Positions 1 to 64,000 of a stretch of 64,000 nucleotides of DNA are shown piece by piece. Position 1 is the stretch's first letter, and the number at the start of each line of letters is the position of its first letter. Where the stretch lies: assembly GCA_015058155.1 (NCBI GenBank), contig SVCW01000004.1, positions 1 to 64,000 of the forward strand, in the 5' to 3' direction. The notes beneath the pieces were generated by a model that was given only the letters and a program-made list of their open reading frames with translations, did not search any database and was not told the DNA's origin. The position numbers and the translations under genes are program-made. The stretch comes from Clostridiales bacterium. GTDB taxonomy: Bacteria > Bacillota > Clostridia > Peptostreptococcales > Anaerovoracaceae.

Positions 1-262
1 AATAACGCAATGCAAAAACCACGAAAAAACGCAATAAGCTTTTGTTCATGGTTGCCTCGCGAAGTACCGGTAGCGATTTGCCGGCTCATTTCTATCCGAT
101 TCAGAAAGAAAAGGCAACCACGAGCATCTGGTGCCAAGATAAAAACGACGTTTTTTCGTCGTTGTAGAAATCTGGCGGTTGAAACGAATATTAGCCCCAA
201 TTCGACTTCGTGTTCCCGGCAGAGTTCAATTCTCCCTTTTACCTTTTGGACTGATTTGGATA
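1..262. other. Left edge without an assigned gene
   Basis: No gene can be supported here. A 92-codon frame on the plus strand (10-288) runs into the terminator of the catA-like operon, is not preceded by a ribosome binding site and has a composition (rich in Arg, Ser and Pro) typical of an antisense shadow. Short minus-strand frames are broken by stops. The base composition is richer in G and C than the AT-rich genes that follow, so this may be the end or a remnant of another element that continues beyond the left edge. Confidence 0.4.
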
Positions 263-301
263 CAAAAAACTTCCATCCGTCGAAATGACTGATGGAAGTT
301 T
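263..301 (-). terminator. Terminator of the catA-like operon
   Basis: An 11-bp perfect stem (AAACTTCCATC with GATGGAAGTTT) is followed on the minus strand by a T-run. It lies about 60 bp beyond the stop codon of the acetyltransferase gene, as expected for a rho-independent terminator. Confidence 0.8.
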
Positions 302-362
302 GTTCGCTGATCACAACTGTTCGATAAATTGGAATTTTACTCTCTGTATTACTTCAAGCTCT

Positions 363-986
363 CTATTTCAGACTGCTAATTTCATTTTGCAAATTTGCTA
401 AAAATCTGCCAGCATGAGCACCATCCATCTGCGTATGATGAAATTGAAAAGAAAGTGTTAGATAATATCGAAACCATTTATTTTTGTATCTACCCCAAAT
501 GATAAACGGATTATTGAAAATACCGCTGTTCATACCAACAGCACCATCAATGTCTGTATCAATAATCGCCGATGTCCCGATTACCATACTATCGTTTGAC
601 AAGTCTCTATCTTGACAGCTCTCTGCAACTTGAATGGTATATTTTGAATACTGCTTATTGTATTCCTCCAAATCTTCCACATATAAAATGTCACAAGAGC
701 TGACTTCGCCATTTTTATTCTTCACAATTGTATTTACTGCAATCTTATCATATTGCATAAGTTTTTCGCCGACAGGAAGGATGTAAAACTCTTTTATACC
801 CACTGCTGCCTTGCCAATACAATAATCAAGAAGCATATTAAATCTCATACCTTTTCTTTTACTGATTCTTATAAGATTGGTCACATCTAACGTCTTAAAA
901 AAAGTCACCATTGGATTGGGTGCTTTCATCCATAATTCATATGCCATGGCCCTCGTTGTGTCTTTTGGATTTAGTTCTTTTATCAT
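363..986 (-). CDS. CatA-like chloramphenicol O-acetyltransferase
   Basis: Predicted cytoplasmic trimeric acetyltransferase of the type A chloramphenicol acetyltransferase family, moving an acetyl group from acetyl-CoA to a hydroxyl substrate. The family's catalytic signature is visible near residue 183 as HHTQMDG, with the essential histidine and the conserved Asp-Gly; the fold-typical segment NPFIIWGRY precedes it. At 207 residues it is slightly shorter than the usual 215-220. Its ATG overlaps the TGA of the upstream AraC-GNAT gene by 4 bases (ATGA), so translation is probably coupled, and an AAGGAGG site sits in the end of that gene. Whether chloramphenicol is the real substrate cannot be told; many CatA-like proteins have other acceptors. 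Confidence 0.85.
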   Translation of the reverse strand: MIKELNPKDTTRAMAYELWMKAPNPMVTFFKTLDVTNLIRISKRKGMRFNMLLDYCIGKAAVGIKEFYILPVGEKLMQYDKIAVNTIVKNKNGEVSSCDILYVEDLEEYNKQYSKYTIQVAESCQDRDLSNDSMVIGTSAIIDTDIDGAVGMNSGIFNNPFIIWGRYKNKWFRYYLTLSFQFHHTQMDGAHAGRFLANLQNEISSLK

Positions 987-1828
987 TTTACATCCTCCTT
1001 TTCTTTAGGAGAGATAGTAAAACGTTGTGTCGGATAGCCATATTCTATCATCAATTCTCTTTCTGCAAAACCCAGATTCTTTAACAACTCACGATGTCCT
1101 GTATCCGCTCTATCACCTTCACGATAGGTCGTCATACTGATTTCCTTCCCAGGTAAGTGTGTTTCTAAAAGAACATCTAAAAATAGTTTTTGAATGTCCT
1201 GTTTGCGATATTGTGGATGTATACCCAAAAAATCAATACAACTCAGATTATCAGAAAAAGCCATCGCACCAACTAAAATACCGCCATCTTTTAATATAAG
1301 AGCATGTTTTTCCTCTATATGCCTTGTTATCTCGTTCAAATAGTCTTCTTCATTCATAACTGGATACCCGTCGATCACTAATCGCATCAAATCCATCCAA
1401 ATCGGGATATCACTTTTTTCAGCAAAACAAATATCATCCTTTGTAAAATCTTTATTAACTATATTTCTGTATAATGTAAATCTTAACTGTAATGGGTAGA
1501 ACTCACGATTCTCCCGATACTGTGCAGGTGGAATTTTATACATCGACTTAAATGCTGAAGAAAATGCCTGCTGGCTCTCATAACCGCAAATAAAAGCGAT
1601 TTCAATAATCGGTTTATCCGAAAAAACCAATAATTTTGCTGCTTCAGTCAACTGTCGACGTCCAACATAGTCATGAATCGTCATACCTACTGTATCTGAA
1701 AACAACCGATGCAAATGATACTTTGAATAGTGGACTGCTTCAGAAATTATATCTAAATCCAACTTGTTACTAAGATTGTTTTCAATATAGTCAATAACTT
1801 TTTCGATATTAGCAATATTACCGTTCAC
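983..1828 (-). CDS. AraC-type regulator fused to a GNAT acetyltransferase domain
   Basis: Residues about 5-108 form an AraC/XylS double helix-turn-helix DNA-binding domain (LHRLFSDTVGMTIHDYV, then IAFICGYESQQAFSSAFK). After a linker, residues about 130-260 look like a GNAT N-acetyltransferase fold, with FLGIHPQYRKQDIQKLFL as the acetyl-CoA-binding segment. The start is GTG, chosen because GGAGGG lies 8 bases upstream. It is the first gene of an operon with the CatA-like gene, overlapping it by 4 bases. The family precedent is a regulator whose fused domain senses or modifies a ligand; its likely role is control of the downstream acetyltransferase, which is inference. Confidence 0.85.
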   Translation of the reverse strand: MNGNIANIEKVIDYIENNLSNKLDLDIISEAVHYSKYHLHRLFSDTVGMTIHDYVGRRQLTEAAKLLVFSDKPIIEIAFICGYESQQAFSSAFKSMYKIPPAQYRENREFYPLQLRFTLYRNIVNKDFTKDDICFAEKSDIPIWMDLMRLVIDGYPVMNEEDYLNEITRHIEEKHALILKDGGILVGAMAFSDNLSCIDFLGIHPQYRKQDIQKLFLDVLLETHLPGKEISMTTYREGDRADTGHRELLKNLGFAERELMIEYGYPTQRFTISPKEKEDVK

Positions 1829-1854
1829 TATTCATTCCCTCCTTTCGTAGAAGG

Positions 1855-1885
1855 ATTATAGCAAAAAATAAAATACTTGTTTTAA
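1855..1885 (-). promoter_or_regulatory. Probable promoter of the AraC-GNAT operon
   Basis: A perfect minus-strand TATAAT (1855-1860) lies about 27 bp before the GTG start; the matching -35 region is AT-rich and poorly conserved, which would fit a promoter needing an activator such as the AraC protein itself. Confidence 0.5.
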
Positions 1886-1970
1886 TAATTCTTGCTATTC
1901 ATAAACAATCATATTCTTTGATTCAGATAATATTTTCCCTTTATATTCACATTTATAAATTGGAATTGGA

Positions 1971-2477
1971 TTACTTGGGTCCACGATCTGTAATAATATA
2001 AAACTCTTCTTGAATTGCAGAAAGTGTTGCAATGGAGCATACAGCTATGGCAATGTAATTCAATTCCCAAAAAGGTATTGTCAAAGGCAATAAGAACAGA
2101 AGAAGTCCTGTTACTTTGTTCATAATCGTATGCAAGGATATAAACTGTTTTTTAGAAACATATCCCCATATGATATTGCTGATTTTGATAACCGCAATCA
2201 CACCACTCCATATCCACAACCATTGTGGAATATGGAGTGCTGGCAACAACTTAAACAAAGATACCACTACAAAAATGAAATCGGCAATCGTGTCCAGTTG
2301 GCTTCCAAACTTGCTGGTACTCTTTGTTTTTCTGGCGATTGTTCCATCTACCATATCACTAAAACCGCATAGGAGATATGTGATATAAAAGTCTAAAGAA
2401 AATGCAGGAAAGAACAGCAACAAAATACTGCCGAAAATACGACAACCCGTGAGTATATTTGCAATATGCTTCGTCAT
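1971..2477 (-). CDS. CDP-alcohol phosphatidyltransferase family membrane protein
   Basis: Integral membrane enzyme predicted to transfer a phosphatidyl or similar group from a CDP-linked donor to an alcohol during phospholipid synthesis. The complete family signature is present: D41-x2-D44-G-x2-A-R-x8-G58-x3-D62-x3-D66, where the four aspartates bind two metal ions. Five or so hydrophobic segments fill the remaining 168 residues. AGGTGA lies just before the ATG. The specific product (phosphatidylglycerophosphate, cardiolipin or another lipid) cannot be assigned. It is divergent from citrate synthase and, like the two genes to its left, is more AT-rich than the core genes. Confidence 0.85.
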   Translation of the reverse strand: MTKHIANILTGCRIFGSILLLFFPAFSLDFYITYLLCGFSDMVDGTIARKTKSTSKFGSQLDTIADFIFVVVSLFKLLPALHIPQWLWIWSGVIAVIKISNIIWGYVSKKQFISLHTIMNKVTGLLLFLLPLTIPFWELNYIAIAVCSIATLSAIQEEFYIITDRGPK

Positions 2478-2611
2478 CTGGTCACCTACAAATTCTAATT
2501 TGTCCTTCAGTTCACTTTATCATATTTCCCTGTTCCCATCAATGCTTAGTGAAACTGCCGGAGTTGAAACCCATCAGTCCAAAAGTAAAAAGGGACAAAT
2601 TCAACGTTTTC

Positions 2612-2640
2612 TTGCACAACAAACATTTGTATGATATAAT
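2612..2640 (+). promoter_or_regulatory. Promoter of citrate synthase
   Basis: TTGCAC (2612-2617) and TATAAT (2635-2640) are separated by exactly 17 bp, 37 bp before the ATG. Confidence 0.8.
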
Positions 2641-2677
2641 TTAGTTTACTATTGTCAAATTTGCAGGAGGGATTATT

Positions 2678-4069
2678 ATGACTAGAACAATTTACCAGCC
2701 ATCTGACCTCAATAACAATGAATTCATCAGAGAAATGTCAGCAAAGCTTGAAACTATTGACGTTATCGACTCTGAACTTTATACAAAATATGATGTTAAG
2801 CGCGGACTCAGAAATGCTAATGGCACAGGCGTACTCGTAGGTCTTACAAAAGTCAGCAATGTTGAAGGCTACGAAGTAAACGAAAAGAACGAAAAAATTG
2901 CTGTCCCAGGTAAGCTTTATTACAGAGGCTACGATGTTGAAGACATCGTAAAGGGCTGCATTGAAGAAAACAGATTCGGTTTTGAAGAAACTTCATATCT
3001 TCTTCTTTTCGGCGAACTTCCTAGCAAGAAGCAGCTTGACGAATTCAAAGCACTCCTCGCTATGAAGAGAAAGCTTCCTGAAGGATTTGCCCGTGACATG
3101 ATCCTCGTGGCGCCGTCACCTGACCTTATGAACAAGCTTGCAAGAAGTATCCTTGCGCTCTATTCATACGACGATAATCCTGACGATATCTCAGTTCAGA
3201 ATGTTTTAAGACAGTCAATCGAGCTTATGGGTTACTTCCCTGCTCTCATCGCATATGCTCACACAGCAAAACACAACTTCTTCGATAACGAGAGCCTTTA
3301 TCTACATTATCCGATTCCTGAACTCAGCACAGCAGAAAACATCCTGAGAATGATTCGTCCGACTGGAGAATTCACTAAGCTTGAAGCAAGCCTTCTTGAC
3401 CTTTCACTTATTCTTCATGCCGAACACGGTGGTGGTAATAACTCATCATTTACGACTCACCTTATTTCATCATCAGGTACTGACACTTACGCTGCGATTT
3501 CAGCTGCAGTAGGATCTCTCAAGGGTCCTCGCCACGGTGGTGCAAACATCAAGGTAATCAACATGCTTGAAGACCTCAAGGCAAACGTAAAGGATATAAC
3601 AAACGAAAAGCAGCTCGAAGAATATTTCATCAAACTTATAAAGGGTGAAGTGAACGACAGAACAGGTGTAATCTACGGACTCGGTCATGCAATCTATACA
3701 GTATCCGATCCGCGTGCCGTTGTTTTAAAGGACATGGCGAAGAAACTTGCAGAATATAAGGGACTTGAAGAAGACTACGCTTTATGCGAATACATTGAAA
3801 ACAAGGTTCCGGATATCTTCAGAAACTACACAGGCACAAATTCACCTCTTCCTGCAAACGTCGACCTCTATTCAGGTTTCGTATACAGCGCACTCAATAT
3901 TCCGAAGGACATCGCTACTCCGCTCTTTGCTACAGCAAGACTTTCAGGATGGTGTGCACACAGACTTGAAGAAATCGTTTCAGGCAAGAAGCTTATGCGA
4001 CCTGCTTACATGGGCATCCAGCCGCACAGAGAATACGTTCCTATGTTTGACAGAGGCGGAAAATTCTAA
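2678..4069 (+). CDS. gltA: Citrate synthase
   Basis: Condenses oxaloacetate and acetyl-CoA to citrate, the entry to the oxidative branch that supplies 2-oxoglutarate for glutamate in anaerobes. The two catalytic histidine regions are visible: HAEHGGGNNSS (about residue 247) and GHAIYTVSDPRA (about residue 337), with the conserved GSLKGPRHGGAN segment between them. The length, 463 residues, matches the longer clostridial form. GCAGGAGGG lies 8 bases before the ATG. It is a single gene with its own promoter; no aconitase or isocitrate dehydrogenase lies beside it. A 2-methylcitrate synthase role cannot be excluded by sequence alone. Confidence 0.93.
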   Translation: MTRTIYQPSDLNNNEFIREMSAKLETIDVIDSELYTKYDVKRGLRNANGTGVLVGLTKVSNVEGYEVNEKNEKIAVPGKLYYRGYDVEDIVKGCIEENRFGFEETSYLLLFGELPSKKQLDEFKALLAMKRKLPEGFARDMILVAPSPDLMNKLARSILALYSYDDNPDDISVQNVLRQSIELMGYFPALIAYAHTAKHNFFDNESLYLHYPIPELSTAENILRMIRPTGEFTKLEASLLDLSLILHAEHGGGNNSSFTTHLISSSGTDTYAAISAAVGSLKGPRHGGANIKVINMLEDLKANVKDITNEKQLEEYFIKLIKGEVNDRTGVIYGLGHAIYTVSDPRAVVLKDMAKKLAEYKGLEEDYALCEYIENKVPDIFRNYTGTNSPLPANVDLYSGFVYSALNIPKDIATPLFATARLSGWCAHRLEEIVSGKKLMRPAYMGIQPHREYVPMFDRGGKF

Positions 4070-4078
4070 AATTCAGTA

Positions 4079-4108
4079 TTACGAAATGCTCCTTTTTTGT
4101 GTTATAAT
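4079..4108 (+). promoter_or_regulatory. Probable promoter of the carD-like gene
   Basis: TATAAT at 4103-4108 with a weak TTACGA at 4079-4084 (18-bp spacing), 31 bp before the ATG and directly after the citrate synthase stop. Confidence 0.55.
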
Positions 4109-4139
4109 GTATGAAGCACAGAACAGGAGCGTTTTTTAT

Positions 4140-4643
4140 ATGTACAATATTAATGACTTTATAATTTATGGCAGCACAGGCGTTTGTAAAATAGAAGACA
4201 TTTGTACACCTGATTTCGCAAAAGAACTAGGAATTGATAAGCTATACTACAAAATTTCACCGGTTTACAGAAGCGAAACCATCTACATTCCGATTGACAC
4301 AAAAAATTATATGCGTCCAATCGTGACAAAAGAAGAAGCCGAAGATTTAATCTCAAAAATGCCACAAATCAAAGAATCAGATTTTGAAGGAAAAGACCAC
4401 AGAGCACTTGCTGAAAAATATAAACTTTCAATCAAGACTCATGAATGCGAAGATCTCATCAGTCTTATCAAAACAGTATATTTCAGAAGTCAGGACATGA
4501 TAAGTCAGGGCAAGAAACCGGGTCAGACTGACATGCAGTATATGAAGCAGGCAGAAGATCTCCTTTACGGTGAACTTGCAGTTGCTCTTGAAATATCCAT
4601 AAAAGAAGTAAGAAAATACATCGAAAACAAAATAGGAAAATAA
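4140..4643 (+). CDS. CarD/CdnL-family transcriptional regulator
   Basis: A 167-residue protein with the N-terminal Tudor-like RNA-polymerase interaction domain of the CarD_CdnL_TRCF family (residues 1-65, FIIYGSTGVCKIEDI, then YYKISPV and IYIPID) followed by an alpha-helical, DNA-contacting region. Such proteins bind the polymerase beta subunit and stabilise open promoter complexes. The ATG at 4140 was chosen over longer upstream frames because it starts the conserved domain and has AGGAGCG 8 bases upstream. It stands alone between its own promoter and a terminator. Confidence 0.85.
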   Translation: MYNINDFIIYGSTGVCKIEDICTPDFAKELGIDKLYYKISPVYRSETIYIPIDTKNYMRPIVTKEEAEDLISKMPQIKESDFEGKDHRALAEKYKLSIKTHECEDLISLIKTVYFRSQDMISQGKKPGQTDMQYMKQAEDLLYGELAVALEISIKEVRKYIENKIGK

Positions 4644-4645
4644 AA

Positions 4646-4683
4646 TGCAAGGCAGAGTCCGTTAAGGATTCTGCCTTTTTGCA
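4646..4683 (+). terminator. Terminator of the carD-like gene
   Basis: GGCAGAGTCC and GGATTCTGCC form a stem with a GTTAA loop, followed by TTTTT. The reverse strand also has a U-rich tail, so it may work for the facing ABC operon too. Confidence 0.8.
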
Positions 4684-4702
4684 TAGAAAATAAGCTTTGT
4701 AT

Positions 4703-5329
4703 TTATGTTTCTTTAGTCAGGTCGATAATACGCGTGCAGATGCGCTCGAGAAGCGCCGGCGAATGACTTACTGCTATAAGACCTGCCTCACGACTACGTA
4801 TTTCCTCAATGAGAAAATCCCATATTTGTTTCTGTGTGATGAGATCGAGCATCGTGCTGATTTCATCAGCAAGTATGAAACGTGTGCGCGGGGACAACGC
4901 CCTTGCGATACAGAAACGCTGGAGTTCGCCGCCCGAAAGTTCCTGCGGAAAACGATTAAGCCATTCATCACGTATTCCCAATCCTTTTATCACATGCTCC
5001 GGTATGTCTCCAACTTCTTCAAGAACATGTTTCATCCTGAGTCTCGGGTTCAGCACTGTTTCAGGGTGCTGCCAGATCATCTGAACAGGACAGTAACCTT
5101 TATATGAAGATACCGGCTTACCGTCGAGCAGAATTTCTCCGGCGAGCGGCTTTTCATATCCCGCAATAAGTTTGCAAAGTGTCGTCTTTCCGAAACCTGA
5201 AGGGGCAATAATTCCGACACGTTCTCCCGACTCAATCGTAAGACTGAAATCGTCATAAAGGATACGTCCGCTATATTCACTGACGTTTCCCGTATATCTG
5301 AATTGTATGTTGTTTACTTCGAGTTTCAT
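4703..5329 (-). CDS. ABC transporter ATPase, DppF/NikE-like
   Basis: Second ATPase of the peptide/nickel-type importer. Walker A is APSGFGKTT (about residue 42), the signature is LSGGELQR and Walker B is FILADE. At 208 residues it lacks the C-terminal oligopeptide-binding extension common in OppF/DppF, which is the short form usual in NikE-like proteins. It overlaps the upstream ATPase gene by 4 bases and is the last gene of the operon. The substrate of the system cannot be assigned from the ATPase. Confidence 0.88.
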   Translation of the reverse strand: MKLEVNNIQFRYTGNVSEYSGRILYDDFSLTIESGERVGIIAPSGFGKTTLCKLIAGYEKPLAGEILLDGKPVSSYKGYCPVQMIWQHPETVLNPRLRMKHVLEEVGDIPEHVIKGLGIRDEWLNRFPQELSGGELQRFCIARALSPRTRFILADEISTMLDLITQKQIWDFLIEEIRSREAGLIAVSHSPALLERICTRIIDLTKET

Positions 5330-6144
5330 TTCTCCTCCCAGTTTTTCGGCATCGACTTATACAACTCTTTAGTATACGGATGCATAAATACATCTTCGCC
5401 TGTGCTCACCTTTTCGAAATCTGCAGGTCTCACTTCATCAATCGTCTCTCCATCACGAAAAACAACGATTCTGTCTGCGCACTCAAGCGCAAGTTCTAAA
5501 TCATGTGTTATGAGAAGTACGCCTGCACCATCGTCTGCCATCTCACGGAAATGTGAAATGACCTGTTTTGCAACTTCTATATTGAGGCCCGGCGTAGGTT
5601 CATCCGCTATTACAAGTTTCGGATTTTCCATGACTGCGCTTGAAATAAGGATGCGCCTTGCCATTCCGCCTGACAGTTCGAAAGGATAGAGTTCAGAAGT
5701 TCTTTCGGGGAGATTGTACCTTTTGAAAAGTCCGGATATCTTTTCTTTTGCCGATGTTTTACCTCCGTCTAATCGTGCGCTTTTTCCCAGCGCCAGCTGT
5801 TTCCCCGTCTTCATGAGAGGATCAAGGTAAGCAACGCTCTGAGGCACAAGAACGATTTCGCTTCCGCGAAGTTCCTTCTGCCTTTCCGGCGTAAGCTCTT
5901 CACCCATATATTTCAAATCGCCTTTATAAGATGCGTTGTACGGAAGGATTCCGAGGATTGCATGCGCAAGAAGTGATTTTCCGGATCCGCTTGCACCGAC
6001 AATTGCGACAAGTTCTCCTTCTCCGACTCTGATATTTATATTCTTTACTGTGCTGAGGTCCTTCTTCGTGAATGTACCATCGTACTGGTCAAAACTTATT
6101 GAAAGGCCTTTTACCTCAAGCACAGGATACTTTTCATTACTCAT
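5326..6144 (-). CDS. ABC transporter ATPase, DppD/NikD-like
   Basis: First ATPase of the peptide/nickel-type importer, with Walker A GASGSGKS, signature LSGGMARR (an unusual R-R ending in place of Q-R) and Walker B LVIADEPT. The start was set at MSNEKYPV because AAGGAGGG lies 6 bases before it; a longer frame begins 9 codons upstream inside the permease gene. The C-terminal HPYTKELYKSMP is the conserved oligopeptide/dipeptide transporter tail. It pairs with the 208-residue ATPase downstream. Confidence 0.9.
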   Translation of the reverse strand: MSNEKYPVLEVKGLSISFDQYDGTFTKKDLSTVKNINIRVGEGELVAIVGASGSGKSLLAHAILGILPYNASYKGDLKYMGEELTPERQKELRGSEIVLVPQSVAYLDPLMKTGKQLALGKSARLDGGKTSAKEKISGLFKRYNLPERTSELYPFELSGGMARRILISSAVMENPKLVIADEPTPGLNIEVAKQVISHFREMADDGAGVLLITHDLELALECADRIVVFRDGETIDEVRPADFEKVSTGEDVFMHPYTKELYKSMPKNWEEK

Positions 6145-6157
6145 TCTGCTGCCCTCC

Positions 6158-6973
6158 TTATTCATGCGCACTCGAAGGATCTAGAATTCTTCGGAGTGAT
6201 TTGCCTGCAAGGTCAAAGAGCATTACCGTAACTACAAGAAGCATTCCCGGAAACAAAGCTACCCACCACTGACCTGTTGCAAGATATCTCATGCTTTCAG
6301 ACAAAATAATTCCTACGGCCGGCTGCTCTGCCGGAAGTCCGAATCCCAGAAAAGTAATGCTTGCTTCATGAAGTATTGCATGTGGGAAAAGAAGAATAAG
6401 TCCGACAATAAACTGCGGAAGTACGTGCGGAAGCATATGCTTATACGCAATTACAAGTCGGCTTACGCCGAGTTTTTCCGCAACCTTTACGTATCCACTC
6501 TCACGAAGCTGGAGGATTTCTCCTCTTATTACTCTCGCAAGAGACATCCAGTGTGAAAGTGTAATTCCTACGAGGACGCCGGTAAACCCTTTTCCACATG
6601 CATAAGAAATCAGGATGAGAAGCAGTATATGCGGCACACCCATAATGAGGTCAATGACCCATGTAATAATACTGTCTACAGCTTTGCCGCAAATGGCGGC
6701 AAGCGTTCCTAGTACGAGCGCAATGACAGCGCTTGCAAAGGCAGTAAGAAGACCGATTCTTATACTGAGAGAAAGACCACAAAGCGTACGAGGAAGCATA
6801 TTTCTTCCCATAAAATCTGTTCCGAAAAGATACCTGCCGCAAGGCGCAAGATTACTCCTCGAAAAGTCTGTAACCATTGCAGCTTCTTTCAAGAATACTC
6901 CCGAGATTGTAATCGCCGCTATGAAAGTCACGGAAATCGCAAAGAGAAGAACCGAACGCTTTCTCATATTCAT
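6158..6973 (-). CDS. ABC transporter permease, DppC/NikC-like
   Basis: 271-residue inner-membrane permease with about six transmembrane segments. The N-terminal region contains the DppC-typical GTDFMGRNMLPR motif and the cytoplasmic EAA loop (REGEI..GYVKVAEKLGVS with hydrophobic continuation). It overlaps the upstream permease stop by a single base, so the two permeases are translationally linked, forming the heterodimeric channel of the importer. Confidence 0.9.
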   Translation of the reverse strand: MNMRKRSVLLFAISVTFIAAITISGVFLKEAAMVTDFSRSNLAPCGRYLFGTDFMGRNMLPRTLCGLSLSIRIGLLTAFASAVIALVLGTLAAICGKAVDSIITWVIDLIMGVPHILLLILISYACGKGFTGVLVGITLSHWMSLARVIRGEILQLRESGYVKVAEKLGVSRLVIAYKHMLPHVLPQFIVGLILLFPHAILHEASITFLGFGLPAEQPAVGIILSESMRYLATGQWWVALFPGMLLVVTVMLFDLAGKSLRRILDPSSAHE

Positions 6974-7962
6974 CAGCGCTCACCCCCTCTTCTGATTCGA
7001 GGATCAACAACTCCGTACAAAACATTTGCAATAAGATTGCCTGTAAAAACTATTCCCGCCATTATAAGCGTAATTCCAAGAAGAAGCGGCACATCTGCGC
7101 CAAGCCCTGCATTTACAGCAGCCTGACCGAGTCCCGGATATGAAAAGACTTCTTCAACAAGTACAGACCCTCCGAAAATTTCCGAAACAGAAGCAAACTG
7201 AAGTGTCATCGCAGGCAGTATGATATTTCTTATGCCGTGATTCTTTACAATGGAAAGTGTGCTCTCTCCGCGCGCCTTTGCAAAGAGCACGTAATCGCTT
7301 TCCATGACATCTATCATTTTTTCGCGCGTATGAAGTGTGATATTGGCAATTCCCGTTACACTGAGAGTGAGTGCCGGAAGTATCGCATGAAGGAGCTTAT
7401 CTCCAAAAGTAACTTCCGATGCAAGCTGTCCGATAGGAACCGAAAGACCTACCGGAAGGATTCCGAGATATACCGAGAAAAACATGAGAAATACAAGAGC
7501 CAGCCAGAATGACGGTGTCGAGGCAATGACAAGTGTAACTGTATTAATCGCCTTATCAATAAACCTGCCACGGTTCACACCAGCAAGCACACCAAGCGCA
7601 AAACCGAGTACACCTGAAAATACCCATGCGAAAAGAAGCACTATCACGGAGTTCGAAAACTTTTCAAATACAACTTCCATTACAGGTCGTCTGTAAAGAA
7701 GTGAAGTTCCCATGTCACCGCGAAGCACATCGCCCGCCCAGTTCATATATCTCTCAAAAGGAGGTGTGTCAACGCCCCAGTATTCGCGCAGTTTTTCAAT
7801 CTGCGCCTCGCTCATTCCTGCAAGTGCTGCCTCGCCGACATTTGCCTGAAGCGGGTCAATCGGCGAAATAGATACGAGCACAAACGAGAGAATACTCACC
7901 GCTATGAGCAGGAGCACCATTCGCCCCAGCTGTTTAAAACTATAACTAACAATTCGTCTCAA
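6973..7962 (-). CDS. ABC transporter permease, DppB/NikB-like
   Basis: 329-residue permease with the DppB hallmark start (a hydrophobic helix, then SPIDPLQ), several transmembrane segments, the EAA-type loop DYVLFAKARGESTLSIV and the C-terminal NLIANVLYGVVDPRIR. It is the first permease after the binding-protein gene, which is the common gene order for this importer class. Confidence 0.92.
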   Translation of the reverse strand: MRRIVSYSFKQLGRMVLLLIAVSILSFVLVSISPIDPLQANVGEAALAGMSEAQIEKLREYWGVDTPPFERYMNWAGDVLRGDMGTSLLYRRPVMEVVFEKFSNSVIVLLFAWVFSGVLGFALGVLAGVNRGRFIDKAINTVTLVIASTPSFWLALVFLMFFSVYLGILPVGLSVPIGQLASEVTFGDKLLHAILPALTLSVTGIANITLHTREKMIDVMESDYVLFAKARGESTLSIVKNHGIRNIILPAMTLQFASVSEIFGGSVLVEEVFSYPGLGQAAVNAGLGADVPLLLGITLIMAGIVFTGNLIANVLYGVVDPRIRRGGER

Positions 7963-8017
7963 TACGTCAAAATCCTTCTAATTTCAATATTTATCGCCTA
8001 TTTACGATAAACAGTTT

Positions 8018-9583
8018 CTATTCTGCACTTTCCCATGTCCACTGATCAACGTTGTTAACTAATGACCAGCCATGACCATGAGGATGAATTTTCTGTTCAG
8101 CTACCTTAAGTCCGTCGCGTGTCCAGTAAAGATGATCAATATTTACAATCCAGACCCAAGGTACTTCTTCTACTACTACTTCCTGGGCATCCTGCCAGAG
8201 CTCATATGAGTGTTCAAGATCTGACTCTGAAAGAGCCTTGTCCATAAGCACGTCAGCATCAGCATTACCGTAAGGGGAATACTGTGCAAGACCGTCTCCT
8301 GCTACAGAATGATACATATTATATACTTCCATAGGTGTATGGGCACCCCAGCCCCATACCATTGGTTCTCTCTGCGCTCTGTCATATGCTACGTCCCAGC
8401 CTACTCCTTCATAAGTAACCTTGATTCCGAGAAGTGAAAGCTGATTTGAAACTTCGGCAGCAATAGCCTGACGGACAGAGTCGCCCGATGAGTACATGAT
8501 ATTAAGCTCTGCACGCACTCCATCTTTCACGCGAATGCCGTCATCGCCAGAAACCCAGCCTGCTTCGTCAAGAATCCTTACTGCTTCATCAAAGTCATAT
8601 TCCACCACGCTTCCTTCATAGAACCATGGAAGGCCGTCACATACACTGTAAGCTGCAGTGCCATATCCATTGAGGATGTTATCAATAAGTTTTTCTCTGT
8701 CTATACCGATGTTGATTGCTTTTCTCACAGCTGCATCACAAGTCACATTGTTTCCTTTTTCACCGTTGTCAGGAACTGCAGGAAGACTTATTCCTCTATT
8801 GTCAACACTCTTCATCGCAATAAGTGAATAGCCATTAACAGTCTGCTTTGAGTAAGTAGCTGCAGTGTATGCGATATCAACCTGTCCTGCCTTTACTGCT
8901 GCAAAAGCAGCATCTTCAGTCATGAACACTATCACTACCTTCTTCATGAGAGGTGCTTCACCATAGTATTCAGGATTTGCTTCAAGAATAATCTGCTGAC
9001 CCTTATCCCACTGCTTTAGCACATATCTTCCGGAACCAACAGGATCAAGTCCGTAGTTTTCATCGTATGCATGTTCAGGCACGATACCTACAATCGCCAT
9101 GCTGTACGGCCAGATTGAATACGCACTGTTCATGTGGAACTCTACAGTAGTATCGTTCACAGCAACTGCCTCACGAAGCATTGTAAAATCATTCACTGTG
9201 CTCTTTTCCTTAACAGTGTTGTATGTAAAGGCAACGTCGCCCGCTGTAAGCTTTTCACCATCTGTAAAATAAACATCATCCCTGATTTCAACTGTCCAGA
9301 GAAGTCCGTCATCTGAAACTTCAACTGAAGTCGCAAGGTCATATTCAATTTCAAGTTCATTGTTTGTTACAGTAAGAGTGCTCTGGATAAGCGGTTCATG
9401 AACGTGTTCTCCCGCACCCCAGCCGTATGCCGGATCAAACCCAGCTTCCGGTTCCGAATTCGGACCCATGGCAATTATTACTTCATCACCAGGACGGGAA
9501 ACATCTTCAGTACTGCCACCGCACGCAGCAAGTCCCATCACCATAACAATTACAAGTGTAATGCAAAATACTTTTCTAAACAT
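8018..9583 (-). CDS. ABC transporter substrate-binding lipoprotein, DppA/NikA-like (SBP_bac_5)
   Basis: 521-residue extracellular lipoprotein. The start was placed at MFRKVFC because it opens a lipoprotein signal peptide (charged start, hydrophobic core, lipobox LAAC), although the frame is open for 42 more codons upstream. The rest matches family 5 solute-binding proteins of peptide, nickel or opine-metallophore importers. A histidine-rich C-terminal motif (HPHGHGW) and GEHVHEP near the mature N-terminus are compatible with metal or metal-chelate binding, but peptide binding is equally possible. It leads the five-gene operon. Confidence 0.9.
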   Translation of the reverse strand: MFRKVFCITLVIVMVMGLAACGGSTEDVSRPGDEVIIAMGPNSEPEAGFDPAYGWGAGEHVHEPLIQSTLTVTNNELEIEYDLATSVEVSDDGLLWTVEIRDDVYFTDGEKLTAGDVAFTYNTVKEKSTVNDFTMLREAVAVNDTTVEFHMNSAYSIWPYSMAIVGIVPEHAYDENYGLDPVGSGRYVLKQWDKGQQIILEANPEYYGEAPLMKKVVIVFMTEDAAFAAVKAGQVDIAYTAATYSKQTVNGYSLIAMKSVDNRGISLPAVPDNGEKGNNVTCDAAVRKAINIGIDREKLIDNILNGYGTAAYSVCDGLPWFYEGSVVEYDFDEAVRILDEAGWVSGDDGIRVKDGVRAELNIMYSSGDSVRQAIAAEVSNQLSLLGIKVTYEGVGWDVAYDRAQREPMVWGWGAHTPMEVYNMYHSVAGDGLAQYSPYGNADADVLMDKALSESDLEHSYELWQDAQEVVVEEVPWVWIVNIDHLYWTRDGLKVAEQKIHPHGHGWSLVNNVDQWTWESAE

Positions 9584-9589
9584 ATTCTT

Positions 9590-9707
9590 AATAATTCTCC
9601 CTCCACTTAGGCATTTTTCCAAAAAACAAAAAATGCCGAAAATAAGGTGCCGATTCCCAGCACTCCTTACCTTCATGGCAAATTGTGCGCCTTCCTGACG
9701 CCATATC
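9590..9707 (-). promoter_or_regulatory. Long structured leader of the ABC importer operon
   Basis: Between the promoter and the lipoprotein start lie about 125 transcribed bases. Three possible hairpins are visible on the minus strand: ATGGC...GCCAT, a GTGC...GCAC stem that can extend with AAG/CTT, and GGCATTTTT...AAAAATGCC just before the GGAGGG ribosome binding site. The last could influence transcription or translation. It does not match any riboswitch consensus I know. Confidence 0.5.
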
Positions 9708-9713
9708 ATAACA

Positions 9714-9743
9714 ATTATATCTTAGGCACTTAATTTTTGTCAA
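9714..9743 (-). promoter_or_regulatory. Promoter of the ABC importer operon
   Basis: Perfect consensus TTGACA (9738-9743) and TATAAT (9714-9719) on the minus strand with 18-bp spacing. Confidence 0.85.
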
Positions 9744-9769
9744 TAAAAAAGGCGGCATTGAATGCCGCC
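9744..9769 (-). terminator. Terminator of the hydrolase gene
   Basis: GGCGGCATT and AATGCCGCC form a tight stem followed on the minus strand by TTTTTT; it overlaps the next promoter's upstream flank. Confidence 0.88.
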
Positions 9770-9787
9770 GACACTTCGTCTGATTAC

Positions 9788-10780
9788 TTAGATGTGAAGA
9801 GTATACCGGTCCAGAAAACTCGAAACTGCATTCACGCAAGTTTCTCTATCCACAAGATATCCGAGAGCATGCTGTGCTCCGGGGATAATAACGAGTTCCT
9901 TTTCTGTATGACAGATTTCATAGTTTTCCTTTGCCATTGAAAGAGGAACAAGCCCGTCCTTCTCTCCGTGAATAAAGAGAACCGGTCTCGTACAGTCGTC
10001 AAGCGCTTCGGTAGTTGAATAGTCGCTGAAACCGAACCCTGCCTTTTCATTACAGATAGCTTCCATAGCATATAAGAACGGGAATGCAGGTAAATGAAGA
10101 TCCTTCTTTACGATATGACGGAAGAGTCTGTATGGCGAAATGAAAGCACTATCAGCAATAATACCGCGCACATTTTCCGGAAGTTCACTGAATCCTGCTG
10201 CCATAAGTACGCTTGTTGCTCCCATCGAAAGGCCATGAAGGAAAACATTTTCATCCTTTCCGAATCTTCTCTGGATAACACCTGCCCACTCAACAACGTC
10301 TCTGCATTCGTTGATTCCGTAAGTCATATACTGACCTTCACTCTTTCCATTTGCACGCTGATACGGCATTACAACTCTGTAGCCTTTTTCATGGTAGAAA
10401 CGTGCTACATTGCCGAAGTCTTTAAGTGGTGAGCTTGCAAAGCTATGAACGCTTATTACAGTTCCTACAGCATTTTCAACATCAAGAATCTCAGCTGCGA
10501 GAGTAAGATTGTCAAAACTCTTAGTATAGATAGTTTCGAGTTTCTGGCTCTTGAGCCATTCCTTACCTGCTGCAACTGTTTCTGTATATTCTCCGTACTG
10601 ATCCTTCGACTCCGCCTGTGACGCAACGATATTGTGCGGATTTCTTCCCTGTTTTCTCTTATCAGGTCTTACGATAGCGAGATTGAAAAAGTAATTCGCT
10701 GTTCCGTAAAGCGCACTTGTAGCAAGTGCAGCTCCTCCGACTGACCCGAGAATTATATTTCTGACTGTTTTCTTCTTCAT
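9788..10780 (-). CDS. Membrane-anchored alpha/beta hydrolase
   Basis: 330-residue serine hydrolase of the alpha/beta fold, related to the YqkD/BAAT-like group. The nucleophile is in GLSMG, the acid in HGEKDGLVP and the histidine in GAQHALGY. Residues about 8-30 form one transmembrane segment, so the enzyme is likely tethered to the membrane with its catalytic domain outside or at the surface. The start MKKKTVR was preferred since AGAGGA precedes it; a frame 7 codons longer exists. The substrate is unknown. Confidence 0.85.
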   Translation of the reverse strand: MKKKTVRNIILGSVGGAALATSALYGTANYFFNLAIVRPDKRKQGRNPHNIVASQAESKDQYGEYTETVAAGKEWLKSQKLETIYTKSFDNLTLAAEILDVENAVGTVISVHSFASSPLKDFGNVARFYHEKGYRVVMPYQRANGKSEGQYMTYGINECRDVVEWAGVIQRRFGKDENVFLHGLSMGATSVLMAAGFSELPENVRGIIADSAFISPYRLFRHIVKKDLHLPAFPFLYAMEAICNEKAGFGFSDYSTTEALDDCTRPVLFIHGEKDGLVPLSMAKENYEICHTEKELVIIPGAQHALGYLVDRETCVNAVSSFLDRYTLHI

Positions 10781-10862
10781 TCCAATCCTCTCCGATTCCA
10801 ACTTGTTGATTTGGCAACTTTACTACATTATAACAAGTCAGACTATACTTTTGAAGTGTGAA

Positions 10863-11195
10863 TTAGTGAGTGTATTCAAGAATTTTAATCTGATCTCCGA
10901 ATTCCTTCTTTACTGCAGCCATGATTGCTTCGTAATGAGGACACTTGAATCCGATAGGAGTACCCTTGCTCATGCATGATGCAAAAGCGATTGTATCGGT
11001 TCCTCTCTTGATGTATTCTCTGATTCTTAAATTGATCTGCTTTCCAGGGCAACCTCCGCAACTTACAAAACCATTGATGATAATATCTTCTTCGATTCCT
11101 TCAAAAGCTCCCATTCTCTTGCTGATAACCTTAAAGTCCATTGAACCAGGGCAGTAAACTTCAGTCTGCTGGCATCTGATAATTCCGAGTTTCAT
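10863..11195 (-). CDS. CGGC domain protein
   Basis: 110-residue cytoplasmic protein with the CGGC motif that names the family (FVSCGGCPGK near residue 45), plus an early cysteine (GIIRCQQTEVYCPG) and C-terminal cysteines (ASCMSKGTPIGFKC). The spacing suggests a metal or iron-sulfur site; the function of the family is not established. The start MKLGIIRC is supported by AGGAAGG 8 bases upstream; an in-frame extension of 20 codons lacks one. Confidence 0.85.
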   Translation of the reverse strand: MKLGIIRCQQTEVYCPGSMDFKVISKRMGAFEGIEEDIIINGFVSCGGCPGKQINLRIREYIKRGTDTIAFASCMSKGTPIGFKCPHYEAIMAAVKKEFGDQIKILEYTH

Positions 11196-11387
11196 AATTA
11201 ACACCTTCCTGTTTATAATATATCCGCGCATGTTACATACATGCACATATTGCAACTTGTCTTATCAACATTATATACAAAGCCGCATTTCTTTTCAATC
11301 ACTCTTTCCTGATAATCGCAGAGCATATTTCAATGCTTGTCCGCATATACTTTTACAGGGATTAATATACGAAAGGGGATAATAAAA

Positions 11388-11600
11388 ATGAAAATACGTA
11401 ATCTGCATGAACTTATAAACACGAGCGACACTTGTCGCCAGATATTTCTTTCACTTCCGGTTCAGATCCAGATGGACCTCCACGAGTGTAGCGATGTAAT
11501 CCGCTCCGAACGCGACCTTATCGCAGCAGCAAAAAGCGCTGCCGCTTCGAGAAAGAAACTCGAAAACTGCAGCGCCCTAAGTATACCTGTTAGAATGTAG
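11388..11600 (+). CDS. Small hypothetical protein
   Basis: A 70-residue protein, mostly helical and charged, with AAAGGGGA 8 bases before its ATG. The pattern 'SLPVQIQMDLHE...I.SERDLIAAA' resembles small uncharacterised clostridial proteins in which a LP-x2-VQ segment is followed by SE-x2-L. No function can be given. Its stop lies 11 bases inside the facing SLH-protein gene, so the two transcripts overlap tail to tail with no terminator between them. Confidence 0.6.
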   Translation: MKIRNLHELINTSDTCRQIFLSLPVQIQMDLHECSDVIRSERDLIAAAKSAAASRKKLENCSALSIPVRM

Positions 11601-14580
11601 CTATATTTTCACAATATCTCATGAAGATTGTTGCAATCTGTGCTCTGTTTGAATCTTCAAGAGGATCGAGATAGTAAGTTGATGTACCGTTAATGAGGCC
11701 TGTGTCAACTGTCCAGTTCATCGCATCGTACGCATAACCGGAAATTTTTTCAACGTCTCTGTACTGGCCGATACTCATGTCAGCATTCACGTCAATACCC
11801 TTGTACTTTGCATATCTGTAGAAGATTGCCGCCATCTGCTGACGAGTCACTACATCATCCGGACCATATGTATCGTCACCGTATCCAAGGACGATTTCGT
11901 TTGATACAGCCCACTCAATCGCATCCGAATACCAGAGTCCGGCTTTAACATCATCGAAAGATCCTCTTGTCTTCACTTCAGGAGAACCTTCGAGTCTGTA
12001 GAGTACAGTCACGATTGTCGCTCTGTCAGTCTTTGCAAAAGGCTCGAATTTATTATTGTCAACGCCCTTCATGATGCCCTTTGCAACAGCGTAGTGAACA
12101 GCGTCGTGATACCATGCTTCGGAATCAGTGTCTGTAAAACCTGTAACCGGACAAGTTGCATCACCCATACAATTATCAACCTTAGCCATAGTATCATCAG
12201 GAACCGGTTCAGGAGTTACTTCAGTGCTTCCTGAAGGTTTTCCCGGTTTCTTCGGTGCTTTTTCTGTTGCAGGGAATACTGCAACAACAATGTTTGAATC
12301 TGCGTCATTTGTCACAGCCGCACCGTTTACAACGAAAGCATTTTCACTAATGCCCGCAGTTGTATAGTTGCTGTCAGGCGTGATTGTAACAATCGCAGTG
12401 TAAGTTGTATTGTACGCAAACTTTTCAGTTACAGCAGGTTCCCAATCAATTGTAGCAGTGTAACCGACACCTGAAGCTGTAGTCTGAGGAACAGCCTTCG
12501 CTACAGGAGCAGTAACCTCAATTTCAGGACTGATTGGCTTAGGCTCTACAGTAACTGAAACAGGGATGTTTTCTACAATGTTGTAGTGATCTGTATCCAC
12601 AGGTGTGAATGTCACAACAAAGTTGTTAACACCTGCGTTGCCAACGCTTGCAGTACTGTCTTCCCAGCTGAATCCTGCTGGAAGATTTATATCCGCAAGA
12701 GTCTGTCCGTAAACTGCAGTTAAACCACTTGGTACACTATATGAAGGTGTAGCCTTGTTGATAGTTACAGAGATATCCTTGCTCTGGTCAGCCATGTTAG
12801 CGTTGCCAACATACTTTGCAGTAAGAGTTACTGTTCCACAAGGAACAAGGTTGTCTTCTGTGTTGTACGTCATTACATAGAAGCCGTCGCCATCAGCACT
12901 TACCGCATCTGAAATCTGAGTACCATCATAGTAAAGTGCCATTTCATTTGCAGCTGGTGCTCTGAAAGTACGTCTAACTGCAGCTGTTCCTGTTGGCTCA
13001 GCCTTTACCTTGACAGTAATAGTGTCTCCGTATGTAAATTCACTTGTCTGTTCGCTATCGTTATATGAAGCAATATTGTTTAAAACTGTTCCCGACTGAG
13101 CGATGTTCCAGCTGTGAGTAAGGCCAGTTGCGCCGACTGTAGTGTAGTTTGGATTGCTTACAGCAGTTACTGTCGCAGTGTATGTACCCGCAGCAGTTGC
13201 TGAAGTAACACCATCGATTGTGAGAGTTACAACATCACTACCCACCTTGTTTGTAACAACAGGAGTTTCAATCGTCTTCAGAGTGCCGTCATACACAAAC
13301 GGTTCTTCCTCTGGCCATGAGATAGCTACAGGTCTCTGCTTTACAGTACCCTTTACAAGATCAGTTACAACCGATGCAGTTTCACTATTATCTATTCTTG
13401 TTACTGTAATCTTGCAGTAGTAGTAATAGTCTCCTGCATCGAGGTTACTGTCTATTGCAAGGTTTGCTGACGTACCTCCATCTACTGCAGTCGCACCTTC
13501 TGTAGAGTTTTCAGTGTTCTTGTACCACTGATATGTTACTTCATATCCACTTCCAATTGAACTTGTTGTAACGCTTAACTGTTTATCGATGTTACCGTAA
13601 ACCAAAGCGCTGTCTCCGTCAAATCCCTGTGGCTGTGTTTCGATTGTCGGTGCTTCAGCCGGAATCGCAGTCCACTGTGCGTAAAGTGTAATGATTGCGC
13701 CAGGAGTCGCAATATCTGTTACTGACTGCTCATCGCTGTAAACTGTTTCGCCGTTTTCAGAAGTTGCCCAGCCAGCGAAGCTGTAACCCGTTCTTGTAAA
13801 TGTGTTTTTTGAAAGTGCTGTTGCTTCCCCTACGTTAATAGTCTGGTTAATAGTCTGGTCAGCCATTTCGCCGTTGTCGCCATTTGCATCAAATACTACT
13901 GTGTATTTTGGAGCAACGTAACATACAAAATCACTTATAAGAACTGCTCCGTCAGGATATGTAATCTTTGCAGCATAATACTTACCGTCAGTTCCATCTG
14001 TAAGCTTGCTTGTTGTCTGTTCGCTTACCTCATCACCAAGGCTAATAACCTTTGCTTTAACAGTAGGCTGTTCAATTTGTTCACTCACATGGAAGTCATA
14101 CCTTGCAGTCGCCGGTGCAGTAAGAGAAGCCTTTGTTACACCATTTATATCCTGCCATGCCTGATATCTTTCCTCCGTATCCTGATTAAAGTATTGCATT
14201 CTAACACTTCCCGTGCAAGCATTAGACAATTCAATATCAAGCACGTCTCCGGCATTAAGTTCAATGCTAAAGTAACCTGGAATACCGCCATTGACACTTA
14301 CTGATGTCCACCACTCTCCGTCATAACTTGAAACCGGCCCTCCATACATGCTATCCTGGTACCCGACTGCATTTTCGGTCGTTACAGCTGTTTCCGTTAT
14401 TTCATGCCAAGTGTATTCAGCACCTTCTGAAGGATTTACCCTAACTTCATATTCATTATCTTTTGTAGGTTGCTGTGTAATTGTTAAAGCATACAATGCA
14501 AACGCTGACACTGGCATCATAGTTACTACCATGATGATTGTGAGCATGAATGCGAGTGCTTTCTTTGTTCTGACTTTCAT
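11590..14580 (-). CDS. Secreted SLH-domain surface protein with bacterial repeat domains
   Basis: 996-residue exported protein. Residues 1-30 are a signal peptide (MKVRTKKALAF, hydrophobic core, SAFA cleavage region). About residues 225-310 hold one InlB B-repeat/Listeria-Bacteroides repeat (YTVVFDANG ... GYSFAGWAT ... LYAQWT). Residues about 310-740 contain Ig-like and MBG-type beta domains (VYGNIDKQL, VYGQTLADI, PVDTDHYNI). About 806-996 are three SLH domains (AWYHDAVHYAVAKGIM, LWYSDAIEWAVSNEIV, YAYDAMNWTVDTGLI), which bind pyruvylated secondary cell-wall polymers. AAAGGGAGGG precedes the ATG. It is probably an adhesin or structural surface protein; a ligand cannot be named. Confidence 0.9.
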   Translation of the reverse strand: MKVRTKKALAFMLTIIMVVTMMPVSAFALYALTITQQPTKDNEYEVRVNPSEGAEYTWHEITETAVTTENAVGYQDSMYGGPVSSYDGEWWTSVSVNGGIPGYFSIELNAGDVLDIELSNACTGSVRMQYFNQDTEERYQAWQDINGVTKASLTAPATARYDFHVSEQIEQPTVKAKVISLGDEVSEQTTSKLTDGTDGKYYAAKITYPDGAVLISDFVCYVAPKYTVVFDANGDNGEMADQTINQTINVGEATALSKNTFTRTGYSFAGWATSENGETVYSDEQSVTDIATPGAIITLYAQWTAIPAEAPTIETQPQGFDGDSALVYGNIDKQLSVTTSSIGSGYEVTYQWYKNTENSTEGATAVDGGTSANLAIDSNLDAGDYYYYCKITVTRIDNSETASVVTDLVKGTVKQRPVAISWPEEEPFVYDGTLKTIETPVVTNKVGSDVVTLTIDGVTSATAAGTYTATVTAVSNPNYTTVGATGLTHSWNIAQSGTVLNNIASYNDSEQTSEFTYGDTITVKVKAEPTGTAAVRRTFRAPAANEMALYYDGTQISDAVSADGDGFYVMTYNTEDNLVPCGTVTLTAKYVGNANMADQSKDISVTINKATPSYSVPSGLTAVYGQTLADINLPAGFSWEDSTASVGNAGVNNFVVTFTPVDTDHYNIVENIPVSVTVEPKPISPEIEVTAPVAKAVPQTTASGVGYTATIDWEPAVTEKFAYNTTYTAIVTITPDSNYTTAGISENAFVVNGAAVTNDADSNIVVAVFPATEKAPKKPGKPSGSTEVTPEPVPDDTMAKVDNCMGDATCPVTGFTDTDSEAWYHDAVHYAVAKGIMKGVDNNKFEPFAKTDRATIVTVLYRLEGSPEVKTRGSFDDVKAGLWYSDAIEWAVSNEIVLGYGDDTYGPDDVVTRQQMAAIFYRYAKYKGIDVNADMSIGQYRDVEKISGYAYDAMNWTVDTGLINGTSTYYLDPLEDSNRAQIATIFMRYCENIATF

Positions 14581-14610
14581 GATTTCCCTCCCTTTAAAGC
14601 CACTTCAGGC

Positions 14611-14640
14611 ATTATACTTGACTGAAGTTTATCACAGTAA
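14611..14640 (-). promoter_or_regulatory. Promoter of the SLH protein gene
   Basis: Minus-strand TATAAT (14611-14616) with TTACTG 18 bp upstream (14635-14640). Confidence 0.7.
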
Positions 14641-14849
14641 GGAAGGGTCTTTTTCCGTATTGAATAATTCGTTCTAATTTTTGATAATTTCGTATTCGTA
14701 CGTATCTTCTCTGATTTAGCCCGGCATGTTCGAAGACTCCTTCGAAAAGTCTTTTATGAATAACTACGAGCTCGTTCGGTGAGAAGTTGAATGTTTTTTC
14801 GCCACTGTTTTTGCTAATTTTTCCCGTTTTTACGACAAATTTGATGGTC

Positions 14850-14880
14850 TTGCACGATTTTTTCTGTGCTACAATATAAT
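14850..14880 (+). promoter_or_regulatory. Promoter of the LytTR/GHKL operon
   Basis: TTGCAC (14850-14855) and TATAAT (14875-14880). The 19-bp spacing is longer than optimal, consistent with activator dependence. Confidence 0.65.
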
Positions 14881-14925
14881 AGAGTGGGGAAGTCTGCCCA
14901 CAAATACGATTGAAAGGAGGCCCAT

Positions 14926-15663
14926 ATGCTCAGAATAGCTATTCTTGACGACGAGCGTGACCAGCGTGAAAATACACACAATCTTCTTTCTGAATACCTG
15001 AACGAACATCACATCGTAGCAAAAGTCATTGACTTTCCGAGTGCCCGTCAGGTTCTGAATGAAGTTGAAGACAACGCGCCTTTTGACATTTATATCGTTG
15101 ATATCGTGATGCCTGAAATGTCGGGAATCGAGTTTGGGAAGCTCATTCGTAAACTTGACAGAAACGGCCTGATAATATATCTTACTACATCACCAGATTT
15201 TGCTCTCGAATCGTACGAGACACATGCGTTCAACTATATTTTGAAACCTGTGTCGGCCGGGAAGTTTGCCAGTATACTTGATGAAGCGATTCAGAGTCTT
15301 CACAAGAGGCTTGACTCAAGTATTGAAGTCAAGACACACAGCAGTATTATCAGGATCCCGCTCGATACGATACTCTACGCGGAGCTCTCAAACAGAGCGG
15401 TCCAGTATCACCTCGAAGACGGTAATTCGGTTTTCAGTACTACTCTGACTGGTGCTTTCCGCGACGCGGTATCTCCGCTTCTTGATGACAATCGTTTCGT
15501 CCTCTGCGGCGCAAGTTTCCTTTTGAATCTCCACTTTGTGAAGATGGTGGACAAGGACGGTGCCCTTTTGACAGACAATACAAGGATTTCACTCCCGAAG
15601 ACTGCCTGTCCGCCGCTCAGGGCCGCATGGTCAAACTACTGGCTGGAAGGAGGAACTAAGTAA
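14926..15663 (+). CDS. LytTR-family response regulator (AgrA/VirR-like)
   Basis: 245-residue cytoplasmic regulator. The N-terminal receiver domain has the acidic pair (ILDDE), the phosphoacceptor Asp in DIYIVDIVMPEMSG, and the conserved Lys in YILKP. The C-terminal half (about 140-245) is a LytTR DNA-binding domain (IPLDTILYAELSNRAVQYHLEDG ending with the beta-rich core). GAAAGGAGG precedes the ATG. The stop TAA overlaps the kinase ATG by one base (TAATG), so the pair is translated as a unit. No signal-peptide gene of the agrD type is visible beside it. Confidence 0.92.
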   Translation: MLRIAILDDERDQRENTHNLLSEYLNEHHIVAKVIDFPSARQVLNEVEDNAPFDIYIVDIVMPEMSGIEFGKLIRKLDRNGLIIYLTTSPDFALESYETHAFNYILKPVSAGKFASILDEAIQSLHKRLDSSIEVKTHSSIIRIPLDTILYAELSNRAVQYHLEDGNSVFSTTLTGAFRDAVSPLLDDNRFVLCGASFLLNLHFVKMVDKDGALLTDNTRISLPKTACPPLRAAWSNYWLEGGTK

Positions 15664-17015
15664 TGCTGAGTCTCCTTGACATTTCAACAATATACTATCT
15701 GTTTCACGTAATGGCGCTCAATGCACTTCTTTGTGAATACCGCTATCCGAAGAAAAAGGCAATCTGGCTGACTGTTGCTTTTATGACACCGCTTGCGATT
15801 TACAACAGCTGGTTTTTTGTCAGATTCGGTGCCGAGCTCGCCGGTCAGATGTGTCTTATCAACTGTACGATTCCGAGTCTGATTTTCTTCTGGATTGTCA
15901 CAAAACACAGAAATGGAAGGATCCTCTTCACTTTCTGTCTCTCTGACACAATCTCACTTGAAATCGTATATATTACCCGTTTTATTGACGACTGGATCGG
16001 TCTTCCTGATTACTGGGTTCTCTTCATATTGAGACTTATCGCATGGCCGCTTCTTGAGTTTGCGATTATCAAGCACCTGAGAAAGCCGTACCTAAGAATC
16101 CAGAATATGATTGACCACGGCTGGGGAGGGCTCGCAGCGATTACGCTCCTCTTCTACATACTGCTCCTCCTCATGGCTACCGTACCGTACATTATAAACG
16201 AAAGACCGGAATATATTCCTGCGCTTCTTCTCGTTATGGTACTTATGCCGATCATTTACTGGAACATTGCGAAGATGCTCATCCACCAGCAGACGCTCGC
16301 TGATATGCGCCAGAAAGAGCAGCTTCTCACCCTTCAGGCAACGATGATGAACCAGCGTATCTCGCAGTACCGACAGGCCGAAAGAACTATCGCGATTGCG
16401 AGACACGATATGAGACACAAGTTCCACACTCTTGACAGTCTCCTTGCAAACGGCAATATTTCCGAAGCGCGCGAATTCATCGCCTTGTCTGGTGATGCTC
16501 TGATTGAAACGCAGGTAAAACACTGGTGTCTCAATCCTGTGCTTGATGCTGTTTTCGCTTCATATTTAGCGATGGCAGAGTCTTATGGGATTAAAATCGA
16601 GGCAGCGCTTGACATTCCTGAAGAACTCCACGTTGACGCAACTGAGCTGTCAACTGTTTTCGCAAACGCACTCGAAAATGCGATAAATGCCGTAAAGGAT
16701 CTCCCTATGGGGAAGAGGGTGATTCGCTGTAAGTGTATCCAGTACCCTCAGCTCATGATTAAGATTTCAAATCCATACGAGGGAGAAATCACATTTGACA
16801 GTGACGGAATCCCGGTTCCTAATGATAATAAGGATTTGCTCCGTTTCTTTGCAAACTTTACCGACACGCGTTCTCCTAAGGGTATCGACAGCAGTCTCAA
16901 CCTCGCACACGGTCTCGGCACGCGCTCGATTGCAGCTTACTGCGAAAAGCACGGCGCTTTCTGTGAATATACTGTTGAAGACGGATGGTTTACGATAAGC
17001 ATAGTCCAGCCGTAA
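15663..17015 (+). CDS. GHKL-family sensor histidine kinase (AgrC/VirS-like)
   Basis: 450-residue membrane kinase. About six transmembrane segments occupy residues 5-205; a coiled dimerisation region follows, with the likely phosphoacceptor histidine in ARHDMRHKF (about residue 240), and a C-terminal GHKL ATPase domain with the N box VFANALENAINAV. This architecture is typical of quorum or peptide sensors. It partners with the LytTR regulator encoded immediately upstream. The ligand is unknown; the nearest targets could include the divergent SLH protein, which is inference. Confidence 0.9.
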   Translation: MLSLLDISTIYYLFHVMALNALLCEYRYPKKKAIWLTVAFMTPLAIYNSWFFVRFGAELAGQMCLINCTIPSLIFFWIVTKHRNGRILFTFCLSDTISLEIVYITRFIDDWIGLPDYWVLFILRLIAWPLLEFAIIKHLRKPYLRIQNMIDHGWGGLAAITLLFYILLLLMATVPYIINERPEYIPALLLVMVLMPIIYWNIAKMLIHQQTLADMRQKEQLLTLQATMMNQRISQYRQAERTIAIARHDMRHKFHTLDSLLANGNISEAREFIALSGDALIETQVKHWCLNPVLDAVFASYLAMAESYGIKIEAALDIPEELHVDATELSTVFANALENAINAVKDLPMGKRVIRCKCIQYPQLMIKISNPYEGEITFDSDGIPVPNDNKDLLRFFANFTDTRSPKGIDSSLNLAHGLGTRSIAAYCEKHGAFCEYTVEDGWFTISIVQP

Positions 17016-17027
17016 AACCACGAATAA

Positions 17028-17060
17028 AAGACTTCGGTTTCCCGAAGTCTTTCTTGATTT
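17028..17060 (+). terminator. Terminator of the two-component operon
   Basis: AAGACTTCGG and CCGAAGTCTT pair around a short TTTC loop, followed by a T-rich stretch. Confidence 0.85.
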
Positions 17061-17254
17061 TTGGGCTCTGCAACTGTCAGTTGCGGTGTTTTAAAGTCGA
17101 GTTGGTGGACATTATGATATTCGTTATTGTATAATCGGGATATCAAAACATGGAATTTCGTTTTATGGTTTCCGGCACTTCGAAATATGGAAACCTGTTT
17201 CCCGGATTTTAACAACGACATTTTTGAATCTTGCTCGAAAGGTGGTATTTATAT

Positions 17255-18163
17255 ATGACTCTCGGTAACAGAATAGCGGCACTCCGAATTGAATCAGGAC
17301 TATCCCAGGGGGATCTTGCCGAAAAGATGGGAGTATCAAGACAGTCGGTTTCAAAATGGGAAACGGATGCAAGCGTCCCGGATATCAATAATCTTATTTT
17401 CCTCAGCAACTTGTTTGATGTGACACTCGACGAACTTGTAAAAGTAAAATCTGTTCAGCAAGTGAAGGAATCACACACAGATAGTGTTCTTCCGGAACAC
17501 GATATTCCGGAACACGTGCCATCGCCAGCGAAAGACAGTATAAATCCGAAACCTCCGATAAGTATGACACAGAAGATTCTCGGTTTTATTTTTCTCGGTG
17601 TAGGTCTCTTCACTGTTGTACTCGGACTTTCGCTCGGATTCGGCCTTATAATTTTCGCACCGCTTCTTATAGTCTACGGTATCGTCTGCCTGACAGTAAG
17701 GAAACATGCCGGACTCATCTGCTGCTGGGCAACAGTACTTCCTTGTGTGTGCCTCATGCCGTACTTTACAAGCTGCAGTATCAATGCACTATTCAGCGCA
17801 CTTTACTGGATGGAGCTCGAAGCATACAGTGTCCAGCTTATCGTATCGGCGGTGTTCTGGGTGTTGATTCTTACACTCTCGTTTTTTACTGCAAAAGCAA
17901 CACCTGCAAGGAATCATCCTTTCATAGCAACAGGCTGGGTTGCACTCTTTCTTTTAAGAGGACATATAGGATACGGAATTCTTACACCGATTAACTTTTA
18001 CGGGCTTGGATTAAATAGCAGCCTTCACCATATCACATTTGACCCGCTTGTCCGTGCAAATGCCGTTGTGCAGTTTGTCTGCGGTATGACTGCAAACTTC
18101 CTGCTTGTCCTTCTTATTTATCTCACATATCGTGCAATCAGAGCACCAAAGGACAAGCACTAA
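17255..18163 (+). CDS. XRE-family regulator with C-terminal membrane domain
   Basis: 302 residues: an N-terminal Cro/C1-type helix-turn-helix (residues 3-60, GLSQGDLAEKMGVSRQSVSKW), a hydrophilic linker to about 105, then about six hydrophobic segments to the C-terminus. Membrane-bound XRE regulators of this kind are common in Bacillota; their signals are mostly unknown. The ATG at 17255 was chosen since it directly opens the HTH and has GAAAGGTGG about 9 bases upstream. It is a single-gene unit closed by a bidirectional terminator. Confidence 0.82.
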   Translation: MTLGNRIAALRIESGLSQGDLAEKMGVSRQSVSKWETDASVPDINNLIFLSNLFDVTLDELVKVKSVQQVKESHTDSVLPEHDIPEHVPSPAKDSINPKPPISMTQKILGFIFLGVGLFTVVLGLSLGFGLIIFAPLLIVYGIVCLTVRKHAGLICCWATVLPCVCLMPYFTSCSINALFSALYWMELEAYSVQLIVSAVFWVLILTLSFFTAKATPARNHPFIATGWVALFLLRGHIGYGILTPINFYGLGLNSSLHHITFDPLVRANAVVQFVCGMTANFLLVLLIYLTYRAIRAPKDKH

Positions 18164-18167
18164 TACG

Positions 18168-18210
18168 AAAAAACAAACCCGTATGGATCCGAAAAGTCCA
18201 TACGGGTTTT
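18168..18210. terminator. Bidirectional terminator between XRE gene and ATP synthase operon
   Basis: AAACCCGTATGGA and TCCATACGGGTTT form a 13-bp stem with U-rich tails on both strands, serving the converging XRE gene (+) and atp operon (-). Confidence 0.9.
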
Positions 18211-18232
18211 CATATCATACCTCAATTTTTTA

Positions 18233-20949
<2,717 letters not shown>

Positions 20950-21014
20950 ATCAATATTCCTCCCTTCCTTATAATCTCGCGCAAATCCGCGGAACCGTCA
21001 CTTGTTTTCAGTAA

Positions 21015-22538
21015 CTAGTAATCGATTTCTTCTGCCTTGAATTTCTTGAAACCAATAATGCCCTTCTTGAGAAGTTCTTCCATTTCCTTTGAAAGGTCAC
21101 CGGTTTCCTTGATTGAATGGCCTATTTCAGGATACTGTGAATCGATGAATGTGTAGAATTCACCTTCAAGTTTCTTGATTTTTTCTACAGGCACATTATC
21201 GAAATAACCTCTTGTAGCAGCATAGATTATCATTACCTGATGTGCTACATCAAGCGGATTGTACTGTCCCTGCTTTAACACTTCCATAAGAACAGCGCCG
21301 TGATCGAGTCTGGCCTTTGTATCCTTGTCAACGTCCGAACCGAACTGTGAGAAACTTGCGAGTTCTCTGTACTGTGCAAGTTCCATCTTGACCTGGCTTG
21401 CGACCTTCTTCATCGCTTTGATCTGAGCATTACCTCCAACTCGGCTTACAGAAATGCCGGCATTTACAGCCGGTCTCTGTCCCGAGAAGAAGAGTTCTGT
21501 TTCCAGATAAACCTGCCCGTCAGTAATTGAAATTACATTTGTCGGAATATATGCCGATACGTCACCCGCCTGTGTTTCAATAATCGGAAGCGCTGTGAGA
21601 GACCCTCCTCCGAGAGCATCCGAAAGTTTCGCTGCTCTTTCAAGAAGTCTTGAATGTAAATAGAATACGTCTCCCGGGAACGCTTCTCTTCCCGGCGGTC
21701 TTCTTAAAAGAAGTGACATAGCACGATAAGCAACTGCGTGCTTTGAAAGGTCATCATAAACTATAAGTACGTGCTTTCCCTGGTACATGAAATGTTCACC
21801 CATAGCACAACCTGCGTACGGAGCAATGTACTGAAGCGGAGCCGGATCACTTGCTGTCGCTGAAACGACGATAGTATAATCCATTGCACCCTTCTCTTCA
21901 AGCGTCTGTACGAGCTGCACTACTGTTGACTTCTTCTGTCCGATAGCAACATAGATGCATATTACATCATGACCCTTCTGATTTATGATTGTATCGATGG
22001 CGATTGCAGTCTTTCCAGTCTGTCTGTCGCCTACGATAAGTTCTCTCTGTCCTCTTCCAATAGGAATCATTGAGTCGATGGCCTTGATACCTGTCTGAAG
22101 CGGTTCCTTTACCGACTTTCTCTGAAGTACTCCCGGTGCTGCAGCTTCCACAGGTCTTCTGCCTTCTTCCTTGATACCGCCCTTACCATCGATTGGCTGT
22201 CCTAGCGGATTTACAACTCTTCCGATAAGTCCCGCACCAACAGGCACTTCAATAACACGACCTGTAGGTTTTACAATGTCGCCTTCTCTGATGCCCTGGT
22301 CAGGACCCATGATTACTGCTCCTACATTATCCTCTTCAAGGTTAAGTGCCATGCCGTAAACCTCACCCGGAAATTCAAGGAGCTCTCCTGCCATACAATT
22401 CTCGAGGCCGTAAACTCTGGCAACACCGTCACCGACCTGGATTACAGTACCGAAATCTGATATTTCGAGTTGATTCTTGTAACCTTTGATTCGTTCTTTT
22501 ATAACTTCACTGATTTCATCAGGTCTTAAGTTCATCAT
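21015..22538 (-). CDS. atpA: F1 ATP synthase alpha subunit
   Basis: 507-residue non-catalytic nucleotide-binding subunit, with P-loop GDRQTGKTA, the [21 protein letters not shown] segment and the arginine-finger region SVSRVGG. AGAGGAGG is followed by two consecutive ATG codons; either could start translation. 65 bp separate it from atpG with no terminator. Confidence 0.97.
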
Positions 22539-22550
22539 TTAGCCTCCTCT

Positions 22551-23087
22551 CTATTTAATGATAGCGTCTGCAAGTGCAGACACTCTTGTTTTTACAGATG
22601 CGTCAATCATCTTTCCATTTATTAATATCTTGATTCCGCCAAGAAGGCTTTCATCAATCTCATTTGTGAGTCTGACTTTTTCACGAAGGAGTCTTCCTGT
22701 TTCTTCTTCAAACTTCTCAAGTCTGTCCTGTGTCAGCGGAATACTTGAGTAAATAACTCCTGCAGAAAATCCTTCTTCTTCATTTCGAATAGCATCAAAC
22801 TCCCTTGCAATCCTCTCAAACTGGGAAAGTCGTCCCTTTTCAATAAGAATGCAAATAAAATTCAGGAACTCTTCGGAAACCATACCGGAAAAAATATCAC
22901 GCAAAGCATCAATCTTTTCACTCTGCGGAATTGACGGCATGCTCAAAAAACGCACAAGTTCAGTTTCGTTCCCAAGCACTTGTTCCATATCCTTAAGGTC
23001 TTCTGCAATTACCTCAAGCTTATCGAGATCTTTTGCAGCCCCGAAAAGCGCCCTTGCATAAGTTCTAGCAACCGTTAATTCTGCCAT
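22551..23087 (-). CDS. atpH: F1 ATP synthase delta subunit
   Basis: 178-residue peripheral-stalk subunit (OSCP-type) that joins b subunits to the top of F1. The N-terminal RTYARALFGAAKD and the C-terminal LLGGIKILINGKMIDASVKTR segments are characteristic. It overlaps the end of atpF by 13 bases. Confidence 0.95.
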   Translation of the reverse strand: MAELTVARTYARALFGAAKDLDKLEVIAEDLKDMEQVLGNETELVRFLSMPSIPQSEKIDALRDIFSGMVSEEFLNFICILIEKGRLSQFERIAREFDAIRNEEEGFSAGVIYSSIPLTQDRLEKFEEETGRLLREKVRLTNEIDESLLGGIKILINGKMIDASVKTRVSALADAIIK

Positions 23088-23581
23088 CCGGATGCACCTG
23101 CCTCTTCTAGGATATTGTCAATAATCTGAGTCTGAGCCTCTCCGTCGAGTTCTTTTTCTATGATTTTTTCTGCTGCCATTATTGCAATCATCGCAATCTG
23201 GTCTTTCGCTTCTTCCATGGCAAGACTTCTGTCACGCTCGATTTCAGCGCGCGCCTGAATAATCATTTCGCTTGCACGGTTTTCGGCTTCCGAAATAATT
23301 GCACCTGCCTGTCTGTCAGCTTTCACCTTTGCATCCTTGATGATTTCACGAGCTTCAGCCTCTACATTTGCAATACGTGCATTATAATTATTCATCTTTT
23401 CATCAGCACGTCTGTTTACCGCTTCCGCATTGTCAAATGCGTCCTGTATGCTCTGCTTACGCTTATCAAGCATATTGAGAAACGGTCTGTAAAGGAACTT
23501 TGTAAGTACTGTCATCAGGATAAGGAAGTTCGCAATGGCAAACAGCAATTCTTTTAAGTCAATGCCTAATGCTTCAATCAT
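23075..23581 (-). CDS. atpF: F0 ATP synthase b subunit
   Basis: 168-residue peripheral-stalk subunit: one N-terminal membrane helix (LLFAIANFLILMTVLTKFLY, about residues 10-30) followed by a long charged coiled coil (RKQSIQDAFDNAEAVNRRA to the C-terminus). It overlaps atpH. Confidence 0.95.
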   Translation of the reverse strand: MIEALGIDLKELLFAIANFLILMTVLTKFLYRPFLNMLDKRKQSIQDAFDNAEAVNRRADEKMNNYNARIANVEAEAREIIKDAKVKADRQAGAIISEAENRASEMIIQARAEIERDRSLAMEEAKDQIAMIAIMAAEKIIEKELDGEAQTQIIDNILEEAGASGWQN

Positions 23582-23638
23582 AAACTATCCTCCCTGCCTC
23601 CGGATAATCCGGAAACTGCGTATGTTCCAATTCTCTTC

Positions 23639-23860
23639 TTAAATCTTGTTGATAAGAAGGATGGCTACGAGGAGTCCGTAGATAGTGAGGGCTTCCATGA
23701 ATGCGAGCGCAAGAATCATTGCAGTTCTGATTTCTCCTGCTACTTCCGGCTGCTTTGCCATACCGTCAAGAGCCTTTCCTGCTGTAATTCCCTGTGCGAT
23801 TGCCGGTGCAATTGTTGCAAGTCCGATAGCGATTGCAGCTGCTATAGCGATCATGTTCAT
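23639..23860 (-). CDS. atpE: F0 ATP synthase c subunit
   Basis: 73-residue hairpin of two membrane helices forming the rotor ring. The polar loop AKQPE and the ion-binding Glu in FMEALTIYG are visible. The ligand shell has Gln in the first helix (PAIAQG) and Glu/Tyr in the second, but the Ser/Thr next to Glu found in Na+-coupled rings is Ala. The MEALTIYG pattern matches H+-coupled rings of cyanobacteria and chloroplasts. The start was chosen at 23860 because AAAGGAGA lies 7 bases upstream. Confidence 0.95.
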
Positions 23861-23926
23861 ATGTATATCTCCTTTCCAATCTGCGTTTAAGCCGCAGTTA
23901 CTGACAAAATAAATAAAATTCAAGGA

Positions 23927-24628
23927 CTAGTGGTGACTATCCTTTCTTAAATGTTCTCCCGCTTCAACAGCTTCACCAATGTATATTGCTGTAAGAAGTG
24001 AGAATACGAGAGCCTGTACCGCACCCATAAGGATTGAAAGAACCTGCATAGGTATAGGAAGTAGTAACGGTACCATATCAAAGAATGAACTGATTACGGC
24101 TTCTTCACCGTAAACATTTCCGTAAAGTCGTAGCGTAAGTGAAAGCGGCCTTACGAACTGCTCCGCAAACATTATCGGAAAAATAAAGGCTACCGGCTGG
24201 AACAGGTGCTTGAAGAACCTGATACCATGGGCTTCTCTGATACCGATGATCTGAGTTGCGAAGAATACTACTACAGCAATTCCCATCGGAAAGTTGATGG
24301 AGCTTGTAGGTGGTTTAAGTCCCGGAAAATGTCCTGCCATAGGAAGAAGTCCTGAATAGTTGCAACATAATATGTAAATGAAGATTGTTGCAACAAGAGG
24401 GAAGTATTTCCTGCAGGCATATTCGCCCATAATTCCTTCAAAAAAGTTATATAATTTTTCAACTGCGATTTCGAGCGCCGTCTGCAGCTTTCCTCCTGAT
24501 GATTTTACATCACCATTCTTTTTCAAAGCTCGTCCTCCCGCAATTGCGACTGCCGACAGAACAATCGTTATTACGCTGCTCGTAATCATGGCATCAGTCA
24601 TGCCGATCGAGTAAAGAAACTTTATCAT
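23927..24628 (-). CDS. atpB: F0 ATP synthase a subunit
   Basis: 233-residue stator channel protein with five to six membrane helices. The segment with the essential arginine is FVRPLSLTLRLYGNVYGEEA, and the last helices (LLTAIYIGEAVEAGEH) close the ion path. Placed between atpI and atpE. Confidence 0.95.
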   Translation of the reverse strand: MIKFLYSIGMTDAMITSSVITIVLSAVAIAGGRALKKNGDVKSSGGKLQTALEIAVEKLYNFFEGIMGEYACRKYFPLVATIFIYILCCNYSGLLPMAGHFPGLKPPTSSINFPMGIAVVVFFATQIIGIREAHGIRFFKHLFQPVAFIFPIMFAEQFVRPLSLTLRLYGNVYGEEAVISSFFDMVPLLLPIPMQVLSILMGAVQALVFSLLTAIYIGEAVEAGEHLRKDSHH

Positions 24629-24632
24629 ATGA

Positions 24633-24929
24633 TTACCTCGACATTATCTTGTGGATTGAAAATGATCTTCCGAATATGCTTAAACCTACTGCAGCAGAGA
24701 TAATTGTTGCTGCAAAATCAAACGGTATCATCTCTCTTATAAAGTATATGAGGAGAAGTGCTCCGATATTAATAAAGAAACTCGCCATTACACCTGCTAT
24801 TAGAAAAGTGCTGGCGAAATTGTTCGCTTCCTTCTGCGAGATCAGTTTCTTCCATATAAAAATGTATTTCAATGTGCCGACTACCGCTCCATAGAGGAAG
24901 CCGGCAGCTATTCCATAAACGTAAGTCAA
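24633..24929 (-). CDS. atpI: ATP synthase subunit I (AtpI-like)
   Basis: 98-residue membrane protein with three to four hydrophobic segments, in the first position of the operon, where AtpI/ATP synthase protein I is usual. AtpI proteins help assemble the c-ring or import Mg2+. The start is TTG, with AAAGGAAAG upstream; no ATG fits the conserved N-terminal helix. Assignment rests on size, topology and position. Confidence 0.75.
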   Translation of the reverse strand: MTYVYGIAAGFLYGAVVGTLKYIFIWKKLISQKEANNFASTFLIAGVMASFFINIGALLLIYFIREMIPFDFAATIISAAVGLSIFGRSFSIHKIMSR

Positions 24930-25104
24930 TGATACTTTCCTTTCATCTTTCCGTATATGCTTTTTGATTTACTTTGTATACCCAGTTTTTTAAGCCAATA
25001 CCATAAAAAAGTAATTCTTTACAGAATCCAAACTTATAGTTGCTTAAATATGTGTTTTACAACAATTTCTGTTTTATTTTTTGTTTATTATAACAACTAA
25101 TTCA

Positions 25105-25133
25105 ATTATACATCTATATTATACCCATGTAAA
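25105..25133 (-). promoter_or_regulatory. Promoter of the ATP synthase operon
   Basis: Minus-strand TTTACA (25128-25133) and TATAAT (25105-25110) with 17-bp spacing. Two further TATAAT-like hexamers (25087-25092 and 25118-25123) lie close by. The leader to the TTG start is about 170 bases and AT-rich. Confidence 0.75.
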
Positions 25134-25152
25134 CCATTGTTTATTAGTTAAC

Positions 25153-25180
25153 AAAAAAGAGCACTAGATTGTGCTCTTTT
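25153..25180 (-). terminator. Terminator of the glucosidase gene
   Basis: AAGAGCAC and GTGCTCTT pair around the TAG stop codon, followed by a T-run on the minus strand; the stem begins within the last sense codons. Confidence 0.85.
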
Positions 25181-26600
25181 CAATCTTATCCTTATACCAG
25201 TAATAGCTGGCTTTCGGAATTCTTCTGTTGTTATCGTCGTAATCGATTCTTACGAGGCCGTAGCGCTTGTCATAGCCATTTATCCAGCTGTAGAGGTCCA
25301 TTGTTGACCAAACGAGGTATCCTCTGCAGTCACATCCGTCTTCGATTGCCTTGATCATCCAGTCTACATAGCCGTTCAGATGCTCGATCCTGTATTGGTC
25401 GTCAACGTAACCGTTTTCGTCCGGATAGTCGTATGCTCCGAGTCCGTTTTCCGTAATGATGAAGTATGTATCCGGATACTGTTTTGTAAGGTCGTGAAGC
25501 AGATTGTGGATTGATTTAGGGTAAAGTTCCATCCCCCATGGTGTTTTGATTGTATCAGGATCATCGTCTTCATCAAACCATGGACTTGGAGACTGTCCTG
25601 CTGCTCTTCCGTCTCCGGCTGTAAGCTCTGCCGGAACCTCGCCGTCTGTTGTCTTTGCGGCTACCGCTGATGCTGACGGTTTTGCAAGGATTCTGTTATA
25701 TGCATTAACACCTAGGAAGTCTACTGTTCCTTCTGCAAATACCGGCTTGTCTTCTTCGAGCATGTATGAGAGGTCGTAGCCTTCGCTAAGAAGCTTATCT
25801 ATGAAATCCTGAGGATAGAAGCCCTTGATGCATACGTCGTTTACGCAACGATTGTAGTAGATATCAGCGAGTCTTGCGGCTTCTCTGTATTCTTCGTTGT
25901 CCACAAGGATGCCTATATCATAACTGTCTGAAACAAGGCCTATGTCTCCTTTGAGGCCAAGGCTTCTGAACACTTTTACTGCTCTTGCACTTGCGAGCAT
26001 GATGTGATACATCGCCCTCCATCTGCGTTCATCGTCACGCATTTTAGGAGGATACTTCGCTATATTGTAACAAGCCATTGTTTCATAGCTCGGTTCGTTT
26101 ACTGTCATCCAGTACTTTATCTGATCGCCAAATGCCTCGAATACTACTTTTGCGTACTCTTCAAAAGCGTCTACCATTTCTCTGCATTCCCATCCGCCTT
26201 TTTCCACAAAACATTCAGGGAAATCGTAATGGTAGAGTGTTACGAGAGGCTCTACGCCATATTTTCTGCATGTGTCGATCACTCGCTGGTAATACGCGAT
26301 CCCTTCTTCGTTAACTCTTCCACGTCCGTCAGGAAGGATTCTTGTCCAGGCAATTGAAAATCTGTAGGCATTCTGGTTTCCTTCTGCCATAAGCCTTATA
26401 TCTTCTTCGTATCTGTGATAATGGTCACTTGCGATATCGCCTGTTACAGGCGGATCAAACTTGTCATTTTCAGGGCTGTGGCAAAACACATCCCAGTTTG
26501 AAAGACCTTTTCCATCTTCGTTCCATGCTCCTTCACACTGATAAGCGGCCGTTGCACTTCCCCAGAGGAATTTACCCTTTTCCTTTTTTTGTTTTTCCAT
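25164..26600 (-). CDS. Glycoside hydrolase family 1 beta-glucosidase
   Basis: 478-residue cytoplasmic enzyme hydrolysing beta-glucosides or their 6-phosphates. The family signature lies at the start (WGSATAAYQCEGAWNEDGKG), the acid/base Glu in TVNEPSYET and the nucleophile Glu in FIITENGLGAYD. It follows the ROK kinase gene in the same operon, with 25 bp between them; the pair could release and phosphorylate glucose, or phosphorylate and cleave a disaccharide. Whether the enzyme is phospho-specific cannot be decided by eye. Confidence 0.92.
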   Translation of the reverse strand: MEKQKKEKGKFLWGSATAAYQCEGAWNEDGKGLSNWDVFCHSPENDKFDPPVTGDIASDHYHRYEEDIRLMAEGNQNAYRFSIAWTRILPDGRGRVNEEGIAYYQRVIDTCRKYGVEPLVTLYHYDFPECFVEKGGWECREMVDAFEEYAKVVFEAFGDQIKYWMTVNEPSYETMACYNIAKYPPKMRDDERRWRAMYHIMLASARAVKVFRSLGLKGDIGLVSDSYDIGILVDNEEYREAARLADIYYNRCVNDVCIKGFYPQDFIDKLLSEGYDLSYMLEEDKPVFAEGTVDFLGVNAYNRILAKPSASAVAAKTTDGEVPAELTAGDGRAAGQSPSPWFDEDDDPDTIKTPWGMELYPKSIHNLLHDLTKQYPDTYFIITENGLGAYDYPDENGYVDDQYRIEHLNGYVDWMIKAIEDGCDCRGYLVWSTMDLYSWINGYDKRYGLVRIDYDDNNRRIPKASYYWYKDKIEKSTI

Positions 26601-26625
26601 TACGCTACTCCGTTCGAATTACTCT

Positions 26626-27603
26626 CTATGCTTCAGGATGCTTTTCGAGGTAGTACATAAGTGCTCCTACCTGGTTTGCACCGTTTCTGTATTTGCATGC
26701 AACGATTTCAGGATCGTCAAGATCCGCTGTGATGTCAGGCTGAGTTTTTGCAACTGCGCTGTAGCAGTTTCTGATATGGTCGATAAGTTCAGGACGCGCG
26801 CTGATGCCGCCTCCGATTGCAAATCTCTCAACGTCAAGAGTAAGCTGTAGCGAGAACATTCCTACTGCAACTTCCCATCCGAATTCTTCAAAAGTAGCCT
26901 TTGCGATTTCGTCGCCTTCGTCATATTTTTCGAAGAATAGTCTGCCGTTGTATTTTTCGCGGTCAAAAGGTACCCCCATGTTCTTGCACCAGAGTCTCAT
27001 AAGACCGTTTGTTGATGCTCTGTATTCATAAGTTGCAGAGAAACACTTGTCTTCATAAGCTCCCCATGCCGGGTCGTCACTTGCTACAGGGTTCTTTGCC
27101 GCTTCAACAATCTGAGCATAGTCATTTGGAAGGAACGAAATTTCTCCCGCTGAGCCTCTGTATCCTGCCCAGAGCTTACCGTTGATAACGATTCCGCCTG
27201 CGATTCCTGTACCGAGCCCTACGATTACTCCGCTCTCTACGCCTTTGAGTGCGCCCATTTTGAGTTCTGCAGTCGCTGCACACTTTCCGTCATTCGCAAT
27301 CACTACAGGAACGCCGTAGATTTCCTCATATATTGCTCCGAGCGGCACATCATATCCTACATCGTAAGGGCTTGTTGTGTGCGCAATTCCCTTATCTACA
27401 TCGATAATACCCGGAAGTGAGATTGCAACACCTTTGTACTGGCCTTCGTATTCCTTAGCTATTTCACGATTGAGGTCCTTGAGTTTTTCAAGAGATCCTC
27501 TCGGAACGGGCTTTTCGTCCTCACTATAAACATTTGCGTCCTTATCCATAATCGCGATTTTTACCGCTGTTCCACCATAATCAAGTACGAGATACTTATT
27601 CAT
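26626..27603 (-). CDS. ROK-family sugar kinase
   Basis: 325-residue kinase. The ATP-binding motif DYGGTAVKIAIMD opens the protein, the catalytic Asp is in VIANDGKCAA, and the second nucleotide motif is VGLGTGIAGG. The family zinc motif CxCGxxGCxE after the GEISFLPND segment is missing. The start at 27603 is set by AAGGAAGGAAGG. It is in one operon with the GH1 enzyme, which fits glucokinase or beta-glucoside kinase; the exact sugar is unknown. Confidence 0.87.
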   Translation of the reverse strand: MNKYLVLDYGGTAVKIAIMDKDANVYSEDEKPVPRGSLEKLKDLNREIAKEYEGQYKGVAISLPGIIDVDKGIAHTTSPYDVGYDVPLGAIYEEIYGVPVVIANDGKCAATAELKMGALKGVESGVIVGLGTGIAGGIVINGKLWAGYRGSAGEISFLPNDYAQIVEAAKNPVASDDPAWGAYEDKCFSATYEYRASTNGLMRLWCKNMGVPFDREKYNGRLFFEKYDEGDEIAKATFEEFGWEVAVGMFSLQLTLDVERFAIGGGISARPELIDHIRNCYSAVAKTQPDITADLDDPEIVACKYRNGANQVGALMYYLEKHPEA

Positions 27604-27697
27604 ATTGCCTTCCTTCCTTTGCCCGCGGGCATAGTTTGTTTTTATCAACGTTTATACGTTAATTATAATTGGCAGTGGTTATCCATGTCAATTCTTC

Positions 27698-27732
27698 TGT
27701 GCCTATTTTGCTTTCTATGATTTCCGGGCACT
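27698..27732. repeat. Degenerate palindrome, ninth unit of the hairpin family
   Basis: TGTGCC and GGGCAC ends enclose an AT-rich core with TATGATTT in the same position as in the array units on the other side of the nuclease gene; it is 35 instead of 37 bp. It lies just beyond the 43-bp tandem repeats at the 3' end of that gene. Confidence 0.65.
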
Positions 27733-27847
27733 ACTTGTCTGTTCGCATTTCATTTGTTATGGATTCCAGGGCGCTAATTTTCTGTTCGCATTTCATTTTC
27801 TATGGATTCCAGGGCGCTAATTTTCTGTTCGTATTACATTCTCTATG
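27719..27847. repeat. Three tandem copies of a 43-bp unit
   Basis: The period is exactly 43 bp (GGGC at 27726, 27769, 27812). The copy nearest the nuclease encodes that gene's last codons and stop (minus strand IENVIRTEN-stop); the next copy repeats them as IENEMRTEN-stop outside the gene, and the third is more diverged and runs into the degenerate palindrome. The unit length is not a multiple of three. Confidence 0.85.
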
Positions 27848-28755
27848 AACTTCAGAATATTATTTATCGCTTTTCCGTCCAGTTCGTTTTCGCCGTCTTC
27901 ATATGTAGCAAAGAATTTCTGGTTCGGATAGTAGCCGGCATCGAGATATTTCATCATCTTTCCTCTTGCATTATCTTCATACTCTCTTATGCCCATAAGC
28001 CCAAAATGTTCCCATATCAACGTACTGCCATCCGGCATCAGGATAGTGAAATCAGGATAAAAAGCTATTCCGCCCACCCATGTTTTGAGTTCATATTTAA
28101 AAGGAATTCCCGCTTGTGTCAAAGCAAATGCAATTAAGAGTTCGGATTTTGATCTTACATAGAATCCTAGCCCCGTATCGATACGGCGGGTACTATTCGA
28201 TATTTCCTTTCCTTGATGCCCTCCTTCTTCAAACCATCTGACTACCATGTCCATATCGTATCCGGCTCGCACAAAAATTTCTTCTATATTTCCACTTTCA
28301 CAGCGTCTCACGTTTATGACAGTTCCAGACATCGCTCTCCTTTTATAGTCATCATTGGGAAGTCCCGATACGAGATTTATAAGTGTTTTGACTTTGTCTG
28401 GCATTCGGTACTTCGCACACGTATTTTCAATAATTGAGTCTGCAGTAATTTCATTGTACTTCTGTGCCTTCTTCAATATTCTTTTGTTCTTTGTTGCCCA
28501 TTCATTTAACGTTGTTAGCACCTGTTTATACACTAAATCATCAATGAGTTTCTGTGTTTTGTCTTCTTTGCTTCCGAGCGAAACATATTTCCACTTATCA
28601 TTTTCCTTATAAACATGATATGGTATGTACTTGTTTCCGCGTTTTTTAAATGAAACAATTCCTTTCTGGAATTTTCCGCTGTCCTTTGCGTATATTTCCT
28701 CAATCTTATTGCAAAGTTCTTCGATACTCTTGAGTTTTTCTCTATTCCCTTTCAT
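27817..28755 (-). CDS. PD-(D/E)XK-like nuclease associated with palindromic repeats
   Basis: 312-residue protein without a recognised name. The N-terminal 130 residues are charged and helical (KFQKGIVSFKKRGNKYIPYH, then KLIDDLVYKQVLTTLNEWA), possibly DNA- or RNA-binding. The C-terminal part resembles a Vsr/DUF559-type restriction-endonuclease fold: RSKSELLIAFALTQAGI (helix with Glu), FYPDFTI (Asp), LIWEHFG (Glu) and a Lys in ARGKMMKYLDAGY. The catalytic residues are inferred by pattern. The ATG at 28755 has GGAGGA 6 bases upstream. It is flanked by palindromic repeats on both sides and lies between unrelated housekeeping genes. Confidence 0.6.
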   Translation of the reverse strand: MKGNREKLKSIEELCNKIEEIYAKDSGKFQKGIVSFKKRGNKYIPYHVYKENDKWKYVSLGSKEDKTQKLIDDLVYKQVLTTLNEWATKNKRILKKAQKYNEITADSIIENTCAKYRMPDKVKTLINLVSGLPNDDYKRRAMSGTVINVRRCESGNIEEIFVRAGYDMDMVVRWFEEGGHQGKEISNSTRRIDTGLGFYVRSKSELLIAFALTQAGIPFKYELKTWVGGIAFYPDFTILMPDGSTLIWEHFGLMGIREYEDNARGKMMKYLDAGYYPNQKFFATYEDGENELDGKAINNILKFIENVIRTEN

Positions 28756-28852
28756 TTCTCGTCCTCCTTTTCCATATTTTACCATATAGAAAGTTTTTAT
28801 TGAAGACCTTTTCGAGCTTCATACCATGCTTTCTTGCCACCAACCGCGAAAG

Positions 28853-29574
28853 TGTGCCCATATCGCAAGTTTTGTGATTCTCGGACACATTTTCCCTCTG
28901 CAGCACCGGCATCTGTAGCCTTTCTCAAGCCCCAGAACAGAATCTTGTGCCTATATTTCGAGTTTTGCGATTCTCAGGCACATTGTCCCTCGTTCATACG
29001 CTGCCATACGGTATCATCACGATCCCTTTCTTCGCTTAAGGTTACAACGTGTGCCCATATCGCAAGTTTTGTGATTCTCGGGCACATTTTTGCTCTGCAA
29101 CATCGGCATCCTTAGCCTTTCTCAATCTCCAGAACAGAATCTTGTGCCTATATTTCGAATTTCGTGATTCTCAGGCACACTTTCGCTCGTCCATACGCTG
29201 CCATACGGTATCATCACAATCCCTTTCTTCCCTTCATGCTGCAAATTGTGCCTATATCGCAAGTATTTCGATTCTCGGGCACATTTTCCCTCGTTCATAC
29301 GCTGCCATACGGTATCATCACGATCCCTTTCTTCGCTTAAGGTTACAACGTGTGCCCATATCGCAAGTTTTGCGATTCTCGGGCACATTTTCCCTCATCC
29401 ATACGCTGCCATACGGTATCATCACAATCCCTTTGGCTACAACGTGTGCCTATATTTAGAATTTCGTGATTCTCAGGCACATTTCCGCTCTGCAACATCG
29501 GCATCCGTAGCCTTTCTCAATCTCCAGAACAGAATCTTGTGCCTATATTTCAAGTTTTGCGATTCTCAGGCACA
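28853..29574. repeat. Array of eight 37-bp palindromes with two recurring spacer types
   Basis: Units lie at 28853-28889, 28946-28982, 29050-29086, 29143-29179, 29247-29283, 29351-29387, 29445-29481 and 29538-29574, each exactly 37 bp. Outer stem TGTGCCC/GGGCACA or TGTGCCT/AGGCACA; inner stem ATCGCAA/TTGCGAT, best in units 1, 3 and 6. Seventh stem pair changes in step (C-G in some, T-A in others), with one T-G and one internal mismatch (unit 1). Spacers are of two types: about 56 bp (GGCATC...CAGAACAGAATC) after units 1, 3 and 7, and about 67 bp (CATACGCTGCCATACGGTA...) after units 2, 4 and 5, with a 57-bp variant after unit 6. Plus-strand open frames across the array are repeats read through, not genes. 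Confidence 0.92.
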
Positions 29575-29621
29575 TTTCCGCTCGACACTTGTCTGAAAGA
29601 AGGCCTATCGTTCAAGGCAAC

Positions 29622-29659
29622 AAAAAAAGTGCTGATGCTTTATCGCGCATCAGCACTTT
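29622..29659 (-). terminator. Terminator of nhaC
   Basis: AAGTGCTGATGC and GCATCAGCACTT form a 12-bp stem with a seven-T tail on the minus strand. Confidence 0.9.
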
Positions 29660-29672
29660 CAATACAGATAAC

Positions 29673-31040
29673 TTACTTATTAAGTTCCTTTACCTTGCTT
29701 TCAGGCATCCAGTGTTCGAAATTCCACGGATCCTTCTTGATTGCGCCATTTGCAAATGGAACAAAGATTGAAATAACCGCAACGATTGCAAGAAGTGCCT
29801 GATACCAGAGGCAGCCGATAATCTGGAATGTTCCGACAGTACCCGATGTAAGTCCTCCGATTAAAAGAATCTGAGCTCCGTAAGGAATAGCCCCCTGCAT
29901 TATACATGCGAAAATATCAAGAAGCGAAGCCGATCTTCTAGGATCCACTTTGTACTCTTCGCAAATGCTCTTCACGATAGGACCGATTGCAATAATCGCA
30001 ACAGTATTGTTTGCGATTGCCATGTCAGCAACTGATGTCATAGCTGCGATGCCGAGTTCCGCTGACTTCTGTCCCTTAATAAACGAACGAACCTTATTAA
30101 TGAGCCAGTCTACGCCGCCTTCATGCTCTACCATCTTAGCAAGACCACCGATGAAGATTGATGTAAGGAATACTTCCATCATGCCGAGCATTCCGTTATA
30201 TATGTTCTGCGCAAACGCAAGGACCGTCATTCCGTCAAACATGCCGATAACGCCTGAGAAAACAATACCTATAGTAAGTACCGCAAATACATTCATTCCT
30301 GAAAGTGCAAGAACAATTACAGCTACATACGGTAAAGTTTTTACAATGCTGTATTCGCCGATTTCAATAACTGCTGATCCGTCTGTCTGTCCGAAAACAA
30401 GAAGAAGCACTACTGTAATCACTGCCGCAATCATTGAAATCTTGAGGTTCATTCTGAACTTATCTCTCATTTCGCAACCCTGTGATCTTGTTGCTGCGAT
30501 TGTTGTATCTGAAATGAATGAGAGGTTATCTCCGAACATTGCTCCGCCAACAACTGCACCCATTGTAAGCGCCATGTTTGTGCCTGTTACTGCTGCTACT
30601 CCGGCTCCGATCGGTGCGATTGCCGAAAGTGTTCCCATTGATGTTCCTGTCGCAGTCGACATAAACGCTGAAATGATAAAGAGGCCTGCAATGATAAGAT
30701 TGAGCGGGAGCACCGAAAGGCCGAGATTTACTACTGAATCAACTCCGCCCATAGCCTTTGATACCGCTGAAAAAGCACCTGCGAGGAGATAAATCATGCA
30801 CATAGTCACGATATCGATGTTACCGACTCCGCTTGCAAATACTTCGAACTTATCGTTAATCTTGCCCTTGAAAACAATAAAAGCAAAAATTATCGCAATG
30901 AGACAAGCTGTTGGTGCAGGAAACTGATAAAACGCCATTTCAGTCCCTTTCATTTCAAGTATGATTCCTGCTCCTAAATAAATGATAATAAATAGTAAAA
31001 ACGGGAAGAGTGCAAATGCACTTCCTTTTTTCTTTTCCAT
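29673..31040 (-). CDS. nhaC: Na+/H+ antiporter, NhaC family
   Basis: 455-residue secondary transporter with about 11 membrane helices, expelling Na+ in exchange for protons. Family features include STATGTSMGTLSAIAPIG and GAVVGGAMFGDNLSFISDTT (the acidic, ion-coupling helix). It is a single-gene unit with its own terminator. Some NhaC-family members exchange organic acids such as malate/lactate, so the ion specificity is an inference from overall similarity. Confidence 0.88.
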   Translation of the reverse strand: MEKKKGSAFALFPFLLFIIIYLGAGIILEMKGTEMAFYQFPAPTACLIAIIFAFIVFKGKINDKFEVFASGVGNIDIVTMCMIYLLAGAFSAVSKAMGGVDSVVNLGLSVLPLNLIIAGLFIISAFMSTATGTSMGTLSAIAPIGAGVAAVTGTNMALTMGAVVGGAMFGDNLSFISDTTIAATRSQGCEMRDKFRMNLKISMIAAVITVVLLLVFGQTDGSAVIEIGEYSIVKTLPYVAVIVLALSGMNVFAVLTIGIVFSGVIGMFDGMTVLAFAQNIYNGMLGMMEVFLTSIFIGGLAKMVEHEGGVDWLINKVRSFIKGQKSAELGIAAMTSVADMAIANNTVAIIAIGPIVKSICEEYKVDPRRSASLLDIFACIMQGAIPYGAQILLIGGLTSGTVGTFQIIGCLWYQALLAIVAVISIFVPFANGAIKKDPWNFEHWMPESKVKELNK

Positions 31041-31073
31041 AACTGCTGTTTTCCTTCCTTATTTATAATCGCT

Positions 31074-31110
31074 CAAAAGCTGCACTCAAAACGCATCTGA
31101 ATGCAGCTTC
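31074..31110 (-). terminator. Terminator of the trans-sulfuration gene
   Basis: GAAGCTGCATTC and GAGTGCAGCTTTT pair with a single G-T wobble, followed by TTTT on the minus strand. Confidence 0.75.
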
Positions 31111-31128
31111 ATGATTTACACTTCTTAA

Positions 31129-32328
31129 TTAAATTTTATCAAGAGCTTCTGCGAGTTCTGCGATGATGTCATCCGCATCTTCGATACCGATTGAGAAACG
31201 AAGCTGGCCCATTGAAATGCCTGCCGCTTCCATATCTTCAGGGCTGTATGCTCTGTGAGAAGTTTTTGCAGGATATGATATTGTTGTCGAGAATCCTGCG
31301 AGGCTCGGAACGAGTTTTATTGTAGGGCACTCTTTAATAAGTGTGCTTGCACCTTCTTCTCCACCTGCAATGTCTGCGCTGAGCATTCCGCCGCATCTTC
31401 CCTCTACGAAGAGCTTGTCCGCAAGTTCCTTATACTTTGATGACGCAAGACCCGGATAATATACTCTTTCAACTTTAGGATGCTTTTCAAGGAATTCTGC
31501 AACCTTGAGAGCATTTTCCGAATGCGCCTTCATTCTGAGGTCGAGCGTACGGAGGCTTCTTGCGAGGAGCCACGCTTCAAAAGGACCCATGATAGCACCG
31601 TAAAGTGTAAAATATCTTCTGAGCTGTGCGATGTTTTCAGCATCCGAAAGGATTGCTCCACCTGTAAGATCGCTGTGTCCTCCGATGAACTTTGTTGTAC
31701 TGTATACTACTATATCCGCACCATGTTCAAGCGGTCTGCAAACCGCAGGTGTCGCAAATGTATTGTCAATAATGAGTTTGCAACCGTTTGCGTGTGCAAT
31801 TTCAGCAATTGCCGGTATATCGATTACTTCCATCAAAGGATTTGAAATTGTTTCTGTATAGAAAACTTTTGTTTCAGGACGTACTGCAGCTTTTACTGCT
31901 TCGAAGTCCTCGAAATCAACAAATGTAACTTCTACCCCGAAACGCGGAAGTTCATTCTTGAAATAATCATAAACACCACCATAAAGAACAGGTGACGAAA
32001 TAATATGATCTCCCGACTTCACATTAGCAATAATTGAAGTAACGATTGCTGCCATTCCTGATGAGAATACGAGCGCTCCGTCTGCATCTTCAGCTGCCGC
32101 AAGAATTTCTTCTACTGCATCTGTTCCCGGATTTGTCATACGAGTATATACATATCCGTCAGCATTTCCTTCATAAACTGCGTCGAGCGTCGGAACATCG
32201 TCAAATGAAAATACAGAAGTCATGTAAATCGGAAGTACCTTTGGCACTGATACTCCTGCATGAATTTTCTTTGCAATGCCTACATCACCAGTGTGCGCAA
32301 GACGTGTACGAAGATGTTTCTTTTCCAT
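31129..32328 (-). CDS. Cys/Met metabolism PLP-dependent lyase or transferase
   Basis: 399-residue enzyme of the trans-sulfuration family. The PLP-binding Lys is in YSTTKFIGGHSDLTGG and the cofactor-phosphate region in FSSGMAAI. The region where methionine gamma-lyase carries its conserved Cys reads SPVLYGGVYDYF, so MGL is less likely than cystathionine gamma-synthase/lyase or O-acetylhomoserine sulfhydrylase. It is a single gene upstream of an intrinsic terminator. Confidence 0.85.
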   Translation of the reverse strand: MEKKHLRTRLAHTGDVGIAKKIHAGVSVPKVLPIYMTSVFSFDDVPTLDAVYEGNADGYVYTRMTNPGTDAVEEILAAAEDADGALVFSSGMAAIVTSIIANVKSGDHIISSPVLYGGVYDYFKNELPRFGVEVTFVDFEDFEAVKAAVRPETKVFYTETISNPLMEVIDIPAIAEIAHANGCKLIIDNTFATPAVCRPLEHGADIVVYSTTKFIGGHSDLTGGAILSDAENIAQLRRYFTLYGAIMGPFEAWLLARSLRTLDLRMKAHSENALKVAEFLEKHPKVERVYYPGLASSKYKELADKLFVEGRCGGMLSADIAGGEEGASTLIKECPTIKLVPSLAGFSTTISYPAKTSHRAYSPEDMEAAGISMGQLRFSIGIEDADDIIAELAEALDKI

Positions 32329-32396
32329 TTCTAAACCTCACTTTACTAAATTCTACAAAGTTTGCTTCAAAGATACAAAATCCCCATTTTCAGCTT

Positions 32397-33506
32397 TTAA
32401 GCATATAACTTTTTAAGAATTTCTACTATTCGCTGGCTTGTCTTGCCGTCTCCGTACGGATTTGCGGCATGCGCCATTTTATCGTAAGCTTCCTTGTCAG
32501 TAAGAAGCTCTTTTGTCATATTATAAATCGTATCTCTTTCAACACCTGCAAGCTTCGCTGTTCCTGCAGCAATCGCTTCAGGTCTTTCAGTTTCCTTACG
32601 TACAACGAGTACAGGCTTGCCGAGTGACGGTGCTTCTTCCTGCATACCGCCTGAATCGGTAATGATAAGATATGATTTTGCCTGTAAGTTTACAAAAGGC
32701 TGATACTGGAGCGGCTCAATAAGGTGAATATTATCTGCTCCGTCGAGAATTCTTCCTGCAATTTCTCTTACCTTTGGATTCAGATGTACAGGATAAATTA
32801 CTTCAACATCATCAAATTCATCTGCAATCTGGCGGATTGCACCGAAGATATTTTCCATGTTTTCACCGAGATTTTCACGACGATGACATGTTACCGTAAT
32901 TACTCTCTTATTTTCAAAATCGATTGTCTTAAGAGTTTCATCTTCAAACTCATAAGGCTTTCCTGCTACTTCAAGGAAAGCATCGATTACTGTATTTCCT
33001 GTGATAAAAATCTTGTCTTCTGCGATTCCTTCACGAAGAAGATTGTCTTTGTTTCTTTCTGTAGGCGAAAAATGAACGTCAGCCATATGTCCTGTGAGGA
33101 CTCTGTTCATTTCTTCAGGGAATGGTGAATACTTGTCGTATGTTCTTAAACCTGCTTCAACATGTCCGATTTTAACCTGGTGATAAAATCCTGCGAGTGC
33201 TGCCGCAAAAGTCGTAGTTGTATCACCGTGAACGAGCACGATATCAGGCTGTTCCTTATTGAAAACTTCATCAAGACCATTAAGCACGTTTGAAGTAATC
33301 ATGCTTATAGTCTGATTCGGCTTCATAATATTCAAATCATAGTCCGGCTTGAGGTGGAAGAGTTCAAGCACCTGGTCAAGCATCTCTCTGTGCTGTGCAG
33401 TAACGCAGAGCACTGATTCAATGCCTTCCGCCTTTTCGAGTTCCTTAACGAGTGGCGCCATCTTGATTGCTTCCGGTCTTGTACCGAATACTGTGAGTAC
33501 TTTCAT
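32397..33506 (-). CDS. wecB: UDP-N-acetylglucosamine 2-epimerase
   Basis: 369-residue enzyme interconverting UDP-GlcNAc and UDP-ManNAc, the first step to teichoic-acid linkage units and other wall polymers. The start MKVLTVFGTRPEAIKMAPLV is diagnostic, with VHGDTTTTFA and the HRRENLG loop also present, and ITDSGGMQEEAPSLGKP in the C-terminal domain. It lies 2 bp from the tagO-like gene, so the two enzymes share an operon. Confidence 0.95.
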   Translation of the reverse strand: MKVLTVFGTRPEAIKMAPLVKELEKAEGIESVLCVTAQHREMLDQVLELFHLKPDYDLNIMKPNQTISMITSNVLNGLDEVFNKEQPDIVLVHGDTTTTFAAALAGFYHQVKIGHVEAGLRTYDKYSPFPEEMNRVLTGHMADVHFSPTERNKDNLLREGIAEDKIFITGNTVIDAFLEVAGKPYEFEDETLKTIDFENKRVITVTCHRRENLGENMENIFGAIRQIADEFDDVEVIYPVHLNPKVREIAGRILDGADNIHLIEPLQYQPFVNLQAKSYLIITDSGGMQEEAPSLGKPVLVVRKETERPEAIAAGTAKLAGVERDTIYNMTKELLTDKEAYDKMAHAANPYGDGKTSQRIVEILKKLYA

Positions 33507-33508
33507 TT

Positions 33509-34651
33509 TTATGCCTCCGGTTTCTCTTCGCGCTTTTCAGGCGCTTCATCTTTCCTGTTTGCCTTCAGAATAATCCACGGATTATTGGCTTCTGTCAGGA
33601 ATACATATATATACATTGCCGCAACTCCCACAAGTCCGAGAGTTTCAACATAAAGATTTCTTGAGAAGAGTACAGCGGCAACACCCATAACGCCGCCGAT
33701 TCCGTAAAGAGTAAGAACCGATCTTCTCTGTCCGAGTCCTGCCTGCATGAGTCTGTGGTGGAGATGACCCTTATCCGCTTCCATAATCGGACGCTTGTTT
33801 ATAAGTCTTCTTAAGATTGCAAACGCTGTATCAAAAATCGGAACACCAAGAACGAGTACTGGTCCGATAAGAGCCATAACTGTCGCCGATTTTACAGGTC
33901 CCACAATTGAGTTCGTCGCAAGCATAAATCCAAGGAAGAGCGAACCACCGTCACCCATGAAGATTTTTGCAGGATGGAAGTTGTACGGAAGAAATCCGAG
34001 CGCACCACCTGCGAGTGCAAGCATAGCAAACGATGTAAGATATGACCCGTGAATGTATGCTGTGTATGCAAGACAGAGCGATGCGATAGCCGAAAGCCCT
34101 GCCGAAAGTCCGTCAAGTCCGTCGATTAAGTTTACTGTATTTGTAATACCTACAATCCAGATTACAGTAATGATGTATGATACGATTCCGGCAAAGAAAA
34201 TATGTCCGTCAGCGAACCCTAATGCTGCTACGAAATTGATTCTTACGCCGAAAGCATATGCAACCGTACCGCAAAGGATCTGTGCAAGAAACTTTACCTT
34301 TGCAGGCATACTTTTAAGGTCATCAATAACACCTACAATATAAATCAGAATTCCGCCTGCAATTACACCGGTCATCTTTTCAACAGGCTGAGGAATAAGC
34401 TCCGCCTGAGGATACTTCACGAGAAATGCTTCGCAGAACATCGGAAAGATAACGTAAGTTGTCAGTACGATACTCGCCATAACCCCGATAAATATTGCCA
34501 TTCCGCCAAAACGCGGCATAGCTTTTGTATGCATACGTCTGTTGTCCTTCGGAATGTCTATTGCACCGATTTTAGGCGCTATTTTAATCGCAAGCGGTGT
34601 GCATGCGAATGCAAGTATAAATGCAGTCAAAAATGTTATGCAGAAATACAT
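33509..34651 (-). CDS. tagO: Undecaprenyl-phosphate GlcNAc-1-phosphate transferase (TagO/WecA-like)
   Basis: 380-residue polytopic membrane enzyme that starts assembly of wall polymers by moving GlcNAc-1-P to undecaprenyl phosphate. Conserved features: DIPKDNRRMHTKAMPRFGG, the Asp-rich GVIDDLK, NLIDGLDGLSAG and FMGDGGSLFLG. About ten membrane helices. It forms an operon with dCMP deaminase upstream and wecB downstream. Confidence 0.93.
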   Translation of the reverse strand: MYFCITFLTAFILAFACTPLAIKIAPKIGAIDIPKDNRRMHTKAMPRFGGMAIFIGVMASIVLTTYVIFPMFCEAFLVKYPQAELIPQPVEKMTGVIAGGILIYIVGVIDDLKSMPAKVKFLAQILCGTVAYAFGVRINFVAALGFADGHIFFAGIVSYIITVIWIVGITNTVNLIDGLDGLSAGLSAIASLCLAYTAYIHGSYLTSFAMLALAGGALGFLPYNFHPAKIFMGDGGSLFLGFMLATNSIVGPVKSATVMALIGPVLVLGVPIFDTAFAILRRLINKRPIMEADKGHLHHRLMQAGLGQRRSVLTLYGIGGVMGVAAVLFSRNLYVETLGLVGVAAMYIYVFLTEANNPWIILKANRKDEAPEKREEKPEA

Positions 34652-34663
34652 TTATAAATCCCC

Positions 34664-35119
34664 CTATTTTTCCCCCAGCATTTCTATATTGAGACCTGCT
34701 TCAGTAAGAATATCTACTGCAAGCTGATCCGGATAACCTTCATTTACTACGATTCTCTTAATCCCTGCGTTAATAATCATCTTTGCGCAGATTACGCAAG
34801 GCTGATGTGTAACGTAAATTGTTGCTCCATCTATGCTCTGACCTGAAGTTGCCGCCTGAATGATTGCGTTCTGCTCTGCGTGAAGTGCCATGCAGAGTTC
34901 ATGTCTTTCCCCGGAAGGAACTCCGAGTTTCTGTCTTAAACAGCCACCTCTTTCTTCACAATGAGCGATTCCCTTAGGTGCTCCGTTGTATCCTGTAGCA
35001 ACGATTCTTCTATCCTGAACAATTACTGCACCTACACTTCTTCTCATACATGTTGAACGTGTTGATGCAAGTTTTGCTGCTTCCATGAAATATTCGTCCC
35101 ATGATGGTCTCTTGTCCAT
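34664..35119 (-). CDS. comEB: dCMP deaminase (ComEB-like)
   Basis: 151-residue zinc enzyme converting dCMP to dUMP for dTMP synthesis. The zinc and catalytic residues are visible: HAEQNAI and PCVICAK; the other conserved start is [14 protein letters not shown]. The conserved N-terminal Cys/Arg stretch [23 protein letters not shown] (split here by position 20-45) matches the family. GGAGCAG precedes the ATG. ComEB names come from a competence operon; here it accompanies wall-polymer genes. Confidence 0.93.
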
Positions 35120-35194
35120 AATTCTGCTCCTTTGAACTACTAAATATATAACACTTAATTATAACATTAAAGGCACGCAAATACAATCAAAAGG

Positions 35195-36025
35195 CTATAC
35201 CCTGTCATAATAAACTTCTGCAAGATAAAGGCCCTGAGGTGGTGCTGTATGGCCGGCATTCTGTCTGTCAAGGCTTTCAATTACAGCCGGTATATCTTCC
35301 GGCTTTTTCTTTCCGAGACCGACTTCAACGAGAGTTCCTGTAATGATTCTCACCATGTTGTAAAGGAAACCGTCTCCGCTGATTCTGATTTCGATATCCT
35401 GAACTATGCGTCTTCTTCTGTCCGCTGCGCCCGAAGGCATTTCTTTCACAGCGTCCGTAACGGTTTCAATAATTTCAAGATCATATACAGTTCTTACCGT
35501 AGTTTCCTTTTCTTCACCGCCTGATGCCTGGAAACACTTGAAATCATGCGTTCCGACGATGTATTTCGCTGCTTCACGCATTACTGATACGTCAAGATGC
35601 TCAGTCATCTGGTATCGATAATTCTTAAGGAAGATATCAGGCTCGTCCGCACATCTTATCTTGTAAATGTACTGTTTACCCTTTGCATCGAAACGCGCAT
35701 GAAATCCCTCAGGAACAACTTCAGCCGAAATGATCCTTACATCTCCGCACCCAGCCATCTTACCTCCTGCAAGAAGGTTGTTTGCAGCGAGAGGTATCCT
35801 CTCAACCGGAATTCCGAACTCAGCTTCAAAACTTGCCTGCTGACCAAGGGCATGAACTCCTGCATCTGTTCTGCTCGTTCCGTTTATCTTTATATCAGTA
35901 TTGCACACAACCGAAAGCACCTGCTCGAGCTCGCCCTGAACCGTGCGCATGCGAGGCTGTCTCTGCCACCCGTAAAAGTTTGTTCCGTCGTATTCAATTT
36001 TCAAAAAAACATTTTTCTTTTCCAT
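35195..36025 (-). CDS. truA: tRNA pseudouridine synthase A
   Basis: 276-residue enzyme modifying U38-40 in the anticodon arm of tRNAs. The N-terminal LKIEYDGTNFYGWQRQ and the catalytic Asp region NGTSRTDAGVHALGQ are present. The ATG at 36025 opens the conserved domain but lacks a ribosome binding site; a TACTAT/TATAAA sequence lies only 4-10 bases upstream, which would give a nearly leaderless mRNA. The other possible start is a TTG 17 codons upstream, in poorly conserved sequence. Confidence 0.93.
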   Translation of the reverse strand: MEKKNVFLKIEYDGTNFYGWQRQPRMRTVQGELEQVLSVVCNTDIKINGTSRTDAGVHALGQQASFEAEFGIPVERIPLAANNLLAGGKMAGCGDVRIISAEVVPEGFHARFDAKGKQYIYKIRCADEPDIFLKNYRYQMTEHLDVSVMREAAKYIVGTHDFKCFQASGGEEKETTVRTVYDLEIIETVTDAVKEMPSGAADRRRRIVQDIEIRISGDGFLYNMVRIITGTLVEVGLGKKKPEDIPAVIESLDRQNAGHTAPPQGLYLAEVYYDRV

Positions 36026-36073
36026 GTTTATAGTATGCCATTTTAAGATGTCTTTCGCAAGCCGGAAGGAAGT

Positions 36074-36124
36074 CAAAAAATAAATAACACCGACCTGATT
36101 TCTTTACATCAAATCGGTGTTATT
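36074..36124 (-). terminator. Terminator of the putative RNA upstream of truA
   Basis: AATAACACCGA and TCGGTGTTATT form an 11-bp stem with a 20-base loop, followed on the minus strand by a T-rich tract. Confidence 0.8.
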
Positions 36125-36264
36125 ACTTCTCTGAGCTAAACACTTCTGGCGGACCCACCTCTTTCTTCATTACTTCCATTACTATAACTTTTGATTTTCT
36201 ACCAATAAACTAAATCCTTATATGGTAATGAGCTTTGGTGAATTTTCCTTCTACCTTGCTTCTT
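36083..36264 (-). ncRNA. Putative structured RNA or attenuated leader upstream of truA
   Basis: About 180 bases between a consensus promoter and an intrinsic terminator with no open frame of note. Several hairpins can be drawn on the minus strand: GGT-A-GAA with TTC-ACC near the 5' end, ACCA-ATAAG with TTTAT-TGGT enclosed by CATTAC/GTAATG, and GGTG/CGCC around GGTC. The 5' and 3' ends do not pair with each other, which argues against 6S RNA. The truA gene starts 49 bases past the terminator tail, so it could be either a free RNA or a riboswitch-like leader. Confidence 0.55.
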
Positions 36265-36270
36265 GTCTAT

Positions 36271-36298
36271 ATTATAGCACAGCAAAAATGAATGTCAA
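36271..36298 (-). promoter_or_regulatory. Consensus promoter of the putative RNA
   Basis: TTGACA (36293-36298) and TATAAT (36271-36276) on the minus strand, spacing 16 bp: both hexamers perfect. Confidence 0.85.
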
Positions 36299-36344
36299 GA
36301 ATTTTCTGAATATTTTTTCAATTATTTTTTGTAATTACTATCTG

Positions 36345-36383
36345 CAAAAAATTAAAAGCGGCAGCCTGCTACAATACTGCCGC
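36345..36383 (-). terminator. Terminator of the prepilin peptidase gene
   Basis: GCGGCAG and CTGCCGC form a stem whose loop contains the gene's TAG stop; the minus strand continues with TTTTAATTTTTT. Confidence 0.88.
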
Positions 36384-37061
36384 GATAAAAACCAAATAAA
36401 TACCTGTTGATAATGCGATGAATGGTCCAAGCGGCTTTTCGTCGCCTCTTTTTATACTTCCTCTTGCCATTCCGATTGCAAAATATCCTGCAGAGATGAG
36501 CGATGTCAAAACGAGTATTATAGCAGTTCCGTATAAACCGGCCGTAAGCCCGATTGCACCCATCAGCTTTACGTCCCCAAAGCCAAGAACGCTCTTCTTC
36601 ATAAAAAGCTTACCGATTATCGAAACGAGAAGCATGATCCCCGCACCAAGCAGAGCTCCGAAAATCATATCTTCCACATCACTTCTGTAGACAGACATCG
36701 GAAATGCGAACAGCGCCAGAAATATAACAAACTGATCCGGGATAATCATATATTTGCTATCCGAAAGTGAAATCATAAGCAATAGCCAGAGTTCAAACAG
36801 TGCAGCAAATCCGAAAACATAATCCTGATTGCACAGATATACTCCGGCAATCGAAAAAGCAGCCGGAAATACAAACTTCGCTGGATATTCCTTTAGTCTC
36901 TTTCTGCTTCTGTCAAGGAGTTCTTCCGAAGGCTCTTCATCATAATCGCAGAGCCACTTTGCAGGCATATGATTGAAAACATATACCGCCGAAAGCCCCA
37001 GCATCACACCTGTAAAAGCTGCAGCCATCGATACAATAATAATGTTTAATACTCCTTCCAT
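36369..37061 (-). CDS. Type IV prepilin peptidase (A24 family)
   Basis: 230-residue membrane aspartic peptidase that cleaves prepilin leader sequences. The second catalytic Asp is in GFGDVKLMG, the first in SLSDSKYMIIPD. About seven membrane helices. The amino-terminal methylase domain with paired CxxC motifs is missing or degenerate (CDYDEEP only), so it may be a peptidase-only form. No pilin genes lie nearby. Confidence 0.85.
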   Translation of the reverse strand: MEGVLNIIIVSMAAAFTGVMLGLSAVYVFNHMPAKWLCDYDEEPSEELLDRSRKRLKEYPAKFVFPAAFSIAGVYLCNQDYVFGFAALFELWLLLMISLSDSKYMIIPDQFVIFLALFAFPMSVYRSDVEDMIFGALLGAGIMLLVSIIGKLFMKKSVLGFGDVKLMGAIGLTAGLYGTAIILVLTSLISAGYFAIGMARGSIKRGDEKPLGPFIALSTGIYLVFIAAVL

Positions 37062-37189
37062 TAGTCTTCCCCTTTGAATTTAAATATCATAATTAGACGA
37101 TGCGTACTGCACCTCTTTGTTTTTCACATATCTATTTTATCATTTTACATATTTTTCCACAAGTAATAATTCAAAATGTCTGATTTTTT

Positions 37190-37215
37190 GTGTGTTTGCA
37201 CATTGCAAACCACAC
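37190..37215. promoter_or_regulatory. Operator-like inverted repeat upstream of the aminotransferase
   Basis: GTGTGTTTGCA and TGCAAACCACAC are reverse complements apart from one inserted C, 3 bp apart, and overlap the -35 hexamer. Confidence 0.6.
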
Positions 37216-37231
37216 TTTTTTGTGTTAAAAT
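37203..37231 (+). promoter_or_regulatory. Promoter of the aminotransferase gene
   Basis: TTGCAA (37203-37208) and TAAAAT (37226-37231) separated by 17 bp. Confidence 0.65.
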
Positions 37232-37272
37232 AACATTTATTATTCATATTATACAAGAAAGGTCTTATTACT

Positions 37273-38460
37273 ATGGAAAAATTATTATCAGATACTATAA
37301 AAGCTATACCTGCATCATACGTAGCTGAAATCTTAGAAGCAGCCGCAGATCCCGGCATTATTTCACTTGCAGGTGGACTCCCACATCCGCTTTCATTCCC
37401 AAAGGAAGATCTTTTAGCATCAATAAATCGTATCATCGAAACTGACGGTGACAAGGTATTCCAGTACTCAAGCACACAGGGTCTCCCTGCTCTCCGTGAA
37501 TTCATCGCAGACAGATACAACAAGAAATATAACATCGGCATCACAGCAGACGATATTCTTATCACATCAGGTTCACAGCAGGCTCTCGACATCATCAGTA
37601 AATCACTCACAAACAAGGGTGATGCTGTAGTTGTTGAAAACCCTACTTATCTCGCAGCAATCCAGATTTTTGCTCAGTACCAGCCTGAATTCGTGACTAT
37701 CGACTTAAACGAAGAAGGTCCTGATTTTGATCAGCTCGAAGCAGCAATGAAGAAGAACCCTAAGTTCATCTACCTCATTCCTAACTTCCAGAATCCTACG
37801 GGCCTTACATATACAAAGGAAGCCCGTGACAAAGTTTATGAACTTATCAAGGGCACTGACACATTCTTAATCGAAGACGACCCTTACGGAGAAATCAGAT
37901 ACTCAGGTCAGCCTCTCCCATATATCGGAATGGGCAGACACGAAAACAGCATCGTTCTCGGAACATTCTCAAAGACTGCAACTCCTGGCATGAGAATCGG
38001 ATTCATCATCTGTAAGAACAAAGAATTCATGAAGGCTCTTATGGTTGCAAAAGAATGTGCCGACCTCCACACAAATATCTTCGGTCAGTACATGCTTGCA
38101 GATTACGTAACTCACAATGATTACGATGCACATATCGAAAGAATCGTGGCTCTCTACAAGCAGAATGCAGAAGCAATGGTTGCTGCTATGGAAAAATACT
38201 TCCCTGAAGAAGTTACTTATACAGTTCCAGAAGGCGGCATGTTCCTCTGGGTTACTTTCCCTGAAAAGGTTAAGGCTATGAAGCTCGCTCCAAAGGCAAT
38301 CGAAAAGGGAGTAATCTTTGTTCCTGGAGACGCATTCTACGTATCAATTCCTGAAGGTGCACACACTGCAAGACTTAACTATACAAACGCTTCACTCGAA
38401 AAGATCGACGAAGGCATCAAGAAGCTTGCAGACGCAATCAGCGAAATCATGGCAGAATAA
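37273..38460 (+). CDS. PLP-dependent aminotransferase, 2-aminoadipate/aromatic type
   Basis: 395-residue fold-type I aminotransferase similar to LysN and the catalytic part of MocR regulators. The PLP Lys lies in TFSKTATPGMRIG, the substrate-binding stretch in NFQNPTG, and the conserved Asp in IEDDPYGEIRY. No N-terminal GntR DNA-binding domain is present. AAGAAAGG precedes the ATG. It probably transaminates a bulky or aromatic amino acid; the exact substrate is not known. Confidence 0.9.
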   Translation: MEKLLSDTIKAIPASYVAEILEAAADPGIISLAGGLPHPLSFPKEDLLASINRIIETDGDKVFQYSSTQGLPALREFIADRYNKKYNIGITADDILITSGSQQALDIISKSLTNKGDAVVVENPTYLAAIQIFAQYQPEFVTIDLNEEGPDFDQLEAAMKKNPKFIYLIPNFQNPTGLTYTKEARDKVYELIKGTDTFLIEDDPYGEIRYSGQPLPYIGMGRHENSIVLGTFSKTATPGMRIGFIICKNKEFMKALMVAKECADLHTNIFGQYMLADYVTHNDYDAHIERIVALYKQNAEAMVAAMEKYFPEEVTYTVPEGGMFLWVTFPEKVKAMKLAPKAIEKGVIFVPGDAFYVSIPEGAHTARLNYTNASLEKIDEGIKKLADAISEIMAE

Positions 38461-38468
38461 TTATTTGA

Positions 38469-38495
38469 GAAGGTGCTTACATGCGCCTTCTTTTT
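38469..38495 (+). terminator. Terminator between aminotransferase and Hpt genes
   Basis: GAAGGTGC and GCGCCTTC pair around TTACAT, followed by TTTTT; it sits only 15 bp before the Hpt start, so the Hpt gene relies on read-through or a short internal promoter. Confidence 0.75.
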
Positions 38496-38510
38496 ATAAA
38501 GGAGCTTATT

Positions 38511-38858
38511 ATGACTTACGATAAAGATAAAATGAGAGAAACTGCAATAAAAAACCTCGGTGGCAGCGAAGCAATGTACAACAAATACCTCGCTAAGTTC
38601 AAGGACAAATATGTAGGTATTGCTGATGAAATCGTTTCAGTGATGAATTCAGGCGATGCCGAAGAATCAAGAAGACTCGCGCACTCTGTAAAAGGTCTCG
38701 CCGCTACGCTCGGCCTGATGCCTTGTTCTGATGCCGCTTTTGAACTCGAAAAACTATTCAAAGTTGCAATCGAAACAGGCTTTACGGATGAACTTATGGA
38801 AAGCATCCTGCCAGCGCTTGAAAACTTCAAAGAAAAAATTGAAGAAGCATGTAAATAA
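38511..38858 (+). CDS. Histidine-containing phosphotransfer (Hpt) protein
   Basis: 115-residue four-helix protein. The phosphorylatable histidine lies in ARRLAHSVKGLAATLG style sequence (RRLAHSVKGLAATLGL here, about residue 60), with the following Gly-Leu typical for Hpt. AAAGGAGC lies 6 bases before the ATG at 38511. As a stand-alone domain it would relay phosphate between a hybrid sensor and a response regulator, but no such partners are nearby. Confidence 0.82.
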   Translation: MTYDKDKMRETAIKNLGGSEAMYNKYLAKFKDKYVGIADEIVSVMNSGDAEESRRLAHSVKGLAATLGLMPCSDAAFELEKLFKVAIETGFTDELMESILPALENFKEKIEEACK

Positions 38859-38868
38859 GAACTAAGAA

Positions 38869-38893
38869 AAGCCGGAAGATACCGGCTTTTTTT
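38869..38893 (+). terminator. Terminator of the Hpt gene
   Basis: AAGCCGG and CCGGCTT stem followed by TTTTTTT. Confidence 0.88.
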
Positions 38894-38899
38894 GTAAAC

Positions 38900-38924
38900 A
38901 AAAAGCCCGGATAACCGGGCTTTT
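38900..38924 (-). terminator. Terminator of hbd
   Basis: AAAAGCCCGG and CCGGGCTTTT stem, with T-run on the minus strand; it faces the previous terminator back to back. Confidence 0.85.
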
Positions 38925-38955
38925 GATTTGATCGATATTATCGATACTGAGCTTA

Positions 38956-39798
38956 TTAATACTTGAAGAAACCTTCGCCAGTCTTTCTTCCGAGCTTGTT
39001 AGCTCTTACCATCTTCTTGATGAGGATGTGTGGTCTGTACTTAGGATCACCGTATTCAGTGTAGAGAGTGTTCATGATAGCAAGAACAACGTCAAGACCT
39101 ACGAGGTCACCAAGAGCGAGAGGTCCCATTGGGTGGTTAGCACCAAGCTTCATAGCGTTGTCGATACCTTCAGCATCAGCAACTCCATCATAAAGGATGC
39201 CAGCAGCTTCGTTGATCATAGGGATAAGGATTCTGTTTACAACGAATCCAGGAGCTTCTTCTACTTCTACTGGAGTCTTTCCGAGTTCTTCTGAAAGCTT
39301 AACGATAACGTCCTTAGTTTCGTCTGAAGTAGCAAGACCCTTGATAACTTCTACGAGCTTCATAGCTGGAACTGGGTTGAAGAAGTGCATACCGATAATC
39401 TTGTCAGCTCTGTTTGTTGCTGCAGCGATTTCAGTGATTGAAAGTGATGATGTATTTGTAGCGATGATTGCTTCTGGCTTGCAGAGAGCGTCGAGTTCTG
39501 CGAAGAGAGCCTTCTTAGCTTCCATATCTTCTGTTGCAGCTTCGATTACGAGGTCAGCATCAGCGATGATAGCGATGTCAGTTGAACCCTTGATTCTTGC
39601 CATGCAAGCATCAGCATCTTCCTGAGTCATCTTTTCCTTAGCAACGAGCTTGTCAAGATTCTTCTTAACTGTTGCGATTCCCTTTTCTACTGAAGTTTCT
39701 CTTCTAGCTCTGAGAACTACTTCATATCCATTCTGTGCGAGAACCTGAACGATTCCAGCTCCCATTGTACCTGATCCGAGTACGCCGATTTTCTTCAT
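38956..39798 (-). CDS. hbd: 3-hydroxybutyryl-CoA dehydrogenase
   Basis: 280-residue NAD(P)-dependent enzyme interconverting acetoacetyl-CoA and 3-hydroxybutyryl-CoA in butyrate-type fermentation. The dinucleotide fold is [17 protein letters not shown]; the catalytic His region is [17 protein letters not shown], followed by [22 protein letters not shown] precedes the ATG. No crotonase, thiolase or acyl-CoA dehydrogenase genes adjoin it, unlike in the classical bcs cluster. Confidence 0.95.
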
Positions 39799-39864
39799 TA
39801 TAAAAATCCTCCCTTTAACATATTACTTATTCGTATTTGTTAAAAAATTAACTGTCTATATTTG

Positions 39865-39892
39865 ATTATAACACATTGCACCTCTTTGTAAA
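39865..39892 (-). promoter_or_regulatory. Promoter of hbd
   Basis: Minus-strand TTTACA (39887-39892) and TATAAT (39865-39870) with 16-bp spacing. Confidence 0.75.
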
Positions 39893-39952
39893 GCACAATT
39901 TTCCAAAAAGCCTCAAAATTTAAACAATGTTTCTGTTTTTATAGACTACTCC

Positions 39953-40663
39953 TTATTCAGCGATGACCACTTCTGTGTTGTCCTTGTTGAGAATGTGTTT
40001 TACAACTGTTCCGCCGAGTTCCTTTTCAATCATTTCAGCAAGTTCATCAAGTGCTGCGTTAAGATTTTCACTGCTTTTTCCATCGATTGTTTCAATACAC
40101 ATAAAAGCATTTACTGTATCTTCTTCAAGCATTGTTCTTACTGATTCACGCCAGTTGAAGCATCTGCAGATTGCACCTGCGTCGTCCTTGTATACTACTT
40201 CACCAGGTGAAGGTGGTTCGCTCTTGTCACTTCCGTAAGTAATGAATTCTTCTGTTCCGTCTGCGATTGCAAGTCTGTTGTCACCCGCAAAAGCATCAAT
40301 ATTTTCGCCGCCTACAGGTACACCGTACTTGAGCGAAATACCATTATATATGTCTACAAGCGGATTGATTGTGCCGATAGTACCGCCGTTTTTTACTCTC
40401 TTTAAAAGTGCTTCAATTGAGCATCTCGCACCCTTCTTTGTCTTGAACTTGTAAAAAGCATCTCTCCATGCTCTTATAACAGGGTTTTCTGTGAATTCTT
40501 CAGCTGATGTGTACTTTGCTGAAATCTTCTGCGCTTCAGCAAGGTAATCTACATACTTGTCCTTATCTTTTACAGTATTGTCGATGCCGTTACAAACAAG
40601 TACACCGATTTCAATTTCAGGAAAAAGCTCGATTATTTCCTTTTCGATTCTGAACTTCTTCAT
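39953..40663 (-). CDS. B3/B4 domain protein
   Basis: 236-residue protein with the B3/B4 fold also found in the beta subunit of phenylalanyl-tRNA synthetase, here as a free domain. Recognisable segments: GTIGTINPLVDIYNGISLKY and GEVVYKDDAGAICRCFNWRE. Stand-alone members are proposed to edit or bind tRNA; biochemical evidence for most is lacking. GAGGAGACC precedes the ATG. Confidence 0.85.
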   Translation of the reverse strand: MKKFRIEKEIIELFPEIEIGVLVCNGIDNTVKDKDKYVDYLAEAQKISAKYTSAEEFTENPVIRAWRDAFYKFKTKKGARCSIEALLKRVKNGGTIGTINPLVDIYNGISLKYGVPVGGENIDAFAGDNRLAIADGTEEFITYGSDKSEPPSPGEVVYKDDAGAICRCFNWRESVRTMLEEDTVNAFMCIETIDGKSSENLNAALDELAEMIEKELGGTVVKHILNKDNTEVVIAE

Positions 40664-40708
40664 TTTAAGGTCTCCTCCTTAATACAGATTGTTAACTTTA
40701 TAATAAAA

Positions 40709-40735
40709 GAAAAGGGGCAGTTTTGCAACTGCCCG
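40709..40735 (-). terminator. Terminator of cysK
   Basis: GGGCAGTT and AACTGCCC stem followed by a T-rich tail on the minus strand. Confidence 0.88.
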
Positions 40736-40745
40736 CAATATCAAT

Positions 40746-41672
40746 TTACTCAAATAATGGTGTTGAAAAATACCTTTCCGCCGTGTCAGGAAGTACTGTT
40801 ACAACAGTCTTGCCCTTACCGAGTTTCTTAGCGAGTTTTATCGCTGCAGCTACATTTGTACCGCTGCTGATTCCGCATGCAATTCCTTCGAGACGGCCAA
40901 GATTCTTTGATGTCTCAAGTGCCTCTTCATCAGTCACGATATAAACATCATCGTAAATATTCTGGTTAAGAATCGGAGGCATGATCCCGTCCCCGATTCC
41001 CATCTGTACATGAGTTCCGATTGAACCACCTGAAAGCATCGCGGCATGTTCAGGTTCAACTGCCCATATTACCATATCCGGATTCTTTTCCTTAAGAGCT
41101 TCTCCTATGCCTGTGATAGTGCCGCCTGTACCGATTCCTGAGCAGAAACCGTGAATCGGCTTTCCTACCTGATTCAGGATTTCAACTGCTGTTGCGTCTC
41201 TCTGGATTGCTGAGTTTGCAGGATTTTCAAACTGCTGGGGAACGAAAACATTCGGATCTTCATCACGCATTCTGAGTGCAGTATTGAGACACTCCTCGAT
41301 ACATTCTCCGATATTTCCGTCATCGTGAATAAGAACAACTTCCGCACCATAATGCTGCATGAGCTTTCTTCTTTCTTCGCTCACTGAATCAGGCATGATA
41401 ACTCTTACTTTGTAACCTCTTACGGCTCCGACAAGCGCAAGTCCGATTCCCTGATTACCGCTTGTAGGTTCTACTATAATTGTATTCTCGCTTATAAGGC
41501 CTTTTGCCTCTGCGTCGAGAATCATGTTGTATGCAGTTCTTGTTTTGATGGAACCTCCTACATTGAGGCCTTCAAATTTCACAAGTATTTCTGCACCGTC
41601 AGGATCTGCCATATGCTGGAGCTTTATAATGGGTGTATTTCCCATTGCTTCTAAAATATTATTATAAATCAT
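40746..41672 (-). CDS. cysK: Cysteine synthase (O-acetylserine sulfhydrylase)
   Basis: 308-residue PLP enzyme joining O-acetylserine and sulfide to cysteine. The PLP Lys is in GGSIKTRTAYNMI, the substrate loop in EPTSGNQGIGLAL and the phosphate-binding loop in GIGTGGTITG. The last residues (YFSTPLFE) end with the short tail typical of CysK. AGAGGAAGG precedes the ATG. It is a single-gene unit with terminator. Confidence 0.93.
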   Translation of the reverse strand: MIYNNILEAMGNTPIIKLQHMADPDGAEILVKFEGLNVGGSIKTRTAYNMILDAEAKGLISENTIIVEPTSGNQGIGLALVGAVRGYKVRVIMPDSVSEERRKLMQHYGAEVVLIHDDGNIGECIEECLNTALRMRDEDPNVFVPQQFENPANSAIQRDATAVEILNQVGKPIHGFCSGIGTGGTITGIGEALKEKNPDMVIWAVEPEHAAMLSGGSIGTHVQMGIGDGIMPPILNQNIYDDVYIVTDEEALETSKNLGRLEGIACGISSGTNVAAAIKLAKKLGKGKTVVTVLPDTAERYFSTPLFE

Positions 41673-41790
41673 ACTGCCTTCCTCTTCCGAAACGCATTAA
41701 AAGCCCCGAGAAAGCTTACTCACCCGCGGATAAAAAATTGTTCCTTATGTATTTGCCTTATATATACCCCATGTCACTTAATATAATCAT

Positions 41791-41825
41791 ACAAAAAATA
41801 AAATGAGCCGATATTTTTCGGCTCA
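41791..41825 (-). terminator. Terminator of the PhzF-like gene
   Basis: GAGCCG and CGGCTC stem around a T/A loop, followed by an AT-rich, T-rich tail on the minus strand. Confidence 0.75.
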
Positions 41826-41831
41826 GTATTT

Positions 41832-42659
41832 TTATATATTAAGCTCCGCAATTGAGAATAACGCAGCCTGTCCTCCGAGGATAGTTCTTTCACCTTCAAA
41901 TCTGCAGTAAAGCTCGCCTCCACGCTTCGATGCCTGATACGCAAAGATATCATTCTTTCCAAGTTTCTCTGCCCAGAGAGGAACTACATGGCAATGTCCT
42001 CTTCCACAGACAGGATCTTCCGGAACATTTAGTTTGGGGAAAAACGAACGCGTGATACAGTCATATGACTCATCATTTATACAGTTTCCATCTTTGCAAT
42101 CGCAAAAGTCAGCATCAGCTCCTCTTGCTGTAATATGAAGTCCGAGTCCCGGAAGGTTTGCAATCACTTGCTGATTTGCAACTGCATCACGTACGATTGT
42201 CTCATTTTCAAAAACTAGCACAAGATCATCGCCAATGTATGCCATAGCCGGTTTAACTCCGATTGCTGCTTCCATTTCGTCTGTCACTTCAATCTTCTTA
42301 AGCCCGAAAGAAGGGAAATTCAGTTCAAATATGCTTCCTTTCTTAGTAACAGTAAGCAATCCGCTCAGCGTATCAAACTCAATCACATCTTTTTCGGGTT
42401 CAACAAAACTTGTGATTACATAAGCAGTCGCAAGTGTTGCATGGCCACAGAGATCTATTTCACCTCCAGGTGTGAACCATCTTAAGTGATAATGATTGTC
42501 AGGACCTTCTTTAACTACAAATGCTGTTTCCGAAAGATTATTTTCTATAGTAATCTTCTGCATCATAAAGTCCGGAAGCCATGACTCCATCACACATACA
42601 GCTGCAGGGTTTCCTGCAAATATCTTGTCTGTAAAAGCATCAACAACATACTGTTTCAT
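41832..42659 (-). CDS. PhzF-family isomerase/epimerase
   Basis: 275-residue protein with the diaminopimelate-epimerase-like fold of the PhzF family. The conserved start MKQYVVDAFTDKIFAGNPAAV, the catalytic Glu in NNLSETAFV, and GGEIDLCGHATLA are present; a second-domain motif is DPVCGRGHCHV. In most bacteria these proteins are of unknown function; no phenazine genes are nearby. It follows the EFR1 gene in the same direction with 21 bp between them. Confidence 0.87.
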   Translation of the reverse strand: MKQYVVDAFTDKIFAGNPAAVCVMESWLPDFMMQKITIENNLSETAFVVKEGPDNHYHLRWFTPGGEIDLCGHATLATAYVITSFVEPEKDVIEFDTLSGLLTVTKKGSIFELNFPSFGLKKIEVTDEMEAAIGVKPAMAYIGDDLVLVFENETIVRDAVANQQVIANLPGLGLHITARGADADFCDCKDGNCINDESYDCITRSFFPKLNVPEDPVCGRGHCHVVPLWAEKLGKNDIFAYQASKRGGELYCRFEGERTILGGQAALFSIAELNI

Positions 42660-42680
42660 TTTCAGAACACCTCCTGCCTT

Positions 42681-43436
42681 TTATTCAATATATTCCGCAC
42701 ACTTATATCTAGGCTTTCCCTGACTCTTCTTTCCGTATTCGATAGCCTCTTCAGGGCAGTAGCAGATACAGCTCATACAATGTGTACAATTATCTCCCCA
42801 TACAGGCTTGCCTTCTGTCAGCCTGATATTATTGAGCATGCAGAGATCTTCACACTTGCCGCATCCGATACACGCATCAGTAGCGTAAAACTTCTTTGCG
42901 GAAACATACTTCTTGTAGAATCCCCAGTTTATGATGCCGCTTTTCTTCCTGTCGACAGCGCCGACTTCGCGAAGCGGAAAATCTCTTCCTTCATTTATGC
43001 ACTTAATACCATCTTCGAGTACAGGAAGTGCTGATTTTATAATCTTTGCTGACTCTTCTTCGTCAGGCACTCTGAACATGGCAACATAGTTTTCCGGCAT
43101 CACAACTTCAAGCACTCCTCTGTAATCAAGCCCCTTTTCTTTGCAGAGTTCTTCAAGTTTCTCGCCTGCGGCACCGATATCGCTTCCACAAGTCATCACA
43201 AAATATGCATCGGTTGCTCCATCGAAGTTCGCACTTTTAATAAAATCTTCAAACACGTGAGGAATCTGCCATGCGTAAGTAGGCGATACGAACACCCATG
43301 GTTTTCCTGATACAAATTCACCAGCGATTCCATCTTTAATAAAATTGCGTGAATCAATTATTTCATCACCGGTTTTCGAAGCAATCATCTGTGCGCAAAA
43401 CCTGCTGTTACCTGTGCCGGAAAAATAAATTACCAT
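42681..43436 (-). CDS. EFR1-type flavodoxin plus ferredoxin protein
   Basis: 251-residue redox protein: residues 1-170 are flavodoxin-like (YFSGTGNSRFCAQMI binds the FMN phosphate), and residues 190-240 hold two 4Fe-4S clusters (CIGCGKCEDLC and CTHCMSCICYC). Such EFR1 proteins transfer electrons in anaerobes, partners unknown. It forms an operon with the PhzF-like gene. Confidence 0.9.
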   Translation of the reverse strand: MVIYFSGTGNSRFCAQMIASKTGDEIIDSRNFIKDGIAGEFVSGKPWVFVSPTYAWQIPHVFEDFIKSANFDGATDAYFVMTCGSDIGAAGEKLEELCKEKGLDYRGVLEVVMPENYVAMFRVPDEEESAKIIKSALPVLEDGIKCINEGRDFPLREVGAVDRKKSGIINWGFYKKYVSAKKFYATDACIGCGKCEDLCMLNNIRLTEGKPVWGDNCTHCMSCICYCPEEAIEYGKKSQGKPRYKCAEYIE

Positions 43437-43463
43437 CTCTGACTCCTTTCATTTTTATAAACA

Positions 43464-44861
43464 TTATTCTTTTAACTCTTCCGAAGTCTCTTCAATATTA
43501 AGACCTTTAAGTAATCGTCTGTACATTGCAAATGAAATTATGAGTGTTACGGAATCCGAAGCAGCCTGAGTCCATGCTATTCCGAAAAGTCCGAAGAAAT
43601 AATTCATGATAAAGAGGAAAGGAATGTTTGTAAGTCCTCTTCTGCAGATTGCAAGGAAGAGTGATTCCTTACCTTTTCCCATTGCCTGGAACATATAGTT
43701 CATCTGAACGTTTGCAATCATAAGCGGCGTTGCAAGACAGCAGATTCTGAGAAGCTTGATACCGATTGTAAGCGTTTCAGGCTCGTCCATGAAAATAGAA
43801 AATACCGTTTCAGTAAATATCTCAAAAGCTATGATGCAGACAACAGCAAAGATCATTGACCATGTTCTCGCTGTGTTTGCAGCTTCTTTCATTCTCTTAT
43901 AATTCTTTGCAGCATAGTTGTACGCTACAAGCGGCATCATACCCTGGCAGAGACCCATGCTGAGACTTAGAGGTATCGAGTCTATCTTTCCTACAATTCC
44001 CATCGCCGCAAGTGAAACGTCTCCGTATCCGGCAGAGAGATTGTTTCTTATCGTGCCTGAAAGACTGTTACTTAAAGCACTTATGCATGACGGGAATCCC
44101 ACAGCAAAAATCTCTCCGATATATTTCATTCCCGGTCCCGCATCTTTTGGTAATATCGAAAGAACCGTTGTCTTTCTTAAAAGCATGATTTTGTAGAGAA
44201 GATATAATGTTGCAACCGTATTTGAAAATGCCGTTGCCATCGCAGCACCTGTGACTTCGTGTCCCGAAGGGAGGATTACAAACATGAATATCGGGTCAAG
44301 AATAACATTTATAACACCACCCATGCTCAGTCCGAAACTCGAAACCTTCGCATACCCTACGCTTCTCAGCATCTGCGCCATCGTAGTGTTGAGTGTTGCC
44401 GGTATGCCGCCGACAACCGCAACCCAGAAAGCGTATGAGCGTGCATATCCGATAGTGTTTTCACTTGCGCCCATCATTACAAGAAGCTTGTCTATGTTTG
44501 TCCAGATAATAGTTATATAAATCAGTGTTATACAAATTGAACCATAAAAGCTGAGTGCCGCAACACTTCTTGCATCTCGATCATTTTTCATACCAAGGAG
44601 TCTTGAAATAAGACTTCCGCCGCCGATAGCAAAAAGATTTGATATCGACATCTGGAAAAATACGAGCATGTACGCGAGCGATGAAGCCGCAACTTTATTA
44701 GGGTCATCTGTCGTTCCTATAAAATATGTATCCGCCATATTATATACAAGCGATATAAGCTGGCTCAGGATTGTCGGAATTGCAAGCGTTGCAAGCGCTT
44801 TTGCAACCGGCATATTTTCAAAGATTTCTTTTGTGTCTACTGCTTTGCCGTGATTTGCCAT
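43464..44861 (-). CDS. MATE-family efflux transporter
   Basis: 465-residue membrane protein of the multidrug and toxin extrusion family with about 12 helices in two similar halves. Typical start: ALATLAIPTILSQLISLVYN and MADTYFIG. It drives export of cationic drugs or metabolites by Na+ or H+ coupling. A second, only distantly similar MATE gene lies directly upstream. Confidence 0.9.
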   Translation of the reverse strand: MANHGKAVDTKEIFENMPVAKALATLAIPTILSQLISLVYNMADTYFIGTTDDPNKVAASSLAYMLVFFQMSISNLFAIGGGSLISRLLGMKNDRDARSVAALSFYGSICITLIYITIIWTNIDKLLVMMGASENTIGYARSYAFWVAVVGGIPATLNTTMAQMLRSVGYAKVSSFGLSMGGVINVILDPIFMFVILPSGHEVTGAAMATAFSNTVATLYLLYKIMLLRKTTVLSILPKDAGPGMKYIGEIFAVGFPSCISALSNSLSGTIRNNLSAGYGDVSLAAMGIVGKIDSIPLSLSMGLCQGMMPLVAYNYAAKNYKRMKEAANTARTWSMIFAVVCIIAFEIFTETVFSIFMDEPETLTIGIKLLRICCLATPLMIANVQMNYMFQAMGKGKESLFLAICRRGLTNIPFLFIMNYFFGLFGIAWTQAASDSVTLIISFAMYRRLLKGLNIEETSEELKE

Positions 44862-44932
44862 TTTGTAATATGCTCCTGAAATGAACTACGGGCGAGACAA
44901 ATCCGTCCGCCCGTTTATATTATATATAAATT

Positions 44933-46267
44933 CTACCAGTAGTGGTACTGATTTCTCTTCCATACGAGGAGAACTACCGAAACTACAAGCGCCATAAACT
45001 CTGCAACAATTACAGAGTACCAGATTCCGTCAACTCCGAACATAAGAGGAAGTGCAATTACTGCAATTACCTGGAATACGAGTGTACGGAGGAATGAGAT
45101 AAGCGCTGATACGAAACCATTGTTGAGTGCTGTGAAGAATGATGATGCGTATGCTGCAAATCCCATGAAAATATAGCAAAGTACATATGTACGGAATGCA
45201 TGAATTGTAAATTCAAGAAGTGCCTGATCGTATCCGACGAAGATTGAGGCAAGGAGTGGTGCCGAAAGTTCAGCAAGTCCTATAAGCACTGCTGCCGTAA
45301 CAGCGATGAGTTTAAGGCTTCTCTTGAAAACATTCTGAAGTTCCTTGTGAGTTTCTGCGCCGTAATTGAACGAAACTACAGGTCCTACTCCGATAGCATA
45401 TCCGAAGAATACACCTGCGAAAATGTAGCTTACATACATGATAACTCCGTATGCAGCAACTCCGTCTTCACCTGCATATGCGAGAAGCTGTGCATTGTAG
45501 AGCATACCGACAAGCGATGAAGAGATACTTCCTACCATTTCCGAAGCACCATTTGTCAGTGCCTTTACTACACCCTGGCCGTCCCAGACTGTCTTTCCAA
45601 GTCTCAAAAGGCTTGTATTTTTCTTACTCATGAAGAAGATTATAGGACCGAAACCGCCCACTACTTCTCCAAGGTTAGTTGCAAGTGCGGCACCAACAAG
45701 ACCCCAGTCAAAGATTCCGATAAAGAGCCAGTCGAGTACCATGTTTGTAATTCCTGCGCCAAGTGTGAAATAGAAGCCGAGTTTAGGTCTTTCTGCTACT
45801 ATTGTGAAACACTGGAAAAGCCACTGGAGTATGTAAGGTGGAAGCCCGATTATTACTACTCTTCCATAAAGAACACAGTCATCGAGCATCTGGCCTTCAG
45901 CTCCGAGAAATCTCGCAACCTGAGGCATGAATATAAAACCGATAGTTGTAAAAACCGTACCAACAATAAGCGCTAGCCATGTGAAAAGTGTGAAGAGGCT
46001 GTTTGCTTTTTCGTGATTGCCTTGTCCGAGATACTTTGCAACTAGTGCGCTACCTCCTGTACCGAACATATATCCGACAGTACCCATAATCATGATGAAT
46101 GGCATGATGAAGTTTACTGAAGCGAAGGCAGTCTTTCCTGCGTAGTTCGATACGAAGAACCCGTCAACTATATAATATAACGATGAGAAAATCTGCATTC
46201 CTATTGTAGGAAGTGTAAATCTTATAAGTCTTGAATAATTAAAATGATCTGATAGCTGAATCTGCAT
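44933..46267 (-). CDS. MATE-family efflux transporter
   Basis: 444-residue 12-helix transporter. The first helix pair reads YSRLIRFTLPTIGMQIFSS and YYIVDGFFVSNYAG, and GGSALVAKYLGQGNHEKA follows in the first loop. It lies 71 bp upstream of the other MATE gene in the same direction and 15 bp from the AI-2E gene, so all three probably share an operon. Confidence 0.9.
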   Translation of the reverse strand: MQIQLSDHFNYSRLIRFTLPTIGMQIFSSLYYIVDGFFVSNYAGKTAFASVNFIMPFIMIMGTVGYMFGTGGSALVAKYLGQGNHEKANSLFTLFTWLALIVGTVFTTIGFIFMPQVARFLGAEGQMLDDCVLYGRVVIIGLPPYILQWLFQCFTIVAERPKLGFYFTLGAGITNMVLDWLFIGIFDWGLVGAALATNLGEVVGGFGPIIFFMSKKNTSLLRLGKTVWDGQGVVKALTNGASEMVGSISSSLVGMLYNAQLLAYAGEDGVAAYGVIMYVSYIFAGVFFGYAIGVGPVVSFNYGAETHKELQNVFKRSLKLIAVTAAVLIGLAELSAPLLASIFVGYDQALLEFTIHAFRTYVLCYIFMGFAAYASSFFTALNNGFVSALISFLRTLVFQVIAVIALPLMFGVDGIWYSVIVAEFMALVVSVVLLVWKRNQYHYW

Positions 46268-46282
46268 ATGTTACCCCTGCTG

Positions 46283-47434
46283 CTATTCTTCCTTATTGGT
46301 TTTTGTACTTCGTTTGTGCCTCTTTGTTTCCTTTTCTTCTTCAGTAGGATCCTTTTCTATAGGCTTGTAAATTGTAATTGTTCCATTATCGTTCAGGTGC
46401 TTGAAAAGCGATAATGTAATCGGGAATCCGAAGAGTCCTAAGATACCGAACATATTTACACCGGCAAACATACTTGCGAGTGTGAGCACTGGATGAAGTC
46501 CGAGGTTTCCTCCAACAATCTTAGGCTCGAGAATATTTCTGATTACTGTTACGATAAGGTATACGCAGAGAAGCGCAAGTGCACGTCCGAATCTTCCCTG
46601 AATAACTGAAATAATAACCCAAGGAAGCATGATTCCGCCTGTTCCGAGCACAGGAAGGATGTCGAAAATTGAAATACAGAATGCAGTCACAATAGGATTT
46701 CTGATTCCTACAATACTAAGCCCGATTGAAAGTTCACAGAATGTGATTGACATGATAAGTATGTATGATCTGATAACAATAAGGAGAGTATGGAAGATAA
46801 AGTATTCCACCTGCCCTACGATGTTTCTTGCTCTTTCGCCGAACTGGTTCAAAAGGAATCCGTAAACCTTGTTGTAATCGATGTTGAGGAAGAACGTCGA
46901 AATAATCATAACGATAATATTGATGATTGTTCCCGGAACCTTAACAACAAGACCTGTCAGGAATCCTACAAGCGTCATTGAAAGGTTTGAAACCATAGTT
47001 CCAAGTGATTCAAAAAGCTTCGCTTCCATATCTTCCATAAGAGCTGCGAATTCAGGCGTTGAATGTTTTCCTATCTTTTCAATACTGTCGAGAAGAAGCT
47101 GAATATCAGGCTCAAGTACATTTGCATAGAAGTTTGGAAGTCCGTTTACGAGCTTGATTCCTACTTCAACAAGTCCCCAGCTGATAAGCGCTATGAGACC
47201 GGCAAGCACAAGATAAAAACTGATTACAAAAATAAGTGCTGATGCATTTCTCGGAAGCTTTGTTTTTCTGCTGAACCAGTTTATAGGGCGGTTCAGGAAA
47301 TATGCAAACACTACCGCAAGCGCAAAAGGCGCAAGTACAGGAAGTGCATATTTCATTGCTGCATACACGAGTATTGCAATTATAAGAAAATATGTAAAGT
47401 TGATTATAAATTTTCTTCTGTTTTCTGTCTGCAT
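46283..47434 (-). CDS. AI-2E family transporter (TqsA/YdiK-like)
   Basis: 383-residue membrane protein of the AI-2 exporter-like superfamily: helices near the start (LPVLAPFALAVVFAYFLNRP), the conserved DILPVLGTGGIMLPW in the middle and LEPKIVGGNLGLHPVLTL near the end. Members export AI-2 or act as Na+/H+ antiporters; the family name is not proof of substrate. The C-terminus is a charged tail. It is divergent from the TetR-linked operon. Confidence 0.88.
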   Translation of the reverse strand: MQTENRRKFIINFTYFLIIAILVYAAMKYALPVLAPFALAVVFAYFLNRPINWFSRKTKLPRNASALIFVISFYLVLAGLIALISWGLVEVGIKLVNGLPNFYANVLEPDIQLLLDSIEKIGKHSTPEFAALMEDMEAKLFESLGTMVSNLSMTLVGFLTGLVVKVPGTIINIIVMIISTFFLNIDYNKVYGFLLNQFGERARNIVGQVEYFIFHTLLIVIRSYILIMSITFCELSIGLSIVGIRNPIVTAFCISIFDILPVLGTGGIMLPWVIISVIQGRFGRALALLCVYLIVTVIRNILEPKIVGGNLGLHPVLTLASMFAGVNMFGILGLFGFPITLSLFKHLNDNGTITIYKPIEKDPTEEEKETKRHKRSTKTNKEE

Positions 47435-47593
47435 TGTTCCCTCTCTTTTAGCCAGAACTTTGTATTCCGAGGCTTTGTCCTACCAAAAACCCTTACTCTT
47501 AATTGTAAATTTTTTGTGCATTATAGTCAACAGTAAATACCCCTTTTTCACAAGATAAAAACGCTCTGATGTTTCTTTTTTGCTTATCTTGCA

Positions 47594-47622
47594 TTGACTT
47601 AAAAATTGTACTGGAGTATAAT
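47594..47622 (+). promoter_or_regulatory. Promoter of the TetR-linked operon
   Basis: TTGACT (47594-47599) and TATAAT (47617-47622), exactly 17 bp apart; one operator half-site lies inside the spacer. Confidence 0.85.
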
Positions 47623-47649
47623 TTTAATTGTAAAATTGTACTTGAGTAC
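47608..47649. promoter_or_regulatory. Paired operator sites, probably for the TetR regulator
   Basis: Two copies of a near palindrome: GTACT-GG-AGTA (47608-47618) within the promoter spacer and GTACT-TG-AGTAC (47638-47649) 30 bp downstream. The surrounding 17 bp (AAAATTGTACTxGAGTA) are conserved as a direct repeat. Position and symmetry suit dimeric repressor binding. Confidence 0.75.
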
Positions 47650-47691
47650 ATTTTTATTTTTTATATCTTATCCAATAATCAGGAGGGTTTT

Positions 47692-48168
47692 ATGTCAGAA
47701 GAAAAAAAGCAGGGTGCTCAGAAATTATCAGCCAAAGAAAACACGCAGCACGCAGTGTTGTTCTTCATCTTCTCAAATTCAGCAGGAATTATCCAGTTCC
47801 TCGTATTCTCACTCTGTAAGGAAATTTTTAAACTTACTTACATGCCATCATACTTGTCAGCACTCACTGCTTCAGTAGTCTGGAACTTTACATTGAACAG
47901 AGAATTCACATTCAAATCAGCGGCAAACGTTCCTGTTGCCATGTTCAAGATTTTCCTTTTCTACTGTGTATTCACACCACTTTCAACATGGTGGGGAACA
48001 GCACTTTCAAACCTCGGTTGGAACGAATATCTCGTCCTTGCACTTACAATGTGCATAAACCTCACATCAGAGTTCCTTTACTACCGTTTCGTAGTATTCA
48101 GAAATTCAATCAACACAAACAAGCGTGCCGAAAAGAAAGCAAAGAAAAACGCAGAAAAGAACGCTTAA
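47692..48168 (+). CDS. GtrA-like membrane protein
   Basis: 158-residue protein with four hydrophobic segments and the GtrA-family segment WNFTLNREFTF, ending in a basic tail rich in Lys and Ala. GtrA proteins are thought to flip lipid-linked sugars; here it leads an operon with sugar or amine catabolism genes. The ATG at 47692 has AGGAGGG 6 bases upstream; the open frame further upstream overlaps the operators and is not coding. Confidence 0.78.
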   Translation: MSEEKKQGAQKLSAKENTQHAVLFFIFSNSAGIIQFLVFSLCKEIFKLTYMPSYLSALTASVVWNFTLNREFTFKSAANVPVAMFKIFLFYCVFTPLSTWWGTALSNLGWNEYLVLALTMCINLTSEFLYYRFVVFRNSINTNKRAEKKAKKNAEKNA

Positions 48169-48196
48169 TTTCTGACATAACAGAGAGGCATATATA

Positions 48197-48742
48197 ATGA
48201 AAAAACTATCAAAGCGTGAAAGAACACGTATCACCGTAATGCACGCAGCAAAAGGGTTATTTGAAAAGCACGGTCTTGATAACGTCACATTTCATGATAT
48301 TGCAGAGGCTTCAGGTGTTTGCAGAACAACAGTCTTCAATCACTTTTCCGATACAAACGAACTCATGATTGCTCTTACAGAGCAGGAAGTTTGCGAAACA
48401 CTGAGCTACGTATCAGAATCAGATTTCAGAGGTATCGAAATCGCCGGAAAGACTTTTGAAAAACTTATCGAAGATGCAAGTCTCTACCCTGTTCTTACAG
48501 GAAAACTAATAAACAACGCAATCCTCACAGGCGGGGATGACAACCCGGTTCGTAAAATTGAGGAACTCGTGCTTACAGGCCTTAAAGAAACATATCCGGA
48601 AGAAGAGGCAAAAAAGCTTTTCCTTCTTATAAGCGGTGCATATTACGGCCTAATCAATCATTACCACGTGAACAATAAATCATTTGATGCAGAAGAAATG
48701 AAGAAAGAATTCAGAGATCTGCTATCAGTAATATTAAAATAG
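48197..48742 (+). CDS. TetR/AcrR-family regulator
   Basis: 181 residues. The N-terminal helix-turn-helix is GLDNVTFHDIAEASGVCRTTVFNHF (about residues 24-48); the rest is a helical ligand-binding domain. It is the second gene of the operon, 28 bp after the GtrA-like gene, so autoregulation through the paired GTACT-N2-AGTA sites is likely. Confidence 0.88.
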   Translation: MKKLSKRERTRITVMHAAKGLFEKHGLDNVTFHDIAEASGVCRTTVFNHFSDTNELMIALTEQEVCETLSYVSESDFRGIEIAGKTFEKLIEDASLYPVLTGKLINNAILTGGDDNPVRKIEELVLTGLKETYPEEEAKKLFLLISGAYYGLINHYHVNNKSFDAEEMKKEFRDLLSVILK

Positions 48743-48773
48743 TATTTAGCAATACAATCAGGAGGAAATTATT

Positions 48774-50273
48774 ATGAATAATTGCGGAATCAGCAGATGG
48801 GAAGACCCGAAAGACATAAACGCAAGATTAAACAAACTCGTTTCCGAACCGATCTGGGAAGTAAACGACGACTACTATGAAAACGAAATCCTTAAATACT
48901 TCGACGAAAAGTGCAAGACTTCAAAGGCAATTTTTGACGAAGCCAAGAACTATATTCCAGGCGGAGTTCAGCACAACCTCGCCTTCAACGTACCATTCCC
49001 TCTTGCATTTTCAAAGGCAGACGGAGCTTATCTCTATGACGAAGACGGTAACCAGTACATCGACTTCCTTCAGGCAGGCGGACCTACAATCCTCGGTAGC
49101 AACTACGCTCCTGTAAGAGATAAAGTAATGGAACTCCTTCAGACTTGCGGTCCTGTAACAGGACTTCTCCACGAAGCAGAGCTCCTCATCGCAAAGGAAA
49201 TCAACAAGCACATGCCAAACGTTGAAATGTTCCGTATGCTCGGTTCAGGTACAGAATCAGCAATGGCAGCTCTCCGTATCGCAAGAATCGCAACAGGAAA
49301 CAAGCGCGTTATCAAGATCGGCGGAGCTTATCACGGATGGTCAGATCAGCTCGTTTATGGTCTCAAGGTTCCAGGAAGCCGTGCACTCCTTGAATCACAC
49401 GGAATCACAAGCGGAGCATACAAGAGAACTGACGAAGTAAGAGCAAACGACCTCGATATGCTCGAAAAGATGCTTAAGAAAAACAAACACAGAGGCGGCA
49501 CAGCAGCAGTAATCGTAGAACCTGTAGGTCCTGAATCAGGATCACGTCCTGTAGCTTACGAATACAACAAGGGCGTAAGAGCACTCTGTGACAAGTACGG
49601 CGCTCTCATGATTTTTGACGAAGTAGTAACAGGTTTCCGTGTTGCACTCTCAGGCGCACAGGGCTACTTCGATATCGTTCCTGACCTTACAATCTTCGGT
49701 AAGATCGTTGCAGGCGGATATCCGGGAGCTGGCGGAGTTGGCGGCAAGACGGAATACGTACAGCTCATGGCTGCAGGTCTTGCAACAGGCAAGCACAGAG
49801 CTTATGTAGGCGGTACACTCGCTGCAAACCCTATGTCAGCACTCGCAGGCTACACAGCAATTCAGGAAATCGCAAGAACTAATGCATGCGAAATCGCAGG
49901 ACGTGCAGGTGACAGACTTACAGACGGTCTCCAGATGCTCCTCGACAAGTACGGACTTCCATTTGCATGTTACAACCAGGGCTCAATCGTTCACCTTGAA
50001 TGTACAGGTGCAATGCACTTCGACTTCTCATCAATGAACTTCCTCAAGTCAGCAACAGGTCTTTTAAAGAACAAGGACATGATGTATGCCCGTAAGGATT
50101 CAATGGAAAGAATGGGTGCAGCTTACATGGCAAACGGCCTTGTAACACTCGCCGGCTCAAGACTCTACACTTCAATGGCAGATACTGACGAAGTAATCGA
50201 CGAAGCACTTAACAGATTCGAAAACGTATTCAAGCACGTAGTAAGAACTGAAAAGTGCATGCCTGGTAAATAA
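48774..50273 (+). CDS. Class III aminotransferase, glutamate-1-semialdehyde aminomutase-like
   Basis: 499-residue PLP enzyme. The PLP Asp is in MIFDEVVTGFRV and the Lys in TIFGKIVAGGYPGAGGV; FRMLGSGTESAMAALRIAR is the N-terminal cofactor region. It resembles HemL but is longer, with a 60-residue N-terminal extension, and no tetrapyrrole genes are near, so it likely acts on another amino compound. AGGAGGAAAT precedes the ATG. It may deaminate the substrate whose product the kinase and aldolase process. Confidence 0.85.
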   Translation: MNNCGISRWEDPKDINARLNKLVSEPIWEVNDDYYENEILKYFDEKCKTSKAIFDEAKNYIPGGVQHNLAFNVPFPLAFSKADGAYLYDEDGNQYIDFLQAGGPTILGSNYAPVRDKVMELLQTCGPVTGLLHEAELLIAKEINKHMPNVEMFRMLGSGTESAMAALRIARIATGNKRVIKIGGAYHGWSDQLVYGLKVPGSRALLESHGITSGAYKRTDEVRANDLDMLEKMLKKNKHRGGTAAVIVEPVGPESGSRPVAYEYNKGVRALCDKYGALMIFDEVVTGFRVALSGAQGYFDIVPDLTIFGKIVAGGYPGAGGVGGKTEYVQLMAAGLATGKHRAYVGGTLAANPMSALAGYTAIQEIARTNACEIAGRAGDRLTDGLQMLLDKYGLPFACYNQGSIVHLECTGAMHFDFSSMNFLKSATGLLKNKDMMYARKDSMERMGAAYMANGLVTLAGSRLYTSMADTDEVIDEALNRFENVFKHVVRTEKCMPGK

Positions 50274-50315
50274 AATAGTGAAAGTGTTTGTGGCTGTATC
50301 GCCACAGGAGGAAAT

Positions 50316-51848
50316 ATGGAAAAGTATATTATTTCACACGACATGGGAACAAGCTCAGACAAAGCAGTTCTCGTAGACTACAACGGAAAAATCGCAGCAA
50401 CATCTGTAGAACCTTATCCTACATATTATCCTAATCCGGCATGGGTTGAACAGGATCCTATGGACTACTTCAACGCAGTCTGCAAAACTTCATCGGATCT
50501 CGTTAAGAAGACAGGTATCGATCCGTCGCAGGTTTCAGGAATCATCTTCTCAACTCAGGCACAGGGCGTAATTCCTGTATCAGAAGCAGGCGAAGTACTC
50601 TACAACAACATCACATGGGTAGACGGACGTGCCGAAAAGCAGGCACAGAAGATAATGGGCAAAGTCGGCGGCAAGAAGATCTTCACACTCCTTGCAGGAA
50701 CTCCTATCATGGGAAAAGACTGCATCGCAAAGATCATCTGGCTTAAGGAAGAAAGACCGGAAATCTACAACAACGCATATAAAATTCTCGATGTAAACGG
50801 TTTCCTTAAGTACAAGCTCACAGGAAGAATGGTAGCTGAACTTTCAGGTGCTAACGGATACGGATTTGACCTCAAGAAAAAGGACTGGATGAGCGTACTT
50901 AAATATGCCGGTCTCGATATGAAGAAACTCCCTGAACTCGTACTCAGTACTGATATCGTAGGAGGCCTTACTGACGAAGCCGCAGCTCTCATGGGTCTCG
51001 CACCTGGCACACCTGTACTCGGCGGCTGTGATGACGTGCCTGCAGCAGCAGTAGGATCGGGAATGTGCGGAGACGGTGATGTACACATCTACCTCGGAAC
51101 TTCAGCGTGGGTATGCGTAACAACTGCAACTAAGGACAAGTTCATAAACGGTGCAGCTGCTATCCAGAGTGCAGATAAAGATATGAACCTCATCGCAGGT
51201 ATCACAGAATCAGCCGGCGCAAACATCCAGTGGCTCCAGGACAACTTCTTCAAGCGTGAAAAAGAAGAACTCGGCGATGGCATCTTCGCATACATGAACA
51301 ATGTAATCAAACACATCCCGCCTGGATCAGATCACCTCGTATGCACACCTTGGATGCTCGGCGAAAGATGCCCGGTATCATCAACTACAACACGTTCAAC
51401 CCTCTTCAACATCGACATGACTCATACAAGAGAACACCTTATGAAGGCTCTTTACGAAGGTATCGGCTATAACCTCAGATGGATCATGGAAAACCTTGAA
51501 AAGGATTACGGTTTTGATATGAGCAATATCAGAATCATCGGCGGCGGCGCACTTAATGACGGCTGGATGCAGATGATTGCTGACATGTCAGGAAGAACAA
51601 TCTCAGTTGTAAAAGACCCTAGAAACGCAGGTGCAGTAGGAGCAGCCATCATAGCTCTCATCGGCCTTGGCGAACTCCCTGGTTTTGCATCAGCAAAAGA
51701 TTTCGTAGAAGTCGATTCAGTTTATACTCCAAATCCTGAAAACAAGAAAATCTACGACGAACTCTTCGAAGACTACAAGAACATTTACAGCGGCCTCAAG
51801 AAAGCATACGACAAGGCTAACGGCAGAAGATTCACAGGAGAAATGTAA
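50316..51848 (+). CDS. FGGY-family carbohydrate kinase (xylulokinase-like)
   Basis: 510-residue ATP-dependent sugar kinase with the hexokinase/actin fold: HDMGTSSDKAVLVDYNG (phosphate 1), the GGCDDVPAAAVGSG domain (sugar/adenosine region) and IIGGGALNDGWMQMIADM. Xylulokinase, autoinducer-2 kinase LsrK and several other FGGY kinases share these motifs. It lies 42 bp from the aminotransferase gene and directly before the aldolase. Confidence 0.9.
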   Translation: MEKYIISHDMGTSSDKAVLVDYNGKIAATSVEPYPTYYPNPAWVEQDPMDYFNAVCKTSSDLVKKTGIDPSQVSGIIFSTQAQGVIPVSEAGEVLYNNITWVDGRAEKQAQKIMGKVGGKKIFTLLAGTPIMGKDCIAKIIWLKEERPEIYNNAYKILDVNGFLKYKLTGRMVAELSGANGYGFDLKKKDWMSVLKYAGLDMKKLPELVLSTDIVGGLTDEAAALMGLAPGTPVLGGCDDVPAAAVGSGMCGDGDVHIYLGTSAWVCVTTATKDKFINGAAAIQSADKDMNLIAGITESAGANIQWLQDNFFKREKEELGDGIFAYMNNVIKHIPPGSDHLVCTPWMLGERCPVSSTTTRSTLFNIDMTHTREHLMKALYEGIGYNLRWIMENLEKDYGFDMSNIRIIGGGALNDGWMQMIADMSGRTISVVKDPRNAGAVGAAIIALIGLGELPGFASAKDFVEVDSVYTPNPENKKIYDELFEDYKNIYSGLKKAYDKANGRRFTGEM

Positions 51849-51850
51849 AA

Positions 51851-52990
51851 ATGCAGAAAGCATATGAACTTATAAAAAAATACGGAATGCTCATGGCAGA
51901 GCAGGAATACTCAGTCGGAGACGCAAAACTCTTTATCGAAACTGAAACAGGAGTATACTCAACAAAGCCCGGCACTGACTTTGCAGATATCAATGAATCT
52001 GACATCCAGAAAGAAGAAATGGCGAAACTCCCTATGTCCGATAAAGGGCTCAAGGCGATGGTTTATTCACAGACTCCATACTGCATGGAATGCCTTAAAG
52101 TCGGACGCAACTTCAAGCCTTCGGTAGACGACATGGCTCAGATCATCGGTCCTGAAACAGCAAGTTTTGAAAAGGCAGGCTACGTTATCACACGCGGCCG
52201 CACACTCTTCGAAGCAATCACAGCAATGACAGTTCTCGAAAAATCAGCAGAAATCACTGTACTTGCTGACAGAATCGGAGGAGCGAAACCCCTCAACTCA
52301 CTTGAAGCAAAGCTCATGAGATTTGTCTACAAGAAGAAGTACTCAAAATCAGAAGCGACAGCCAAGGCTGACGAAATGAGCGGCGATAAAGCAGAAGATA
52401 CACTTCCTGTAAGAGTAGCCGCTGACCCGCGCGAACAGTACTTAAGAGAAATGCTCGTTGACTACGGCAAGAAGCTCGTGCAGACAGGCCTCGTACAGGG
52501 TACATGGGGTAATCTCTCAGTAAGACTTGACGACACATACATGATCGTTACTCCGTCAGGACTCGACTACATGAGACTCACACCCGCTGACATGGTTAAG
52601 GTAAATATCGAATCACTCGAATACGAAGGCGACCTCAAACCAACATCAGAAAAAGGACTCCATGCAGAAGTCTATAAGATGCGTCCCGATATCGGAAGCG
52701 TCATCCATACACATTCAAAGTTCTGCTCAGTATTTGCTGCATCAGAAAGGGATATGCCAATCACCCTTGAAGGCGCTAAGGAAGTTTTCGGCGAAAAGGT
52801 CAAGCTTGCCGGCTATGCTCTCCCCGGAACTAAAAAGCTCATGAAAAACACAAGCCTCGCCCTCGGAGATAACTTCGGTGCAATCATGAGTCATCACGGA
52901 ATGCTCGCCGCAGGAGCTGACATCGAAACAGCATTCGCAAACTGCCATCTTCTCGAAGAAAACGGCAAATCATACCTCGGCGTAAAATAA
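51851..52990 (+). CDS. Tandem class II aldolase/adducin domain protein
   Basis: 379 residues made of two aldolase domains. The C-terminal one (about 190-379) is complete: TWGNLSVRLDDTYMIVTPSG, HAEVYKMRPDIGSVIHTHSK with the zinc histidines, and SHHGML. The N-terminal one (about 1-170) has the same order of segments (YGMLMAEQEYSVGDAKLFI, STKPGTDFADI, KGLKAMVYSQTPYCMECL, FEAITAMTVLEKSAEI) but no metal-binding His pair. It probably cleaves or epimerises the phosphorylated sugar made by the kinase. Confidence 0.82.
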   Translation: MQKAYELIKKYGMLMAEQEYSVGDAKLFIETETGVYSTKPGTDFADINESDIQKEEMAKLPMSDKGLKAMVYSQTPYCMECLKVGRNFKPSVDDMAQIIGPETASFEKAGYVITRGRTLFEAITAMTVLEKSAEITVLADRIGGAKPLNSLEAKLMRFVYKKKYSKSEATAKADEMSGDKAEDTLPVRVAADPREQYLREMLVDYGKKLVQTGLVQGTWGNLSVRLDDTYMIVTPSGLDYMRLTPADMVKVNIESLEYEGDLKPTSEKGLHAEVYKMRPDIGSVIHTHSKFCSVFAASERDMPITLEGAKEVFGEKVKLAGYALPGTKKLMKNTSLALGDNFGAIMSHHGMLAAGADIETAFANCHLLEENGKSYLGVK

Positions 52991-52997
52991 GCACTAT

Positions 52998-53036
52998 AAA
53001 ACCTCCCGCAAATCCAAACGGGAGGTTTCTTATTTT
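52998..53036 (+). terminator. Terminator of the TetR-linked operon
   Basis: AACCTCCCG and CGGGAGGTT stem followed by TTCTTATTTTT. Confidence 0.85.
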
Positions 53037-53938
53037 TACAATGATTCTATTTCTTCGATTGAAAGACCAGTCAGCTTGGAAATCAAACCAGCATCCATCC
53101 CTTCACATTTCATAGCACGAGCTATACTATTCTTCTCTTTTGCTCGTCCTTCTGCTCGTCCTTCTGCTCGTCCTTCTTCAAGGCCTTCCTCTCTCGCCTC
53201 TTTTCTTGCAGCTGCCGCCTCCATTTCAAACATCCACTCAGAATGCTTGCGTGCCCATTCATGCTCTTCCTGAGTAACTTCTCTGAATCTTTTCTCTGTC
53301 AAACGAATGACCTCCCCTCCGGATTCAATAAGTTTCCTGACGTAATCATTCATACTTTCATCTCCGGCAAATCTCAGATATGCACATAACCTTTCAAACT
53401 CATTCATTTTATCCGGTTCCAAGACTTCAACTTTCATAAGTTCTATAAAATGAATTTCCGAAGCATTGCTGAGTTCATGACCAGTATCATTGCGATACGT
53501 AAAAACTGAATGATATCTTTCTTCATCAGGAAAAAGAATCCCATTATGTATAAAATTAATCATAATCGTTTTCTTGATTGTATCATACTTTTCTCCCTTT
53601 TGCACCGCATTTCTCAGCAGCCCAGCCTGATAAAACACACTTCTTTCACGATAATCTTTCAGATTTCTAACCTGCATTTCAATATCGATATATTCTTTAT
53701 TAGCAGTCTCTACTTTGATATCCATAACCACAGATTTCTTCTCATCAGGCATATCTGCCATCACAAACGGATCATGATAAGTCAATCCTGTTATCGGATT
53801 ATCATCCCTGTCCAACACAACATTAAGAAGGGCAATCAGCGCCTCCCTGCAGTCGTCCCTGTCCTGACCATATACAGCTCTGAAATACATGTCATTGGTA
53901 AGCGCCATTCTTTTTTCTGTAGTTCGTCCTTTACCCAT
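53036..53938 (-). CDS. Rpn-family recombination-promoting nuclease/PD-(D/E)XK transposase
   Basis: 300-residue protein of the Rpn/YhgA family of PD-(D/E)XK nucleases, linked to horizontal DNA uptake and recA-independent recombination. The likely core is VMDIKVETANKEYIDIEMQV. The C-terminal part contains a short repeat of Glu-Gly-Arg-Ala (EGRAEGRAEGRAEGRA), encoded by tandem 12-base repeats near 53148-53180 that can vary in number. AAGGAGAAGG precedes the ATG. Confidence 0.85.
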   Translation of the reverse strand: MGKGRTTEKRMALTNDMYFRAVYGQDRDDCREALIALLNVVLDRDDNPITGLTYHDPFVMADMPDEKKSVVMDIKVETANKEYIDIEMQVRNLKDYRERSVFYQAGLLRNAVQKGEKYDTIKKTIMINFIHNGILFPDEERYHSVFTYRNDTGHELSNASEIHFIELMKVEVLEPDKMNEFERLCAYLRFAGDESMNDYVRKLIESGGEVIRLTEKRFREVTQEEHEWARKHSEWMFEMEAAAARKEAREEGLEEGRAEGRAEGRAKEKNSIARAMKCEGMDAGLISKLTGLSIEEIESL

Positions 53939-54036
53939 TAACCTTCTCCTTTATCATCCCGGTATTGCTCTTTTGAAGCCTTTGACAGCACAATACAACA
54001 CAAAAATGAATAAGTAAATACCCTTTCTTTCGAACT

Positions 54037-54072
54037 GTAAAACAACGTTTTTTTATTGTATTTTTACAGTCT
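54037..54072. promoter_or_regulatory. Inverted repeat upstream of the Rpn gene
   Basis: CTGTAAAA (54038-54045) and TTTTACAG (54064-54071), 18 bp apart, flanked by CGAA on both sides; AT-rich loop. It may be an operator or an end of an element. Confidence 0.5.
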
Positions 54073-54093
54073 CGAACGGAAAATGGCAAAGAA

Positions 54094-54120
54094 AAGGAGC
54101 GACTAATTTAATCGCTCCTT
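54094..54120 (-). terminator. Terminator of the SurA-like gene
   Basis: AAGGAGCGA and TCGCTCCTT stem with a TTTTCTTT tail on the minus strand. Confidence 0.85.
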
Positions 54121-54127
54121 ACCATCA

Positions 54128-54775
54128 TTACATAACATCACCAAACTGAATTCCAAGGCTTTCAAAGTACCCGTTATCAAGTATTTCGAATGCGATTGTA
54201 TCAATATCTATTTCAGGTAACTTATTGTCCTCAAGATACTTTTCAACATTATATCTTACAATCATTCCTGGCACTTCATATTCTCTCGTAAGTATGTTCC
54301 AGTACTCATCTTCTGTCAAACCCATTGATTCGAAATAAATCTTTGCCAGTTCGTGACTCTCTTCACTACTTTCAACAATCGCTCTTCGATTTACAATTTC
54401 TGCAAGGATCTCTTCTTCAGTAGGCATTAGATTATTCTCTTTCGCAAATGAATAGCAGTACCCTTCTTTTATAATTAATTCAAAGGCATCTTCTTCAGGT
54501 GTTTCACTTTCGCTCGCTTCATATAAAGCAACTCGATAGTCAAAATACTGTTTTGTAAAAGGCTCACCTTCAACTATTATAACAACACTATTGTTTTGAA
54601 TTGATGTTCCACTACCATTACTACTTGAAAGTAAAGTTGTCGCAGATTCTTTCAACTCACTTGCAATTTCGCTGGCTTTATCTGCACCTGGTATTTCTTT
54701 TTCGAAGGCAAATCCAGCAACAGCTCCAGCTAACATCACTATCATCGCAATAATGACTATAGTCTTTTTCTTCAT
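54128..54775 (-). CDS. Secreted protein with SurA-N-like region
   Basis: 215-residue exported protein. A basic start and hydrophobic stretch (IVIIAMIVMLAGAVAGFAF) form a signal peptide or anchor; after a Ser-rich linker, residues about 65-190 resemble the N-terminal domain of SurA/PrsA-type chaperones (VEGEPFTKQYFDYRVALYE, then PTEEEILAEIVNR). No peptidyl-prolyl isomerase domain follows. It is the last gene of the accessory cluster beside the ECF sigma pair. Confidence 0.65.
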   Translation of the reverse strand: MKKKTIVIIAMIVMLAGAVAGFAFEKEIPGADKASEIASELKESATTLLSSSNGSGTSIQNNSVVIIVEGEPFTKQYFDYRVALYEASESETPEEDAFELIIKEGYCYSFAKENNLMPTEEEILAEIVNRRAIVESSEESHELAKIYFESMGLTEDEYWNILTREYEVPGMIVRYNVEKYLEDNKLPEIDIDTIAFEILDNGYFESLGIQFGDVM

Positions 54776-54797
54776 ATTTCATCCTTCAAACAAGGCA

Positions 54798-55232
54798 CTA
54801 TTCATTGCTCTTTGCTGATTTCATCAAATAAATCATAACAACTGTATTCATCGCAAACATATAACTAAAAGGGCTGTGATATGACGCGAGTATATAGTAA
54901 ATAATCTTGTTACTCTTCAAGTGAAGTAAATTCATCATCAACAACATGCACACATATACAACAATATGAGCAAAATGAACACCTAGGAACTTTCCCTTGT
55001 TACTTATGTTTATTTTTAGAGAACGCATCTCCATCGCATCGCAAAGTAACATAACGCATGCGAATATCCATACCATCATCCCCGAAACATAAATATTTGT
55101 TATTCCAATCCTTAAGAATGGCCAATATAATTTATCTATAATATAATTTATTTGTAGCGAGAGAAATGACAATATGTAAGGAATTATAAGTATAGAAACC
55201 ACAAATAAGTAGTTTGATATTTTTTTCTTCAT
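54798..55232 (-). CDS. Hypothetical membrane protein with four helices
   Basis: 144-residue protein without recognised family. Four hydrophobic stretches (about residues 8-30, 45-63, 85-103 and 120-136) alternate with short charged loops. AAAGGAA lies 8 bases before the ATG. It shares AT-rich composition with its neighbours in the sigma-linked cluster. Confidence 0.6.
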   Translation of the reverse strand: MKKKISNYLFVVSILIIPYILSFLSLQINYIIDKLYWPFLRIGITNIYVSGMMVWIFACVMLLCDAMEMRSLKINISNKGKFLGVHFAHIVVYVCMLLMMNLLHLKSNKIIYYILASYHSPFSYMFAMNTVVMIYLMKSAKSNE

Positions 55233-55247
55233 TGATATGTTCCTTTA

Positions 55248-55724
55248 TTAAAATTCATTATTGTTGACTATCGACACTTCAAGTTCAAGTTGCCATGTCT
55301 CACTACCTCTAGTAATATCGGTAGTTGTTTTTGCTTGTACTGAGCATAGAACTGGATCATCAGGAACATATGTTGTAAAGCCCGTAGAATAGTTAAAGCT
55401 ATTTGCCTGAGGGTATTTATATACAACCTGATTGGTTTCAAAAGAAGCGGTACAAGCATACATTACTTTCTTGTTCTTCAATTGAATTCCTGACTGTTGT
55501 ATATCCCAATTCCCCGATACATTTTTCAACAAATATTGCCATCTTGTACCAGAGGCATTATATGCTCTTCTATCATAGTCAACTTCCAAATAGGCATATA
55601 CATTTTCAAATGCATCACTTGTATCATCTCCGATTGTTGTTTTGCTTTTTCCAAAATATGTAAAATAAACTACTTTAAATGTAATTATATAGTCCCGAAT
55701 TGGAAATAGCACTTTTCTACACAA
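55248..55724 (-). CDS. Hypothetical protein, probably N-terminally truncated
   Basis: 158 residues of beta-strand-rich, Tyr/Asn/Thr-rich sequence resembling its secreted neighbours, but lacking a signal peptide. It begins with a TTG without a good ribosome binding site, and its first residues (CRKVLFPIRDYIITFK) look out of frame. Upstream sequence in the other frames offers no complete secretion signal either, so a 5' deletion or frameshift is likely. Confidence 0.45.
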   Translation of the reverse strand: MCRKVLFPIRDYIITFKVVYFTYFGKSKTTIGDDTSDAFENVYAYLEVDYDRRAYNASGTRWQYLLKNVSGNWDIQQSGIQLKNKKVMYACTASFETNQVVYKYPQANSFNYSTGFTTYVPDDPVLCSVQAKTTTDITRGSETWQLELEVSIVNNNEF

Positions 55725-55773
55725 TACTATTTTTCTCTACGCATCATCACCCGCGATTGTTCGAGTTCTTTTC

Positions 55774-56637
55774 CTATTTCTGTGACAAAGCTATCAGGTA
55801 AAGAATCTCCAGATGCAACGGATAGAAAATGTATCCTACCCATTTCAGGTTAATTTTACTTTCTTTTTCCCTGTTATACAGGAGTATAAACGGCAGTGCA
55901 AACACCATCATCCATTGAGGATGTGCAAACACCCCTCTCTCAACAAATCTCGGATCCATGCCAAAAATATTATCAATAATGGCAAGTATGTGTTCGCAAA
56001 GCATCGTCATGTTATGGTAGTGGCAGAACATATCAAACTTCATAACAAGCTCTGTCGAGAATAGTGCAAACATCATAACCGATACCGTCACCATCACTAT
56101 GCCCAGTTTCCTGTAGTCATTTCTAAAGAAATACATAAATACCCCGAGAATTATGTAAATTATCCCTCCTTCGAGAAGGAATATCGAACAAGTCAATGTC
56201 GCTATCAACTTCAGGAACGTCTCTGGCTTACTAAAGTGAATAATCATTATCGCTAATATCGCAAACGTTATAAGTTGCCAGATTATAAACAGTGCTAGCT
56301 TCAGTTTTGCGTATTTTTTCTTCCGAATGATTCCTTCTAACAATGTTATGACCACAATTATCAACAAAATCGTACGTACGAAATTGTGATAATAATCGCC
56401 CATATAAATCATCACATTAATCCATTCCATTAACAATGTCAGCAAATACAGACGCCAAACATATTTTCTGACACTGCTAGTATAATTAAGCCCGATTGTC
56501 ACAGCACAAAAAATGAACAATGGCGCCGCAATTCTCCCAATCATCAGAAAGAACCTCGGAACATTATAACCAAAAGTATACAAATGCGACATGAACATAG
56601 TCACCATCGCAATGCTCTTAATCATCGTCCCCGACAT
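55774..56637 (-). CDS. TraX-family membrane protein
   Basis: 287-residue polytopic protein with about eight helices, beginning with the TraX signature IKSIAMVTMFMSHLYTFGYN and ending YIFYPLHLEILYLI. TraX from plasmid F acetylates pilin N-termini; chromosomal Bacillota homologues are of unknown role but may acylate surface or secreted proteins. GGAGGAGGTG precedes the ATG. Its position among secreted proteins suggests it acts on one of them. Confidence 0.82.
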   Translation of the reverse strand: MSGTMIKSIAMVTMFMSHLYTFGYNVPRFFLMIGRIAAPLFIFCAVTIGLNYTSSVRKYVWRLYLLTLLMEWINVMIYMGDYYHNFVRTILLIIVVITLLEGIIRKKKYAKLKLALFIIWQLITFAILAIMIIHFSKPETFLKLIATLTCSIFLLEGGIIYIILGVFMYFFRNDYRKLGIVMVTVSVMMFALFSTELVMKFDMFCHYHNMTMLCEHILAIIDNIFGMDPRFVERGVFAHPQWMMVFALPFILLYNREKESKINLKWVGYIFYPLHLEILYLIALSQK

Positions 56638-56665
56638 AAATCTACACCTCCTCCTAATAGCAATT

Positions 56666-56686
56666 ACGGAGAGACAAGCTCTCCGT
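56666..56686 (-). promoter_or_regulatory. Hairpin between secreted-protein gene and TraX gene
   Basis: ACGGAGAG and CTCTCCGT stem, 5-base loop, with no T-run; perhaps an RNA stabiliser or processing site at the operon junction. Confidence 0.5.
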
Positions 56687-56690
56687 AGTA

Positions 56691-57197
56691 TTAGTTAATC
56701 CATCCACTAAAATTGCAAGGTGCGATAAACTTAATATAAATCTTTTCTGATTTAGTTAATCCCGAAACAGTTACATCTGTATTTACTAATCCTGTTGCTA
56801 CAAATTCTTTAATAACTGTATCAGTAAGAAGAGGTCTGTTCTTGTATACTTCACATGTAAGCTCATCATTATATCCATTGTTGTTGTAAACACTAATAGC
56901 ATATGACTTCTGTCCCAAGAACATATAGTCAGTATATAAGCTATTGTATGCTCCCTGACCGCTAAAGCTATACTTGCCATCAAGGTCGCAATCCCATAAG
57001 TCAGACACGCCTGGCTTGCTTGTTCCATACGTCCCAATGCCCGATGATTCTGTTAAATATGCCGGATTCTCTGAAACCCCTACATTCACCTCATCTGCAT
57101 CGGCATATGCCATAAAAGTTGAACCTAATAAGCACACTCCTAAAAGTAATACTAATAATGCTTTTGCTATTCCATTTCTTGAATTAATGTTTGACAT
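56691..57197 (-). CDS. Secreted protein of unknown function
   Basis: 168 residues with a signal peptide (MSNINSRNGIAKALLVL, then a hydrophobic core and AYA cleavage site). The mature part is beta-rich (FSGQGAYNSLYTDYMFLG, YAISVYNNNGYNDELT) with hydrophilic loops. No family recognised. AGGAGA precedes the ATG. It forms an operon with the TraX gene downstream. Confidence 0.65.
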   Translation of the reverse strand: MSNINSRNGIAKALLVLLLGVCLLGSTFMAYADADEVNVGVSENPAYLTESSGIGTYGTSKPGVSDLWDCDLDGKYSFSGQGAYNSLYTDYMFLGQKSYAISVYNNNGYNDELTCEVYKNRPLLTDTVIKEFVATGLVNTDVTVSGLTKSEKIYIKFIAPCNFSGWIN

Positions 57198-57240
57198 TTT
57201 CTTTTCTCCTTCCGTTGTATAGTTGTAACATTTCAGTTGG

Positions 57241-57258
57241 TTAGTAACTACAGAACAT
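57241..57258 (-). other. Six-codon mini-ORF with strong ribosome binding site
   Basis: Minus strand AGGAGGTGA, 5 bases, then ATG TTC TGT AGT TAC TAA (MFCSY). It lies 44 bp before the secreted-protein start, whose own weaker site is AAGGAGA. It could be a leader uORF or coincidence. Confidence 0.35.
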
Positions 57259-57348
57259 CGGACTCACCTCCTATCTAACAATTAGTTTTGTTTGCTAAAA
57301 GTAATATTGAAATGCATTAATCAGTGATGATCAACGTATTTATCCAAA

Positions 57349-58500
57349 TCATTCCATAATTATATTTACAGTCTCACCATGCCACTGCTGATAAGCCTCT
57401 ACTTCAACTTTTTCATCGGAAGCCCATGAACATCCAAATTCCCCACGTCGATATGATAATGTGTTATTACTGTTAAAAGTAGCTGTCGTGGAATTATTAT
57501 ATAAGTACGCAAGTTCAAATATTGCGTCTTTCAAATATAATCCTGAGGTTGCATCGTTTGATTCATCAACAATAGTACTCTGTTTATTAAAGCCAACACC
57601 ACTTCCATTTGACGGAATCTGATTCCATGTTGTGTATCTGTTTTGGAAAAGAATATTATTAAAATTGTTGCCATCTAATATCTGGAAGTTTATATAATTA
57701 CTATTATCAATCCATAACACGAAATACAACTTATCCCCTGGATCTACAGAAATCGTTCCTGTTCCCCAGTTTGTCCAGTAGCCCTGTACAAAAGCCTGCC
57801 ACTTACCATCAAAGTACCCTATTCCTATGTCCTGATAATGATTATCGTAATAAATAGTGTAGAACATATATCCGGCTTCGCCCTGCTGAGCAGTAACGTT
57901 GCAATCTCCTGCATACAGAAAGGTTGTGGTTTTATTAAATCCAAGTGTTGACTTAACCTCGTATCCAATACCACCAGTTTCATAGCTGCTTCTGCTACTT
58001 TTGGGCTCATTCGCAACTGTCATAACTGTTTCAACTCCAACATTAGACGTATTTATCGCATTATCTTCGTCAGTATGTGAAGGTGCATGGCTTGGTACAG
58101 TTACAGAATATGTCATTTCCGTTAGTTCTGCATTCCCAGTTTCCAAATTCACAGCAGCTAGAAATAGCGCCTTAGCCTGATCATCCGAAAAGCCATAGGC
58201 CTCTACTTCCTGCATAGTTCTGTTTAAAACAGCCTTGATTTTTTCGTATGCTTCCGCTTCATTCGGACTAGCAACCCTGTACTTTTCAATTACTTCCTGT
58301 ATAACATCTTTGCCGAGAATATTATTGAAATATGTCAAGCTTTCCGTTGTCTCTAAATCGATGTTCGGCGTAAGTTTTTGCTCAACATTCTGGATATTAC
58401 TTTTCTCAGTTGCATCTTCAGCAAATGCAACGGTTGTACTTCCAAGTGTAGCTACTACTAACGCTACGCATAATACCTTCTTCAATACATTTTTCTTCAT
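57349..58500 (-). CDS. Secreted protein with lectin-like C-terminal domain
   Basis: 383 residues. Signal peptide: MKKNVLKKVLCVALVVATL with AFA cleavage. Residues 30-125 are helical (YFNNILGKDVIQEVIEKYR), followed by a beta-rich domain with GYWTNWGTGTISVDPGDKLYF and NYINFQILDG, suggestive of a concanavalin-like fold and similar to YrpD-like proteins. GGGAGAA precedes the ATG. It follows the 137-residue secreted gene, 19 bp away. Confidence 0.65.
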   Translation of the reverse strand: MKKNVLKKVLCVALVVATLGSTTVAFAEDATEKSNIQNVEQKLTPNIDLETTESLTYFNNILGKDVIQEVIEKYRVASPNEAEAYEKIKAVLNRTMQEVEAYGFSDDQAKALFLAAVNLETGNAELTEMTYSVTVPSHAPSHTDEDNAINTSNVGVETVMTVANEPKSSRSSYETGGIGYEVKSTLGFNKTTTFLYAGDCNVTAQQGEAGYMFYTIYYDNHYQDIGIGYFDGKWQAFVQGYWTNWGTGTISVDPGDKLYFVLWIDNSNYINFQILDGNNFNNILFQNRYTTWNQIPSNGSGVGFNKQSTIVDESNDATSGLYLKDAIFELAYLYNNSTTATFNSNNTLSYRRGEFGCSWASDEKVEVEAYQQWHGETVNIIME

Positions 58501-58519
58501 ATTATTCTCCCTTTGTCAG

Positions 58520-58933
58520 CTAATACACTACGTATCCGGATGATTTATTGATTGTTTCAATCAACGTTCCACTTTTATAGCACTTAAATGTAGCCTTTGC
58601 ATAGTATGATCCTTTGCTGTCGAGTTCTTCTGTAACTGTTTTCTTGAACTTCCCAGCTATGTCGTCATAATATGTGTTAAAGCTTCCTTTGTAGACAGAA
58701 GTGTTCCCCTTATAGAGTTCGATTGTTATGTTTACTCTGTCAAACACACTATCGCTTACTGGTATAAGATTAGCAGTCATCGTTGCATCGCCATTTGAAA
58801 TGTTTAAATTAATAATGGCACTAGTAGTACCAATATAGAGCGGTTCCACTTCTTCATGCTCTGCAGCACATATCATGCTTGTACTTAAAAGCATGATAAG
58901 AATCAATGATAAAACAAATATCCTTTTCTTCAT
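58520..58933 (-). CDS. Small secreted beta-rich protein
   Basis: 137 residues: signal peptide (MKKRIFVLSLILIMLL ending MICAAE) and a single beta-sandwich-like domain (ITIELYKGNTSVYKG, SYYAKATFKCYKSG). No family recognised. GGAGGA precedes the ATG. It heads the secreted-protein operon and is preceded by the same promoter motif as the ECF sigma gene. Confidence 0.65.
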   Translation of the reverse strand: MKKRIFVLSLILIMLLSTSMICAAEHEEVEPLYIGTTSAIINLNISNGDATMTANLIPVSDSVFDRVNITIELYKGNTSVYKGSFNTYYDDIAGKFKKTVTEELDSKGSYYAKATFKCYKSGTLIETINKSSGYVVY

Positions 58934-58958
58934 ATAGAAATCCTCCTTTTGCTTTCTT

Positions 58959-58992
58959 ATACAATAAGACTGCGAAAAGAGGATTTTGCAAA
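58959..58992 (-). promoter_or_regulatory. Probable ECF-sigma promoter of the secreted-protein operon
   Basis: Minus strand TTTGCAA, 13 bases, CAGTCTTATTGTAT. The same two blocks with the same 13-base spacing occur upstream of the sigma gene. Confidence 0.78.
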
Positions 58993-59010
58993 CTCCCTTT
59001 TTAAAAAATT

Positions 59011-59706
59011 TTACTTATTTATTAATTTCATGCTTTCAGCAATCTGAATTGCCACTTCTTCATCAATACTACCTGATAAATGAATCTGAAGAATTGATTC
59101 ATCAGTTCTCCAAACTAATAATACCGAATCATATCTTTCGTCAACAAAGATAAACCCGTCATAATGGTTAATGTCTATACTCCTGTATTCAACACCGTCT
59201 GTATTAAAAGCCATCCCTGCATTTTCTGAATACTGTTCAATCCTGATAACGCAATCATCAAAATCAGAAATAAAGACTAGCAAAGTCACTCCTTCTTTTT
59301 CAGCGGCAACAAGACGGTACCCTTCAGGTAAGTAATCCGGATACCAGTAATCATCCCATCCGTCAAGCAATTCAGCCTCATTCTCATGAAGCAAATGTAC
59401 CGAACCATCTTCTTCATGAGGCACGAACTTTAATACTTTTTCACGATATGCTTCTGATACGGTAAAAGCAAACATATTAAATATTGATAGGCAAACAATT
59501 AGTAATGCCGCAACTCTTTTCAAGCTGTTTCTGTATTTGTTGCGCCGATCTTTTAATATCATTTCATTAATCATTGATTGTGTCTTACGATCGAGTTCCT
59601 CGGGCACTTCAAGTAAATTGTTCTCCATCTCATCTATTTCATTTTCAAACTCTAAGGCTATTTTCTTTGCCATAAGAGTCAAAATTTCTTCTTCGCTATA
59701 TTTCAT
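59011..59706 (-). CDS. Anti-sigma-factor-like protein (DUF4367 type)
   Basis: 231 residues: a cytoplasmic N-terminal part (residues 1-60, KYSEEEILTLMAKKIALEFE), one membrane helix (SLKRVAALLIVCLSIFNMF) and an extracellular domain (YLPEGYRLV, VYFIS-like strands, VAIQIAESMKLI) that resembles DUF4367 of ECF-linked anti-sigma factors. It overlaps the sigma gene by 11 bases. The ATG at 59706 has GGAGGA upstream; a frame 12 codons longer exists but is less likely. Confidence 0.78.
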   Translation of the reverse strand: MKYSEEEILTLMAKKIALEFENEIDEMENNLLEVPEELDRKTQSMINEMILKDRRNKYRNSLKRVAALLIVCLSIFNMFAFTVSEAYREKVLKFVPHEEDGSVHLLHENEAELLDGWDDYWYPDYLPEGYRLVAAEKEGVTLLVFISDFDDCVIRIEQYSENAGMAFNTDGVEYRSIDINHYDGFIFVDERYDSVLLVWRTDESILQIHLSGSIDEEVAIQIAESMKLINK

Positions 59707-60241
59707 CAACACTGTCCTCCGCAATAATGCTATTGATCTCATTCTTCAGCATTCTTCTAATCTTTGTCAGTCGCATTCTCACGAGTGAATCTGATATTCC
59801 AAGGAGTTCCGCAACGTCTGCACTTCTGTTGTTCTCGTAGTATGTAAAGTAAATCAAACTTTTTTCTTCTGGAGTCAACATAGCCATTGCCCTGTTCAGA
59901 GCTATATCTAGAATTTCTTCATGACTATCTTCGTTGCCGACAGCTACGGTATTAAGTTCTATTATTTTACCATACTCTTTTATAGTCGTTTCGCTCTTCA
60001 TAATACCTTTGTAATAGTCTGCAATGGTTGTTCTAACTATTTCTTTAAGGTAAGAATTTATATCTCTTATTCCAGGATTCTGTAGTTTCTTTCTATACTT
60101 GAAAATTCTTTCCCACACTATTTGACTGATATCATTGGCATCTTCGAGATTATTAATTTTACTATTAATCAATTTAAACACCGGTCGTTTCTTCTTCTCG
60201 TATAGTTCATTAAACCATTTATAGTCATTTAGCAAAGCCAT
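59696..60241 (-). CDS. ECF-type RNA polymerase sigma factor
   Basis: 181 residues: sigma region 2 (NLEDANDISQIVWERIFKYR and ISYLKEIVR-like helices) and region 4 (LTPEEKSLIYFTYYENNRSADVAELLGISDSLVRMRLTKIRR). The anti-sigma-like gene overlaps its end, and a TTTGCAA-N13-CAGTCTTATTGTAT motif precedes it, which suggests that the factor transcribes its own gene and the secreted-protein operon. GGGGGG 7 bases before the ATG acts as the ribosome binding site. Confidence 0.87.
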   Translation of the reverse strand: MALLNDYKWFNELYEKKKRPVFKLINSKINNLEDANDISQIVWERIFKYRKKLQNPGIRDINSYLKEIVRTTIADYYKGIMKSETTIKEYGKIIELNTVAVGNEDSHEEILDIALNRAMAMLTPEEKSLIYFTYYENNRSADVAELLGISDSLVRMRLTKIRRMLKNEINSIIAEDSVDEI

Positions 60242-60333
60242 CCAATGCCCCCCCAATTCAAATTTTTTACAATTCTTATTCTAAAATATCATTTTTGGTT
60301 GTACCAATCAAGGGTGAGTTCATAAGTATCTCC

Positions 60334-60367
60334 ATACAATAAGACTGTGCTTTTGCAAAATTGCAAA
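60334..60367 (-). promoter_or_regulatory. Probable autoregulated ECF-sigma promoter
   Basis: Minus strand TTTGCAA, 13 bases, CAGTCTTATTGTAT, about 95 bp before the sigma start. Identical blocks and spacing to the site at 58959-58992. Confidence 0.78.
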
Positions 60368-60444
60368 CGGCAAATCACATTTTTGCAATAATTATTATAA
60401 AAACAGCTTTTGTGACATGTTTCCAAAAAATTTTTAAATGTGTA

Positions 60445-60473
60445 TTGACAAATGCACTTTAGAGGTCTAAACT
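60445..60473 (+). promoter_or_regulatory. Promoter of the Phe-rich leader and ABC transporter
   Basis: TTGACA (60445-60450) and TAAACT (60468-60473), spacing 17 bp. Confidence 0.7.
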
Positions 60474-60550
60474 GTTAACATGTTGTTGTAATAAACAATC
60501 AAAACGTTAATTATTTGTTTTTAATCATTAAATTAAGAAGGATTATCGAA

Positions 60551-60676
60551 ATGGCAGTTCTCTCAAACATGAAAAACAGAGTCTTTACATTCTTCTTTGA
60601 AGCTTGCAACTTTTTTGGAAGCTTCTTTTTCGTGTTTAGCTTTATGTTTAAGAGAAAATTTGTAAATGCCCTTTAG
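60551..60676 (+). CDS. Phenylalanine-rich leader peptide
   Basis: 41 residues, of which 13 are Phe, in runs (FFF, FF, FFF, FSF). AGAAGGA lies 7 bases before the ATG. It sits between a promoter and an intrinsic terminator that ends 65 bp before an aromatic-type ABC transporter operon. This is the arrangement of ribosome-mediated attenuators, in which stalling at Phe codons prevents termination. Alternatives: a short hydrophobic toxin or membrane peptide, since the C-terminus (FMFKRKF) is positively charged. Confidence 0.6.
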   Translation: MAVLSNMKNRVFTFFFEACNFFGSFFFVFSFMFKRKFVNAL

Positions 60677-60714
60677 GATATGACTTAAGATTTTTTAACC
60701 AACATTGTCAGACT

Positions 60715-60745
60715 CGGCTGTATCCCAAGGGATGCAGCCGTTTTT
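60715..60745 (+). terminator. Terminator/attenuator after the leader peptide
   Basis: CGGCTG-ATCCC and GGGAT-CAGCCG form a stem around a 2-base loop, followed by TTTTT. Confidence 0.85.
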
Positions 60746-60809
60746 ATTTTGCCGGAACACCGGCCCAGACTAATTAATAATTTTTTTAAATATCAAAGGA
60801 GAAAAGAAA

Positions 60810-61793
60810 ATGAAAAAGATTATCGCAAGCATTTTAGTATTCGTAATGGTTCTCGGACTCGTAGCCTGTGGAGGCGGCGGAGAAGATACTGACACAGAAA
60901 TGATCAATGTAGGTATCATCCAGCAGCTCCAGCACGGTTCACTCGACGAAGCAAGAGAAGGCTTCATCGCAGGACTTGCAGAAGCAGGTTATGAAGACGG
61001 CGTTAACATCGCTATCAACTACCAGAATGCTTCAAACGAAGTAGCAAACTGCCAGCAGATTTGCGAACTCTTCGCTAACAGCAACATCGACATCGTACTC
61101 GCAATCGCTACAAATGCTGCTCAGGCTGCTGTAAACCAGTTCCAGGATGGAGACACTCCTGTACTCTTCACAGCTGTAACTGATCCTGTATCAGCAGGTC
61201 TTGTTGATTCAAACGAAGCTCCTGGAAAGAACGTAACAGGAACATCAGACATGCCTGTAATCGCTGACCAGATTGCAGTAATCAAGGACGTACTCCCTGA
61301 AGCAAAGACTCTTGCAATCCTCTACACTTCAAGTGAATCAAACTCAGAAATCCAGGCAAACGAAGCTAAGGCTGCTGCTGAAGCTCTCGGAATGGAAGTA
61401 ATCATTTCAACATCATCATCAACAAACGATATCCCACAGGTTATCTCATCAGTAGTAGGACAGGCTGACGCTATCTACATCCCTTCAGACAATGCATTCG
61501 CAGGAGCTATGGCAACTGTAAACGCATCAGCTGTTGAAAACCAGATTCCTGTATTCTGCGCTGTAGAAGCAATGATCGCTGAAGGCGGTATCGCAACAAC
61601 TGCCATCGACTACTACGAACTCGGAAAGCAGACTGCTGCTCAGGCTGTAAGAATTATTGAAGGCGAAGCTGCATCAGAAATCGCTGTTGAAACTCAGAAG
61701 GACTGCGCACTCATCGTTAACGATACTTTCGCTAAGAGCGTAGGCGTAGAAATCCCTGCAGAAATTCTCGACAAGGCAGCAACACTTTACTAA
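60810..61793 (+). CDS. ABC transporter substrate-binding lipoprotein, TrpX-like
   Basis: 327-residue lipoprotein of the ABC_sub_bind family: lipobox LVACGG after an N-terminal signal, then a periplasmic-binding fold with NVGIIQQLQHGSLDEAREGF and VLFTAVTDPVSAGLV. Relatives (TrpX) bind tryptophan or tyrosine in streptococci. The Phe-rich leader peptide upstream points to phenylalanine as a possible substrate. AAAGGAGAAAAG precedes the ATG. First gene of a three-gene transporter operon. Confidence 0.9.
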   Translation: MKKIIASILVFVMVLGLVACGGGGEDTDTEMINVGIIQQLQHGSLDEAREGFIAGLAEAGYEDGVNIAINYQNASNEVANCQQICELFANSNIDIVLAIATNAAQAAVNQFQDGDTPVLFTAVTDPVSAGLVDSNEAPGKNVTGTSDMPVIADQIAVIKDVLPEAKTLAILYTSSESNSEIQANEAKAAAEALGMEVIISTSSSTNDIPQVISSVVGQADAIYIPSDNAFAGAMATVNASAVENQIPVFCAVEAMIAEGGIATTAIDYYELGKQTAAQAVRIIEGEAASEIAVETQKDCALIVNDTFAKSVGVEIPAEILDKAATLY

Positions 61794-61825
61794 TCACAGA
61801 TTAAGTAGTATCATATAAAACATGT

Positions 61826-61856
61826 GGCAGCGCAGGTCTTACGGCCCGCGCTTGCC
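61826..61856 (+). promoter_or_regulatory. Intercistronic hairpin between binding protein and permease
   Basis: GGCAGCGC and GCGCTTGCC form a GC-rich stem with one bulge, without a T-run. It may protect the binding-protein mRNA so that more binding protein than permease is made. Confidence 0.55.
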
Positions 61857-61888
61857 CGTTACTATTCAGAAACTAGAGGTAATTTATT

Positions 61889-62836
61889 TTGACTAACTGG
61901 CTATGGGACATTCAGGGTGGTACAACGCTCGGCCTCATCTGGGGCATCATGGCGCTCGGCCTTTACCTGACATATCGTGTACTTAATTACGCAGACCTTA
62001 CTGTTGACGGAAGCCTTACTCTCGGCGGAGCAATTTCAGCCGTTTGTATTGCATCAGGAATGAATCCGATTCTCGCTATCTGTATCGCTGTAATCGGCGG
62101 TATGATTGCAGGTTTTGTAACAGGTATACTTCACACAAAGCTCGGTATTCCGGACCTTCTCGCAGGAATCCTCACACAGTTCGCACTCTATTCAGTAAAC
62201 CTTCGTATCATGGGTAAGGCAAACTTCGGTCTTCTCAACCAGACTACGCTCTTCACTCAGATCAAGGCTATGGGAGTACCTTCAAGATGGGCAGGATTCA
62301 TCGTTGGTATCGTTCTTGCAATCATCCTTGTAAACATCGTTTACTGCTTCTTCGGTACTGAAATCGGATGTGCTGTACGTGCAACAGGTAATAATCCTCA
62401 GATGGTTAAGGCAATGGGTGCAAACACTAGAACATACATCGTTCTCGGCCTCGTTGTAGGAAACGGACTCGTTGCTATGTCAGGTGCGATTCTTGCTCAA
62501 TATCAGGGATATGCCGACATCAATATGGGCGTAGGTACTATCGTAATCGGACTCGCCGCTATAATGATCGGTGAAGTAATCTTCAGCAAGCGTACATATC
62601 ACCACAGACTTACAGGTGTAATCCTCGGCTCAGTAGTCTACAGAATTATCATCGCATTCGTACTTCGTTTCAGCCTTATGGTAGCTCTCCCAATCAGAAT
62701 TACTACAGACGATATGAAGCTTATCACAGCAATCATCGTTGTAATCGCGCTCGTATCACCTAAGATCAAGGCTGAAATGCACACACGTCACCTTAAGCTT
62801 GAAATTGCGGAAGATGAAGAAGAGGAGGTGCTCTAA
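61889..62836 (+). CDS. ABC transporter permease, TrpY-like
   Basis: 315-residue permease of the branched-chain/ABC-2-like type in TrpXYZ systems with eight or more membrane segments (LGLIWGIMALGLYLTYRVL, then TVDGSLTLGGAISAVCI and QYQGYADINMGVGTIVIGLAAIMIGEV). The start is TTG with AGAGGT upstream. It overlaps no gene but is only 1 base from the ATPase gene. Confidence 0.88.
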   Translation: MTNWLWDIQGGTTLGLIWGIMALGLYLTYRVLNYADLTVDGSLTLGGAISAVCIASGMNPILAICIAVIGGMIAGFVTGILHTKLGIPDLLAGILTQFALYSVNLRIMGKANFGLLNQTTLFTQIKAMGVPSRWAGFIVGIVLAIILVNIVYCFFGTEIGCAVRATGNNPQMVKAMGANTRTYIVLGLVVGNGLVAMSGAILAQYQGYADINMGVGTIVIGLAAIMIGEVIFSKRTYHHRLTGVILGSVVYRIIIAFVLRFSLMVALPIRITTDDMKLITAIIVVIALVSPKIKAEMHTRHLKLEIAEDEEEEVL

Positions 62837-62837
62837 G

Positions 62838-63635
62838 ATGCTTGATATCAAACACGTATACAAATCATTCAACATCGGCACAGCCGTTCAGAAGGACGCT
62901 TTAAAGAACCTCAACCTTCACCTCGACCCCGGCGATTTCGTTACTGTAATCGGCGGAAACGGCGCAGGAAAGTCGACAATGCTCAACGCAATCGCAGGCG
63001 TATGGGGCGTAGAAAAGGGTCACATCATAATAGACGGAAAAGACGTTACAAGAGACCCTGAACACAAAAGAGCAGCATACATCGGAAGAGTATTCCAGGA
63101 TCCGCTCCTCGGAACAGCCGGTGATATGTGGATAGAAGAAAATCTCGCTTTCGCTCTTCGTCGAGGCAAGACAAGAAGCTTCAGATGGGGCATCAGCAAT
63201 AAGGAAAGAGCCCAGTTCAGAGAACTCCTCAAAACTCTCGATCTCGGCCTCGAAGACAGACTTGCTTCAAAGGTAGGTCTTCTCTCAGGTGGTCAGCGTC
63301 AGGCGCTCACGCTCCTTATGGCAACAATCAGAAAACCACAGCTTCTTCTCCTTGATGAACATACAGCAGCTCTTGACCCTAAGACAGCTGCAAAAGTGCT
63401 ATCAATAACTGACCGTATCGTTACAGAAAACAACCTCACAACAATCATGATTACACACAACATGAACGATGCCATCACACACGGCAACCGTCTCATCATG
63501 ATGAACGACGGTCACATCATCTACGATGTCTCAGGTGAAGAAAAGAAAAACCTCAAGGTTTCAGACCTTCTTGTCAAGTTCGAAGAGGCAAGCGGAAGCC
63601 AGTTTGCAAATGACCGTATGATGCTTACAAGATAA
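62838..63635 (+). CDS. ABC transporter ATPase, TrpZ-like
   Basis: 265-residue ATP-binding protein. Walker A: GGNGAGKST; signature: LSGGQRQALT; Walker B: LLLDEHTAALDP; H-loop: MITHNM. The ATG at 62838 directly follows the permease stop, with GAGGAGG 9 bases upstream. Completes the importer. Confidence 0.92.
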   Translation: MLDIKHVYKSFNIGTAVQKDALKNLNLHLDPGDFVTVIGGNGAGKSTMLNAIAGVWGVEKGHIIIDGKDVTRDPEHKRAAYIGRVFQDPLLGTAGDMWIEENLAFALRRGKTRSFRWGISNKERAQFRELLKTLDLGLEDRLASKVGLLSGGQRQALTLLMATIRKPQLLLLDEHTAALDPKTAAKVLSITDRIVTENNLTTIMITHNMNDAITHGNRLIMMNDGHIIYDVSGEEKKNLKVSDLLVKFEEASGSQFANDRMMLTR

Positions 63636-63695
63636 CATCCGTCCAATAAATACGGTACTTTCTCTTATTTACACGTCATAGAGAAGTATATATGA

Positions 63696-63725
63696 AAACC
63701 CGTTTCCACGAAGCGGGTTTTTTTC
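63696..63725 (+). terminator. Terminator of the ABC transporter operon
   Basis: AACCCG-TTC and GAA-GCGGGTT stem followed by TTTTTTT. Confidence 0.85.
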
Positions 63726-63867
63726 TGCGTATTTTTTGCTTTCAGAAAGTAAAATGGTGTTTCATTTTTTCCTGTGATATGTTATCATTGTTTTTTGGAG
63801 TGCGAAAAACTCCGTTAGAATGTTGAATTTGTTAAAGTTGATATTAAATATTTGGAGGACAAAATAT

Positions 63868-64000
63868 ATGACAGGACGCGATTTTAAGCAGATTGTGAGC
63901 ATCACAGGTGCTTTTATTGCATTTATGATCGGATCAGGTTTCGCAACAGGACAGGAAATTCTCCAGTACTATGCAGGTTACGGTTTCATGGGAATCTGCG
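63868..64000 (+). CDS. YkvI-like membrane protein (5' part only)
   Basis: Only the first 44 codons lie in the window. TTGGAGGAC is 7 bases before the ATG. The segment IAFMIGSGFATGQEILQYY is typical of YkvI-family membrane proteins, a poorly characterised relative of amino-acid/sodium symporters. Its promoter region (about 63760-63860) contains a small GGAGT/ACTCC hairpin. Function beyond 'probable transporter' cannot be given. Confidence 0.8.
   Translation, partial: MTGRDFKQIVSITGAFIAFMIGSGFATGQEILQYYAGYGFMGIC

Follow-up and report, generated by a model that had tools for sequence, protein, structure and literature searches.

The locus described here probably belongs to a two-part system that pairs a PD-(D/E)XK-type nuclease with private arrays of double-stranded recognition sites, which the nuclease spreads or maintains, a reading to which a probability of roughly 0.6 is given. 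It lies in a stretch of 64,000 nucleotides from a Clostridiales bacterium (contig SVCW01000004.1, positions 1 to 64,000; hereafter the window) and comprises a gene and, 5' to it, eight inverted repeats of exactly 37 bp each.

27817 to 28785, minus strand: nuclease gene, 322 aa, with an N-terminal helix/three strands/helix module and a C-terminal PD-(D/E)XK-like domain
28853 to 29574, no strand: gene-linked array, 5' of the nuclease gene, with centre spacings of about 93-94 and 104 bp
28853 to 28889, plus strand: unit 1, TGTGCCC...GGACACA
28946 to 28982, plus strand: unit 2, TGTGCCT...AGGCACA
29050 to 29086, plus strand: unit 3, TGTGCCC...GGGCACA
29143 to 29179, plus strand: unit 4, TGTGCCT...AGGCACA
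29247 to 29283, plus strand: unit 5, TGTGCCT...GGGCACA
29351 to 29387, plus strand: unit 6, TGTGCCC...GGGCACA, the sole unit with a complete inner stem
29445 to 29481, plus strand: unit 7, TGTGCCT...AGGCACA
29538 to 29574, plus strand: unit 8, TGTGCCT...AGGCACA

The eight palindromes reported in a preliminary description of this DNA are real, in that their pattern (up to three mismatches allowed) matches eight times in the window and never in 100 shuffles. Start spacings are 93, 104, 93, 104, 104, 94 and 93 bp, which corresponds to some 9 and 10 turns of the helix, and part of the array consists of duplications of about 197 bp, with two unit types alternating. The neighbours of the nuclease gene, a sugar kinase-like gene and an antiporter-like gene, are ordinary genes, and with its inter-unit segments duplicated the array does not resemble a CRISPR. 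The antiporter-like neighbour, of uncertain worth as a marker, has no match at E 1e-50 in three genus relatives; directly 3' of it stands a perfect 13-bp hairpin (29626-29659) which is probably its terminator.

The 322-aa protein has no Pfam match, and its family has no matching model in Pfam or NCBIfam. Domain structures were predicted on two relatives, L027 and L070, and the window protein was assigned via these. The predicted L027 C-terminal domain aligns with Tn7 TnsA (Z 7.9, 3.3 Å, 113 aligned) and with Bax1, of the DUF790 family (Z 7.4, 3.0 Å, 96 aligned), and the domain also resembles PADLOC PDC-S68. An E, a D and a further E (E179, D209 and E223 in L027 numbering) are invariant in 105 family sequences, and so both the core fold, as predicted, and the acidic active-site residues of the PD-(D/E)XK superfamily are found in this family. 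In contrast to TnsA, Bax1 and PDC-S68, the family proteins are without a helicase or transposase partner domain and have instead a private N-terminal module and cognate arrays. That module, predicted with high confidence in L070 as a helix, three strands and a helix, may well be the recognition part. By fold it matches mainly prefoldin-like and coiled-coil structures, with Z around 8, in a range typical of common arrangements; an AP2-like integrase arm domain, considered as the N-terminal fold, draws no support from these matches.

The family is multicopy and patchily distributed. About nine diverged relatives are present in the window genome (1.70 Mb, 60 contigs), where paralogues are 21-28% identical to the window protein, and in the same GTDB family members occur in 56 of 119 genomes, with up to 17 in a single genome; in one genome of the same genus, 98% complete, no member was found. 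A contig scan with a single family protein found relatives in Fibrobacter, Treponema and other Spirochaetes, Firmicutes and one Coriobacteriia, and the 155 family loci analysed come from these groups. Phage and plasmid records match the C-terminal domain only. At one locus (L023:3470-3900) the family gene adjoins a putative tmRNA gene, judged as such by sequence.

That the nuclease and its palindromes belong together had been proposed from the window alone, and the link recurs at unrelated loci in several phyla. The intergenic region 5' of the 155 family genes has a median of 511 bp vs 211, and its repeat content is 16%, against 6% in other intergenic DNA and 1.6% after shuffling. At least three exact-arm units are found upstream (within 1.2 kb) at 37 of the 155 loci and downstream at nine, and under the same setting in none of 98 far-upstream regions and none of 155 shuffles. 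When one arm mismatch is allowed the number of loci with at least three units rises to 94, the controls covering the exact-arm setting only; the arrays are 5' only at 56 of these, on both sides at 25 and 3' only at 13. Many nuclease homologues have flanking palindromes, the absence of which would have spoken against the link by the preliminary description's own test, with arms that differ and tend to be specific to each locus. No clear array is apparent at about 40% of loci, among them five of the nine paralogues in the window genome. Near the 5' side of two paralogues for which no clear inverted-repeat array is seen lie tandem repeats, of 33 bp and 35 bp (L026:1916-2047 and L029:597-806).

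Units within arrays are helically phased. All 325 unit spacings together give a best period of 10.55 bp (R=0.79), and a set of 138 spacings from 82 loci, made up of unique spacings per locus with near-identical loci dropped as a guard against counting tandem duplications, gives one of 10.50 bp (R=0.75, p~1e-34). The phasing is seen in Fibrobacter (R 0.88), in Spirochaetes (0.89) and in the other groups (0.71). Being spaced by whole turns, the units lie on the same face of the double helix.

The arms and the N-terminus of the nuclease appear to change as a pair. At the same site in two Fibrobacter genomes (L062 and L063) the flanks and the nuclease domain are roughly 90-100% identical, and the array together with the first ~57 residues differs as a single block; L062 and L064 match along the whole length, and the block-exchange pattern is repeated at the protein level in L081 and L088. 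Such co-exchange is partly expected, because array and N-terminus are neighbours. Across Fibrobacter the similarity of N-terminal motifs follows that of the arms once C-terminal similarity is taken into account (partial r=0.62; 0 of 2000 permutations), and outside Fibrobacter it does so weakly (partial r=0.05; 51 of 2000). Two rules, both post hoc in that they were seen before testing and with related loci counted, connect an NH pair in strand 1 with a TTACA arm (10 of 10 loci vs 0 of 26) and a T[KNQ]G turn with a TATAA arm (13 of 13 vs 0 of 23). The NH/TTACA loci cross phyla, from Fibrobacter to Treponema (L102) and the family of the window organism (L203). In L236, L237 and L238 a unit with mixed arms occurs (GGGGCATATAA / TTATAGG), as if specificity were changing in place.

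Cognate units are also dispersed through genomes that carry the nuclease. The exact ACCTATAA unit has 11-52 copies in six genomes with the cognate nuclease, and among eight other Fibrobacter genomes it is absent from six and present three and six times in the remaining two. Likewise each of two cognate genomes has six copies of the GGCATATA unit, of which seven other genomes have one at most, and G043 has 65 copies of the CCAACATT unit, which is absent from seven other genomes. Only two of 20 array regions sampled from five ACCTATAA genomes have a family gene, and the remainder lie between unrelated genes, often convergent. As to the window unit, for which the preliminary description asked whether copies occur elsewhere, the exact pattern is seen in arrays in the window genome only, with 0-2 isolated matches in the other 118 genomes of the family searched, and one orphan TGTGCC array of four units lies on another contig (G000:C29). 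There, at G000:C29:23250-23900 (L290:2650-3300), it adjoins a second orphan array with another specificity, the units being TGTGCC...GGCACA at ~92 bp in the first and GGTCTT...AAGACC at ~72 bp in the second; no cognate of the GGTCTT array was found.

Among related genomes, the site 3' of serC has an array in G121, none in G128, G120, G126 and G127, and units with different arms in G124. Relic ACCTATAA arrays are present in G127 and G133, and no matching N-terminus is seen among the nuclease members found in these two genomes. An arm mismatch occurs in four of the 10 recognisable G133 units vs three of 45 in G121 (p=0.016, on small numbers; p=0.006 after removal of one ascertaining unit per array). 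These comparisons support the view that cognate arrays are absent or eroding where the matching nuclease is missing. Orphan arrays have arms and spacing in common, but their interiors have little sequence in common, which is not what newly transposed copies would show, and so the copying would have to be old or inexact, or selection on the arms would have taken its place. The Fibrobacter arrays share a core motif, approximately TGCAAACAAATTAA, which beats shuffled motifs (mean mismatches 2.75 vs 4.3); in the orphan arrays L223-L242 it is central, asymmetric and frequently placed 39 bp from the centre of a unit.

Overall the association, the helical phasing, the co-exchange, the recognition code, the dispersal and the erosion where the cognate nuclease is missing are each supported by comparison of sequences, from which we infer DNA binding, cleavage and mobility for the system. 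In the mechanism proposed, the N-terminal module with its three-stranded sheet between helices would read an arm of roughly 7-11 bp, two subunits would bind one ~37-bp inverted-repeat unit as a dimer, and bound units set at whole turns along one DNA face would assemble into a cooperative complex. One array would stand beside the gene and others between unrelated genes, where they would last for as long as the genome keeps the cognate nuclease. The nuclease most likely acts on the arrays and in this way spreads or maintains them, as is thought for RAYTs and REPs, and its cleavage of them may contribute. Weighing against this reading are the loci at which no clear array is apparent, the dissimilar interiors of the orphan arrays, the weak tracking of arms by motifs outside Fibrobacter and the near-identical G043 copies discussed below. 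A wider claim, held more tentatively and at somewhat less than even odds, is that these are selfish or domesticated elements found across phyla, each a PD-(D/E)XK nuclease with an exchangeable N-terminal reader that both maintains and spreads its own helically phased, double-stranded arrays and follows a readable residue-to-base code.

The features that suggest cooperative binding would also suit a regulatory or architectural role, in which a former nuclease binds its sites cooperatively so as to silence its own promoter or organise the chromosome, the dispersed arrays being functional rather than mobile. Helical phasing and conserved arms with free interiors are compatible with a DNA-binding complex, and most gene-linked arrays are 5' of the gene. 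However, the invariant catalytic-type residues suggest that nuclease function is retained, 13 loci have arrays on the 3' side only, and the orphan arrays are often between convergent genes, away from promoters, and are missing at the same site in related genomes. A regulatory or architectural role is rather unlikely, though the likeliest of the alternatives.

A defence or decoy system is improbable. Here the nuclease would attack foreign DNA that contains its inverted repeat, host arrays would hold or restrain the protein, and the rapid exchange of specificity would reflect an arms race. The C-terminal domain is shared with the C-terminus of the PADLOC candidate defence proteins PDC-S68 and also ends plasmid-borne helicases or ATPases, and many diverged copies per genome with a patchy distribution are in keeping with such a role. 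Yet no modification enzyme or immunity gene was seen beside the window gene, a viral scan with one family protein found no relative, and, with its sites in intergenic arrays of the host, a nuclease under no restraint would cut the host chromosome.

The ends of the transposons Tn7 and Mu hold several phased sites for one protein, and arrays on both sides at a quarter of the array-bearing loci (25, mirrored in L179 and L190) recall this arrangement. Near-identical array copies at different sites in G043 might also suggest that the arrays derive from a conventional transposon or homing element, as its ends or its relics. But the G043 copies lie within composite elements that bear their own, unrelated terminal repeats, and so cannot be credited to this nuclease, as another enzyme may have copied them. 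In contrast to Tn7 and Mu, the arrays here are also found far from the gene, their units are palindromic and no boundary is common to all copies. The same Fibrobacter site retains its gene across species with specificity alone exchanged, the paralogues are as highly diverged as given above, and no target duplication was found. As to homing endonucleases, several intact units adjoin the window nuclease gene. A conventional mobile element seems a poor account of the arrays, with little probability left to it.

The preliminary description placed its emphasis on hairpins, with an outer and an inner stem, and took the alternation of C-G and T-A at the seventh outer pair to mean that folding, and not only sequence, is preserved. 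The outer stem holds, 98% of its cells being paired; one pair is broken in unit 28853 (GGACACA), and unit 29247 has one U-G pair. Not so the inner stem, ATCGCAA/TTGCGAT, which is complete in unit 29351 only, with pair 13-23 broken in four of the eight units and pair 14-22 in two of eight. Covariation in the window array amounts to two pairs in the two unit types, and with these types alternating via the ~197-bp duplications the C-G/T-A alternation is possible without selection on folding. The covariation score is modestly above shuffles (10 of 500 as high), and neither the count of covarying pairs (equalled or surpassed in 202 of 500 shuffles) nor that of extra pair types (328 of 500) exceeds them, so that preservation of folding is not established. 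The 10.5-bp phasing and the sequence-specific code argue instead for double-stranded recognition, and point to units that serve as double-stranded sites on one helix face, not as RNA or single-strand hairpins. Recognition of array transcripts or folded strands by their stem structure, to which inverted repeats with a well paired outer stem would lend themselves, is very improbable indeed, given centre spacings in multiples of a B-DNA turn, unconserved interior pairing, arm identity rather than pairing alone tracking the protein, and no Rfam match to the array at gathering score (one weak sub-threshold match falls outside it).

The closest known parallel to the paired nuclease and arrays is the REP/RAYT system. 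The RAYTs, which are HUH tyrosine enzymes, process REP hairpins as single strands (PMC8266576), and their genes are flanked by their own REPs, with which they have co-evolved, the cognate palindromes being dispersed in intergenic DNA (PMC2817692, PMC8266576). Recognition in REP/RAYT systems is of single-stranded hairpins with a GTAG-type tag, and the sequences here argue for double-stranded sites. The preliminary description had likened the arrays to REP palindromes, noting that no RAYT or Y1-type gene is present, and this likeness in layout is supported; homing or an action on hairpins, which it also suggested, is conjectural. As in these 'REPtrons' (TnpA-REP with REP palindromes), the nuclease gene lies beside its own palindromes (5', 3' or both, at 94 of 155 loci), cognate palindromes are dispersed between genes (with one orphan array only in the window genome), and nuclease and palindrome vary together. 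In contrast to them the enzyme is PD-(D/E)XK-like rather than an HUH tyrosine (Y1) transposase, and its units are helically phased, mostly in arrays of about four, with interior pairing unconserved. No description of such a system is found in Pfam, NCBIfam, PHROGs, PADLOC, Rfam, the PDB or an open-access library, which by itself is not proof of novelty; the pairing of a nuclease with phased palindromes in several bacterial phyla is apparently undescribed.

If the reading of a nuclease with private phased arrays is true, the REP/RAYT arrangement would have been reached a second time by unrelated means, and several phyla would harbour nucleases and target sites that are paired by nature. The matched arms and N-termini would make a large data set from which to learn how a small module recognises DNA in a sequence-specific manner, and the system would make testable the question of why dispersed palindromes persist in bacterial genomes.
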